The notes under the pieces: model-generated
Told to the model about the DNA's origin: nothing
The model's database searches: none
Seen by the model: the letters and a program-made list of their open reading frames with translations, nothing else
Made by a program: the position numbers and the translations under genes
Origin: Tubulanus polymorphus
Taxonomy: Eukaryota; Nemertea; Palaeonemertea; Tubulaniformes; Tubulanidae
Direction of reading: 5' to 3'
NCBI RefSeq assembly: GCF_964204645.1
Contig: NC_134031.1
Location: 15,125,307-15,189,306 of the forward strand
DNA length: 64,000 nt
Shown here: one piece after another, positions 1 to 64,000 of the stretch
Layout: each line of letters begins with the position of its first letter
Numbering within the stretch: the first letter of the stretch is position 1

Positions 1-337
1 CAGCTATCTTAAACATAAAGTGCCTGGGTACCTGAATAAATCATGTGAAAATTGATAACTTTTCATTTTCCAATAAAAAAAACATGAAAATTGTATCCAA
101 ATATCGAAAAAAATTTCCACACTGGCTTTTTGAAGGGCATATTTTATACAAGGGTCGACCGATTTTCAATGGTTGGATATAAGAATGAAAGTGTTGGCAG
201 CTTGCGGAGAACAAACACTAGGTTCTCGTGCTCAGTATCACTGTACTATGAATTTTTCGGTTATGTTTTAGTTTTATCTCTTCGATATAATTCACGTCAT
301 TGACGTTGCGATTGAGAGTTTTAATTTTTTTTTCTAG
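1..337. other. A/T-rich stretch, no supported gene
   Basis: I see no convincing exon here. A short open frame at 91-303 has no recognisable motif. The last 30 bases form a pyrimidine tract ending in TTTCTAG, which would serve as the 3' splice site of the candidate exon that follows. Confidence 0.4.
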
Positions 338-452
338 AATTATGTTCGCCGCGTTGGTATTGGTATGGCGTTGGCGTCAGTGGTACGATGGTAGCGGTGA
401 TCTGGTTGGTAACGCGGTGTCGTTCCATGGTGGCTGAGAGTGATGACCTCAG
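338..452 (+). CDS. candidate internal exon with a hydrophobic segment
   Basis: A poly-T tract ending in TTTCTAG precedes this 115-base block, and CTCAG|GTAATC follows it, so it looks like an exon. Of three frames only one is open throughout; it needs one base from the previous exon and leaves two bases over. It reads W-Y-W-Y-G-V-G-V, then a hydrophobic run SGTMVAVIWLV, then a basic segment TRCRSM and acidic residues. This resembles a single membrane span followed by a short cytoplasmic tail. I recognise no family and found no partner exon in the window. It may be a chance open frame. Confidence 0.3.
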
Positions 453-1227
453 GTAATCCTTCTATTATCAATTCTTATCGAGAAATCTCCAGATTGGAGT
501 TCAACACTTCGTGACTGGTTAAAGTGGGATCGTTGTGGCCGAACATTCTACGATGTTGACATTTTTTCGTTTGTATTACTAGTGTCCTATCCTTGAGATA
601 ACCGTGTGAATAGTGTCTCCAGATGATTTTGCTACAATTGTCTGGTCTTGATACGGGATCACCCTGTAGGGAATCACTCTGTATGGGGAAATCACTGTGG
701 GGAGAGACATTCACTTTTTTATTGGTCGAATTATATCAATTCTATAAACCAAGTCATTAATGAAATATAAATCTTAGCGCGGATGATCGGTTCACTTTCA
801 CTGTGCAACAGCTTAATGTAATTGAAGAGTGGCCACACCTCTGCTGCGCCCTAGGAGTGGCCATGCCTCTGCTGCACCCTAGGAGTGGCCACCATCTGTA
901 CCTCAATAAACCTAGTTGTTGTAAAATCATAAAATAGTTTGTGTCTCTATTCATTACTTTGTGCTGTAGATTTTTATTACTTACGCAACCAACAACATAA
1001 AATACCTATAAATTTGTGTGAAGCCACCAGTATTAATGGGAGGGAGGTATTAAACGTATTTAACTCTGAACTACGCATAAATGAAAGAACATTCGCAAAA
1101 AATGATATTTTATGATATAATATATATTTTTCCTATATATTTTTACCCTAATATTCAATCCACTGAAGTCCGTCAAATCTAGCGTGAGGCAATTTGTACT
1201 TGAAATGAAAAATCGATCCTTAGTAGT
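453..1227. other. non-coding stretch with a small tandem repeat
   Basis: No supported exon. About 826-895 holds two to three copies of a roughly 30-bp unit containing GGAGTGGCCA and CTCTGCTGC. The rest is A/T-rich unique sequence. Confidence 0.4.
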
Positions 1228-1575
1228 CAGGGGAATTTCAGGGGGAGGGGGTTTTAGGGGTGTGTCAGCGAGTGGGTATTAGGAGTGTGTCAGGGATGGG
1301 GTATTAAGGGGAATGTAAGAGAGGGGTTATAGGGGTGTATCATAGAAGGGGTATAAGGGGGGTGTCAGGGAAGGGTTATAAGGGGTGTTGGGGAGGGGAT
1401 GTGTCAGGGGAGGGGATATGTCGGGGAGGGGGTATGTTGGGGAGGGGTATATGAGGTGTAGAGGGGGAGGGTGTGAGGGGAGGGGTGTGTTGGGGAGGAG
1501 TATGTTGGGTGTGTTTGGAGATGGGGTATTAGAGGTGTCGGGGAGGGGAAGTGTCAGGGGAGGGGGTAAGTGGTT
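1228..1575. repeat. G-rich degenerate minisatellite
   Basis: Irregular repeats built on GGGGTGTCAGGGAGGGG-like units of about 15-30 bp. The open frame through it (from 1385) is a by-product of low complexity. The G-runs make quadruplex folding possible on the + strand. Confidence 0.7.
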
Positions 1576-1964
1576 GTATCAGTTACGTGGATTATTGTAT
1601 TATGAAACTGCTATACATTATGCACCCCATGCACCGCTGCATAGATCAGACATTTTATTACTAATTATCAATATAAACCATTGTAAACATGTCATTGTAT
1701 ACTGTATAAAGTTTATGACTAGCGAGTCCTCTCTCTCTCTCCCCTCTCTCTCTATCAGACGGTTTTATACCCAGTTAGTATCACAGTACTGTTCCATGAA
1801 TTCGTGAACTCAGTTAAGATCTCGGGTTCTTCAACAACTAGTGAAATGAGTTTTCTTTGGTGATCAGGTAGGCTAACTTTTAATTATGAGTTCATTTCGT
1901 TATGACAGAAGTTAGAATTAGTTTATTTTTGATTTTGTTTCTAGACTTAAATCTAAGACATGTA

Positions 1965-2335
1965 ACTCATTAAGTGTAACTCACTCTAGTCTAGGTATAA
2001 CTCTAGGTACATCTCCTGGTGTAACTAGGCGTAACTCACCCTAGGTATGACGCTAGGTATAACTCTTTAAGTGTAACTTTCTCTAGGTATAACTCCAGGT
2101 GTAACTCTAGGTATAACTCTAGGCGTAACTCACTCCAAGTGTCAATCTAATTGTAACCCGCTCTAGGTATAACTCTTAAGTGTAACTCACTCTAGGTATA
2201 ACTCTAGTTGTAACTCACTCCAGGTGTCAATCTAATTGTAACCCGCTCTAGGTATAACTCTTAAGTGTAACTCACTCTAGGTGTAACTCACTCTAGGTAT
2301 AATTCACTCTAGGTATAATTCACTCTAGGTGTAAC
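1965..2335. repeat. minisatellite, CTCTAGGTATAACT-type
   Basis: Tandem 13-30 bp units alternate CTCTAGGTATAACT with TAGGTGTAACTCACT, more than ten copies with point variation. No coding potential. Confidence 0.8.
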
Positions 2336-3039
2336 AGCAGACGGCTTTCTCTGGTTTTCAGTTTCTCTCTCATTGCGAATAAAATCAGGTTTTTGTTTCA
2401 CCGATTTCATTAAGTGCATTGACTTTTGAAAGTCACCTTGTTTCATTAATGAGTGGGGATCTAGAAACACTTGAATCGAAACTCAGTTAACAAACAGTTG
2501 ACATGTTTAAATTGTTGTTAATGTATCAAACCTCTCCCCCCCCATACCTCCCCCTCTCGTATTTGGTTTGATACCCTGTCTGTAGCTAGGCCGCGCCTGG
2601 TTTCTATGAGCCATACCGATCATTATCACCTAATTCTCTGAGCGTATTTTTCAATCCGCCTAATTAATTATGGGTGTAATTTTTTAGAAGGTTTACGGTT
2701 GTTAAGTTTATAGGTGCCGCTTGTACTTTCTGTGATATATTAGTTTCATTTTGAAGGCTTGGATTTGATTGCTCTCTAAGGCACGCCTTGTTGGCTGTAG
2801 TTTTATTCACGTTTTATGGGTTCGCTAGATTGTGCAACTTTTATGGGTCTGCACCATTACTGTCATTATACGCAGTGCTGTATGAAGAAACAGTGAAACT
2901 CCCCCAGGGGAGTGGGAGGGAGTAGGAGGGAGTAGGGGGTATACACAATATAGAGGCTTCTACATGGAGTAGTTCCGATTGATGGTCAGTGACACCCAGG
3001 TCAAAGCCACCAGTTCTCTGGATCTGAAATTCAGTGTCT

Positions 3040-3345
3040 GGTTGTGGGACTAGTCCTTAGGTTGTGAGACTGTCCTCTGGTTATGAGACTAGTCCTCTGG
3101 TTATAAGACTAGTCCTCTGGTTGTGACACTAGTCCTCAGGTTGTGAGACTTAAGTCCTCCAATTGTGAGACCAGTTTTCTGATTATGAGACTGTCCTCTA
3201 ATTATGAGACTAGTCCACTGGGTGTGAGACTAGTCCTCTGGTTGCGAGACTATATAGTCCTCTAGTTATGCTGGTTATGAGACTAGTCCTAGGGATGTGA
3301 GATCAGTCTTCTGGATATGCGACTTGTGCTCTGGTACTGAAAGAC
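3040..3345. repeat. minisatellite, GAGACTAGTCCTCTGG-type
   Basis: About ten to twelve degenerate copies of a 20-24 bp unit containing GAGACTAGTCCTCTGGTT. Confidence 0.75.
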
Positions 3346-3408
3346 CTGTCCTCCAGGGTTGATGCCAGTTTATGGACCAGGTTGTAGCTATGTAAATCCC
3401 ACCACTAT

Positions 3409-3709
3409 CAGGGGCGGATTTAGACCGTGTCGACCATGTCGCCCGACACGGTCGGAATTTTTAAGTGCCTTTTTATTTTTTCTCTGTATCAAAATTTGCC
3501 GTTGTAACCACCTGAGATACACAATTGATATTTTTCCTAAATATATAACCTATGTTTCTTGACTAAATGCCTCTCAGAGATGCTCAGAAAGCTCTAAAAT
3601 GATAGTAAAATTTAAAAATTTTGCTGATATGCCTTTCCGCCCTAAATTAAGAATATATGCCCTTTTTATTGGTCGATATGGTCACAACATGCCCCTGGTT
3701 CCGCCCCTG
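3409..3709. mobile_element. short TIR element (MITE), hAT-like ends
   Basis: The element starts CAGGGGCGGA and ends TCCGCCCCTG, a perfect 10-bp terminal inverted repeat 301 bp apart. There is no transposase frame, so it would be non-autonomous. I see no clear target duplication. The ends resemble those of the elements at 3912 and 43913. Confidence 0.6.
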
Positions 3710-3911
3710 ACTCTGCACATTTCTGTTATAGATCGGTTTTTATCAAGAAACGCTCAGTGTTTGTTCATTGTAGTACAACAGGACGATGAGTGACTGACAC
3801 TGATTCAGATTGAAGAGACCCACCACCAATGCAGCTCTCATCGATCGGTCTCCACTCAGTTCTCTGTGTGTTTTTACTAAAGTTTATCATTGATCGATAA
3901 AATACAGTTTT

Positions 3912-4167
3912 CAGGGGCGGATCTAGCTATATTTCACTGTATTCCCGGAATATAATCAGAAAAATGTGAATAAAATATCCTTTAGGAGTACTTAATCTAA
4001 CAAGTCCAGAATGCCTTTAAAAGGAAAAGGCCAAAGGATATCGAGCCATTTTTGTACATTTTTCTTTGGGAGGAACCCAGAACTTTAATGAGCTTCGCCG
4101 CTGGCACATCATTGAGCAATAATTTTCAGGAATATAGTCCAATTCACAGCAGCTGGATCCGACCCTG
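3912..4167. mobile_element. short TIR element (MITE) with 5-bp flanking repeat
   Basis: The left end CAGGGGCGGATCTAGCT is matched by the inverse of AGCTGGATCCGACCCTG at the right end. GTTTT lies directly outside both ends (3907-3911 and 4168-4172) and may be the target duplication. It is 256 bp long with no coding capacity. Confidence 0.6.
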
Positions 4168-4479
4168 GTTTTATTGAAGCGCACGAGTGTGCTGGTGTGA
4201 CCTTGACCTTAGTGAGGACGATGGACTGAGAGAGAGAAGCAGCAGGCACGACTGTGCACGTGTTTGTGCTGTATGAACCACTGAGGGTAATCAGGACGTT
4301 ATATCCCATAATTCCACGTTATGTTGTATTAGTTTTATGTGCAGTAGTTTTATTATACGGAGGAGGGGGGCCATAAAGCGCTCCCCTCACTCGCCCCTCG
4401 TTCATTCCACTCGCGCTAGCTCCTCGATACTCTACGGAATTACTACTGTATGGAACGTCGTTGTGAAAACCAGCTCCAA

Positions 4480-4965
4480 TAAATACCTCGCCTTTCTGCC
4501 CCTACCTCCCACTTCTAACCCCCTTCTACATCCCTCCCCTTTCTGCCCCTACCTCCCACTTCTCACCCCTCTATATCCCTCCCCTTTCTGCCCTACCTCC
4601 CACTTCTAACCTCCCTCTACAGTCCTCCCCTTTCTGCCCCTACCTCCCACTTCTAACCCCCTTCTACATCCCTCCCCTTTCTGCCCCTACCTCACTTCTA
4701 ACCCCCTTCTATATCCCTCCCTCTTCTACCTCTCCCCTATCTACCTCCCTTCTACTTCCCACTTCTATCCCCTGCAACCTCCCTCTTTTACCTCCCCTGT
4801 CTACCTCCCTTCTACCTCCTATTTATCATCCCTTCCATATCCCACTTGTAACTCCCCTTTCTACCTTCCCCTTCTGCCTCTTCAACCTCCCTCTACCTCA
4901 CCTCTATTGCCCTCTTTTCCCTTCCCCTTCCTTTTCAATCTCCTATCCCCCTTTTGATATTGTTA
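4480..4965. repeat. pyrimidine-rich minisatellite
   Basis: Units of about 45-60 bp containing CCCCTTTCTGCCCCTACCTC and CCACTTCTAAC, grading into irregular C/T-rich sequence. Apparent open frames here are compositional. Confidence 0.7.
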
Positions 4966-6260
4966 TAAAACTATGCCAGGTGTATAAAAACCAGCAGCAC
5001 TCGTCCCCTCTAACTCTATTCTTTTCTCCCACTCTCTTCCCGTTCCAACGATCTCCATCTCTCATCTACGCCCTCTTTTCTCACTACCCTCTCTACTTTT
5101 CTATCTTGTTCCAATTTTCAGTAATTCTTACAAATTTTACGCCTTCTCATCAATAACTCTGTTTTCACAATCAGTGAATGTGTTATAGACGTTTTATAGT
5201 CGCGACTGGAACGACGCGATTTTATTGAACCGAATAAAAGACAGATAAAAGAGCGTTTTCAATATCAATTGATCGTATATATGGCTTTAAATGAGTTTAA
5301 TACGATACCGACCTGCGGGTGAGGGGAGGACGGGGGGTTTAAGGGAGGGGATGAGGGGGTGCGATTGTTGCCATGGAGTCAGCGAACCTGTATGAGGATG
5401 CATTTTTTTTTCTTTCCGACTGTTTTATGTCGGCGCGGTGCAGGTAAAAGTCGCGTCATCCGAGCGCGCGCTCCAACCACCAGTCCCAGACGCGTGGTCA
5501 TATTTTAGCGATAAAACAACCTCGTTCCCACGCCTCGTTTTTACGATGCAATTTTCTCCTTTGAAATTTTACGATCTCGCCGCCGTCTCTCGTAAACAAC
5601 GCTATTCGATGGATATTGGACGCGACGTGATTGGTCAGTTGATTGTGTCGATTCGTTTTTATCCCGTTCACCGTTTACTCGACATTTCCCTTCCATATTT
5701 TTGACCCGTCCGAATTTCCGATTCGTTATTTTCGCTATGATCATTAAAATTAACGTTTCGGTATGATTTGAAAAGGATTAGATTCGATTCGATCGGATTC
5801 GATTCAGATTAGATAAAACTTTTATTCTCCTTCGAGTAAGATAGTATAAGGAGGCTTATATGATATACATGTCTTTAAGATAGCATATCAAAACGTCGTA
5901 TGAAAAGAAATGATTAGATAGAAATCAAACGGAATCGATCATGCGTTTTCATTTACTAGGGTTGTAAAGGGAATTTATTTAATGTTGTCTGTACGCTGCT
6001 GCCACCTGATGTCATTAGTTTGAATCAAATGTGAGCGGAGAGTATGAGAACTCCACAGTTATCAGATTTTAGCAAAAACACATAAAGAGCTCCTCTTTAT
6101 GTGTTTTTGTTTCAGTTGATAGGGAATCAGACAATATCCACATAAAACATGTTTATTTCTACGTTTTAGAGGAACAACCAATTATATATGAAACGTAAAC
6201 CAGTTACATGAAGAAAATGAAAAATGCTCAATAATGATCATTTTAAAAGCAGAACTTGTT
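4966..6260. other. non-coding; CpG-rich patch at 5380-5760
   Basis: No supported exon. About 5380-5760 is richer in CpG than its surroundings and includes GGTGCAG|GTAAAA, a possible but unsupported splice donor near 5446. A short inverted repeat at about 6080-6115 (AAAACACATAAAGAG and its complement) could form a hairpin. Confidence 0.35.
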
Positions 6261-6261
6261 G

Positions 6262-6540
6262 AACTCGCCCTCATGAGGGAGAAAACTTATCTTCTGGAAC
6301 TGAGGGAGATAACTCACCCTCACGAGTGGAATTGAGGAAGAGAACTCACCCACATGAGGGGTACTAAGGGAGATAGCTCACCCTCTAAAACTGAGGGTAG
6401 AGAACTCAGCCCCCCTAGTGAAACCTAGAGGTGAGAACTCACCCTGACGAGTGGAACTGAGGAACATAATTCACCCTCATTAGTTGAACCGAGGGGAGAT
6501 ACCTCACCCTCACGAGTGAAACACTGAGGATCCGCACAGG
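6262..6540. repeat. minisatellite, GAGAACTCACCCTCAYGAG-type
   Basis: Six to eight degenerate copies of a unit of about 35-42 bp containing AACTCACCCTCACGAGTGGA and GAGGGAGA. Confidence 0.7.
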
Positions 6541-7195
6541 AAACCGCGTAGTAGTTATTACTCAGGCTGCTTGTTTTGATGATTCACCGTAAAGAACGGC
6601 GGAAGTTCTGGGGATGTAAAGATTTTTACTGCGGCTTCAGAGACAAAATACATAAAACTAACATAACTTTTCTACAGGTTTATTACTTCTTAGAAATTAG
6701 CTGGCTACGATAAACCCTATAACCACGATCGCCCGCTCCGCGTGCCCCTTCCGTCCGTAGCTGCGGTTTATGAGATATCAAATAATATTATTTGAATCAC
6801 CGATTTATTCATTCAAGTTTGTAACCAGGTGGCTCCCCACAAATGTGCGTCGAAATTTATTCATGAAATTTATATGATCTGGTTTTATACGCTTGGTCTC
6901 TATCGGGTACACACTTAGTCGCTGTCAGTGTTACCGAGGTTACTAGTGGTATTGTTGTAGATTTCGGTCCCGCGCCGGAGATAGATTGAAAAACGACCAA
7001 TCGCAGCAACGTGATAATTGTGAGTATGAGGCATATGTTTAAAGGACGCGCGACCCCTGCGCGATAATAATCGTCGTAAATTCTGAGCTCGCGCGAGACG
7101 TTTTTACGGTTCTCGTCTTTCCACGAAACGGTTACGTCATCTCGAGATGTCTCACTTTCTCCGCAAGGGGCGACCTGCGATACTACTTAAATCTT
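6541..7195. other. unique non-coding sequence
   Basis: No supported gene, splice pattern or repeat array. CpG content rises after about 6950. Confidence 0.35.
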
Positions 7196-7500
7196 TCACT
7201 GCTCTCACTGCTCTTACTGTTCTCACTGCCTTCTTTCTCTCTCCCCTCTCTCCTCTCACCGTACCCCTCTCACCTCACCCCTCCTACCTCACCCCTCCTC
7301 ACTCCCCTCCTGTCTCCCTCCTATACCTTATCACCTCTCCCTCCCTACCTCTCTCTCTCTCTCCTTTCTCTCTTCCCTCTCTCCTCTCACCGTACCCCTC
7401 TCACCTCACCCCTCCTCTCCCCTCACCCTCTCCTGTCTCCCTCCTATACCTTATCACCTCTCCCTCCCTACCTCTCTCCTTCCTCTCTCTCCCCTCTCTA
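7196..7500. repeat. C/T-rich duplicated low-complexity block
   Basis: A C/T-rich block in which a segment of about 140 bp (CTCCTATACCTTATCACCTC and neighbours) occurs twice. The open frame from 7147 only reflects the composition. Confidence 0.65.
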
Positions 7501-7538
7501 AATTAGCTCAACTAAAAATCTTAATCTAAAATCTAAAG

Positions 7539-7724
7539 ATGGCAATTTGTCACACTTGTGATCAGGAATTCAGTGACAACAAATTCAAAATTCTAGACAA
7601 AGGTTCATCTGATCTCGACTGTAAAATTAGGGAGGCCCTGTTTATTAAAGCGCAACGACCCTCTTTAAATCAACAATTATTTCAAACCGGCTCATCCTTT
7701 ATCCTAAATGTATTCAAATAATTA
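7539..7724 (+). pseudogene. Penelope-like retroelement, C-terminal GIY-YIG fragment
   Basis: The 60-residue frame contains CHTCDQEF, then IREALFIKAQRPSLNQQ. That arrangement (I-R/K-E-A-L-x-I, then P-x-L-N) is typical of the end of the GIY-YIG endonuclease domain of Penelope-like elements. The catalytic GIY...YIG start and the reverse transcriptase are missing, so this is a 5'-truncated copy. The frame closes with TAA just upstream of a 3' tail that carries a hammerhead-type motif and AATAAA (about 7874-7879), as expected for such an element. The family call rests on recognition of the motif, not on a search. Confidence 0.6.
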
Positions 7725-7835
7725 GCTTGTAATTAGATACTTGGTTTGTAATTAGCTTAGAATTTAGCACTTGTAATTTTGTAACTTATGTTGTATATAA
7801 ACCTGTAGTTTAATCATTTGATTCACTTGTATTTC

Positions 7836-7875
7836 GCCTGATGAGGGGATATGATCCCGAAAACGTTCGTGTCAA
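7836..7875 (+). ncRNA. hammerhead-ribozyme-like motif in Penelope-like tail
   Basis: CTGATGA (7838-7844) is followed by a perfect 5-bp stem (GGGAT 7846-7850 with ATCCC 7854-7858), then GAAA (7859-7862), then a short tract ending GTC (7871-7873). These are the conserved hammerhead core blocks in order. Stem III would be very short, as reported for Penelope-like elements. Self-cleavage is inferred, not shown. Confidence 0.55.
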
Positions 7876-7884
7876 TAAACTGTC

Positions 7885-8589
7885 TTTACTCATTAGAAAA
7901 TGAGGTTTTTAGTGTTATCGCTTCTATGGTCATTCAAAAATCTAAATGTTGACAAACTTTTGAGTTTTTATTTCGAATTTTTTTTTAATGAAAAATGATT
8001 TCGTCTGAAAAGTTTTTCATATTTCGTCTGAATTTGTTAATTTTCTCCCGGTATGTCGACAATCGAAACAATCTCGAATAACAACCGTCAATTGGTTGAA
8101 ATTGTTGAATCGCGAGTGTGGAAATTGAACTAAATTGTCGAAGGATCTAGGTGCGTTTTTTAATGCGCGAAACAAGACCGGGATATGATGTAATTTGTAA
8201 CGTTTAAAACGACGACAATAAAACGTAGAATGATTAAAAAAAACCCCTCTACAAACATCGATTATAAAATATATATTTCTAAGAATTGGAAACTTGTGAC
8301 ATACACCGCGCGCTCTCTCTCTCTTTCTCTCTCTCTCTGTTTCTCTCTTCTCTCCGCGCGTTTCACGAGTATAAAACCATTTATAGATTTTTAGAGGTTT
8401 TTTATGGCCACTTGATTCGTTATTTCGTACAGGGTCTGCCGGGCGCGCAGATTTTACGAGCGAACGAACGCGCAACACATCTCCAGCTGTACCGCCATAA
8501 ACCTTATATTACCTCGCGAGCCGATTGGTTTTGCCGCACTTAAATTCGCGAACTGGGTCAACATCGACTGGCGTTGGTATTATTCAGTG
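7885..8589. other. unique sequence with a CT microsatellite
   Basis: No supported exon. A CT/TCTC run lies at about 8310-8350. CpG content increases toward 8450-8589, consistent with a nearby promoter. Confidence 0.35.
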
Positions 8590-9071
8590 CATACTAGTTA
8601 GCGAGAGACAGTGTTAACCGGGAGGTTCTACACGGCTCGTTCAGTCAGTCAGTCACTCACTAGCTCGCACGACGCACTATTACAACATTGTCGATCTCTC
8701 TCTCTCTCCGGCATTGTTACTAATTGTTGTCCATTGTCGCGTCGCGAGTATCCACCGCGGCGACCAGTTAACGATCTCATCATCGTCGTGACGATGGAAA
8801 CCGAAAAGTTATCGTCGGCGACGAAATATCGTTCGAAGATCGATAACGAAAACTCGATCGGTTCGATCGAGTTTTTCTGAGATTTCGAAAAACTCTTTAT
8901 TTTCGAGATCGAGATCGAAAAAAAACGGAGCGAGATTTGAAGAAAAAAAAAAGTAAAAGAGGAAGAAGTGTTTCGGATTCGATTATTATGACTAACGGCG
9001 CTTGTTGTTTCTATAACGATCAAAATAATAGAATTCATCATCGTCGTAGCGAGGAGAATAAACTTTCGCAG
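8590..9071 (+). other. candidate 5' leader exon of the TREX-family gene
   Basis: CpG-rich sequence ends in a strong donor, TTTCGCAG|GTAAGA (intron from 9072). A frame opened by ATG at 8988 runs to the donor as 28 complete codons (MTNGACCFYN...). If spliced to the acceptor ending at 17320 it continues in frame into the TREX exon, so it could add residues to the N-terminus. Otherwise it is 5' untranslated sequence. A separate 28-codon frame, 8794-8880 (METEKLSS...), would act as an upstream ORF. The 5' edge is a guess; RNA evidence is needed to assign this exon to TREX. Confidence 0.4.
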
Positions 9072-9119
9072 GTAAGATTCAGATCTATCTCTCGTAGTTT
9101 CGAAATAACTGATTAAAAT

Positions 9120-9176
9120 ACGGCGGTATTATTATTATTATTATAATTATTATTATTATTATTTAAAAGTATTTCG
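9120..9176. repeat. ATT microsatellite
   Basis: Tandem TTA/ATT triplets just downstream of the candidate leader exon. Confidence 0.7.
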
Positions 9177-9612
9177 TAGCCGCTTGATACCGTAGTTTAT
9201 TATTCGCGTTTGTTGAGTTAACTTTTAACCGGAGGGGTTTGGACGTAGTGAACTATCAATAATTATGAATGAACTCCGCTGGCGAGAGTAGGGCCGATAT
9301 AGCTTGAATGATGCTCGTCTCGAATACGCATCTTTCGTGTCATGATTCCGTAGATTTGGCTTTATATTTGACTTCGAAGCCGGGAATATTTCGAATTTTC
9401 CGCCATTTATGCATATTTAGGAACTTATTAGGAATATATAGGAATTTGTAAATATCGACTCGGAAAGATCGGGAACTGAAGATTTAGTTAATTCTGGTCT
9501 CAAATACACAAAGTTCGGGTCAGATTCTGTAGGTTTGGTTTTATATTCGACGCTGGGAAAATTTTGAAGTATGTTTTCCCGTCATTTACATATATACATA
9601 ATATGAACTTAT

Positions 9613-9775
9613 TAGAATCCGCTTAATTTGGATCATTGGGAAATTCATCCGGTTTATGGGAAATCCGGATTCAAAGTCATTTTCTTGTATATTCATGAAC
9701 AAATGGACTGCAAATATACGGATTACACCGAAATCCGGATTAAGCCGATCTGGATTAAGCGGGTTTTACCGCATC
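9613..9775. mobile_element. Tigger/pogo-like MITE copy, degenerate ends
   Basis: The copy starts near AATCCGCTTAATTTGGATC and ends near TCTGGATTAAGCGGGTTTTA, so its ends are imperfect inverse complements. Its interior (GTCATTTTCTTGTATATTC, ATGAACAAATGGACTGCA) is shared with the element at 58295-58465. No transposase. Confidence 0.6.
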
Positions 9776-10480
9776 AACAAGGAAAGATAAAGGACTGTGA
9801 GAATTTTCTCTACTGGTTAGAAATATGATACAATACCAGGTTTAAAATCCGGCCCAGGTTGTCTGTAAAGCAGGCCCAAATCGATAAAACCCAGTCCACG
9901 GGTTTGATGGTATCGAGATCGGGATGATTGTATTGGAGAGATGTACATCGGTCGATGATAGCGAGGACATCATTTGACATTTTATCAGTTAATGTAAAAC
10001 TTCAATACAATCATCAAGAAGATCGATAGATCTAGACAACTCACCCCTTCACCACTTGCGCCTTAAACACTCACCCCCCTTCAACACTTACCCCTTCACT
10101 ACTCACCCCTCAATACTCACCCCTCAACACTCAACACGGCTATCAATGTGGTTGTATGAGATAAATGAAATAATTTTGAATTCTGTTGAACTGAGTTGGG
10201 TCTTAATACGGTGAAATTAGTTTACGTGGGGGGGGGGGCTAAGTTGAGATCATCGAGAATCAGACTTCAAAATATCATCAAAGACGGTAATCTATTCCGA
10301 GTGAAAGAGTTCAAAAAGGTTATCAAGATTTCGCCACTTGAGATGTAGAAATTATAGGAAGAGTTTTATATTCAGTGTAAAGTCTACAGCTATGTTTTGA
10401 GTTTGTTTTTGTGTGTTTCCTGTTTGATGTTTGAGATCATCAGTGATACATATACAGTATATTTTCATTAAACAGGGTCC
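9776..10480. other. non-coding, small CACCCCTTCA repeats
   Basis: About 10035-10135 has several short copies of ACTCACCCCTTCAAC-like sequence. The rest is unique, without exon signals. Confidence 0.4.
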
Positions 10481-10725
10481 CTACGACTCCTTCATTCCTT
10501 GAAAACTATTTCTAAACTTAAACCATCCTTGAACATCCTTGAATTTGAGCAAAACACGCGAAAGTCCTTGAAAACTCCTTGAATTTTGAGAAATTGGCAA
10601 TTTTTAGAAAATGTTTAGGCCTAGTTATCACATACACAGATCGGACACTTCCTCGAAATTTGAAATTTTCTCCTTGACAACTCATTGAGAAGTCCTTGAA
10701 TTCCGGAATGACTGATCTGTAGGAA
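10474..10725. mobile_element. dispersed-repeat fragment rich in CCTTGAA motifs
   Basis: The fragment begins CAGGGTCCCTACGACTCC, like a hAT-type terminus. It continues with repeated CCTTGAAAACT / CCTTGAATTTTGAG. No matching opposite terminus is visible, so it is probably truncated. Confidence 0.4.
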
Positions 10726-11825
10726 TGATTCGTATGAGCATGCACTCACTGTTCGGGTCAGTGTCGGTGCTAGTATTCGCTAGTACCTCCTCCGTCGCCG
10801 TTCCGGTCAAGTTTATAGAAGCCGCGCATTACGAATTGCGGTAATTTATTTCGCATTACGAATTACGGTAATTTATTTTGCACCTAATTTTCGGGTCAAG
10901 TTCGACGACGACAGTGGCGGTGACAATGATTAAGTTTCGAACGGATTTTATTGTTTATTGTTGTCTCTTACCGGGCGTCGCGGGGCGGCCGCGGGCTGCG
11001 GGGTGTGAGAACACGAGTACCAGGTACGATCATAATACAACACGGCGCGGTTCTATATGTCGCCCGTAATGTTTGGGTTCCTTTGATCTGATATCAGCGT
11101 GGGTTCATTGTGGCTTCCTTTGATCGGTCTCTGTTGTTATGATAAGATTTCGGTTTTTATGTTCTACAGTTGACATTCGACCCGCTGAGTGCATTTCAAT
11201 AATTACTGCTTTACGCGTTTCACGCCGGCTGGCCGATATATTGTACAAAAACCGAGACACCGCCGGTCGGTGTCGGGTATATAGACACGAATACACGAAC
11301 ACTTCCGTCGTGAGTTTTTAGAATGGTTTTTACAAATAAACATTCTTAGGCCTATAAGATTCAGGTAAGAAGGAAATTTCACACTCGATGTAACCAACCA
11401 ACCAGGTTATATTTTTTCTTTTTGCGTTCTTTTAAAATCTTAGAATAGGGATTGACCTTGTTATTTATTTGGTTGGTAATTTACGTTCGACTTTTTTTTT
11501 GGATTGAGTGTCCCGTTACAGACCCACCACAAAGTAGGGACACGTGAGCGTATTTTTTTGCCCGAAAACGAGCGGGCGGGCGGGCGGGCGCACGTAGCGA
11601 TCAAATCGATATTCCGGCAGCGTACGTTGCTTAGCGGGCGATGGCACGGCCATTTTGACAAATCGCGATGCATCCTATTGGTAGGTGCGGGCAGACGAGC
11701 GCTCAGATCGCTGGCGTATATAATCGGGCGACGATATCAAAAACATGTTTGATACGGGCGATTCATCGGGCGATCAAAATCGTCGTCGCCGGGATTGCTC
11801 ACACGACGGATAAACAGATTTACTG
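10726..11825. other. CpG-rich non-coding region
   Basis: Dense CpG at 10960-11060 and 11560-11800, including a GGGCGGGCGGGCGGGC run near 11571. No exon with consistent phase was found. About 11420-11530 matches, inverted, the segment at about 46790-46880 (shared TAGGGATTGACC and CAGACCCACCACA), so that part is a dispersed repeat. Confidence 0.4.
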
Positions 11826-11829
11826 GTCC

Positions 11830-12225
11830 CCGTGAAGTTAGTTGTAACGAGGTCCCGCTGTACATAGAACTATCGGTATTAGTTATAATGGACAGATTTG
11901 TTGGTGTCTTGAAGTACGTTTAAACGAGGTTCCCTAGCGCTACCAGTTTCAATAAATTGATTTTCAGGTGCTCTGGAGTTCGTCGCAATGAGGTTCCGCT
12001 GTATAGAGAACTATCACTTATGAAGATCAGATTTTCTGCACCTCTAAAACTCGTTGTTACGAGGTTCCGCTGTATAGGGAACTATCACTTATGAAGAACA
12101 GATTTTCTGCACCTTTTCTGAAGTTCGTTGTAAGGATCTTTAGCACAATCTGTTATGCCAAATGGATTTTTTTATCCCCCTGAACGTCGTCATAACGATG
12201 TCCCCGCTGTATATAGAACTATTAA
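11830..12225. repeat. tandem array of a mariner-like terminus
   Basis: About six degenerate copies of a 70-85 bp unit containing GTTCGTTGTAACGAGGTTCC, GCTGTATAGAGAACTATC and ACAGATTTTCTGCACC. The GTAACGAGGTTCCGCTG part matches the termini of the element at 51233-51732, so a transposon end appears to have been amplified in tandem. Confidence 0.6.
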
Positions 12226-12854
12226 CATATCAGTGGATGAATCAATGATGTTTGAATCAGCTGTTGCCGATGTTTGTCGGTCGGTCGTTTGGTCGAGTGG
12301 TCATTTGACGATTGATGTCGAAATAATCTGTCTAAATCTCAATCTGTTGACAATTTATACAACTGAGGACAACTGGGGATGAGGAGAGGAGGGGATGAAT
12401 GGAGGAGGGGGTCGGTTTACGATCACGTATTGATTGATTAGTCGTGGTAACTGCGAATTCTGCAAACACTTGTTGCGAAAGTTTAATATATAGTTCATTA
12501 GGCCTGTAAAAACCGTTACAAAAGATGATTATATGCATTGATACCTAGTATGCCGTTATTCAAGCGGTTCTGTGTGAGTCGATGAGCTCGGTAACCGGTG
12601 AAAAATAACCACCGGTAAAAATCCCCCCTAATTCGATTGTCACAGCAAAATTCAATAAAGTACGTCTATATTCTTATGTTTGAAAACTTTAATAACTTTC
12701 AAAGCACGTTAATTTTCCTATAGTTTGTATCATCTCTGATTACTTGAATTGATCTCTTTGTCTCTGGATTGTATATATATCTCATAATTTTTGTTGTAAT
12801 TCATTATTCATTATTATTATTTCATTATCATTATTATTAGCATTACTATTATTA

Positions 12855-12894
<40 letters not shown>

Positions 12895-14040
12895 CATTAT
12901 TATTATTATTATTATTACTGTTATTAGCATTACTATCGTTATCATTACCATTATCAATCTTCTTCTTTTTTTTTTCTCTAGGGGGCCTGAACGTCCTAGT
13001 GATTGTACAGCCTTTAAGGCTCTGTTCTGGTCCCTCATCATCAATCTACTTATTTGTTATAAATTTTATTTGTAATTATAATTGATGATGAAATAAATTA
13101 CATTACAAAAAATTACATTACAATATTCCTGAAAATGACAGACGGACTCAGAGTGCTTCATCAATGGTTAAAATAAGGACAACATCAGTATTCCCTAAGA
13201 TGACTATTAGGATAAAGTCGAAACATTGAATAAACTACTTTAGCTTGAGTTACATTTTCTGACTTTTCGTTATTATTGTGGGATTCTCTCTAGTGAACTT
13301 TCAAAAATTTTTAATTTTCCAAGGCGTTGTTCGCGATATTCACCTCGGATAATCTGTGATTTTTACCGAGCTGCCTGCATGAAAATGACATTATCCTGTG
13401 ACTTTTAGATAGCTACATGCATAAGGAATTTCTATGAAGAAATCTGGTTTAAAAGCAATAGTAAAATATCTATGTAGAATATTATTGTAGGAAGTATTAT
13501 CGGTTGTCATTTAGGTTTTATACTTAAGTTTGATAGAAAACTGAATTTTGGCTTTTATTTTTTATTGACATATGACATTTTTTATTAACAAATGACATAT
13601 TTCATAACTTATTTTATTCGGGATAAATTTCGATAATGGTTTTTAGAGGACGTGAACTATACGTCATTGATATATCGGGGCTAGACTGGTTGCCATTCAA
13701 TTCAATTATCAATATATCGATATATTCAAATCTTGACAATAATAATCTAATTATAATCAGATAATATTTCATGATGCGTGTTTTTTTGCTAGGCGTCAAT
13801 GAACTTTCAAGTTTTTGTTTTCTGGTTTAGTTATGTCATAGTTGACCCCGATCATTCAATCAATATCATCAGTTAAAACATGTCAGAATCGATTTATATG
13901 AATTGTGAGTTGAATGGTTTTTCGGCCTTGGATTGAAACAATGAAACTCAATTGTAAGCACATACACATGTATATAGTAGTACATCGAGATCTATAATCA
14001 TTATAAGTGTTTCAAACACAGACAGCTGTACTGATACTCT
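12226..14040. other. non-coding; ATT microsatellite at 12800-12955
   Basis: No supported exon. A long (ATT)n tract with CATT interruptions spans about 12800-12955; it creates a spurious poly-Ile frame on the - strand. The rest is A/T-rich. Confidence 0.45.
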
Positions 14041-14440
14041 CAAAACCTACCACCTCTCTTTCCCCCTCTCTTCCTCTCCTCTCCCTACCTCTCTTTCCCC
14101 CTCTCCTTCCCATACCTCTCCTCCCTCCCTCTCCCTTTCTACTGATACTCTCCCTACCTCTCCTCCCCCTTCTCTCCCATCCTCTCTCCTCTCCCTACCT
14201 CTCCCCTCTCCCTCTCCCTTTCTACCTCTCCTCTCCCTACCTCTCCTCCCCCTTCTCTCCCATCCCCTCCCTACCTCTCCCCTCTCCCTCTCCCTTTCTA
14301 CCTCTCCTCCCCCTTCTCTCCCATCCTTTCTCCTCTCCCTACCTCTCCTTTCCCTACCTCTCCTCTCCCTGCCTCCCTCCTCTCCTTGACTCCCATCCCT
14401 CCTTACCCCTCCTTCCCTCCCTACCTCTCCTTCTGTTCCT
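14040..14440. repeat. C/T-rich minisatellite
   Basis: Irregular repeats of CTCTCCTCCCCCTTCTCTCC and CCATCCTCTCTCCTC, unit about 60 bp. The Leu/Pro/Ser frame across it is compositional. Confidence 0.7.
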
Positions 14441-15895
14441 CATTCGAGCTCCTAAAATAGCACGAGACACTAATTATTTACAAATGTCATCGCACAATCT
14501 CGTTCGGCTCTATGTGCGTGTGTCTCGCTGTCATCATTCGTTATTATAGATTTTTAAAGAATAGAGACAGAAACCTGACAGTTTTTATTTGTTGCTGGTG
14601 CGATCAGAGGAAGGGTTCATTCGGTTCAGTGTAGAGACTGACTGTATACACACACACACACGCACACAATACACCTGTTTACATAGTCACACTTACAATG
14701 TCACATATCAGACAATGTATGTATATACACCGCAATAATATTTCTAAACCCCGCCAAAATACTCCCTCAGCCCCCCCTTATATACACATACGTACTAATA
14801 AAAGTTCCTCGGTTGCATATTTTTATGACGCTCTCTATTAGACAGAAAAGTTAATCTTTATTCCGAAACATAGCTATTGTTGATGTCCTATAAGTTTATA
14901 TGCTACGTTACTTCTGTTTTCCTGGTCATGCCACCTGATGATGGCTGTTAAATTTCATCGTATAAAATTCGAATTGTGGGACTTCTTCCATTATCTACAG
15001 TGTACGCGGAATAAGGTGTTTCATTTGACTACTACGAGATGCCGTTGTGAGGTCTGTTCATTTCTCCCCCTCGCCTCCCTTCTACCTCCTATCCCCTCTG
15101 CGCGTTTCGCAAGAGTAAAGCCATCTTAAAAAAAGAACCGAACGACCTCTGCGGTAAGCCGCTGTTACCGTGGTTTCCCGATATCCGTTAAGCCCGCGCG
15201 TTGCCGTTCTGAACCGTACTGAACCGCTCGACTCAAATCCTATACATGTTACAATCATAAATAATAGCAATATTCGGAATATTCACTTATAGCGTTATAC
15301 CGGCGCGCCGAGCTCACCGCGCAACGAGATAATCTCGTCGGGATTATCTCCGGGATTAAGTCGGCTGATATCCTACGGTTAATCGTGTTTTCTTGCCCTC
15401 GCGTACTCTGTACGGACCCACGTCGGGTCGGTCGACCGGGATGCGAGACATTTACGCAAACTTCGCTAAACAAATAACTGTGTTTTATGGATTTGAGTAT
15501 GATCTATATATTAATGTCGGCTCAGTCAGGGTAGACGGGCTCTCGTACAGTCGCCGTGGCTTAACGCGCTGAATACATCTTAAGCCTTTTTTATCCTATT
15601 CAATATTATGTAATTCGGTTCTGATCCCCGGGTTGTTGTTTATACGCGCGCGCTCGAAGTTCAAGCGCCGAATACTCCGGAGCCGGTTGCGCAGTCGGGG
15701 CTTACGTTTAAGACCGGTCTAAGCCCGTTACGTTTCTTCAGTCAATCAAACACGACTCGTGATGAGCAGTCGTAGGATTTAAGACCACTTGAGGCGTCGC
15801 TGTAGAACCATCAGGAGGTGGCCTCGGTCTCTCGAAAACATGCCCTGTGATTAAATCTTTCCTTCTTAGTGGACAGAAGTTTAGGATGCTTATAT
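14441..15895. other. non-coding; fragment of a GGGGCCGGTTGC-family element
   Basis: No supported exon. A short CA tract is at about 14650-14670. About 15670-15725 (GAGCCGGTTGCGCAG, TTTAAGACCGGTCTAAG) is a partial copy of the MITE family also at 39165, 54394 and 61373. 15050-15750 is CpG-rich. Confidence 0.4.
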
Positions 15896-15898
15896 ATA

Positions 15899-15988
<90 letters not shown>
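15893..15988. repeat. TA dinucleotide microsatellite
   Basis: Nearly pure (TA)n of about 95 bp, bounded on both sides by an ATAATATT-like sequence. Confidence 0.9.
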
Positions 15989-15991
<3 letters not shown>

Positions 15992-16329
15992 CTATAGTGG
16001 CATCCTGTCTACGCTGTCAGGGGTCGATATTTGTAATTTTATCATCACTGGCGATAAATCGATAAAAACCATGACAACCTGAGGAACAATGCAGGTCTGC
16101 CAGACCGACGGACGAAGAAATCCTCGAAAGGGAGGACCTAATTTTAGTGATTACTGCTCTATCTCTCTCTAATGCGGCGGCATCATACCTTTATTGTGCT
16201 AAGTTTTATTTCTTTTTTTTTATTTGGAAATCCATTGTTCTCATCTCAAACAGGATCCATTGTAAGATGGAACTCTCAGGTGTTTTGGGTGCCGGTTACT
16301 TGACGATATGGTTCTAAATTACTCTAACT

Positions 16330-16625
16330 TAATGACACTCGACTTTAAACCAGTCTAAGCTCATTTTGGTTCTGACCAGTCTAAGTTCATTTTGTTTCTA
16401 TAGCCAATCGAACAACTTAAGACCAGTCCAAGCTCATGTTTGTTCTATAATCAACCTAACATCTTAAGACTAGTCCAAGCTCATCATTGTTCTGTAACCA
16501 ACCTAACAACTAAGACTGAACAAGCTCATTTTGGTTCTATAATCAATCTAATAACTTGAAACCAGTCTAAGTGCATTTTGGTTCTATAGCCAATCTATCA
16601 ACTTAAGACCAGTTTCAAGACCTGC
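16330..16625. repeat. tandem amplification of a MITE interior
   Basis: Five to six copies of about 50-60 bp containing TTAAGACCAGTCTAAG, CTCATTTTGGTTCTAT and AGCCAATCTAACAAC. The same words form the interior of the GGGGCCGGTT-type MITEs at 39165 and 54394. Confidence 0.6.
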
Positions 16626-16959
16626 GTAAAACTTGGGTGCTGAAGTACATCATCTGATTCTGCGATGACCTTATTTTGATCTGGTTTTGCGTTTAGTCTA
16701 TATAGACCTTGGTAGTTGATGCCTGCTACCAAGAAAAGCAATTCACGACAGCTTGGTTTATTACCCCGACTGGAGTGTTGTGAATGCCGATATTCTGCGC
16801 GTTAGATCATAAAACAGGCTCAACTCTGTGCAACATCTAGGTGAATAACATATAACTGTACATAAAACAGCTATATACAGTATACCCTCGCTATCTCGCT
16901 ATGTATGTGCGAGGCCTGCAGCTGGCTCGACTATACCAGACCCCCCTGCTCCCAGCCAG

Positions 16960-17262
16960 GAACTTAAGTTCCACCTGCTCCTAGGCAAGACCCCCTCCCC
17001 CTGCCACTAGCCCTTGTCACTGCTCCCCCTGTCACTAACCCCTGTCACTGCTCCCCTGCCACTAGCCCCTGTCACTAACCCCTGTCACTGCTCCCCCTGC
17101 CACTAGCCCCTGTCACTAACCCCTGTCACTGCTCCCCCTGCCAGTAGCCCCTGTCACTGCTTCCCCTGTCACTAGCCCCTGTCACTTCTCCCCTGTCATT
17201 TCCCTTTCCTGTCACTACCCTCTCCCCTGTCACTTCCCCCTTCCCCTGTCACCCCTCCCTAT
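16960..17262. repeat. minisatellite, CCCTGTCACTGCTCCC-type
   Basis: Tandem CCTGTCACTAACCCCTGTCA and CTGCTCCCCCTGCCACTAG units immediately upstream of the TREX exon. It is pyrimidine-rich on the + strand. Confidence 0.75.
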
Positions 17263-17320
17263 GTAACACTTGATGTGATTTCTCTTTATGAATCCGTATA
17301 ATATTGTTGTACATTATCAG

Positions 17321-17633
17321 GTTAACACACGCTCAGATAAAACTATGACATCTACGGAGCATCCGACAGCATCCAGTGACCAGCAGCAGCAGCAGCGGGA
17401 GCGAGAGGATGAGGTCGATCGAGTGATGACTTACGTATTTCTCGACCTGGAAGCGACCGGACTCGCCGGAATCGGAGAACGTCCGAAGATCACCGAACTG
17501 ACGTTCGTCGCCGTTCATCGAGACGAACTCGTCAACGCGTATAAATTCAAAGTGTTTCCACGGATACTCAACAAACTGACCGTATGCGTCGATCCGAAAA
17601 AAATGATCACTCCTAAAGCTATGGAACTGACTG
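17321..17633 (+). CDS. TREX: TREX-family 3'-5' exonuclease, exon with Exo I motif
   Basis: TREX proteins are DEDDh exonucleases that degrade DNA 3' ends. The acceptor ACATTATCAG ends at 17320 and the donor ACTG|GTAGGT begins at 17634. The first in-frame ATG after the acceptor is 17345 (MTSTEH...); ATG at 17426 (MTYVFLDL) is an alternative start closer to the usual TREX start. The frame is also open upstream to the acceptor, so a leader exon could add residues. FLDLEATGL is the Exo I motif; counted from 17345 its catalytic Asp34 and Glu36 are intact. It is followed by a P-K-I-T-E-L-T strand as in vertebrate TREX. A Gln-rich run lies at residues 13-17. The exon ends in phase 1 with ELT-G, and the join to 29837 restores a typical TREX sequence (TGLYNDSL). 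Confidence 0.85.
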
Positions 17634-17639
17634 GTAGGT

Positions 17640-18125
17640 TTAACTCTTAAACTACTTATATCAATATCAGTTACACAGTTCTGATTCCAGTTCCACGGGT
17701 CTGTATCCAGTTCCATAGGTCTGTATCCAGTTCCATAGGTCTGTATCCAGTTCTACAGGTCTGGATCCAGTTCCACAGTTCTGGATTTAATGGAACTGAC
17801 TGGTAGGTTTAACCCCTAAACTACTTATATCAATATCAGTTACACAGTTCTGATTCCAGTTCCACAGGTCTGTATCCAGTTCCACAGGTCTGTATCCAGT
17901 TCCACAGTTCTGGATCCAATTCCACAGGTCTGTATCCAGTTCCACAGTTCTGGATTCAATGCCACAGTTCTGAACTGAGTTCCACAGTTCTGAATCCAGT
18001 TCCACAGTTCTGAACTCATTTCCACAGTTCTGAACTCATTTCCACAGTTCTGAAATCAGTTCCACAGTTCTGGACCCAGTTCCACAGTTCTGGATCCAAT
18101 TCCACAGTCCTAAAACCGGGTTCTA
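17640..18125. repeat. intronic minisatellite, TCCAGTTCCACAGTTCTGGA-type
   Basis: About twenty copies of a 20-bp unit (CCAGTTCCACAGGTCTGTAT / CCACAGTTCTGGATCCAGTT). It includes a second copy of the preceding exon end plus its splice donor, with a GTAGGT at 17803. The same unit occurs at 50690-50830 and, inverted, at 57195-57720. Confidence 0.85.
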
Positions 18126-18885
18126 TTGAACTGTCCAGGAACTATCCTGGTTGAAAACTACATGTCCAACAGCAGGTGTTCACTAATTTCATAAACAATA
18201 AATATCAATACGCATTAAATCAAGTGACATTTGAACAATTGTGGTGCTTACAACTTCAGCAGTCAACAAGCTGTTTCAAATCATCAACTGCATTTAAACT
18301 GTCTCCAGGCGTGTGCGTACACGTGTGCGCCCACTGGCACACAGAAATCCGTATAAAATACGTTCATTACTATAAATATTATTTATTCATTTCCACTGTG
18401 CCCTGTTGATCGGAAAGTTCAAGTAGAAAATATTGGATAATATTCAGTTTCCGGTTGCTTTTGACCGACTGAAACCTGCCGAGGACGACGACGATCAAAA
18501 CCACCTGAGCGAGACTGGAAATTGTTAAACCGAAGAAAAACTTCAAAAATAAATCAGTCGAGCGAAATGTCGTTATTCTTAACGCGCACATTCGTAGGGT
18601 GTAAATATTTTTTGAATTTCATTCTCGTACGAAATCTTGGATTGTAACTTCTAAATCGAGGTTGTATTATTAGTCACGACTAAAGGACTTCGAGAAATAA
18701 GCGACTAAGAGGACTCGGAGGTCACACTAGGAGGTCACATACGTAGAAATAAATCTCTTATCTTACTGAATGCATTCTCGAACTTCACCGGGTTTTTATT
18801 GCCTCGTAAAAACACATTATTGCGAACCATTAAAACTATACTGAACTGTATAAACGGCTATACGGGGAGATGTGTGGATTCGACC
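18126..18885. other. intron sequence without recognisable features
   Basis: Part of the large TREX intron. No exon, repeat array or element end could be supported. Confidence 0.5.
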
Positions 18886-19160
18886 AGCTCGGGATCGCTG
18901 GATTTAGCCTGCCCGGAGTCCCTGGATTCACCTTGCTCGGAATCGCTGGATTCACCTTGCTCGGAATCGCTGGATTCAACTTGCTCGTAATCGCTGGATT
19001 CAGCCGGCTCGTAAACGCTAGATTCAGCCTACCCGGAGTCTTTGGATGCAGCCTGCCCTGAATCTTTGGATTTAGCCTGCCTGATATCGCTATATTCAGC
19101 CAGCTCAGAGTCCCTGGATTTGACCTGCCCGAAGTCACTGGATTCAGCCTGCACAATGTC
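18886..19160. repeat. 24-bp minisatellite in TREX intron
   Basis: About eleven copies of a 24-bp unit containing CTCGGAATCGCTGGATTC. Because 24 is divisible by three, frames stay open on both strands; this is not evidence of coding. Confidence 0.8.
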
Positions 19161-19299
19161 GCCTGGTATAAACAAATAGCCCCACCTAGGGTTAGCACGT
19201 GGTCATTAACCCTGGCTTCTGATTAGCCTGAGCTAGTCACCTGAAATAAACAAGCTAGGTCAATGGCCCAATTGGTTACTATGGGCACTGAGTTTGAAA

Positions 19300-19545
19300 A
19301 ATAACCTCGCCTCATTAACCCCTCACTTGGAAAATCCCTTTACCTCACCAGCCCCTCACCCCCACCCCACCTCATCAACCCCTCATACCAGCTCTTCACC
19401 TCAACCCCTCACTTTACCAGCCCCCTCACTTGGAAACACCCTTTACCTCGCCAGCCCCTTACCTCATCAACCCCTCACTTCACCAGCCCCTCACCTCATC
19501 AACGTCCCCTCACTTCACCACTCCTTCACTTGGAAACTCCTTTTA
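19300..19545. repeat. minisatellite, CCTCACTTCACCAGCCC-type
   Basis: Irregular units of CCAGCCCCTCACCTCATCAA and TCACTTGGAAA, about 60 bp per higher-order unit. Confidence 0.65.
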
Positions 19546-19929
19546 CCATCCTCTAATAATCTTCGCTAAAGTAATAATACATAACATCAATATATCATAG
19601 TGTAATATCTGAAATCAATGCCCTAATTAACCAACAGGATACTGTCTGATATCTGAAACATAATCTCTCCCCTCCCCCCTCTCTCTCCCTCTAGCTGTTA
19701 GTGAGTGCCCTTACTGCACTCTGAGAAACCTGCTCTCCGTACAGTACCGTGTATACCCCGTACATAACAGCGCATGATCATAAAATATAAGTTATGGTTT
19801 TATTTGTCAGTGTAAATATTCCACATGATTTTTAATGTCGTTGACGTCCTATAAAATCATGTGCAGCGTGAAACAATAAAATGATATTAATACATATAAA
19901 TAGAATATATACCACTCCTATAATATAGA

Positions 19930-21318
19930 TTAACACCAGCATGAAGTTATACCCCCTATAGCTCATGGCAATACTCCCTACTTCCTGAGTTTACCCGCTA
20001 GCTCCTGATTATACCCCCTACAGCTCGTGGTTATACTCCCTAATTCCTGAGTTTACCCCCTAGCTCCTGAGTATACCCCCTATAGCTCGTGGTTATACCC
20101 CCTAGTTCCTGAGTTTACCCCCTAGCTCCTGAGTATACCCCCTATAGCTCGTGGTTATACCCCCTAGTTCCTGAGTTTACCCCCTACAGCTCGTGGTTAT
20201 ACTCCCAACTTCCTGAGTTTTCCCCCTACAGCTCATGGTTATACCCCCTACAGCTCGTGGTTATTCCCCCTAGTTCCTGAGTTTACCCCCTAGCTCCTGA
20301 GTATACCCCCTATAGCTCGTGGTTATACCCCCTAGTTCCTGAGTTTACCCCCTAGCTCCTGAGTATACCCCCTATAGCTCGTGGTTATACCCCCTAGTTC
20401 CTGAGTTTACCCCCTACAGCTCGTGGTTATACTCCCAACTTCCTGAGTTTTCCCCCTACAGCTCATGGTTATACCCCCTACAGCTCGTGGTTATACCCCC
20501 TAGTTCCTGAGTTTACCCCCTAGCTCCTGAGTATACCCCCTATAGCTTGTGGTTATACCCCCTAGTTCCTGAGTTTACCCCCTAGCTCCTGAGTATACCC
20601 CCTATAGCTCGTGGTTATACCCCCTAGTTCCTGAGTTTACCCCCTAGCTCCTGAGTATACCCCCTATAGCTCGTGGTTATACCCCCTAGTTCCTGAGTTT
20701 ACCCCCTACAGCTCGTGGTTATACTCCCAACTTCCTGAGTTTTCCCCCTACAGCTCCTGATTATACCCCCTACAGCTCGTGGTTATACTCCCTAGTTCCT
20801 GAGTTTACCCCCTAGCTCCTGAGTATACCCCCTATAGCTCGTGGTTATACCCCCTAGTTCCTGAGTTTACCCCCTAGCTCCTGAGTATACCCCCTATAGC
20901 TCGTGGTTATACCCCCTAGTTCCTGAGTTTACCCCCTAGCTCCTGATTATACCCCCTACAGCTCGTGGTTATACCCCCTAGTTCCTGAGTTTACCCCCTA
21001 TAGCTCGTGGTTATACTCCCTAGTTCCTGAGTTTACCCCCTAGCTCCTGAGTATACCCCCTACAGCTCGTGGTTATACCCCCTAGTTCCTGAGTTTACCC
21101 CCTAGCTCCTGATTATACCCCCTACAGCTCGTGGTTATATTCCCTAGTTCCTGAGTTTACCCCCTAGCTCCTGAGTATACCCCCTACAGCTCGTGGTTAT
21201 ACCCCCTAGTTCCTGAGTTCACCCCTAGCTCCTGAGTATACCCCCTACAGCTCGTGGTTATACCCCCTAGTTCCTGAGTTTACCCCCTAGCTCCTGATTA
21301 TACCCCCTACAGCTCAGT
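19930..21318. repeat. 1.4-kb higher-order minisatellite in TREX intron
   Basis: A basic unit of about 20-22 bp comes in three types: GCTCGTGGTTATACCCCCTA, GTTCCTGAGTTTACCCCCTA and GCTCCTGAGTATACCCCCTA. These alternate in fixed order as a unit of about 62 bp, repeated roughly twenty times with local deletions. Large blocks are near-identical, which indicates recent unequal exchange or slippage. Confidence 0.9.
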
Positions 21319-21784
21319 TATATCACTTGAACCTACTTTTGACCAACACTGACCTCTGGCTGGACCTTATTTAAACCCAGTGGCTAGTTGAGGCTTAGAT
21401 TTACGACCATAAGTCTAGGCCGTAATTTAGTTTAACCCTTTCATATCTGCACTCGTGACTAATCAATAAATCTATCAATGAATTCCTTATTATATCACTA
21501 CTCTCACGGGTCATGTGATTAAATGTGTCAATGATTTAGAGAGGGGCGGAACCGTTACCGGGCAACGCAACAATTAATTAATCGTTGTTAGATACGCGAT
21601 AATTACATATATCCATACGTGTACTATTAGGAACAGTAGGCGGGGGGCAAGTGAGGGCAGTTTTATTGCCGATACGCGACGATACGCCACAATACGAAAT
21701 CAGAAATGGTTTTTTTTATATCGATATGTCATGATATTTAGAAAATTGAATGAATTGATGAAATGATTGATTCGAAGTTGGATT
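21319..21784. other. intron sequence, no recognisable feature
   Basis: Unique sequence within the TREX intron; nothing supported. Confidence 0.4.
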
Positions 21785-21905
21785 AATAAGTGTGTCAGTA
21801 TTGGTGCTGGTGCTAGTGCTCGTACTGGTGCTGGTGCTAGTTCTCGTACTGGTGCTAGTGCTCGTACTGGTGCTGGTGCTGGTGCTGGTGCTGGTCTGGT
21901 GCTGC
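21785..21905. repeat. GGTGCTGGTGCT microsatellite-like repeat
   Basis: Tandem GGTGCT / AGTGCTCGTACT hexamer-based repeat. On the - strand it reads Ala-Pro repeats in a spurious frame. Confidence 0.7.
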
Positions 21906-22329
21906 TGACATATTTTGTTCCCCTTTTTCGTAAAAACTGAGTAATTGTTTTGATTCTGGTTTGTTGAGAATGCACGCGGTCTGCTCGGAGGTTGTTATAA
22001 CAAACTGCACCCGATATCAAACACGTTTTATATAAAATATTGCAATCGAGAAAATCTGTAACATTCTTACAACAATACATCGGATACAATAAGGGTATTC
22101 TCTACACAGTATGAACGCCGGCCTGTTCTGTGTGAATCTATAAGTTTTACACGTTGATAATGATTGCATCGGTCGTCGTCGTACATTAGGCTTTAGAGAT
22201 AAAAGTTAAATTGTTCTATTATTTGAACATGTTTCGGTCCATTAGAATCTGTGAACGACTGTGAAAAAAAAGATAGAAAAATAATGAAAACATAAGTGTT
22301 GAATTGAATTCATATGATGAGAGAAACAA

Positions 22330-23225
22330 AGACAACACATCTCGCCTTCTTTCCCTCACTCATCCCCTCTAATCAGTACTCCCCTCTTCCTCCCCTCCAT
22401 TCAGTACTCCCCTCCCCACCACCATTCAGCACACTACTATCTCCCTCCCCTTCTTTCAGGATACCCATCTCCCCTTTCCCCTCCATTCAGTACTCCCCTC
22501 TCCTCTCTCCCTTCCATTCATTACTCCCCTTCCCCACCACCATTCAGCACACTCCTATCTCCCTCCCCTTCTTTCAGGATACCCATCTCCCCTTTCCCCT
22601 CCATTTAGTACTCCCCTCCCCACCCACTATTCATCACACTCCTCTCTCCCTCCCCTTCTTTCAGGATACCCATCTCCCCTTTCCCCTCCATTCAGTACTC
22701 CCCTCCCCACCCACTATTCATCACACTCCTCTCTCCCTCCCCTTCTTTCAGGATACCCATCTCCCCTTTCCCCTCCATTCAGCACTCCCCTCTCCTCTCT
22801 CCCTTCCATTCATTACTCCCCTTCCCCACCACCATTCAGCACACTCCTATCTCCCTCCCCTTCTTTCAGGATACCCATCTCCCCTTTCCCCCATATTCAG
22901 TACTCCCCTCTCCTCTCTCCCTTTCATTCAGTACTCCCCCTCCCCACCACCATTCAGCACACTCCTATCTCCCTCCCCTTCTTTCAGGATACCCATCTCC
23001 CCTTTCCCCTCCATTCAGCACTCCCCTCTCCCGATCCTTCATTTAGCACTCCTCTCCCCCTCCCCTCCATTCAGCACTCCCCTCTCCCGATCCTTCATTA
23101 AGCACACTCCTCCCCCTCCTCTCCATTCAGCCCTCCCCTCTCCCCATACTTCATTCAGTACTCCCTCTCCTCCCTCCCCTCCATTCAGTACTCCCCTCTC
23201 CCCACCCTTCATCCAGTACTCCTTA
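22330..23225. repeat. C/T-rich higher-order minisatellite
   Basis: Units of roughly 110-170 bp built from CATTCAGTACTCCCCTCTCC, CACACTCCTATCTCCCTCCC and TTCTTTCAGGATACCCATCT. The 345-codon frame across it is Ser/Pro/Leu only and compositional. Confidence 0.8.
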
Positions 23226-25570
23226 TTACTTATTATCGATGATGACGGGTTTTGTAAGAGTTCAATATTGAACAGTTTTCAATCAATAACAATAACGTTG
23301 TGTGTGTGTGTGTCGTGTTGCCGAGAGCTCTATACGATGTGTACTAATTGATTATTGCTTCTGTATACTGTGACATGTCTCAAGGGGGTGAAAGGGTGAG
23401 TGAGACTGACAGGTAAGAGAGAGAGGTGAGAGGGAGTGGACGAGCAAAGAAACCATAGATTTTTATACAAAAGGACACTTTTCCTAGAGGACATTTTGTT
23501 TTGATATTGGAAGTCACCCCTGATGGATCCAACCCTGACTGACTTTCTCTTCTCTCCCTCTCTCTCTCTCTTCTCTCTCCTTTCTATTCTGCTACACTTC
23601 ATTCATTTTTATGCCCCCCTGACAGAACTTAAGTTGAGAGGGCGCATATAGATTTTCCCCCATCAGAATAGGCTGCTGCCACAAGTGACGTTAACAGCCC
23701 GAGGGCCAATGATTTTCAAACTTGGTACAGAAGTAGGGCACCACTCAGGGCAGAACTCTTTCTAAAGTTGGGTCGATGCGATTCAAATTATGACCACTAG
23801 AAGGTGACATGAAAAAAAGATGTAAACACTCTAGAGGCTGCAGTTCTCAATTATTTTTTCAAACTCTGTAAAAAATTGGGTCGATTCAAATAATAATGGC
23901 CACCAGGAGGCGACATGAGAAAAAGATCTAGAGAGTCTAGAGGCTAGTTGGCAAACAAATTTTTTCAAACTCACTAATAAATTGGGTCGATTCAAAATAA
24001 GACGACCAGGGGAAACTGTTGACCAATTTTCTAAACTTCGTACACGCGTATAGGGCATCACTTAATGCAGAACCCTAGTGAAAATGGGGTTAATTTGATT
24101 CATATTTCCGTCTCCAAGGGGAACACATGCAAAAAGTGGTTTAACAGCCGAGCGGCAGCAATATTGTCCTCCGATTTTTGTTTCAAACTCGCAGGGCCGC
24201 CAACAGCTCCTTTCTGGCCACAGAAACGCCCGCTAAAATGCAGCGTTTCTGTGGGGCGTACAACGGAATACGGCCTGCTTCTTTTTTTTAAAATCTCAGT
24301 TAGTACGGGGAAACACCAATTGAATACGCTCAGTCGCATTATAGTCCGTTCCCATCATCGTACGGTAATCTGACATAAATACGCATGCTCAACCTTTGTC
24401 CAATATCATTCTTATAGAAATGATTGCGGACTCGATATTTCCAATGCATTCATTGCAATCCCTGTAACTTCACGTGTCAGGCAGGGAATTTCAGGCCAGG
24501 GGGCGGGGCATTCATTCGAGGCTTTTCCTCGTTCTAGTTGTTTAACATTTAAAACTGGAAACAAAATTTTTACGAATTCATGTTTCGTCGAACTGTATTC
24601 TCTGAGTTAGAGTATTTCACGTCAATTGTTGTTTCGACAAGAATGAATACAGATAGTTAGATGTTACATCCGACGATAGCCGCGTGGATCCATCAACCAG
24701 TCCACCGCACCCGGCGTCGTGTTCGTTCCCGGAAGGAGTCCGCCGCTCCGTTGCGCCCCTGTTTTATTTATTTTCGCTTCCGTTTTACGATGAAGCCATC
24801 GCGTGTCTGTTATACGCAGAATTTACACCCCGTTCTAAAATACTGCGCGTTTCGTAAATCTTCGGTTTTTTCTTTTTTTCGTGGTACAGGTGAAGAGAGG
24901 GGGAGTGAGAGGGAGAGAGTGGGGGGACTGCTGCCGCGTGTGTGCACTCTCTCACTTTTACTAATAAACATTCACCCGTTGTAACAATGAGAAACCGCGG
25001 TGTTTAACGGAATTTTAAAAATACGTGTCTGACTAGGCGAATTATCGGGGTTTCGACATTATTATTAAAAGTATTTAGAATAAACTGCGATATATAGCGC
25101 CGCGTCGTGCGACGCTATTGGATAAAATATTGAACCGCGAGTTATTTTTACCAAACCTCTCTCTCTCCATTTCTTTCTCGTCGAACAGTGGGGGTCTGAA
25201 TTCCCGCGTAACAAATATCGCAATATAATTTCAATACGAGCGCCACATGTGACAAAATCAATGAAAAATTGCGCTTAGCATGACGTACACATCATCAATA
25301 CGACTTAATCGGTCTTTTACAAAAAATCAATTTATATCCGTACAATTTGCTTTTGTGTCGCGCTCGCATTCTTATAGTCGCCTGTATTATGTTACTATCG
25401 CATATTTGTCACTAAGGCCAGTGTAAAATGTGTGTTTATTAGCTGTTCATGGTGAGGGGCGCGTCCCGTCTATCCGGAGAGTGTTGTGAATACCATTCTA
25501 TTGAGTTATCTAAGTGACAGGTGAACTCGGTTCTATTTACACTGACAGTCAGCGGGGAGTTTGTTTTAAC
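23226..25570. other. intron sequence with a degenerate dispersed repeat
   Basis: About 23640-24350 has three to four diverged copies of a block with AAATTGGGTCGATTCAAAT, GACATGAAAAAAAGAT and TTTCAAACTC. 24205-24260 holds an imperfect hairpin (GGCCACAGAAACGCC / AGCGTTTCTGTGGGG). The remainder, to 25570, is unique with CpG-rich patches; no exon supported. Confidence 0.45.
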
Positions 25571-25573
25571 AAG

Positions 25574-27730
25574 TGCCCCTTGAGTGCATCTGAGGTGTTA
25601 CTTTGGTATCAGAATGCATCTGAGGTAATACTACGGTATCAGAGTGTATTTGAGGTGTAACTGTAGCATCAGAATGTACCTGAGGTGTAACTGTGGTATC
25701 AGAGTGTATTTGAGGTGTAACTGTGGTATCAGAGTGTATTTGAGGTGTAACTGTAGCATCAGAGTGTATTTGAGGTGTAACTGTGGTATCAGAGTGTATT
25801 TGAGGTGTAACTGTGGCATCAGAGTGTATTTGAGGTGTTACTGTGGCATCAGAGTGTATTTGAGGTGTAACTGTGGTATCAGAGTGTATTTGAGGTGTAA
25901 CTGTGGTATCAGAGTGTATTTGAGGTGTAACTGTGGTATCAGAGTGTATTTGGGGTGTTACTGTGGCATCAGAGTGTATTTGAGGTGTAACTGTGGTATC
26001 AGAGTGTATTTGAGGTGTAACTGTGGTATCAGAGTGTATTTGAGGTGTAACTGTGGCATCAGAGTGTATTTGAGGTGTTACTGTAGCATCAGAGTGTATT
26101 TGAGGTGTAACTGTGGTATCAGATTGTATTTGAGGTGTAACTGTGGTATCAGAGTGTATTTGAGGTGTTACTGTAGCATCAGAGTGTATTTGAGGTGTAA
26201 CTGTGGTATCAGAGTGTATTTGAGGTGTAACTGCGGTATCAGAGTGTATCTGAGGTGTAACTGCGGTATCAGAGTGTATCTGAGGTGTAACTGCGGTATC
26301 AGAGTGTATTTGAGGTGTAACTGTGGTATCAGAGTGCATTTGAGGTGTAACTGTGGTATCAGAGTGTATTTGAGGTGTAACTGTGGTATCAGATTGTATT
26401 TGAGGTGTAACTGTGGTATCAGAGTGCATTTGAGGTGTAACTGTGGTGTCAGAGTGCATTTGAGGTGTAACTGTGGTATCAGAGTGTATTTGAGGTGTAA
26501 CTGTGGTATCAGATTGTATTTGAGGTGTAACTGTGGTATCAGAATGCATTTGAGGTGTAACTGTGGTATCAAAGTGTATTTGAGGTGTAACTGTGGTATC
26601 AGAGTGCATTTGAGGTGTAACTGTGGTATCAGAATGCATTTGAGGTGTAACTGTGGTATCAGAGTGTATTTGAGGTGTAACTGTGGTATCAGAATGCATT
26701 TGAGGTGTAACTGTGGTATCAGAGTGTATTTGAGGTGTAACTGTGGTATTAGAATGCATTTGAGGTGTAACTGTGGTATCAGAGTGCATTTGAGGTGTAA
26801 CTGTGGTATCAGAGTGTATTTGAGGTGTAACTATGGTATCAGATTGTATTTGAGGTGTAACTGTGGTATCAGAGTGCATTTGAGGTGTAACTGTGGTATT
26901 AGAATGCATTTGAGGTGTAACTGTGGTATCAGATTGTATTTGAGGTGTAACTGTGGTATCAGAATGCATTTGAGGTGTAACTGTGGTATCAGAGTGTATT
27001 TGAGGTGTAACTGTGGTATCAGATTGTATTTGAGGTGTAACTGTGGTATTAGAATGCATTTGAGGTGTAACTGGTATCAGAGTGCATCTGAGGTAATACT
27101 ACGGTATCAGAATGCATCTGAGGTGTAACTGTGGTATCAGATTGTATTTGAGGTGTAACTGTGGTATCAGAGTCTATCTAAAGGTGTAACTACGGTATCA
27201 GAATGCATCTGAGGTGTAACTGTGGTATTAGGATGCATCTGAGGTGTAACTGCGGTATCAGAGTGCATCTGAGGTAATACTACGGTATCAGATTGTATTT
27301 GATGTGTTACTGTAGCATCAGAATGTATCTGAGGTTTTACTGTAGCATCAGAGTGCATCTGAGGTGTAACTGTGGTATTAAGATGCATCTGAGGTGTAAC
27401 TGCAGTATCAGAGTGCATCTGAGGTAATACTACGGTATCAGATTGTATTTGAGGTGTTACTGTAGCATCAGAATGTATCTGAGGTGTTACTGTAGCATCA
27501 GAGTGCATCTGAGGTGTAACTGTGGTATTAGGATGCATCTGAGGTGTAACTGCGGTATCAGAGTGCATCTGAGGAAATACTACGTTATCTGAGTGTATCT
27601 GAGGTGTAACTGTGGTATCAGAGTGCATCTGAGGTGTAACTGTGGTATCAGAATGTATCTGAAGTGTTACTATAGTATCAGAATGTATCTGAAGTGTTAC
27701 TGTAGTATCAGAGTGCATTTGAGGTACACC
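25574..27730. repeat. 2.2-kb, 30-bp-unit minisatellite in TREX intron
   Basis: About 72 copies of a 30-bp unit (TGAGGTGTAACTGTGGTATC then AGAGTGTATT). The period divides by three, so frames of about 495 codons are open on both strands (VYLRCNCGIR on +, QIHSDTTVTP on -). Unit variants differ at a few positions and change residues rather than only third bases. The array lies inside the inferred TREX intron, with no splice signals of its own. Confidence 0.9.
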
Positions 27731-28500
27731 TGCAGGGTAGGAGAGACACCTGCAAGTGAGGAGAGACACCTGCAGGGAAGAGACACTATTCGACACTGTG
27801 TTTCTGATCGCTTATCACGAAATTCATCGCCACATTTTTTTCGCATGAAAATGAAACTAACATTTAGTTGATCAGTTAGTCAGTAGATGGCAGCAGTGGT
27901 AGGGTATTAGATACAGCGAGCGAGAGAGAGCGGAGAGAGTTTTATGAGCGGGTCACATGGTGCACTTGACTGATTATCCAACAGTATTTTTATCGGTTAT
28001 GATATCTGAGAACACTTCTCTCTGTCTCTGCCTGCCCTACCCTTATAACGGTTTATACAGCCATCAACATATCTAACATTTAAGCATGTTATTGACCCCT
28101 GTTATATAAAAAAATATATTTACATGACCCAGAATTAAGACTCTGGTCTCACAGTTGTCCAGTTAGAAATTGACAATTGACAAAAAACTGACAGTTCTTT
28201 CAACCATTTTAAGGCTATTGAAATTGTGGAAATAATGTGGAATTGTGGAACTTTAGAACTGGATCAGATATATCGCAATGACGATGTTGTAATCGTTCCA
28301 AAAATATGTTAATAACTCCTAGATATGCAAATGAGCGGTTTTTAATATGCAAATGACCTCGGTGCAAGTCGTAATAAAACGGTAATCGCTTGAATATTGT
28401 GTTTTATGAATGTCACGCTTCGTTCTGGGAAAAGTGATAAATTTTTATTTTATCAAAGATCAAGGAAAAGTGAAGCAGATAATTTCGGAGAAGTGTGATC
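27731..28500. other. intron sequence, no gene
   Basis: A few copies of AGAGACACCTGCAGGG follow the minisatellite to about 27780. The rest is unique, with no exon signals. Confidence 0.45.
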
Positions 28501-28504
28501 GAAA

Positions 28505-28690
28505 CGGGTCATAATAGACTCGAGAGTGTTTCTTTCCCTTCTTTCCCCTCCCTCCCCATGTGATCTCCCTCCTCCCCTCGTGACCTCGCTCCCCTCCTCA
28601 CATGCTCCCCGTCCTTCCCATGTGACCTCCCTTCCCATGTGACCCCCTCCTTCCCACGTGACCTCCCTCTTCTCCGTGTGACCCCTCTAA
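28505..28690. repeat. C/T-rich minisatellite, CATGTGACCTCCCT-type
   Basis: Short irregular units with CCCATGTGACCTCCCTTC and related words. Frames on the - strand are compositional. Confidence 0.6.
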
Positions 28691-28879
28691 CATTAACGCA
28701 GCTCATTCTCGGTACATAGCAATTCAGACCTCGATAAAATAAGATGCATTTATAAAAAAAAGTGCGCAACTTTATTGCGATGATGTAATCGGCAGAGAGA
28801 GAGTCGTAGATCATAGTAATAGCAGTTTACAACGGGTGCATTAACCCTTCACTCTCTCTCTCTCTACTTCACTCGTGCT

Positions 28880-29080
28880 GGTACTCCTCGCATGAACCCT
28901 CATTCCACTCATTCCACTCGTACTGGTACTGCTCGCATAAACCCTCATTCCACTTGCTCCACTCGCACTGGTACTCCTCGCGTGAACCTTCATTCCACTC
29001 ACTCATTCACTCGCACTTTTTCTCGTACTCCTCGCAATAAACCCTCATTCCACTCATTCACTCGTGCTGGTACTCAGGAG
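28880..29080. repeat. minisatellite, CCCTCATTCCACTCGTACTGG-type
   Basis: Four copies of a 45-60 bp unit containing ACCCTCATTCCACTC and CTGGTACTCCTCGC. Confidence 0.7.
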
Positions 29081-29349
29081 AGGGGTAGAAGCATGGTTAT
29101 TGCACTGAACTGCGCTATATCATAGATCACACCTCCAACCACCCAGCCACCCGCCCGTCCTCCCGTCAGCCTGGCTCAATGTCTGGTTGATTTAAGAGCA
29201 GTTGCAGCCATATTTATGAGTGAGTCTCACTCGGCTCGGGAGTGCGCTGCCTGCAGGTCTATGAGGTCATCGGTGTAAATTCAAGCTACATTTATGGCTA
29301 ATCGTAGAGTACATCATACACAGTGTGCTGCATTAGATTAATAGACTGG

Positions 29350-29760
29350 CACTTATCTGAACCCGACAATTATCTGAACCTAACGATTGTCTGAACTTGA
29401 CAATTGTCTGAATCCCATTGTCTGAACCCCAGAATTGTCTAAATCCTACAATTGTCTGAACACCACAATTGTCTGAACACCACAATTGTCTAAATCCTAC
29501 AATTGCCTGGACCCGGAATTGTCTAAATCCTACAATTGCCTGGACCCAGAATTGTCTGAACCCCAGAATTTTCTAAACCCCAGAATTGTCTAAATCCCAC
29601 AATTGTCTGAACCCACAATTGTCTGAATCATACAATTGTCTGAACCCACAATTGTCTGAACACCACAATTTTCTAAATCCTACAATTGCCTGAATCCAAT
29701 AATTGTCTAAACCCACAATTGCCTGAACCCCACAATTGTCTGAATTTCACAAATGTGTGA
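29350..29760. repeat. minisatellite just upstream of TREX exon 29837
   Basis: About twenty copies of a 16-20 bp unit, ACAATTGTCTGAACCC / CTACAATTGCCTGGACCC, ending some 80 bp before the acceptor. Confidence 0.85.
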
Positions 29761-29836
29761 ACGCACAATTTTTCCTCAAATGATTTTTCATAGAGTTTTT
29801 CCTCAAATAATTTTTCGTATATATTTCTAATTTCAG

Positions 29837-31284
29837 GATTATACAATGATTCATTAGGAACTCAATCCGCGTTCGATAAAGACATGACCGATATGGTGTC
29901 ATTGTTTCTACGGAGACTGCAGCAGCCGGTTTGTTTGTTGGCGCACAACGGCGACAATTTCGAATTCCCGTTGCTGAAAACGGAATCGATGAAACACGGC
30001 GGTTTGAATCTGCCAAATCTGATGTGCGCGGACACTCTGAAACTGATGCGCAGCGTCGACAGCGCGATGGACCGCGCGCCGCACGACATCACCAATAACA
30101 ACACAAACGTCGAACGATTCAAATCGGATCTTTTAGCGATCGACGATAAATCTCTGAATGGCGCCATTCTCTGTCAACGTAACAAAAAACTGAACAATCG
30201 AAGCAGTTTGACGTCGCATGTCGTCATCGTGAATTCGAAAAGTCCGAAGAGCAACTCGACGCCGAGCGACGTGGACAGCCCCGACAGAGAGAAACACCTG
30301 ATTAAAGAGCTGTTCCCGCGGTCGACGACGGGGACCGGCGCGAAAACTCCGCCTGACTCGTCGGACGCTGGCGGCGTTAAAATTGGCGCCACCAAAACCA
30401 GCAGCGTTAAACCGTTGAAACGAAAATCGGTGATAATACAGGAATGTCTCGGAGAAATCACCGACTCGGTCGTCACGAAACGTCGGCTGTTCGATAAGAA
30501 ACTACGAAATCAAAACAAACCGGCCGGCGACCGCGAGTCGAGCGAGTCGCCGCCGGTCGACAGCGATAAATCGGTCGACGAGTCGTCGTCGGTCGACGAG
30601 TCGTCTCCGCGACAACGAGTCGACAATTCCAACAACGACGGCGGAACGACGACGACGACGAAGAAACAGTCGTCGTCGTCGCCGGTGAATAATTTACACT
30701 CGCACACGACGATACTCTACTGGCAGGATTACTTCAACGAGGAATTCTTCCGCGAGGCGCTCGAGGAGGACTTCACGACCGCAGCCGACGAGTGCGCGCG
30801 GTCCGGTAGCGCGTCGCCGGTCTCATCTCACACCGACGACCTGACCGTCGTCGAGCGCGGCTCGTCGACGTCGCCCGACGGCGCCGCCGCTGTCAAAGAC
30901 GATTCGGCGAACTGCGGACGCAGAGAAAACAATACGGCTACGGCGACGACAATGACCTGTGATCACCATAACAACGGTAAACAACGACAACATTCCAATC
31001 GGTGCAAGAATTTAAAACGCGATCATTTGAGTGGAAAACTGCTGAGCAGTCGTTTCAACAATATACCGGTGCTAGTCGTACCGCGTCCCGGTAACGTTTC
31101 GTACAGTTTAACGGAGATCTATAAACGTATGTTCGGACGGTATCCGTTGGCCGCGCACCGCGCCGAGGACGGGTGCATCGCGTTGTTGCAGATCGTACAG
31201 CAGTTGGCACCGCACGCGTGTCACTGGATCGATTCGAACGCCGCCAACTTCAACTCCATTAAACCTCTTTATAAACCCCGCTAA
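29837..31284 (+). CDS. TREX: TREX-family exonuclease, terminal exon, altered catalytic site
   Basis: The acceptor TAATTTCAG ends at 29836. The phase-1 join gives TGLYNDSLGTQSAFDKDM, close to mammalian TREX. Exo II reads LLAHNGDNFEFPLL; the family's catalytic Asp (mouse/human TREX1 Asp130) is Glu (29962-29964). A TREX-like segment MCADTLKLMRS follows, then a low-complexity insertion of about 340 residues (roughly residues 170-510), rich in Ser, Asp, Thr and Asn. The fold then resumes with SYSLTEIYKRMFGRYP and Exo III HRAEDGCIALL; the His is kept, but the position of Asp200 is Gly (31171-31173), with an Asp one residue earlier. It ends FNSIKPLYKPR, matching the end of the TREX catalytic core, with no membrane anchor. 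The predicted protein is 578 residues, against about 236-314 in human TREX2/TREX1. The C-terminal stop is 31282-31284. Activity may be lost or changed. Confidence 0.85.
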
Positions 31285-33280
31285 TAGGGGGCGGGAGGGC
31301 GCGCGCGTAGTCGCTACGTGTAGGGGGCGCTTCTATCTGAAATTGTCCAATAACTTGAACTCTTATAGCAACGAGGAAGAGTTGAAACTTCAGGTAGTAT
31401 CTCTAGGCTATTATCAGGTTTCATCTGACCAAATTATGAATATTCTAAAATACACAGTAGATGTATGTGTGTATGTATGTACTGATATTTGTGTGGTTTT
31501 AATGGGTTTATATTTTTTATTTTTCACTGGGGAAAGTGTTAGAGGTCTGTACTGAGGGTCAGTGCTAGGGCTCTGTACTGAAGGTCAGTGCTACTGAAGG
31601 TCAGTGCTACCTGGACAGTAGCTGCTTCCTTAAAGATTGAGATATAAATCATGAGATTTTTGAGTTATGTTTTTCTTAAGTATTTTTTACCAATTTTTCC
31701 TCTCTTTTGGGTGGGTGCAAATTTAGATGAGGTGGAACTTATTTGATGGTGGAGCTGGTGATTGCGAGGGCTATTGGTGCAAAGCTCCCTGCGAGGGGTT
31801 TGGGGTCCTCTCCCAAGAAAATTTTGAATATTCTAAGCGTTTTAGATGCATTTCCAGCCAATGTTAGAGAATATTTCATATAACAAAGTCATTGAAAAAT
31901 TTCTCAGACAAAGGAAAGTTGAACTGGGGATCTTGTTGTGAGGTGCATTCGCACCCCCCTGGGTACGGGCCTGAATTTGGCTGTAACTCTGAGTTGTTAT
32001 AAAGTGTTTCTTGTTTTTAATGCGTAAAATTGAAGTCAATAATACATTCAGTGTTAGTCTATAAATAATGGATAATAATAGAAGGGAGGGGAATGAGGAG
32101 GCAGAGGGGATGCGAGGAGAGGGAGTAAGGAGGAGAGGGGTGTGAGGAGTGGGAATAAGGAGGAGAGGGGTGTGAGGAGAGGGAGTAAGTTATAGGGGAA
32201 TCTATATATCTATATGATGATATAGTAAGTTCAGTAATGTTGATTGTGCTGACAGAAGTCAGTCAGTCATCGACACCTCTCACCTCGCTGCTGCTCGCTG
32301 CTCCCGAGGTTTTGTGTACCGCGCGTATATGCTGCTGCTGCGTATTTTTTTTTTTTTCATAACGAGAGTCACTGAGTGCGTTCTCTTTCTATTGCTCTGT
32401 TTGAAGTATGTCAGTCAGGTATGGTGAACATAATAATATACACGCACCGCAGCATGGCAGAGCACAACGCAGACCTGATCTAATAGAGACTACCTACGCA
32501 GAGACCTAACCCGATGAACTACCCAGAGACATGCCTACGCAGAGACCTAACCCAATGGATTACCTTACGGAGACCTGCCTACCTAGAGACCTATCCAATA
32601 GAGACCTACCCAACTTAGTATTGAAATACAATTGTTGTTTATTTTAGCTTTTATGTATAGTTACCAATCAAGATACATTTTACAATAGTTTCTGGTCGTG
32701 GTTTAGATGTTTCTGTTCAGCAGTTTACACGGTCAGCCCAGTTAAACGGATGGAAATTCCCAAAATTTCAGTGTATTTTTCGTAGTTTGTTTGATATTAA
32801 GCTGTTCTCTGTGTATGGTTGGTATCTATAGTAATATTGTATATTGTGATAAATATTTTTGTGATAAGTGATTTTGATATCGGTTGTTTTTTTCTTCAAT
32901 CTTTCTCAAGGGGCAGGATCATTCTCTAAGGGGGGGGGGGGTAGTTTGTGTTGGGATGATTCTCTGGGGGTGGGAGGGCGGTGTAGTTTGTATTGGGAAT
33001 ATTTGGTGATTTTGTTTTCAAATGTTTCCCATGTCCATTATAAGCGGCGGCCAGTATACATATTGATAAACTAAAACATGATGTGCTTTATATGTATTTG
33101 TAATATGTGTACGTTGTACAGTGCCTTTCAATGGTAAGACAGAATTATTTTACCTCGGGGCGGGGGGGGGGGGGAGGGAATCCACTGTAAGTACTGTGCC
33201 TGGAGTTAATACTGTAATCAGTATAAAAGTATTTAGAATAGTTCCAGCTCATGTTGATGCCGTTATTCACTGACCCTGTC
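31285..33280. other. TREX 3' flank and intergenic DNA
   Basis: The 3' untranslated region presumably begins here; no single canonical polyadenylation site stands out. About 32075-32190 is a GAGGAGAGGGAGTAAG repeat. No second gene is supported. Confidence 0.45.
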
Positions 33281-33284
33281 AGAA

Positions 33285-33450
33285 TGAATGTCTTAGTGTC
33301 AGTGCCAGGATGGTCAGAGTGTCAGTGCCAGGATGGTCAGAGTGTCAGTACCAGGATGGTCAGAGTGTCAGTACCAGGAGGGTCGGAGTGTCGGGCCTGG
33401 AGGGTGAGTGTTCGGCCTGAAGGGCCAGGGTGTCAGATCAGGAGAGTCGG
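33285..33450. repeat. minisatellite, GTCAGTGCCAGGATGGTCAGAGT-type
   Basis: Six to seven copies of a unit of about 20-23 bp, degenerating toward GGTCGGAGTGTCGGGCCTGG. Confidence 0.75.
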
Positions 33451-33721
33451 TCAGTTTCTATGCCACCATTTTGTACTTGTTGTCACATGAGAATTCTCAG
33501 AAAATGAAAGTTTACAATTACCGTGGTTATTACCTCAGGTGTATTAATTAGTCACGTCATTAAGGTGTTGTTGTAATTAAAGCTTGTGACTGATACTCTG
33601 AGGGAAAGTCACCTTGCTTTATTACATATTCTTTAGTTTAACTTAGTTACAACGAGTGTAAAATGAAGGAATTAATTTCATTCAGTTAATTCGTGTTTTC
33701 ATTATGTAAATTTCTTTTTCC

Positions 33722-34610
33722 TGCTCCCTCCCTGCGGTGTTGTGTGAAGGGGAGGGTGTTACACTCCCTCCTCCCTGCGGTGTAGTGTGAAGGGAAGGGT
33801 GTTACACTCCCTCCTCCCTGTGTGTAGTGTGAAGGGGAGGGCGTTACACTCCCTCCTCCCTGTGTGTAGTGTGAAGGGTAGGGTGTTGCACTCCTTCCTC
33901 CCTGTGTGTAGTGTGAAGGTGAGGGAGTTACACTCCCTCCTCCCTGTGTGTAGTGTGAAGGGGAAGGTGTTACACTCCCTCCTCCCTGTGTGTAGTGTGA
34001 AGGGGAGGGCGTTACACTCCCTCCTCCCTGTGTGTAGTGTGAAAGTGAGGGAGTTACACTCCCTCCTCCCTGTGTGTAGTGTGAAGGGGAGGGCGTTACA
34101 CTCCCTCCTCCCTGTGTGTAGTGTGAAGGGGAGGGCGTTACACTCCCTCCTCCCTGCGATGTAGTGTGAAGGGGAGGCTGTTGCTCTCCCTCCTCCCTGC
34201 GGTGTAGTGTGAAGGGTGTTACACTCCATCATCCCTGCGGTGTAGTGTGAAGGGGAGGCTGTTACACTCCCTCCTCCCTGTGTGTAGTGTGAAGGGGAGG
34301 GCGTTACACTCCCTCCTCCCTGCGGCGTAGTGTGAAGGGGAAGGTGTTACACTCCCTCCTCCCTGCGGTGTAGTGTGAAGGGGAAGGAGTTACACTCCAT
34401 CCTCCCTCCGGTGTTGTGTGAAGGAGAAGGTGTTACACTCCCTCCTCCCTGTGTGTAGTGTGAAGGGGAGGGCGTTACACTCCCTCCTCCCTGTGTGTAG
34501 TGTGAAGGGTAGGGTGTTGCACTCCCTCCTCCCTGCGGTGTAGTGTGAAGGGGAGGCTGTTACACTCCCTCCTCCCTGTGAGGTAGTGTGAAGGGGAGGC
34601 TGTTACAATT
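33722..34610. repeat. 0.9-kb minisatellite of 42-bp units
   Basis: About 21 copies of a 42-bp unit (CTCCCTCCTCCCTGTGTGTA, then GTGTGAAGGGGAGGGCGTTACA). The unit length divides by three, so long frames open on both strands; they are by-products. Confidence 0.9.
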
Positions 34611-35965
34611 CAAACAGGTTCAATTAGATACATTCACTGTGTAAACCTCTCTTTCCTCTGGCAACAAAATTTTGTCCTCAAAAAGAAATTACCTTTTTAT
34701 TTTGCACCTACAACAATAAAGTTGATTGTCACCGCGGGGTCAAGAGAAGAGGTCGAGATGCGGTCGGTGGTCGGGGTTTATCGAGATCAATTTCCGTGAA
34801 ATTTGATCCGCTAGTTGTCGTCGTTAGAAACCGCTAGTTGTCATCGATAGAAACGGGTTTCGAAACGTACTTTAGATTGTGTTGTTGTAAATTCCTCGAA
34901 TACTCGGATCATTGTTTTCGTTGATTTCAACCAGTGTTACGCTAACGCCAACTGTTCGAGCACCTATTGACACTCTCGCACATATCCCCCACTACTGGCG
35001 TGAAAAACAACCGCGGGCATCCGTACTTTATATGTAATGTCAAGGTCATTTTTACGCTATGACAATTAAATTGAAGATCAGGCGTTCTCTTATGTAAGAT
35101 AAAAATTCAGTCTAATTTCTATCTTTGTTACCTATTTTCGTTTCTGCAAATTTCGACGAGTTCTTAGAATTTATAGTTTATTATTGTGTATAGAATTCAA
35201 AAGCATTTTTTCACATTATTTTGTATGTACATTTTCAGGGATGCGGAACCTAAATATCGGGTCCCTCGGACATTCTTTCTCTCACTCTTACGAGTGTATT
35301 TTAATCATTGGTTTTACCATTATATCGATCCCCCTTTCTCCACTTATTGAACCCCCTCCCTAAACCCCCTCCTCTCCCCTTATTGATCGCTTCCCGCCAG
35401 ACTATTATATCCTTGAAATACACAAAGCCATTGCGACATGGTCCAAATCGATACATTTTTTTTATTTTGTCATCCGACATTATTCAATTCTGGAGGGGTT
35501 CACTGTACTCGAATGTAATCAAACAGCTTTGATTCACACCATATACCCGGTAGACCCTGCTGTTTGACTAGGCACTCCGCGCTTAGACCCAAAAGTTACA
35601 TTTTAAGGGTGAGTTTATTTATTTGTAATGATGTTAATTATGAACGGTAGTAGTGCCATGACTGTGTGTGTGTGTGAATGCATTAAATACTAAAAACTGC
35701 TTTTGTGTGATAAAAATATGCATGTTCATTAATTAATCACTGTTTTATTGTAAACATTGATGATGCTACCGGGCTATGGGGTCATTCATTTATTACGTAC
35801 GCATTAGGGGAGGGGGAGGGGTAAGTGCAATTGCAATTGCGTACTGTAATGCTTAATGTATACGAAAAAATGGCCGATTTTGCGTACAGAGGGGGAGGGG
35901 GGTTGAAAAATTCAAATTTTATGCGTACGTAATTAATGAATGATCCCTATCTAGTTAGTACAGTG
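34611..35965. other. intergenic, no supported feature
   Basis: Unique sequence. 35780-35945 contains an imperfect inverted repeat: GTCATTCATTTATTACGTACGC near 35780 is mirrored by GCGTACGTAATTAATGAATGA near 35921, suggesting a decayed MITE of about 165 bp. Confidence 0.4.
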
Positions 35966-36190
35966 AGGGAGAGGGACTGGTGTAGAAGGCTCCATGTAGT
36001 GAGAAGGGGCTGGTGAGGGGGCTAGAGGTAGTGAGAAGGGGCTGGTGAGGGGGGCGGCTAGAGGTAGTGAGAAAGGGCTGGTGAGGGGGGGGGGCGGCTA
36101 GAGGTAGTGAGAGGGGGCTGGTGAGGGGGGCTAGAGGTAGTGAGAGTAAGTGAGAGGGGGCTAGTAAGGGGGCTCGAGGCCGTGAGGCGA
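35966..36190. repeat. G-rich minisatellite, GGGGCTGGTGAGGGGGCTAGAGGTAG-type
   Basis: Five to six copies of a 36-45 bp unit containing AGAGGTAGTGAGA and GGGGCTGGTGAGGGGG. Confidence 0.75.
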
Positions 36191-36950
36191 TAATTGATAT
36201 CTGTTTGGCGATAATTATGATGTACATATATATATGTATAAGTATGTGTATATTGGATAAAGAAGTTGTACAGTGTATATACAGTGTACAGTGTTACTCA
36301 CATTGTAAATATACATGTACGTGTTGTGTATTTATTTACTGAGGTGTATTGGGATCGTGTATTGGGTCGCTTGGGTGGAGCAGACAGCTACTCTGAGAAG
36401 GGGAGGGGAGTAAGGGGATACTGTGCAATTTAAAGTGGATTCTCTTGGTGAAAGCATGGACTCTAAGTCCGGACTCTAAGTCCATGGTGAAAGTAGGCGC
36501 CACTTCTCAGTAGTTACTGTGGTAGTTGCTCTAGTAATTGATAGATTTAATCCAGACTAAGTTAACCCCCCCTACCCCGGCCCCTGATGATATTTGCCTC
36601 CAAATTCATGAATTTATGTTTAGAAAATATGTTATATGTGCTTGTATATGAAAATGTTGCTATAAAGGACGGCCTGCAGTTTCACGATCACATGGTTTGA
36701 TTTAGAATTATGTAAAATAAGTTGACAATGTTTGTTGTGAGTCAGTGTGAAACTGGGTCAGTCCAAATGTAGACCGCTTTCCTACATTGTATTATTATAT
36801 AAAATAATTAAATTGAAAACAATAATTTTTTTGTAGTATTAGGTTATCATGGATATATCTTTATTGTTTTAGGGGGATGAAATATTTTGTTGCAAACGTT
36901 TTGAAAACAAATGCAATATTTTACCTTCCTGGTAGAAGCAAATAATGGGG

Positions 36951-36951
<1 letters not shown>

Positions 36952-36991
<40 letters not shown>

Positions 36992-37025
36992 CATTATTAC
37001 TATTATTATTATTATTATTATTATG
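36952..37025. repeat. ATT microsatellite
   Basis: About 24 ATT triplets with two interruptions. Confidence 0.9.
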
Positions 37026-37304
37026 TGCACTTCATAGATAGTGAAACTGATCACCTGTCATGCAATGATAAGAATATGGTGAATCTCTCTTGAAATTTAA
37101 AAGGATAAATTATTTAAAAAGATGATAAAATAATCTTTGTAATAATGTTGTTACTGAAATAAAGTATGACCATCTTAATCTTTCTAAAGTTAAAAGAGTC
37201 AGTTTAGTGTTGTTATTTACGAGGATACCAACTCGGACTTGGTTCTTGTCAGTATTTTGAGGATACGAACAGGAGGACATAGACTTGGTTCTTTCTTGTC
37301 AGTA

Positions 37305-37513
37305 CAGTATAACTCGTTTAATTCTGATCAGTTTTATTCGAATTTTCGATTATTTCTGACTAGAATTACAGTCTCCTCTAGGTTATTCCTATTTAAACAA
37401 ATGAGAGCACATAATTCGTGTTTCTGACAAATATTTTCCAGTCCCAGATGATCCGAATTAAGCAAAGAACTATAACGGAAGTTATAGTTCTATGAATTAA
37501 GGGAGTTCTACTG
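37305..37513. mobile_element. Tigger/pogo-like MITE flanked by TA
   Basis: The left end CAGTATAACTCGTTTAATTC and the right end (inverse) CAGTAGAACTCCCTTAATTC are paired, each bordered by TA (37303-37304, 37514-37515). It is 209 bp with no transposase. The internal GATCCGAATTAAGC resembles the other members at 9613 and 58295. Confidence 0.7.
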
Positions 37514-39115
37514 TATTTTCAGCATACTAACAGAGGACTTAGACTTGGTTCTAGTTATTTGAGAGTGTCATCAGTGGACTTGGAATAAGTTCGTGTAATT
37601 TGAGGACACCAACAATTAGGACTTGGACTCATTGTTCGAGGATCAGAGGACTTTGGCTTGGACCAGTTTCTTGTTAATATTTTGAGGATACTAAACACAG
37701 CACTCGGGCACGAACCTGGTTCTCGCCATCGTTTTGAGGATCATACTAACAGGGACCCTAGACCTCAATATTTAAAAAAAACATATAATTATAGGATTCG
37801 AACCGAGACGAAGCAGTCGCGCGTGAAGGAAGTTAGAAAATGCCAATCTGGTTCGAATCCCGCATTTAATGCACTTAAATTATTCATACACATTTGCATA
37901 TCGCATTAAACGCGCATTAGTCACCCCACACATATCCTGTTGTAATGCATCATTTATAAATCGGTATCAAACAATTATTTATTATTTTTCTAGCGAGATG
38001 ACGTGCACTGGCTGCGGTGGGGTCGTTGCGTGCACCCGCCACGACCATACATAGCACCCCCCATTTTTCTGAAAGGCAAGTCAACTGACTGACATTCCGC
38101 AACATTTTTTCTCTATTTGCTGAAGGTGGTTGTTTGATGTAAGCGGCGGCGGCGGCAGGCATGGCAGTCTCTTTCTTCGTTTTTGCGTTCACCCAGTAAT
38201 TTTCGTTGATTTGTGGATAACCGATTTTTGCGGCGGTCACGATGATGCGCGCGCACCTCTAGTGCTGCGTTGATGGAATGTAGGGTTAATGGGTACAGTG
38301 GTTTCCTGCTGTACCGCGGGTCCCATTTGGTCAGACGTTTAAACTTTTAAACCTAACAATTTTTCTAATTAATGGAATTTTCCAGTTCAATAAGAACACA
38401 GCGGTTAGCTAGTGTAACGCCCGTCTCTCCGTACGCCCACGGTGCAGCTGTGGCCAATAAAATTAAAACTATCCAAATTGATTTCTTGATTTTGTTTTCA
38501 ATTGATCGCGCGGCAGGATCTAGGAATTCAAAACGTGTTTATGAAAGAATCCACTGGATCTTGGCTCCTGACACTGTCGACTGCTGTGTACTGTGACCAT
38601 ACCGAACACAGTTGAGAACCTCGTGTGTTTAATTTGAATCCGGGCCCAGATAAACGTCGTTAAATTTGTCGTCTCTCGTAGGAACTGAACTGATTGTGTG
38701 GCCTGAGACGAAATTGGATGTAGAGTTCGGTGCCGCGACCGCGGGGCGCGTTATCTGAAAGGATTCATGCAACCAACTTGAGATGAGATTGTAAGGACCC
38801 ACGCATGCGTGAAGGAACAATTTCTTTCGATTTATCGACTTGGGAATCTATTTTTACACTCTAACCACCGTTTGCAGGTACATGGAGGCATGCAAACTAT
38901 ACTTACTGATGTACAAATATTCACAAAACAACACTAAAGCCCAACGCACACGGCACCGAAATTTTTTAGCGCTAAAAATTTATAGAATAAAAACATAACA
39001 AAATCGATAACGAATTATATATAAAGTAATAAGATAAAAACCCACTTATGTACAAATTAAAATAGTTTTTAAATCGAGAATTTATCTATTCAAAAAATCT
39101 AAAATGAAATACGGG
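37514..39115. other. intergenic, tRNA-like B-box fragments
   Basis: 37520-37750 has loosely repeated GAGGACTTAGACTTGGTTCT words. GGTTCGAATCCCGC near 37849 is a B-box-like word without a foldable tRNA around it. A GCGGCGGCGGCGGC run is near 38140. No exon model could be supported. Confidence 0.4.
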
Positions 39116-39119
39116 TACG

Positions 39120-39156
39120 CGACGTTTCGATCTCACCCTAGAGATCATCGTCAGGA
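39120..39156 (-). ncRNA. hammerhead-ribozyme-like motif (minus strand)
   Basis: On the - strand: CTGACGA (39154-39148), a perfect 6-bp stem II (GATCTC 39146-39141 with GAGATC 39134-39129) and GAAA (39128-39125), followed by CGTCGCG. All core blocks of a Penelope-type hammerhead are intact. Cleavage activity is inferred only. Confidence 0.6.
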
Positions 39157-39164
39157 TAACACCT

Positions 39165-39302
39165 GGGGCCGGTTCCATAGACAGGGCTTAGACTTAAGAC
39201 CGGCCTAAGACAAACTTAGTTGTAGCCAATCTAACAACTTAAGACCAGTCTTAAGGTTTAAGACCACTTTTGGTCTTGAGTCTTGACTATGGAACCGGCC
39301 CC
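39165..39302. mobile_element. MITE with GGGGCCGGTTCCATAG ends
   Basis: The 138-bp element begins GGGGCCGGTTCCATAG and ends in its exact complement. The interior has TTAAGACC/GGTCTTAA words shared with 16330-16625 and 54394-54533. It lies exactly between two oppositely oriented hammerhead-like motifs. Confidence 0.75.
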
Positions 39303-39340
39303 TGGCGATGATCTCTAGGGTATGATCGAAACGTCGTGTA
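39302..39340 (+). ncRNA. degenerate hammerhead-like motif (plus strand)
   Basis: CTGGCGA (39302-39308; core A6 replaced by G), then TGATCTCTAGGGTATGATC with a reduced stem, then GAAA (39328-39331) and CGTCGTG. It is the inverted counterpart of 39120-39156. The changes suggest loss of activity. Confidence 0.5.
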
Positions 39341-42300
39341 TTATACATATACAAGTTCATTGTAGGATTTTTTAGAATATCAAGATTGCAAGAAGAGATC
39401 AAATTCAAAATAATTTGGCGGATTTCATTCAGTAGATTGCAATTAGAAATAAAATGTAATTATTGATTTACACCCATCACTCCCCCTAGTAGTGACACGC
39501 TTGGTTGGCTTGCCTCAGGCTATCCCATGTGTTAGCACCTCGGAGGCACAGACTCAATATCTGGGGTGCTACTTGTTGAACAGCCGGATCCAACACGTGA
39601 CCGTGAACGATCCAATCTCACACCGGCGGCGGTGCGCGCGCAGTTTCACTACTTCCTGCTTCATTTTCATAGCTCTCGTCACGTGTCTCGTGTCTTGTCA
39701 CGTGTCTCGTGTCGTCGGGCTCGGCGACTGAGAGAAAGTTGAACGGGTGCTGTTTTATTGAGCAGAACTCCACTGTTCTGTATTTAGACTACGTACGGTC
39801 CCTTTGTCGTGACAAGGTAACGACCGGACCCGGGCGGCGGTTGTGACAAGGTGATGCCCAGGTTCAGCGCGGCGGTTGTCGTGACGAGGTGACACTTTTT
39901 CCGGCCGACCGGTTTTCTTTGGATTTCACACTTTATTGTTTTCATTTTCCTCCGACTGAGCTAAAAATTCGGGCTTCTGGGTGGTCGGAAATATTCGGCC
40001 TTTGATCTTATCGGCAAATTCAAAATATTTTTCATGGCTTCAAGTAAATACATGTACCGGTCTGAAAACGAATACAAATGTGAAGCGCGGCCTGACACTA
40101 TTTGGAGTATTGAATGTCTCGATGGTGCACTTACAAACTGAGAGAGTTGAGAGAGTTAATGGTTCCAGGTTGTGAATGTGCAGGGTCCAGGTTGAGGGGG
40201 TAAGTTCTAGTATTGGGGTATTTACGCCGATCCACAGTGAGACATGTTCGAACAACTATGGACTCTTTCGTTTGAGAGTCCATCTAACAACCAGTACTAA
40301 GTATCTTTATTTATACTTACTTTACTTTATTCGACAAACTCTTGGTCTTAATACAAAGACAATTTGAGTGATACAGTACATAAAATAGATACATTAAATC
40401 TGACGTGCAGTCGGTAGATACCTAATTAAATATTGATTTACATGTATATGCGAGCTGTTTCTAGGGAATCAAGTGAAAAATCTCACCACAGTTTACGAAG
40501 TTCGGCTCTGTCTTTGGTTTGCGTTAATAACTTATGTTTGAAAAGGTTGGGGTTCGTAAAAAATCTTCTGTCCAGATATAATTCCCTACTATCACTGAAA
40601 TATGTACAGTTGAAAAGATAGTGAAATTCGACACTTGGACCAAAACAACGAAATATTGAACGCTGTTTCTATCGGGAATATTCTCGTTAGAAGGCCAGCC
40701 CTCACGACCACGGTACAGACCTATCTCATGGCTCGTCATCTCAACAAATTATCTTTTATCCCTGCCGGTGTTGAAGCGAGTATCGTGGATGAAAACGCCC
40801 TTGTTCTCACTCTTCATTGGTTCGACTCTCTCTCACTGTGGTGATAAAAAATAGATTCACACCAAGGAATTATAGCTGATTCACTAACCAACTGACTGAC
40901 ACGCACAAAATAAAAATCTCCTATTCCTCTGTTTTATTGCCTTTCACATGGAAAAGAGTGCAAAGCAATAAAGTTAATAATTACCCGCCTCGTACTCAGT
41001 TTGTGAGTCAGCCTGTAATAATATGTATTGTTCATTTCAGATTAACCGCCCTAAAACTATTCAATGCAATCCTTTTTTTTAAATTATTACGAAATATCTC
41101 TCACAAGTATTTTTTCCATATTTCATACGGATTTTGTCGGTTTTAAACCCTGACGAAAAAAATTGAGAATCATAATTGCACCCGATGACATGGTGGTTTA
41201 CCGGTGCAGTGGATCAGAATGTCTGAAAAAATAAGTCCCCATAGACTGATAGATAATAATATTGCACTCTACCGATGGGTGGAATTTAATGTGGCTATAA
41301 ATCATGCCTCCGCTTGAGGAACCCACTCGGATGGGTTCGAACCCTCGGAGAGCGGTTGCAGAATAGAACTGGTCGAGTAGGAGTACGCGCAATAGGGGAG
41401 AGTCAATAAATAGTTAGCTGGTGGGGCCCTGAAATTGGGGAATTATTTTCGCTGATTTCTATTAGTTTTGTAGCCATTTACGATATGTAACTAGCGTAAT
41501 GGTTCTAACGACAACAACGCGGCTCTTGCTCGGCGAGCGAGCGAGTGCTAAAAACTTGAAATAATGTCAGTCAAGTATCAATTGAATAGTAGAACAGGTG
41601 TCCTGGTGATTATTATTATTATATATACATATTACTATAGAGACAGCGTGACAATAGGAACTGTCACAGCTGATCTCACAAGAGTTCATCGTGGTCAAAA
41701 TCACTTCAAACTAAAACAATCCATGGGTGGGATCTATTCCGCAGTTTTAGATTTCAGTCAGAGATATAAAATGTTTAAAAAGTGTCCCAGTTTTCATTCA
41801 CATTCGTTTTAAAAACCAGGCAACCGCTATGCAGGTCCAGACAGCCAGTCGCGCTCTGGTTTCAAAAACACCGCTACATTATGCACGCGATAGAAATAAT
41901 TAAAAGATACGTATCAGAAAATTTCTTTCTCTTTTAATGAATAGTTGATTTCGACACGTCTGGTCCTACGAGCCACAGTTACGTACAGTTCTATAAGTTA
42001 CATATCCAAAACTAAATTCGTCCATGATTTTCCTCCGCTGCGCTTCACACAATTCTCTTCAGAAGATTTTTACTCCACGAATTTGAACCCAGAAAAAAAC
42101 TGATAATTGATGTAGGCGGACGATTCTTTTCTCTAATAATTTCAGAAATTGATTTCCGATCACACGAGCACCAAGTCACCTTTCAAAAACAAAAAAAAAG
42201 TGAATGCACCACCACCACCAGTGCAGCAGTAGAGCGTAGAACGCGGCGTGCTCTATGCAATATCTCAAGTAGCTTCACCAGGTATCTTTATTGTGTCAGA

Positions 42301-43290
42301 AATTACACAGTAAACAACAATTTTACCGTTCTTCGCGCGCAGACGTGAAAAACTGCGACAAAAAGAATCGATCGAGTGGCGTTTAAAACAATGAGTCTTA
42401 ACAAATAGCGCGCGACACCCGCACAAACAAATCAACCACTCGAGGTTATTCGGTGCGAAACACCATGTGACATCCAGGATACCGGGAGACAAAACTATGA
42501 ATATTCAGCCGACCCCCTCAATCGGTGGTTAGCCCCCTCCACTTTTCTGGAAAATACAGCTCTCCGATTTTCAAGTGTTTTTTCGACGTACAGGATTAAA
42601 TCCTTCGCGCACCAGGGTCTCCTTGCCGCGGTCTGACCACATGAAAGAAACCCTTCCACGAATCTCGCTCTTTAAAACGGATTATTTTATGATCTTCTAC
42701 TTTTTTGTCGGTGTAGACGTTTTTCCAGGAATCCAGATTTTAGAATCAAAATGGCGTATGAATGTATGATCAATGTTTTCCGCCGCTTGCGGTAAAACCG
42801 GCGGTGTGCGGGTCTGCTCGCCTGCCTGGCCCTGATTCAGACGACATCCCTGGAAGTCTCGTTTTATCTCGCGTGGGGAATACGTGGTTTTATTGTCAGT
42901 TTATGAACAGTTTCCTATCGAGTGAGGACACTTTTTATGAGACCTGAAGGGTTTTTTAATGGCGGCCGCAGAGCTACGCTCTCTCTCCAACGACCCGCTC
43001 ATCTCTATCCCGTATTATTAACTGATCCATCAAATAAATTCTTACTAGTGCAAAAACAACTGAATTTATTTTGCGATCTTTCGTACAACACTAAAAAACA
43101 CATATTCAACATACACAACTGTTTTGACATATTCATCCTTTCAGAAATAGCAAATTTTTGAACGTATTTCGTCAAAAATGTTTAATAACTTTATCATTAT
43201 CATTTTAATTATTGAGATAATTATTATTATTATTAATACAATTCAGATACAATAACGATAGACGAAATGGCTGCTCCTAAATCGATCAAG
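39341..43290. other. intergenic, no supported gene
   Basis: No exon model with consistent splice phase was found. GGTTCGAACCC near 41336 is a B-box word without a convincing tRNA around it. Short ATT runs lie near 41609 and 43220. CpG-rich patches occur around 39600-39900. Confidence 0.4.
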
Positions 43291-43299
43291 AAACTCGAA

Positions 43300-43385
43300 A
43301 AAAAGTCCGGGAACCTCGTTACAGCGAACTTCACGGGACCAGATGTTCGTTATAACCGATAGTTCGTTATATCCAGTATGAAAAC
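43300..43385. mobile_element. fragment of the mariner-like element family
   Basis: GAACCTCGTTACAGCGAACT, then TTATAACCGATAGTTCGTTA matches the left part of the element at 51233. No opposite end is visible. Confidence 0.55.
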
Positions 43386-43912
43386 TAATTACGTTTTCTT
43401 ACTTGAGACAGAATTCTATTCTACTGCATATGATGTTGCTGGTCAGTATGATATTATGAATTCAGTTATTATAAACGTTGAATTTTGTATTGTAAACCTT
43501 GTTTACGAATAGATATGTGTCTTCCCCTAGAAAAAACGGCCACCTCCCTAGGAAACATTTGCCACGGCTAAATACCGGCGCCACTGTTGAAAAGAGTTAG
43601 GGTTAGAATTTGGTAAAATGAAATGATGTTGCCCGGTCATGATCAACATTCAAAAACTTACGAGCGTCGGTCAATTCAATCGTCGATATATTCGAATTCC
43701 AAATAACTTGATTATTATTCTACAGCGATCAGCACGCTCATAGAAAATTATCCATTTCGAATTTCTTGATGAACGGCCCTATGATTTGGATCGAAACGTG
43801 AAAATCTTCATCGGAACATAAAGACACCGCCCACGAGATGCATCGTGTAGGTTACAAAACAAAAAACTATATTTGCGTATAGAAAATATTTTGTACAATA
43901 TATGATATACAC
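43386..43912. other. intergenic, no supported feature
   Basis: Unique A/T-rich sequence; nothing supported. Confidence 0.4.
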
Positions 43913-44170
43913 CAGTAGCGGATTTAAGGGGTGGTCTCGCGGGTCCGGGCCCATGCCTTCCCATTGAGACGGCCCTTTAAGTCAAGAGATCGTTAGGAAC
44001 TGTACAAATTCTGACTCATCCTCTCGGAAATGGCAACCTTTCGGATGTGTTTCTTCAAAAATATCTAAAACCAGGGGCGGAACTCCAATAGAGGCCGCTT
44101 TTATCCGAGAATATGAATATTATTTTCTTCTGGACCCCGGTCTTCCAATTTCCCGATAGATCCGCCACTG
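43913..44170. mobile_element. TIR element related to those at 3409 and 3912
   Basis: The left end CAGTAGCGGATTTA and the inverted right end CAGTGGCGGATCTA are 258 bp apart. A second internal end-like word, CAGGGGCGGAACTCC, sits at about 44073, so the element may be composite. No intact frame. Confidence 0.55.
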
Positions 44171-44434
44171 ACATGCAGTCCAAGCAAAGCCTGCTGCATG
44201 ACGCCAGCACCTTACAGAAGGAAAATGGCCCAATTAGCGTTAAGTTGAGATATCTGTAGATTTCTCTTTAAAGCTAGACGCCTATAATTAATCGTCGAAG
44301 AGACAGTCCATGAATCTACCACTGGCAGTTGAGGATATTGGTAAAAGTACCGTGGGGTCCCCTAGCGGAATTTCTACCAACTACGTATGTCCCACTAAAT
44401 AATGAATCGAAGTATAGAAATTCCACCCAGGGAC

Positions 44435-44655
44435 CAACAATCATTCAAACCCTCGCGTGCCAGGGTAGGAATCATTGAACGAATCCTCGCTTACCGGGGT
44501 AAGGATGATTGAAACCCTCAATTTCCGGGGTATATCGATACCCTGCTTCACGTTAAGAACAATTGAAACCCTCCCGCATACCGAGGTAAGAATCACCGAA
44601 ACCCTCGCATACCAGGGTAAGAACGATTGAACCCCTCGCATACCAGGCTAAATTC
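44435..44655. repeat. minisatellite, AACCCTCGCATACCAGGGTAAG-type
   Basis: Seven copies of a 31-38 bp unit with ACCCTCGCATACCAGGGTAA and GAATCATTGA. Each unit contains a small palindrome around the CCCTCG...CAGGG words. Confidence 0.7.
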
Positions 44656-45247
44656 AGTGAAACTGGTTTCCAACTTGTAAAAGTTCTCAGAATCAATTTT
44701 CTATATATATACCCCACCCTGGTAGAATTCTAAGGCTTAATCTTAACTCAGATGGGAAAATTATTGCTAAAATTATAAAAATCCACGGGCTACAGTACCG
44801 TTTGGTCTGTCTCATCTCTAGCACGACGGGCTCTGTGATATCGACCAAAGACTCACCATTTAAAGTCAACCGATATATATTTAATTGAACTTCCTGGAGT
44901 CTTTTACGAATCTAGTTCTACCGACATCATTTAGATCGCGCTGTTCGTGCTGTTTACTAGACTCTCAGTGGTACATGCGGGACCCGATCCCTCCATCCGG
45001 GAGCGAACCGTTCATTAGCGAAAACAAACACTCCCCCAGTTTAAAAATGTATCAATGCGCAAACGCGAGTTCAACGTTCAACCTGGCGTCGTTCAAAATA
45101 TATCAATTCTAAGAAGTTATACGAATTTATCGGAATTATTGGCAGTCAATAACTACATAGACTCAACGCGAAATCAACCCAAACACCTTTCTCTTGAACA
45201 CGCAAACTAGACTTATTGTAAAACATTCGAAATAGCCCTAAACCGCC
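44656..45247. other. intergenic, no supported feature
   Basis: Unique sequence; an open frame at 44885-45112 has no recognisable motif or splice context. Confidence 0.4.
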
Positions 45248-45251
45248 TTAA

Positions 45252-45577
45252 AGGCTGGTTTCCAGCTAGCTTTTTCCAACTGCGGTGGCGGTTTCCAGCT
45301 ACCGGTGGCAATTTCCAGCCATGCAATAGCTTTTTTGTCCAGCAGCTGGAAACCGTTCGTAAGAACGCGTGCCGCTGGTATTGAAATTCGGTTGTCCGGG
45401 CGACCATGCACATTCGTGCTTGAATTGTTGCGCGGGGCGTTTTCACGAAAAAGCTGCGGCAAGAAAAAGCTGGCTGGAACCAGCTACGTGAAAATACGTG
45501 CGGCTGAAGTCGTTTTCACGTAGCTGGAAAAGGCCGCAGGAAAAAGCTAGCTGGAAAACGCTCGTGAAAACCAGCCT
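45252..45577. mobile_element. MITE with AGGCTGGTTT ends and TTAA duplication
   Basis: TTAA at 45248-45251 and 45578-45581 borders a 326-bp element. Its ends AGGCTGGTTT and AAACCAGCCT are perfect complements, and the subterminal AGCTAGCTTTTTCC is repeated inverted. The interior carries several AGCTGGAAA/TTTCCAGCT words. The TTAA target points to piggyBac- or Kolobok-type mobilisation (inference). Confidence 0.75.
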
Positions 45578-45724
45578 TTAACGTTCAAACCTAAATTCTG
45601 GCCCGGTACCCGCCACCCCGCACCACGAATTTTGACCATCAAGTGCTGCCCCGTGCTTTACGCGCGTGCCACAGTAGGATTATTGAAGTGTAATCAATTT
45701 TGACCGTTACGTGCTGCCCCTTAA

Positions 45725-45961
45725 GGTGGCTGATTCGGGTCGTACTAAAAATGTTTCTGTACGCCTAAAGCAACGATAAAAAAAATTTCACATTGGCCCG
45801 TTTTTTGGTTTTCTCGCGCGAGAATTCAAAAAGAATTCAAAACTTTGGTTTTTCTCGCGCGAGAATTCAAAACATTTTGGTTTTCGGGCCAATTTGAAAA
45901 TTTGTTTATCGTTGCTGTAGCCGTACAGAAAAATCTTTTAGTATGGCCCGAATCAGCCACC
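45725..45961. mobile_element. MITE with about 75-bp terminal inverted repeats
   Basis: The left arm starts GGTGGCTGATTCGGG and continues ...CAACGATAAA...TTGGCCCG. The right arm is its inverted, slightly diverged copy. The centre has two copies of TTTCTCGCGCGAGAATTCAA. No protein capacity. Confidence 0.75.
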
Positions 45962-46132
45962 ATAGCCCCTAAATACATCATTGGCGACGAATATATGAAC
46001 TAATAAATAAATTGATTACTAGAGGTTGGACCGGACTTGCAGATTCGTTCATTCGTTCGTTCGTTCGTTGGAAATGGCATCCTGCATAGGCTTATTTTTC
46101 AAAATTTACCTGGAAAATGGCAACCAGGTCCG

Positions 46133-46489
46133 TTTTCGCTACTCTGTGCATATCTCGTACTCTTTTTCATGATCAATGCACTTCGGGTGCTTCCCCTCAA
46201 TACGAACTCTGAATCCCCCGAGATCTCCTTCGTTCGGATGCACCATGGACGATACCTAGGCGTGGACATCGACTATTCCACTGACACCAGATGTGGAGTT
46301 CGACGTACCAACTGTACCCCGATCCTCATTTGAGCTGCACCGTCGATGTCATACAATTACACTTCAGATACCAGGACCATCTGGATAATTGCGTTTCGAA
46401 ATGTGTTTCCTTTTAATAAAGGCAACACGCGGGACAATCAACTTAGAGTACTTTCACCCCAACATCTACCCGAGAGAAAACTACAATAA
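46133..46489 (+). pseudogene. possible FGF-like beta-trefoil remnant, in-frame TGA
   Basis: In one frame the sequence reads ESPEISFVRMHHGRYLGVDI, then a Cys 22 residues after that Gly, then TGA (46331-46333), then YNYTSD, WIIAF, NKGNTRDNQ and a final TAA (46487-46489). The order and spacing match the second half of an FGF core: G-x-Y-L-x-x-D, Cys, Y-N-x-x-S, W-x-x-A, (K/R)G-x-x-T-R-x-x-Q. A hydrophobic run LLCAYLVLFFMINA precedes it. The first half of the trefoil is not found upstream, and the conserved F-x-E after the Cys is not present. I read this as a decayed or highly diverged FGF-type gene fragment. A coincidental open frame remains possible. Confidence 0.4.
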
Positions 46490-47257
46490 ACTTTCGGAAT
46501 ATTTATACGTGGAAAACCTCAGAAAAAAATGTAAAACTGGACAAAATGATCTTCAACCGTGCGATATAGTTACTTCTAAATTATCGATGTATTATATTAA
46601 ACAGCCGACAAAATTAGCCCCAATTAGCCGCTAGTCGGTTCTGGCTGGTTAGAAGACTGTCGGAATGACCCATTTCGATTTAATCAGAAAATTCTGTAAA
46701 TTCGACCGCCGATCACGCAACTGTATCCATACTTCGATTTCCGATTTCAAAATCAAACCTCCTGTTTCGCTCCCGCGAGGTGTGGTGGGTCTGTGAGGGA
46801 CACCAAATGAAAAAAAAACACAAAAGAAATCTACAAATTGAAATGACAGGGTCAATCCCTATTTTAAGAACAAAGAGTGTCCAGAACCATTACAATCTCC
46901 ACACCTCTGCAATAAGTTATCAAAACACAAACCCCAAAATTAGAGACACTGCTTTACAGGCCCTAGTGTTCGCCCGTAGCTCGAGTATGCCTATGCTGAG
47001 CAGCAGAGCAGGAGATAAGGGTCCCGTGCAGTAGCCCTACTGCATGGGAGCCGAACCCTTTCCTGAAGTGCTATGAACTAGTGCCGAGCTATAGAATTTT
47101 AATAAGATGGCAAGCCTGTGTCCAAATTTAATTTTTGATGAAATCTGCGCGACTCCTAGCAACATGAAGGAGAAACATCGAGGAGGATAAACAGGCTCGA
47201 ATAACCCTCACAGATCCTTCGAATGGTCGGATAGCTCATAACTACGCCGCGCCCGGG
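46490..47257. other. intergenic with a dispersed-repeat copy
   Basis: About 46780-46890 is an inverted match to about 11420-11530. The open frame 46780-47034 lies on this repeat and is not treated as a gene. Confidence 0.4.
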
Positions 47258-47414
47258 ATGGATGGCTCTGGATCGGAGCTGTCCGGGAATAGTACTGAAG
47301 CGACGTTAGAGGGCAGCACCAGCTTGAGATTTTCATTTGTTGTTGTCATTAGCAACGTTGTAGCACTTCCGTGTGTTATAGACACAGTTTTAGACTCGAA
47401 CTTCAAACGAGCAG
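47258..47414 (+). CDS. weak candidate first exon with a membrane-like segment
   Basis: ATG at 47258 opens MDGSGSELSGNSTEATLE, then a hydrophobic run FVVVISNVVALPCVI. The block ends at GAGCAG|GTAAAT. It resembles a short extracellular N-terminus with an N-glycosylation sequon (NST), followed by one membrane span. No following exon is found before the ODAD1-like gene, so it is an orphan and may be a chance frame. Confidence 0.2.
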
Positions 47415-47558
47415 GTAAATTGAACTCTGTATTTGAATTCTGGTGATAATGACATTTAAATCTCGTTGCCCCAGGTCCCGGGCTAGGGGTGCTGGTGAGG
47501 CCGGGGCCGTTTGTTTCTGTGAAATCCCTCCTGTGGCGTGTGTATTTTCCACAGCACA

Positions 47559-47676
47559 GGGGCTTGTCACAATTTGATAATGAATGGATGATACACCAGT
47601 ATCCCTGTATAAAAAAGATCTTTTTTATACAGGGATACTGGTATCATCCATTCATTATCAAATTGTGACAAGCCCC
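47559..47676. repeat. 118-bp near-perfect palindrome
   Basis: GGGGCTTGTCACAATTTGAT at the left is the exact complement of the right end. The arms meet near 47618 at AAAAAAGATCTTTTTT, so there is almost no spacer. Arm identity is nearly complete, apart from one or two extra bases near GGATGATA. It would extrude as a cruciform or fold as a single hairpin RNA. Confidence 0.9.
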
Positions 47677-47713
47677 TCTGGTATTTTCTGATAATTTTTT
47701 CAGTCCATCCAAT

Positions 47714-48331
47714 CACAGGCACAGAATATGGGCTTTTTTTATAATGGATAAATATTTGATAATTTACCAGCGATACGTTAATCCTACTTTGATAGATCCG
47801 CCATGTTTTATAATAAATCTACCCATGATGCAACGTGCGCCCGTCGTTTAGCTATACTATACAGAAAGGCTGGAAACGATCCTATCTCTGTAATGCTTAA
47901 ATCTACCCGCAGTTATCGGGACAGCCGAACACTGCCGATGATTGCCGAAGTACGTCCTTAGTGTCAATTTTTAATCCTGAAATATAAGGAGCGCCCATAA
48001 TTTCAATTGTAGGTGATTTTTTTGGAAACATTGACACTGTTTTAGCTCCATTAAAGATTTAAAATGGCAACAAAATTGATTTTTGAAAATTCACGATGCC
48101 TCTTCGGGATTGCTGTGACGTCATCTGTCCCGATAATTGCGGGTAGATTTAAGCATTACGGAGATAGGATCGTTTCCAGCCTTTCTGTATAGTATAGTTA
48201 AACGACGGGCGCGCATTGCATCATGGGTAAAATATTATAAAACATGGCGGATTATCGAAGTAGGAACAACGTATCGCTGGTAAATTATCAAATATTTATC
48301 CATTATCAAATCCCATATTCAAGTGCCTGTG
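47714..48331. mobile_element. foldback element with arms over 200 bp and 7-bp duplication
   Basis: The left arm, from CACAGGCAC (47714) to about 47930, is repeated inverted from about 48115 to GTGCCTGTG (48331). Identity is high over more than 200 bp, covering TTTATAGTATAGC-type and CCTATCTC...GCTTAAATCTACCCGC words. ATCCAAT flanks both ends (47707-47713, 48332-48338), so it inserted as a unit. The central roughly 180 bp has no coding capacity. Confidence 0.85.
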
Positions 48332-48338
48332 ATCCAAT

Positions 48339-48605
48339 TCAAACATTACCAATGCAATCAAACAAAAAAAGTCAGTTATTACTTATTGACATTATTTAGA
48401 GGGGCGCTATTGCATTTTCGTACCCCCTCCCAAAATTTTTTATTTCTGTATATTATTAATCAGGGAGGTCTGTAGAGTCAAAATGAATTACTTTTGACAA
48501 AAAAAAAATCGTTGATCTTTTGTTAAGCAGCCAGTAGAGTAGTTGTAATGTTGATTTGTAACTGTCAGTGATCTCTGTAACCCCAGCAGGTGACGACAGA
48601 CCACG
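48339..48605. promoter_or_regulatory. upstream region of the ODAD1-like gene
   Basis: The presumed promoter and 5' untranslated region lie between the foldback element and the start codon at 48606. I see no TATA box and no clear X-box. Confidence 0.3.
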
Positions 48606-51600
48606 ATGCCGCGTATAAACTCAGCTCGTTCAGACACAAGCGATGCCGACGCTGAAGGTATTGCCGAAAAGGAGCAGGAACTCGCTAAACTCAGACGGCA
48701 ATATCGGATAATGCAAGAACAGAGAGAGGCTTACACGGAGGAATCACAAAACCTTATACGCAAACAGAGGTTAGTTCAACAGCCAACAGGGGGCGTGACA
48801 TATACGCGCTTATTTTGGAGCTCGGGTTCGACGAATTCCATGAGAAACTTTTCTTCGTGGTTCCCACAAAAATTGCAAAAGACTTTTGGGAATTTTGAAA
48901 TAATAATTCCTTGGAATTGGGAATTTGAAAAATTATCCTCAAATCAGGGAAATATTTGGGAATTTACATTTCACGTTGCATTGCATTTGCCAAGGGCAAC
49001 TTTCTTCAGCGATTTCCTTTGAAAATCACCTTTTATCAACCATTCACCACTAAAATGTTGACTGGTGTGTGTTCATTTCCATTTGGGAAAATGAAAGAAA
49101 TCACCCATGAAATACATGAAAAACCTGGGAATTTGTAATTCATATAACTGTGGGAACCATATGTTTCTAACCTCAGTCTCTGAACCCTGAATGATTTGTT
49201 TTTAGATCGGAATTGGAACAACTAGAAAGTGAGAAGAGTGAATTATTGGTGAATTTGAGATTAGCAGAAAGTCGCAGCAATCAACAAAAAGATGTGAAAC
49301 ATTGCGACGATTTAGTTGAATTATCTGAGGAGAAAGGTGCGAGAATTAGAATTTAGGTTTAGATGCAATTGTTGTTGAGATAGTGTGTAGTTAACTGATC
49401 TATTGTTGTTGAGATAGTGTGTAGTTAACTGATCTATTGCTGTTGATATAGTGTGTAGTTAACTGATCTATTGCTATTGAAATAGTGTGTAGTTAACTGA
49501 TCTATTGTTGTTGAGATAGTGTGTAGTTAACTGATCTATTATTGCTGTTTGATATAGTGTGTAGTTAACTGATCTACTGCTGTTGAGATAGTGTGTAGTT
49601 AACTGATCTATTGTTGTTCCGATAGTTTGTAGTTAACTGATCTATTGTTGTTGCGATAGTGTGTAGTTAAGTGATCTATTATTGTTGAGATAGTGTGTAG
49701 TTAACTGAACTATTGTTGTTGAGATAGTGTGTAGTTAACTGATCTATTGTTGTTGAGATAGCGTGTAGTTAACTGATCTATTGTTGTTGAGATAGCGTGT
49801 AGTTAACTGAACTATTGCTGTTGAGATAGTGTGTAGTTAACTGATCTATTGTTGTTGAGATAGTGTGTAGTTAACTGATCTATCGTTGATTGATTGTTTC
49901 AGATCAAAAGGATCAAGAAATAGAAGACGAAAAACAGAATCACATTGAACTGGATACAGAAATTAGAAAATGGGAAAGAAAAATCCGTGATCAGCACAAA
50001 AATATGGGGGGAGTTAATATGAGCAGGCAGCATACGATACAAACACAGAAAAAGATCAGAGTTCTAGAAAATAGACTTCATGGGGTAAGCGTCAGAGAGA
50101 GGGGAAAAGGGGAGAGGACGTGAGAGAGGGGAGGAAGGGTGAGTGAAAGTGTCAGAGAGACGGGTGCGAGGAGGGGTGAGGGAGAGTGTCAGAGAAAGTG
50201 CGCGAGGAGCGGTGAGGGAGAGTGTCAGAGCAGTGTGTGCGAGGGAGAGTGTCAGAGGGGTGTGAGGGTGAGGGAGAGTGTCAGAAAGAGGAATGTGAGG
50301 TAGAGGGGGAGGGGTGAGGAGAGAGAGGGGTGAGAAAATTAGTAGTATTCATTTACATTATTACATAATTGATATTACATAATATACACTGAAATAATGT
50401 AACAAGAAAATGTGGGCTACACGGAGAGGTCACGAGGATCGGTTAAATGTTAAATGTTGTGATGATATATATTACAGGCGATGAAAGAGTTCAATAATAC
50501 ATTAACTCAGAATGGTAATTTACGAGAAGAAATCGATAGTTTGAGAGTCGAACGAAAACGATACGAAAATCTCTACCGTAAACTCGATAAAGAAATCCAA
50601 CAACTTCGACTGGAAATAGGAGAAGTTATTGATAACTCAACGACAGCTTACGATTCCAGGTATTTATTCCAGCAACAGTTGTGGACTTAGTTCAATAGTA
50701 GTGGATCCAGTTACAGTTGTGGACTCGATTGAACAATTTTGGACTCGGTTGAACAGTTTTGGATCCGGTTGAACAGTTGTGGATCCAGTTCCACAGTGCT
50801 GAATTCAGTTCCACAGTTGTCAGTTTAAGTTTCAACTGACTTAAGAATTGAAATCAATGTTTACAGCTTCAGATTTAAACAAGGCTGTGGAACTGGATGA
50901 GCCTATGAAATTACCTATTTTTTTCTGAAAGAGATCCTGTAAATATTATGATATTTCTCTCTTTCAGAGACGAGGCACAGGCTAAAATGATGTTACTGAA
51001 AGAAAAAGCTGATAAAGACATTCAACAGCACAACGCTGAAATGAAAGAGTTGATCAGAATTATCGAACACGATAAAAAACTGAAAGAATTCATGGGAGTG
51101 AAAGGACAAGAGAGGCCCGAGGATCCACAACTTACAGCTCATAAACAGAAAAAAGGTTTGTCCGCGAATAACATAATACAGTAGACGACTGTACGCTTGC
51201 CTTGGATCAGGGTGATCGTGTGAATAGGAGTACAGTGGGACCTCGTTACAGCGAACTTCACGCGACCAAAAAATATGTTTATTATAACCGATAGTTTGTT
51301 ATGATGATGATAATAAGAAAATGTAATCTATATACAGCGCAGGTATCCTGAACGGAGTCCAGTTCAAATACACTCCAAATTCTGTATTATTACCCCCAGC
51401 CTATAACTCTAACCATGTATCAGTCATCTCTACCTGGAGAGAGTTGTAACATCCGAGCTAGGCGCTCAGGAGTCATCTATCAGGCCGGGTACCCATTTAC
51501 TCCTGGGTGGAGAGAGGCAATGAGCATGAGCGTCTTGCCCGAGGACACTATGGCAATGTACGGGGTTCGAACCCACGACCTGGCTATCCAGAGTTGAACG

Positions 51601-54600
51601 CTCTAATCATTCACCCACACCGCTCGCTCAAATATCCAGTATGAAATCAATCAAGTGTTACTCGGGAAAAAATTCTATATTTGTTATATCCGATGAATCT
51701 TTGTATCCGAGTTCGTTATAACGAGGTTCCGTTAAAATTTTGTCACCACACACGGGCCTGAGGCAAGCTGGGAGCGTACCGTTCGATATTGGGTGAACGC
51801 CTCGTGATCCCGTCGAGATAAAAAAGATTTCGTTTTTTTTTCGCGTAAATTTTCAGCTCGCGAAGCCGAGAAAAAGAAAGAAAGCGCCGAAGATTCGGTT
51901 GAAACTTACGAGACGGCGATCGAGAAAATGATCGATATCACGGGCGAAGAAGATTTAGATCAGTTAGTGACGAAATTCATCGAAACCGAAGATCAGAATT
52001 TCGCTCTGTTTAACTACGTGAACGAATTGAACAACGAAACTGAAATGTTACAAGAGCAAATACAAGAGGTGAGATTTTGTCGGCCGTGGAATTCTGGAAA
52101 ACAGAAATGTTGGCCGAAAATGCTGGACAGACATTCCAAGAATTCTGCAGGTGGCGGGGGTACTCATCAAGCAGACAACAGAAAATTCTGGGAAATAGAA
52201 ATGCTGGCGGAAAATTCTGGACAGAAATTCCAAGAATTCTGCAGGGGGCGGGGGTACCCATCAAGCAGACAACAGAAAATTCTGGAAAACAGTAATGTTG
52301 GCAGAAAATTCTGGTAGGAGTTTCTGGAAATATTTCTAGAATTCTGTTAAGTGTGACAATTCTGTACATATTTTGGTCAGTTACCTAATCGTTGGTGGTA
52401 AGCTTTTTTGGATGGGTTTATACCAATTGTGAAAATATCCGATCGTGAACTTAAACCAGACTGGCTACACGTACCGGTTTCTTTGCAGCCTGGTCTCGCT
52501 GTGCTGTGTATCAAAATTAATATGACTTTGAATAATTTGTGATATTTGTAGATTCAAGAGGAGATCAGTAAATTCAAACAGCAAGGAGCCGATATGGAGG
52601 AGGAACGTAAACGAATATTGAAAAAACTATCGGAAAAACAAGAGAAATCTTCGAAAGAAGCCGATGAGCACGACAGCCGGTTTACCGCTATTAGTAAAAT
52701 ATTAGATCAACTCAGAGCAGGTACCTAAACAACCCCTCACTCCCTCCTACCCTCACTCCCTCCTTGCCCTCACCCTCTCCTACCCCCACCCTCTTCTACC
52801 CCTCACTTCTAACCCTCACCCCTTTCTACCTCCTACCCCTCCCTATTACCCTCCACCCTCTCCTACCTCGCACTCCCTCCTATCCACCCTCTTCTACCCC
52901 TCAGTTCTAACCCTCACCCTCTCATAACCCCTCTCTAACTCCTACCCCTCACTCCCTATAACCCCTCACCCTCTCATAACCCCTCTCTAACTCCTACCCC
53001 TCACTCCCTATAACCCCTGACCCTCTCATAACCCCTCTCTTACTCCTACCCCTCACTCCCTATAACCCCTCACCCTCTCATAACCCCTCTCTAACTCCTA
53101 CCCCTCACTCCCTATAACCCCTCACCCTCTCATAACCCCTCTCTTACTCCTACCCCTCACTCCCTATAACCCTCACCTCTCATAACCCCTCTCTTACTCC
53201 TACCCCTCACTCCCTATAACCCCTCTCTTACTCCTACCCCTCACTCCCTATAACTCCTCACCCTCTCATAACCCCTCTCTTACTCCTACCCCTCACTCCC
53301 TATAACCCCTCTCTTACTCCTACCCCTCACTCCCTATAACTCCTCACCCTCTCATAACCCCTCTCTTACTCCTACCCCTCACTCCCTATAACCCCTCACC
53401 CTCTCATAACCCCTCTCTTACTCCTACCCCTCACTCCCTATAACCCCTCACTCTCTCCTACCCTACACCTTCACTCTACCCTTCACTTCTACCCCTCACT
53501 TCTCACCCTCTCATAACCAATCACCCTCTCATCACCAATCATCCCCACCTACCCTACACCCTCACTCTACCGCTCACCCTCTCCTACCCCTCACTCCTCC
53601 AAACTCAATCAGATTTCCAAATCATCCATTCAAGTTTCACCCACAGATAAATGACATTATTGTTGTTGTTATCATTTTAGGAGTTGAATCATTGTTTAAT
53701 AAGATCAGTTGTAACCGCGCTGCTATTGACGAGATGCTCGGCGCTCATCAGGGGGTCACCGATCAAACTCTCATGGAATATCTCGGAATCATTGAACAGA
53801 GAACGAATGAATTATTAGCGATACAAGCCTACATCAATTATAAGGTACGCATTGAATCTTGCCGCGACTCCGCAGAGAGACAGATATAGAGTATAAATAT
53901 GAACTGATGTTGGATTTATGTTTGATAAATGTAGGATTATGAGAAGTACGATCCTAAAGCGCCTGCGCTGTTAGGAGAAGGTCCGCAACCTCCGGCGCAA
54001 CCTCAGCTAATCTTCCCTCCGTCTGTTGGGTAAGTTGTCATCAAGTTCTTGACTCAACGCGACCGTACAAAACTGTCTACTGAAAATTTCTAAACATTGT
54101 GAATTTGATGTTAAGAGTCAAATTGCTTGGTTCAGTATCAAATTTACCTCAAAATCGTGGAACTGGGACCACGTAAAACTGATTAAAGCTGACTGGAATT
54201 TGATAAATCTGTAAGGCTAAAATAAGATGTTACCATGTTTCTCCTGATTGGTAGGTTCATTTTGTAGATTGCAATAAAATTTGTCCATTCCTATATAACT
54301 GCTGGGTCTGTTATTGTTAGCTTGGTCATGATATTGAAAAACAAGTAATGTACAGGGTAGATACGCGACCAGTCGGGTCAACTTATAAGTTCAGGGGCCA
54401 GTTGCGCAGTTGTGACCTCAGTCGAAAAGTGGTCTTAAATCTTGAAACAGGTCTTAAGTTGTTAAATTGGCTATAGAACTAAGTTGGTCTTAGACTGGTC
54501 TTAATACCGAACCATGACTTTGCAACCGGCCCCAGCAGAAATGAGAAACAACGTATCTATTGGCCCTAAGGTGGTACACAAAACTTCGCTCTCAATTAAC

Positions 54601-55191
54601 CCTTTCAGTGCATCTAGACCGCAGTGCGGTGTATGAATCGCTGATGGATTTTGCTAGTACACCGCAATGCGGTGTATTGATATAATTAGTAATTAGTTTT
54701 TCTCTATTGAAAGATAGCAGCACCTGTCAAACATAGTGAAATATTAATAACTAACGATATACCGCGCCAGGGTGTAGACGCACTATAGTGGTATTCCTGT
54801 TATTCAACACACTAGGGTGGAATTTTTCAAAATTTTCAAATTATCTCCAGCACTATAGGGTATTGATCAGTCAGCACTGAAAGGGTTAAGCGGAGAATTT
54901 TCTGATAGTCCCCAACTAGTTTTTGTTTCCGCGCCCATAAACCTGGTTGTGGCCATATTTTAAATGTATTATTGATGTTGATTATATAGAGATGAGTACG
55001 AGTCAGAAGCGAGCGACGCCAGCGACGACGACCGTCCGTTTACGAGGAACGAGCTGCAAGTGAAAGTGATCAAAACGGTGCGAAAACGAGAATCGGCCGC
55101 GAAGAAAGAAGGATTTAAATACGACCTGTCGAACGCTCGAGAGAAAGCTGCCCAAAAACAAAAAAAGAAAGATGATAGGGGGAAAAATTGA
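48606..55191 (+). CDS. ODAD1: outer dynein arm docking complex subunit (ODAD1/CCDC63-like)
   Basis: This coiled-coil protein belongs to the ODAD1 (CCDC114)/CCDC63 family, the counterpart of Chlamydomonas DC2, which anchors outer dynein arms to ciliary doublet microtubules. Ten exons with consistent phases: 48606-48769, 49206-49336, 49903-50084, 50478-50659, 50968-51155, 51857-52068, 52552-52720, 53681-53844, 53935-54029, 54990-55191. They encode 562 residues, close to CCDC63. Family features include KLRRQYRIMQEQREAY near the start, KIRVLENRL, REEIDSLRVERKRYENLYRK, DEAQAKMMLLKEKAD, EDQNFALFNYVNELN and the C-terminal IIEQRTNELLAIQAY. The tail is acidic then Lys-rich and ends KKKDDRGKN. The start is the first ATG of the exon, with GACC just upstream. 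AATAAA words at 55558 and 55574 suit polyadenylation. The convergent neighbour is the LEKR1-like gene. It may be a single co-orthologue of both vertebrate paralogues. Confidence 0.9.
49357..49888. repeat. 34-bp minisatellite in ODAD1-like intron 2
   Basis: About fifteen copies of GTTGTTGAGATAGTGTGTAG followed by TTAACTGATCTATT. The array ends within 15 bp of the next acceptor. Confidence 0.9.
50090..50335. repeat. purine-rich minisatellite in ODAD1-like intron 3
   Basis: Degenerate GAGGGAGAGTGTCAGAG units of 20-40 bp, beginning directly after the donor. Confidence 0.7.
50690..50830. repeat. minisatellite, GTTGTGGATCCAGTTCCACA-type, intron 4
   Basis: Six copies of a 20-24 bp unit (GAACAGTTTTGGATCCGGTT, CCAGTTCCACAGTGCTGAAT), related to the arrays at 17640 and 57195. 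Confidence 0.7.
51233..51732. mobile_element. mariner-like non-autonomous element, intron 5
   Basis: The left end CAGTGGGACCTCGTTACAGC (51233, preceded by TA) is partly mirrored at the right by GTTCGTTATAACGAGGTTCC. The interior is interrupted by a tRNA-derived SINE. The same family is at 43300 and amplified at 11830. Confidence 0.6.
51360..51632 (-). mobile_element. tRNA-derived SINE nested in the element at 51233
   Basis: Read on the - strand, it begins with a tRNA-like head: GGTGTGGGTGAATGATTAGA as a degenerate A box, and GGTTCGAACCC (near 51563) as an exact B box about 45 bp later. A body follows with GGCAAGACGCTCATGCTC and CTCCACCCAGGAGTAAATGG. It breaks the flanking element, so it arrived later. 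Confidence 0.6.
52075..52312. repeat. 90-bp tandem repeat in ODAD1-like intron 6
   Basis: About two and a half copies of a unit with AGAAATGCTGGCGGAAAATT, CCAAGAATTCTGCAGG and CATCAAGCAGACAACAGAAA. It starts within a few bases of the exon end. Confidence 0.75.
52730..53600. repeat. C-rich minisatellite in ODAD1-like intron 7
   Basis: Higher-order units of about 51-53 bp: CCTCTCTTACTCCTACCCCT, CACTCCCTATAACCCCTCAC, CCTCTCATAACC. About ten near-identical copies at 52920-53450 and degenerate flanks. Confidence 0.85.
54394..54533. mobile_element. MITE with GGGGCCAGTTGC ends, ODAD1-like intron 9
   Basis: The 140-bp element starts GGGGCCAGTTGCGCAG and ends GCAACCGGCCCC. The interior CTTAAGTTGTTAAATTGGCT and GGTCTTAGACTGGTCTTAA is shared with 39165 and 16330. 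Confidence 0.7.
54600..54885 (+). mobile_element. TTAA-flanked MITE, copy 1 (ODAD1-like intron 9)
   Basis: CCCTTTCAGTGC...GCACTGAAAGGG ends are flanked by TTAA (54596-54599, 54886-54889). It is 286 bp with internal ACCGCAGTGCGGTGTA-type palindromes. Copies 2 and 3 are in the LEKR1-like gene. Confidence 0.85.
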
Positions 55192-56182
55192 ATCGTATTC
55201 GGAGAATGAACTATTGTGATATAGGAAATCGCGGCTCAGTTTCATGAAGTAAACATCACCTTAAATATCTGACCTCATGAAATTGGACCCCAAAATCCTG
55301 CTGCAGTTTCATGTCAGTTTGATTTGATCCAAAAACACTTTCTTGTATATTTTCTATGTGAATTGCTTTGTAGAATTTTAGAAAATGTAAAGTTGAATTT
55401 GAATCAAATCTGCTAATACGTGTAATAATATAAGGAATAGTGAAATTGTGATCGGTTTTTATTTTAAATTATTAAATCTATTGTATTAAAAATTCCGTCC
55501 TTGATAAAATGAATATTGAATTATATGTTGCTGTTTTGCTATTAAATGATGAAATTTAAAATAAAATATTAAAATAAATTCCTAGCATTTTGTGTCGATG
55601 TTGAATTGAGTCTGATGTAGCCCGGTAGGGCCTCAAGGACCTAGAGGAAGTCAGTCTGATGAAGGAACTAGAGGTCAGTTTGATCTAGGCCTAAGAGGAA
55701 GTCGGTCTGATCTAGGATTTATAGGAAGTCACAGTCTAATGTAGGACCTCGAGATAACCTGGTAAGTACCAGTAGCACACTTTAAAAATTACAAACGATC
55801 ACGTGTTTCAGGTATAGAAATATATTTCGACTCAGTTTTGTAAAAAATACTGACATTTAAATAGAAAAACAATCTTGGTTCCGGCTCCAGGAAGAGAGAG
55901 AACACGGACTCTGTGTATGTAGAGTACATACTTTAGCTTTGTAAACTCATTCATCACTGCATGAAGCACACGACTCGGTTCTACAACTCTCGGTTAGAAT
56001 TTGACTCGCAAGTAAAAAACATTTGAAATGAACTAAATTTGAAGTTATACTGAACCGAAACTGTAGACACTGAGTCCACTATGTTATAGAGCATAAAAAC
56101 ATTTTATCACATTATGTAGACACAGATATTCATGGACGGATTTGATATAAATCACACGATATTTCGAACAGTTTAGTTATTG
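55192..56182. other. convergent 3' flanks of ODAD1-like and LEKR1-like genes
   Basis: The ODAD1-like 3' untranslated region probably runs to about 55590. 55615-55760 has several AGGAAGTCGGTCTGATCTAG-like copies. The rest presumably includes the LEKR1-like 3' untranslated region read on the - strand. Confidence 0.45.
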
Positions 56183-59100
56183 CTATTTTTTGCGAGTGAG
56201 AATCGCAGGAATACGTCTCCTACTGTCGGCCATATTGACTGAATTAATCTTAAATACACCGGACGCGTTTGAGACATCTGTACCATCCCCTACAGCAGCG
56301 GGTGGAGGTTTCGGTGGAAGTGGAAGAGACGTGAGACTGTTTCCGCTATTTCGTCTGCTACTACTAGATGTGGATAGACTACTCGTTACACGCGGAGGTG
56401 TCTGATATCCACCTGGAAAATAAAAACAAAATTCAAGTTAGTTTCTACACAAACATCAGGAGAAAATTTCAACGTTTATTTGATGAATTTGGACCAACGA
56501 CGCAGTTCTAGGAAACACAGATAAGTTGCGAGACAAAATGAGATATCTTGAAGTTAAAGTTAAAGAAGTTAAAGTTGAAGTTGAAGTTGAGTTAAAGAGG
56601 ACTTTTTGACAATCCTTCAAAACAGTGTAAAATGGATATAAAACGATGATTCATCTGGACTGCACAGTTTCACTTCTGGGAAATATCCCCAAAAAATATC
56701 AGATGTCAGACAAAAAAGTAGACTTTAGACAAAATGGTTATCTTCAAGTTGATATAGTAAACTGAATTAGTATTGAGTTAGACGGATACTGGAAGTGGGA
56801 GGATGTTTATAGATTACCTGACGGTTTTTTCAATGTCAGTAGTTGTTCCCGTGCCTCGCTTAGAGCTTCAGTCAATTCGAATCTTTCCTCACATTCACGC
56901 CGTACAGTTTCTTGTAACAAAAACACCTTGAAAATATAGAAAACAAAACATCTATAGTTTGACTATAGGTTCTACAGTGTTGTTGGTGCTCTTAAGAGGG
57001 GAGTGTCTCACCTCATCTTGTAAACGTTTCAATTCTTCATCTTTATTTGTTTGATCTGATTGTAAATTATGAACGAGTTCCTGTGATTGTTTTAGAGACA
57101 GTTTTAGTGATTGTAATTCCTCTTCATTCCCGACATCCAAACGACCTAAACAATTATAGACAACACCGGCTACATGAAAATCAATTATCAGGACTCAGAG
57201 TTCCACATAACTGTGGAACCAGGTTCTGAACTGTGGAACTGGATCCAAAACTGTGGAACCAGGTGCTGAACTGTGGAAGTGATTCCAGAACTGTGGAACT
57301 AGGTGGAACTCAGTCCAGAACTGTGAAACTGGATCCAGAACTGTGGAACTGAGTCTTGCACTGTGGAACTGAATTCTGAATAGTGAAACTGGATTCAGGA
57401 CAGTACTGTGGAACAGGATCCAAGACTGTGAAACTGGATCTAGGATTGTGAAACTGAATCCAGGACTGAAACTGGATCCAGGACTGAAACTGGATCCAGA
57501 ACTGTGGAACTGAGTCCTGCACTGTGGAACTGAGACCTGAACTGTGAAACTGGATCCAGGACAGTACTGTGGAACTGGATCAAAGACTGTGGAACTGGAA
57601 CCAGAACTGTGAAACTGGATCCAGGACTGTGGAACCGGATCCAGGGGTGTAGAACTGGGTCCAGGAATGTGGAACTGGCTCCAGGACTGTGGAACTGGAT
57701 CCACATCTGTCCAGGACTGGTTGATTGATTCCTCACCTAAACGATCCTCTAAATCCCGAATTATTAACTTTAGGTTTTTCATTTCTTGTTGAAGTTCGGA
57801 TTCTTTATTTTGACAATGTTTCCTACAATCAGTAAGTTGTCTCTGTAAATCGGTCACCTCTGTTTTACGTCCGGCTTCAATCGATGATAATTGACGCTGA
57901 AACTGTTTAGAAAATTGTTCATTTGAAAATCAGAAATTTGTCCATAAAAGAAAACATATAACAGAGAGATTGTACGGCATGAATTTCAGTAGAATTGAAC
58001 TAACCTTTAATTCTTCATCTTTAGCATTTTTAATATACTTTTGAATTAATTCTTGATGTTTTTGACGCTCGATTTGTAATTCCTGAAATCAAAATCAGTT
58101 GATTATAGAAAACCAGTGAATGATGTTAAAAACAAGTTTTGTTTAGTTTTCAACATGGGAGATTTAGTTCACGCAGCCTACCGAAGCAGAATTCTCTTTA
58201 AGACGTTGTTCCACCAGAGCTAATTCTGCTAAATGTTTCGAACGCTCTTTCTTCAGACCATCTTCTAACTAAACACGAAGAAATAAAGACAATACAGTAG
58301 AATCAGCTTAATTCGGATTATTTGGGTACGACAAAATGCATCCGGTTTACGGGAAATCAGGATTAAAAGTCATTTTCTTGTTTATTTATGAACAAATGGA
58401 CTGCATATATCGTCCGGATTAGACCAGGATTCAGATTAAGCCGATCCGGATAGTGGGTTAGACTGTAATTTCAGTAATTCCTGAAGGAGCCGTGTTAACC
58501 TGGAGTAGAATAAATACAACGAGTCGAATAGTACAAATAGGTTAACTAGTTTATTAGACACACAAGCTTTTGCTACTAGAGTATAGTAGCTTCATCAGGT
58601 GAATGAGGGCAAATTAGTTCAATTAGATGAATAAGAATCCTACATTTACAAAATGAATTATACCAGCAGGGTTTACAGTTGTAAGGCCAGGATAAAAAGA
58701 CGTACTAAGAAAGACTTTTACTGCAACTTTAGACCCAAAACGGAGCATTTTTTGACTCAGAAAGTACTTTCCAGTAAAATGAGGGTCCATAAGAAAGCAT
58801 TTTTGCACTAGTCATTTCTCACTAGTCATGTAGACCAGTCATATATTCCAGGGTAAATCCATAACACTTTCCTGTATATTCAATCTTACTGACAATTGAC
58901 TTACCAGGCCTAAGTAATAAAATACTTCAACTGTTGAATTTGTGAAAAATGCGTGCGAAAAGTACATAAAAATCTAATTTAGGACTTTTTTTATCAGAAG
59001 GAAGGACTTAGAGTCAAAAAGAAGGACAAAGACGATGTTTATCCCTTTCTCTAAAAGGACAAAGAAGGTCTTGGAAGGACCACTAGAAACCTTGACCCCT

Positions 59101-62100
59101 GTAATCTCATTTACTGATCGGGAATATTTTCAAACCTTTTGAGGCCAGTTGTCAGCTTCGGCCATTTTATTTTTGAAACTTTCTCGGAGTTGTTCAATTC
59201 GAGTTTGATGCGAAAGAATCATCGATTCTCGTTCGGATTTTATAGATTTCAACTCTTCCTCCGTCGACGTCAATAAACGCTTGATTTCTTCAGTTTCATC
59301 TGTAAAAAAATAACCTTGGATTGAAAATCCATGTTCTCCACTTCCACCAGGCCTCGATAAACAGATTAACTCTTAACCCTTTCAATGCATCTACACCGCA
59401 GTGCGGTGTACGAATCAGTGATGGATTTTGCTAGTACACCACACTGTGGTGTATTGATTTAATTAGTAATTACAAATTATCTCACTTGAAAGATGGCAGC
59501 ATCTGTCAAACATAGTGAAATATTAGTAACTAACGATACACCGCCCCAGGGTGTAGACGCATTATAGTGGTATTCCCGTTTTTCAACACACTAGGGTGGA
59601 ATTTTTCAGAATTTTCAAATTATCTCTAGCACTATAGGGTATTAATTAGCCAGCACTGAAAGGGTTAAATCGAATTAGGACTTTATAAGAAATTTATCGA
59701 TAAACCGGACCAAGGTCTTGGGGGAAACTTCAAAATATTTGTTAGTCGTTCAAAAACTGAATAATCAAAAATCAGAAACAATTACTCTGTCAGAAATATC
59801 GTTTTTGGCAGGAAACTCCGAGGAATCAATAGTTACGATCCCGGTTCTTTGCATGCGGCTAGGCGCTCATGTCATGAACCGTTTGCACAAATCACTATTG
59901 GCGTAACATTTTGCGCCTCGAAAAAGTGGACGCACTCGATCAAAAGTGACGGCACAGGACGGTAAACCAAAAATCAAACATCCAAAACAATTACTCGTTA
60001 TTCTATTGACGTGACGGCAATGTCATGAGTTATCAACAAATTTGGATACACTATTTACAAAACTATGGCAGTTTTTAGATGAAATTGAGAGTCACTTACT
60101 GAGAGACAAATTTGCTTTACGATGAATTTCTTTCTCCGACTGTTTTTGTCGTTCGAGTTCGTTTTTAAAGTTCGTAGTTTGCATTTTCAACTCGTTCAAT
60201 TCGTTTTCTTTCTGTTTCAGTTTATCTTGCAACCTATAAAAAAAATATATTCGTCACAAATTCGGCGAAAAAACGTCAGTAAAAACTGAATTCGAAAACA
60301 TTCGAAAGTGAAAAAAAACCACGGAATTGCGCAATTCCTTATTTGTGATTACGAATTAGAAAACCTTTTCGTGTATCTGCAAGGAAGGATCTGTCCCGTT
60401 TAATACTCACAATGATATACTCTGTTCCAAACTAGTTGTAATACGTCGATTCTGAATTGAACTGTCGCTGATTTCTTTCGTTTTGTGACCGATTTGTTCT
60501 TTATATTGTTCACATTCTATAGAAATCATACGAGACTTCGATGTTTCTTTCTCCAAATCTTTCTCGAGCCCTAAATATAAACAAACAACTTTAGATCTAT
60601 CAAAAACACTCAGATATTAACTTCACATTGAAAAAAAATTCCTTTCGGCAAAAAGAGAGACAGTGATAATTATGTTATAACTAAACTACAGTGTGTTCAA
60701 AATTCTGCGGCTTGTGTGTGTTGTAACTCGCAATTCAAAATTTTGTAACATACAAATTCTTGAGCATATTTCATATGGATTTTAGGCTGAATGAATTATC
60801 ATTAAATCATTATTAATAGAGAGACTCAGATCTACTGTTGTGTGAGTTAAATGAAGCAACAGGATCCAGAAATAATTGAACTTACCTTTAACAGTTTGTT
60901 CAAGTAAGATACATTTGTTGCGTAACGAACCACAGTCTCGAGATTCCGCCCTCAATCTCAATAATTCACTCTCGTTCTCACTCAATATTTCTGAATATTT
61001 CTCGCTCTCTTTTCTCAATTTCGTAACTTCTTCTGAACTCTTTTTCAATTTCATTTCGATGGCTGAAAACTCTATAAAACCAGAACCGCATAATTATAAA
61101 GCTGACATGAACTTTTTGAACCTGCACATGCACATGTTAGATATTGATTTTTAATTACCTGTTTGATACTGTTTTTGTAGCTGTGTAAACAGGAACTGTA
61201 ATTGCGAATGAAATTGTTGAATTTGATTCCGTTGATTTATGAAATCGTCTCTTAGCGACGCCAACAATGATTTCTGTTGAGTTTGAGATGAATTCAAATA
61301 ACTCATTCTATTTTTACAACTTTCTAAAGTCAACCTGGAAAACAAAGAAGCAATATTGAAATTAGAAAAACTGGGGCTGCAGTTTCTCAAAAGTTGGTTA
61401 AAGTTAACCACAGTAGATAGTTGACATAGCGACAATTAAAAGTTCATTGCTACTATGATATTCATCTGCCGGTTATTTTTAACCAATTTTTGAGCAACTG
61501 GTCCCAGGACGTTAACATCATCTTTGTGAAAAAGATTTTTAGAGATTGACCTGTTTTTCTCAGCATCGTTCACAGAAAACGATAGTCTATCTTCCATTGT
61601 CGTATAATCGCAATTCATCGTCGTAATTAATTCCTCTTTATTCGATAATTCTTGCGTTAATGAAGAAATTCTGTAATAGATAATGTAAATAATAACTTAT
61701 TCAGCCTAAGATCCATTCCATGCTCGTCAGCCTTACATTATATATAAAAATAGAACATAGAAACAGAAAAAACTAAAACTGGTTAAATCAAAAGCTTTGA
61801 TGAACAAATTGGTTTCCAGCTTAAGATTCAAATACATCGATTGATTGACTTGATTTAATCGGACTAGGTATAGTGATGATTTCTGAGTCGTGCTAGTTTA
61901 ACCCTTTCAGTGCTGACTAATCAATACCCTATAGCGCTGGAGATAATTTGAAAATTTAAAAAAATTCCACCCTAGTGTGTTGAATAACGGGAATACCACT
62001 AGGCGTGCGTCTACACCGCGGCGCGGGGTATCGTTAGTTACTAGTATTTCACTATGTTTGACAGGTGCTGCCATCTTTCAATAGAGATAAAAACTAATTA

Positions 62101-62508
62101 CTAATTAAATCAATACACCGCACACCGCATTGCGGTGTACTAGCAAAATCCATCACTGATTCATACACCGCACTGCGGTGTAGACGCACTGAAAGGGTTA
62201 AGCGTATCACACTAGACGGCGCTTACTTACACATTTTCTTTATCTTTCATATTTTTCTCGTACTCTCCGATGACTGTCTGATGTTTTTTCAACTCCTCTT
62301 TAAGTCTTGTCTCCCTTTCTTCGCAGCCCTCGTAGAATTTCAGTCGTTCTTCCATTTTTTTCAGTTTGTCCTCCAACGCTTTGATCTCGTTGTGTATGAG
62401 GTAACTGACTCCGCAGAATTTACAAACAGTTTCATCGCGTTTCATCTTACGAATGTTCTCCGGTAGAGGGTGAACCGGGGTCGTTATTTCCAAACGATCG
62501 TTTTCCAT
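56183..62508 (-). CDS. LEKR1: LEKR1-like coiled-coil protein
   Basis: Thirteen exons with consistent phase, in transcript order: 62508-62231, 61670-61551, 61334-61159, 61062-60886, 60570-60411, 60233-60100, 59299-59136, 58268-58182, 58082-58005, 57896-57737, 57145-57012, 56926-56818, 56412-56183. They give 668 residues, near the length of vertebrate LEKR1. The N-terminus P-L-P-E-N-I-R-K-M...VCKFCGVSYLI (Cys29, Cys32) matches what I recall of LEKR1. The rest is almost continuous Lys/Glu/Leu coiled coil, ending in a Ser/Pro-rich tail (LPLPPKPPPA...RKK). The ATG at 62508 follows an acceptor TTATTGCAG about 18 bases upstream. A non-coding leader exon probably ends at 62658 (donor GTAAGT). Function is poorly known; the ciliary neighbour makes a ciliary or centrosomal role possible. 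One donor (GTCAAT after 61551) is non-ideal. Confidence 0.75.
57195..57720. repeat. minisatellite, GGATCCAGAACTGTGGAACT-type, LEKR1-like intron 10
   Basis: About 24 copies of a 20-22 bp unit, the inverse complement of the array at 17640. The open frames on the - strand (FHSSGSSSTV repeats) extend from exon 10 into this array but are intronic. Confidence 0.85.
58295..58465. mobile_element. Tigger/pogo-like MITE with TA flanks, LEKR1-like intron 7
   Basis: CAGTAGAATCAGCTTAATTC at the left and the inverse of GGATAGTGGGTTAGACTG at the right, bordered by TA (58293-58294, 58466-58467). The interior is shared with 9613-9775. Confidence 0.7.
58557..58600 (-). ncRNA. mutated hammerhead-like motif in LEKR1-like intron 7
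   Basis: On the - strand: CTGATGA (58598-58592), a perfect 7-bp stem (TAGTAGC complement pairing 58590-58584 with 58578-58572), then AAAA (58571-58568) where the core requires GAAA, then GCTTGTGTGTC. It resembles the Penelope tail at 7836 but has one core base changed, so activity is doubtful. Confidence 0.5.
58601..59135. other. remainder of LEKR1-like intron 7
   Basis: Unique intronic sequence beyond the hammerhead-like remnant; no exon fits the phase-0 junction between the flanking exons. Confidence 0.45.
59377..59664 (+). mobile_element. TTAA-flanked MITE, copy 2 (LEKR1-like intron 6)
   Basis: TTAA at 59373-59376 and 59665-59668. It is 288 bp, in the same orientation as copy 1 and similar throughout. 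The ends are CCCTTTCAATGC and GCACTGAAAGGG. Confidence 0.85.
59669..60099. other. rest of LEKR1-like intron 6
   Basis: A tandem-like pair of segments shares ATTACTC and CAAAAATCAAACA-type words (about 59750-60010); no other feature. An open frame at 59718-59906 is not supported as an exon. Confidence 0.35.
61373..61505. mobile_element. MITE with GGGGCTGCAGTTTCTC ends, LEKR1-like intron 2
   Basis: The left arm GGGGCTGCAGTTTCTCAAAA...GTTGGTTAAAGTTAACC is mirrored by GGTTATTTTTAACC...TTGAGCAACTGGTCCC. It is 133 bp with arms of about 40 bp. The ends relate it to the GGGGCCAGTTGC family. Confidence 0.7.
61903..62197 (-). mobile_element. TTAA-flanked MITE, copy 3, inverted (LEKR1-like intron 1)
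   Basis: TTAA at 61899-61902 and 62198-62201. It is 295 bp, inverted relative to copies 1 and 2. The internal ACCGCACACCGCATTGCGGTG palindromes are slightly expanded. Confidence 0.85.
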
Positions 62509-62759
62509 CGTTGCCAACACAGCTGCTGCAATAAAGTTTGAATTTATTTGACCAGGAAGTGAGTTGAATAAGCGATCTTTTTTAAAGATTTAATGAAGTT
62601 AAATTTAAAACAGATTGAACTTGATAAACATCAAATTTAACTAATTGAGGAACTTACGGTGACGGTGTTCAACAGCGCTTAGAATCCATTAAAATCATCA
62701 AATAATTAAATACTTTACAATATTTACAGCGTCATTCGCAACGGTTAGCACTAAATTGC

Positions 62760-63075
62760 GGAATCGGAATATCTATATAATTCGATTACTCTAAATCACG
62801 GATAGGGATTTATGCGTAGTAGATGGCGCTGATAACCCGGAAATGTAAATACCATGGCGATTGTAGAAACAAATTCAGTAAAATTCAGGTGCAGTGAAAC
62901 AGGATCCAAATATTTGCAGAATCTTCATATAGAAAACTGCATCACTCCTGACAATCGAGTCTGATTAAATGCACCAGCAGAGCAGCTGCACACAGCCCGA
63001 CCAGCAGCAGCAGGCCCTCTTTCACTCACTTGTCTCTTTCCAGACTCAGTAGACTATAGACGGGTATAGTGAGCG
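62760..63075. promoter_or_regulatory. bidirectional promoter with forkhead and X-box-like sites
   Basis: It lies between the LEKR1-like leader exon (-) and the start codon at 63076 (+). TGTAAATA (62844-62851) fits the forkhead consensus RYAAAYA. ATACCATGGCGATT (62850-62863), directly adjoining it, resembles an RFX X-box (GTTACCATGGCAAC) at most positions. Paired FOXJ1/RFX sites are typical of motile-cilia genes; binding is inferred. Confidence 0.4.
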
Positions 63076-63876
63076 ATGGCTGAGGAAATACACATCCCTT
63101 CAGCGGCGTACACCCCGACCAGTGAGGTCGACGGTATCAGTCCCGAGGTGACTCTTATACGGCACGACAACACCTCCTCCGATATAAACCTGACCCTCGG
63201 AGGGGCACCCCCAAGCGGTTCACCGAGCGTATCGACTCCCGTCGATAATATATTCACTAAAAAACATGAATCCGATCATAAACATTTCATCCCTCAACAA
63301 CCTAGCCCCGCCTCCACAGCTGCTAGACCAGACAACAATACATCGGTCGTCAGTAGCGACAGTGTTACCAGGCAACCGTCTCAGACGTTTGTCGTCTCGG
63401 AAACGTCGACAATCGGTTTGAGCAAAGACGATACTTTAGAGAGTATAAAAAGAGCTCGAGCGAACCGCGGAGAACCGGACGATAAAGAACCGGAAAATGA
63501 GAACCAATTCATACCTGATATTCATATGAATTTACTCGCGGTCGAGGTGGCTTCGATCGATTCTCGGATGGGTCTGTTACGAAGTGTCCAGGCAACACCC
63601 GTCAGTCGCAGTATCCTGGCAACACCCAACAGTACGTCGACATTCGAGGATGAGCGATCATCACCGCAACAACCGCAGCAGCAGCAGCAGCAGGAGCTGA
63701 GACGAGTTAGTGATAATAAATCAGTTCTCTCTGAAGAGAATCTCGCAAAACTTGAAAAAGAAACAATGTCCGAAAAACAGCGTAAATCGAACAATAACAA
63801 CACTACGGGGGTCAGATTCGGGAGCACGACAGTAACCGAGATACCTGAGGAGAATGAGGATTACGATACCTCACCG
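63076..63876 (+). CDS. unrecognised disordered protein, first exon (gene may continue past window)
   Basis: ATG at 63076 opens MAEEIHIPSAAYTPTSEVDG. 267 codons follow, rich in Ser, Thr, Pro, Gln and Asn, with a Gln run (about residue 200) and an Asn run (about 239). A more ordered part is IHMNLLAVEVASIDSRMGLL. Near the end, TGVRFGSTTVTEIPEEN contains a V-R-F word that loosely resembles a PP1-docking site. A consensus donor CCG|GTGAGT at 63877 leaves phase 0, suggesting splicing to exons beyond the window. Without splicing the frame would end at TAA 63928-63930 (284 residues). I do not recognise the family. It is divergent from the LEKR1-like gene and shares its promoter region. Confidence 0.65.
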
Positions 63877-64000
63877 GTGAGTAACACACCTCATATGAGG
63901 GGAGAGGAATATCTCGCAGGGGGAGAGTAACACCTCGTTTGGGGTTCGCTCTGGAGATAGAGATAGCTCTGACGTTTGAGAGATATTTCGTTTTTATTTG

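Follow-up and report, generated by a model that had tools for sequence, protein, structure and literature searches.

The question raised by this locus is what remains of a TREX exonuclease when catalytic acidic residues have been replaced. Within the window, the whole 64-kb stretch of DNA analysed, the initial annotation had marked positions 29962..31173 as encoding a TREX-family protein with two altered catalytic positions. The interval runs from the first base of a Glu codon (GAA) to the last base of a Gly codon (GGG), and both codons share a plus-strand stop-to-stop frame (29794-31281, 496 codons). FLDLEATG, which holds the Exo I pair, falls outside the interval, in an upstream exon about 12.2 kb away.

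The gene consists of two exons on the + strand (17345-17633 and 29837-31284), which together encode a spliced product of 578 residues. Exon 1 (17345..17633) opens at the first in-frame ATG downstream of an in-frame stop at 17276, and a later Met, MTYVFLDLEATG, is also a possible start. It carries the D-L-E codons of the Exo I motif (17444..17452, +; TREX1 D18 and E20), kept in both sequence and alignment, and ends at the donor GTAGGT. The intron (17634..29836, +), 12.2 kb long and rich in tandem repeats, closes with the acceptor TTTCAG; the junction is in phase and uses GT..AG sites. Exon 2 (29837..31284, +) carries Exo II, a long insert, Exo III and the stop codon. No further TREX-like exon or alternative splice partner was found in the 64-kb window or in the animal's own genome. 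Around the boundary of exon 1, a 169-base unit is tandemly duplicated at 17621-17961 (2.0 copies, 93% match, Tandem Repeats Finder). The duplicated unit spans the last codons and the splice donor of the exon, yielding a second ATGGAACTGACTGGTAGG at 17790 within the intron, a decoy donor.

The spliced protein matched 29 distinct TREX-type sequences in the PDB. When the core, defined as the spliced protein minus its 343-residue insert, was used as the query, these 29 were recovered at E values from 6.7e-41 to 8.8e-37 and the next match only at 4.5e-5, so that the resemblance, as judged by alignment, is greater than chance similarity. Twenty-eight are named TREX1 or TREX2 and one exodeoxyribonuclease III, with phmmer E values of 6.7e-41 for 9l8a, 1.9e-39 for a TREX1 chain and 9.5e-39 for a TREX2 chain. 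With exon 2 alone, TREX1 and TREX2 were hit twice, once around Exo II and once around Exo III. The Pfam family RNase_T (PF00929; cut-off 24) scored 33.6 bits on the spliced protein at residues 31-173, and the exon-2 protein alone hit no Pfam family (E up to 1). The family assignment made in the initial annotation is thus borne out by a match across the whole core.

With TREX1 and TREX2 the protein shares this core homology, the FLDLEATG, HNG and SYSL motifs, the Exo III His and an IKPLY end. It differs from them in having Glu for Asp130, Gly for Asp200 and the 343-residue insert (residues 175-517; 30070..31098, +). It has no C-terminal tail beyond KPLYKPR, which brings it nearer to TREX2 in length. 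The insert separates Exo II from Exo III, in the loop that precedes SYSL in the alignment; Ser, Asp, Thr and Asn are abundant in it, and its net charge is +3. This loop is flexible in TREX1. A disordered-looking insert in a loop beside the DNA may add partners or binding.

The catalytic positions were read from the codons and from the phmmer alignment, which pairs HNGDNFEFPLL with TREX1 HNGDRYDFPLL, and HRAEDGCIALL with HTAEGDVLALL. Read against the DEDDh set, the Exo I Asp and Glu are present (FLDLEATG, exon 1). Exo II (HNGDNFEFPLL) has Glu (GAA, 29962..29964, +) at the Asp130 position, a residue permitted in the DEEDh variant. The catalytic His (CAC, 31156..31158, +; TREX1 His195) is kept in Exo III (HRAEDGCIALL), and the position five residues past it, where Asp belongs, is occupied by Gly (GGG, 31171-31173), preceded by Asp (GAC) at the TREX1 199 position (31168..31173 for the pair, +). 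Both substitutions and the retention of the Exo I pair and His are as initially annotated, and GGG is indeed two changes from GAC or GAT. A-to-I RNA editing, considered as a rescue, cannot make an Asp codon from GGG. The D130 and D200 numbering is a count along the human TREX1 protein, and it agrees with a published residue list (PMC9314330). In that list, human TREX1 holds the 3′ end of DNA through D18, E20, A21, H124, D130, S176, Y177, L179, H195 and D200.

By alignment, eight of these ten 3′-end residues are kept, the two lost being D130 and D200. Across the core, the protein retains 53 of the 73 positions that are invariant in four PDB TREX chains (73%). The other 20 carry mostly conservative exchanges, V to I and Y to F among them, and at Exo III a run of three invariant positions is altered, from G-D-V to D-G-C. 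Three of the five DEDDh positions are kept (60%), which does not exceed the 73% found over the invariant positions as a whole, and the data therefore show neither protected catalysis nor a loss confined to catalysis.

The two substitutions are unlikely to be equivalent. Glu is the natural Exo II residue of coronavirus nsp14, an active DEEDh enzyme; across nidoviruses the equivalent residue is sometimes D and sometimes E, and nsp14 E191D has near wild-type activity (PMC7654266). By analogy, Glu at Exo II may be tolerated here, although this is uncertain in TREX because conservative changes in Klenow lower activity by over 96% (PMC7654266). At the other site, unlike the protein described here, nsp14 retains its Exo III Asp273 and is active on RNA, and the D273A change at this equivalent of Asp200 causes near-complete loss of activity (PMC7654266). 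In human TREX1, D200H, D200N and changes at H195 and D18 are disease alleles, at residues that metal binding and catalysis are described as requiring (PMC9314330). D200N, D200H, Asp200dup, E198K, V201D and H195Y all appear in a table of variants (PMC10672266). Changes at Asp200 cause human autoimmune disease (PMC9314330, PMC10672266). The weightier of the two changes is Gly at Exo III, which removes a metal ligand. The initial description of two altered catalytic positions stands as to the alterations themselves; any implication that both do equal damage is less well supported, Glu being natural in active nsp14.

To place the Exo III substitution in context, we compared the protein with 13 others: four PDB TREX chains, two near-identical bacterial relatives, six phage exonucleases (the aligned ones among 11 phage-collection records) and a gene from the same genome (L004, the one examined among five PF00929 matches) that we take to be ERI1-like. 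All 13 have Asp at Exo II and all 13 at Exo III, in a set whose members are not mutually independent, none being closely related to the source animal, and in which the Exo II reading for L004 comes from one of two alignments, the other having misplaced it. The window protein is the sole sequence lacking Asp at Exo II and likewise the sole one lacking it at Exo III. The residue preceding the catalytic Asp is Asp in five comparators, Gly in four, Tyr in three and Ala in one, and motifs such as HRALDD and HRAGDDC have Asp in both places. Because five of 13 pair an Asp there with the catalytic Asp, the one preceding Gly looks like the usual neighbour, and is probably an ordinary motif residue rather than a moved ligand. 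The same motifs suggest an ancestral HRAEDDC-like sequence whose second Asp was later replaced by Gly. A metal site shifted to the Asp one residue earlier, which the initial annotation had offered as one reading, is weakened by this comparison.

The bacterial relatives came from a search of prokaryote genomes with the TREX core alignment, which returned 24 stretches, of which these two were confirmed. The same alignment gave four pattern-matching stretches and no confirmed match among viral contigs, and the bacterial TREX-like domain gave seven stretches there, likewise with none confirmed. The two relatives, L001 and L002, come from Gemmatimonadetes metagenome genomes, both of which carry a TREX-like DEDDh domain within what appears by eye to be a UvrD-type helicase. 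In L001 (76-2658) the frame has 860 residues.

The reading we place first, with middling confidence, is close to what the initial annotation suggested: a TREX homologue that has lost most or all of its exonuclease activity and probably still binds DNA ends. The protein retains a TREX fold signature and most of the residues that hold the 3′ end. With Gly at the Asp200 position the last acidic metal ligand would be lost, whereas we treat the Exo II Glu as being of little consequence. Little or no 3′-5′ exonuclease activity is predicted because the two-metal site would be crippled without that Asp; any action left to the protein would then lie in binding DNA ends. Retention by selection, like the activity loss and the binding, is something we infer. 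A pseudo-exonuclease of this kind would have precedent, because PML-1 PXL and Drosophila Exuperantia exist, which share a DEDDh-type fold with an incomplete catalytic set (PMC12934764). The PXL domain binds nucleic acids without being a nuclease; it keeps one of the four DEDD residues and is ~10% identical to TREX1 (PMC12934764). The window protein, in contrast, is a true TREX homologue in which three of the five DEDDh residues survive and a fourth is Glu. In the open-licence literature we found no report of a TREX1/2 orthologue without this Asp and no paper on TREX1 D201ins; the available part of PMC12206365 holds no data on position 200.

The same substitutions could mark a gene in early decay, its function lost in the species or lineage while the frame is still unbroken. 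Two catalytic positions and three consecutive invariant Exo III positions are altered, as such decay would have it, and an open frame with its codon bias is compatible with a recent loss. The state of the gene argues the other way. Exon 2 has no stops in 481 codons; its two other frames contain 25 and 20, and 500 shuffles gave a mean of 19.7 and a minimum of 10. Third-position GC ranges from 0.57 to 0.72 by segment, against 0.32 to 0.50 for GC in the window. The two-exon frame is intact over 578 residues, its splice sites are kept, and the mildness of most swaps at invariant positions also counts against decay. The open frame implies that the coding sequence was maintained until recent times, and says nothing on current function. 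One genome cannot tell adaptation from early decay, and we consider decay possible at a rather low probability.

Copy number bears on both the end-binding protein that we favour and the alternative of an altered enzyme. The animal's own genome (268 Mb, 77 contigs) was searched exon by exon. Exon 2 matched only itself, as did exon 1 (E 9.7e-59), and no second TREX gene was found in this genome at a significant E with exon 1, exon 2 or two TREX chains as queries. A weak match at E 5.88 (C3, locus L012) was a repetitive stretch in the one frame viewed and was taken as chance. A PF00929 search of the genome returned five matches and passed over this TREX gene; a diverged paralogue might have escaped in the same way. 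Going by these searches, the gene is apparently single. The idea that its product blocks an active sister copy is unsupported, because no active TREX was seen beside this gene. The DEDDh nuclease of the KolobokD transposon is likewise an animal protein similar to TREX (PMC9587614); the gene described here differs from it in being single-copy and in having a 12-kb intron, and no transposase was noticed next to it.

As the only TREX gene seen in the genome, it could still encode a working exonuclease with a rearranged metal site, in which Glu at Exo II together with the 199 Asp, or a water molecule, makes good the lost Asp. That would accord with the retained Exo I pair and His, and Glu at Exo II has its natural precedent in nsp14. 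Against it, the 199 Asp coexists with the catalytic Asp in the five comparators described above and so was not displaced; the pathogenic human Asp200dup is itself a shift by one residue at this place (PMC10672266); and nsp14 with Ala at the corresponding position is almost inactive (PMC7654266). Among papers gathered for other questions, no DEDDh enzyme that works without this Asp came up. We regard a rearranged working site as unlikely. Less likely still is that one codon or both reflect a sequencing or assembly error or a rare allele: the reading does come from a single assembly and GGG accounts for only two of the 27 Gly codons in the gene, but two separate codons and at least three base changes would be involved in a frame that is unbroken, and the corresponding Asp is present in the ERI1-like gene of this assembly (HSGIDDAR).

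The Gly in what is apparently the only TREX gene would make the animal a natural test both for a TREX role independent of cutting and for how an animal handles stray DNA without TREX cutting. A bolder proposal, which we consider doubtful, is that the lineage's only TREX has become a stable pseudo-exonuclease that caps or senses DNA 3′ ends and carries a long regulatory insert, other nucleases clearing cytosolic DNA. If true, nature would here have fixed permanently what the D200 disease alleles do in humans.

The window as a whole is very rich in minisatellites: Tandem Repeats Finder gave 143 rows, counting those that overlap, among them a 30-base unit present in 71.5 copies at 25582-27725. 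An exon-like frame at 51808-52314 matches the Pfam family ODAD1_CC (E 6.2e-28), and plus-strand frames at 48594, 50909 and 53410 appear by eye to be further exons of this outer-dynein-arm docking gene. Together with the introns and the 268-Mb genome, the ODAD1_CC match points to an animal source. Just after the ODAD1-like exon, a 94-base repeat (2.4 copies, 52090-52314) begins within the open frame. On the minus strand, 62230-62589 is a coiled-coil exon with a CxxC start (KFCGVSYL), whose Pfam coiled-coil matches are weak and below the cut-off; it may be LEKR1-like.
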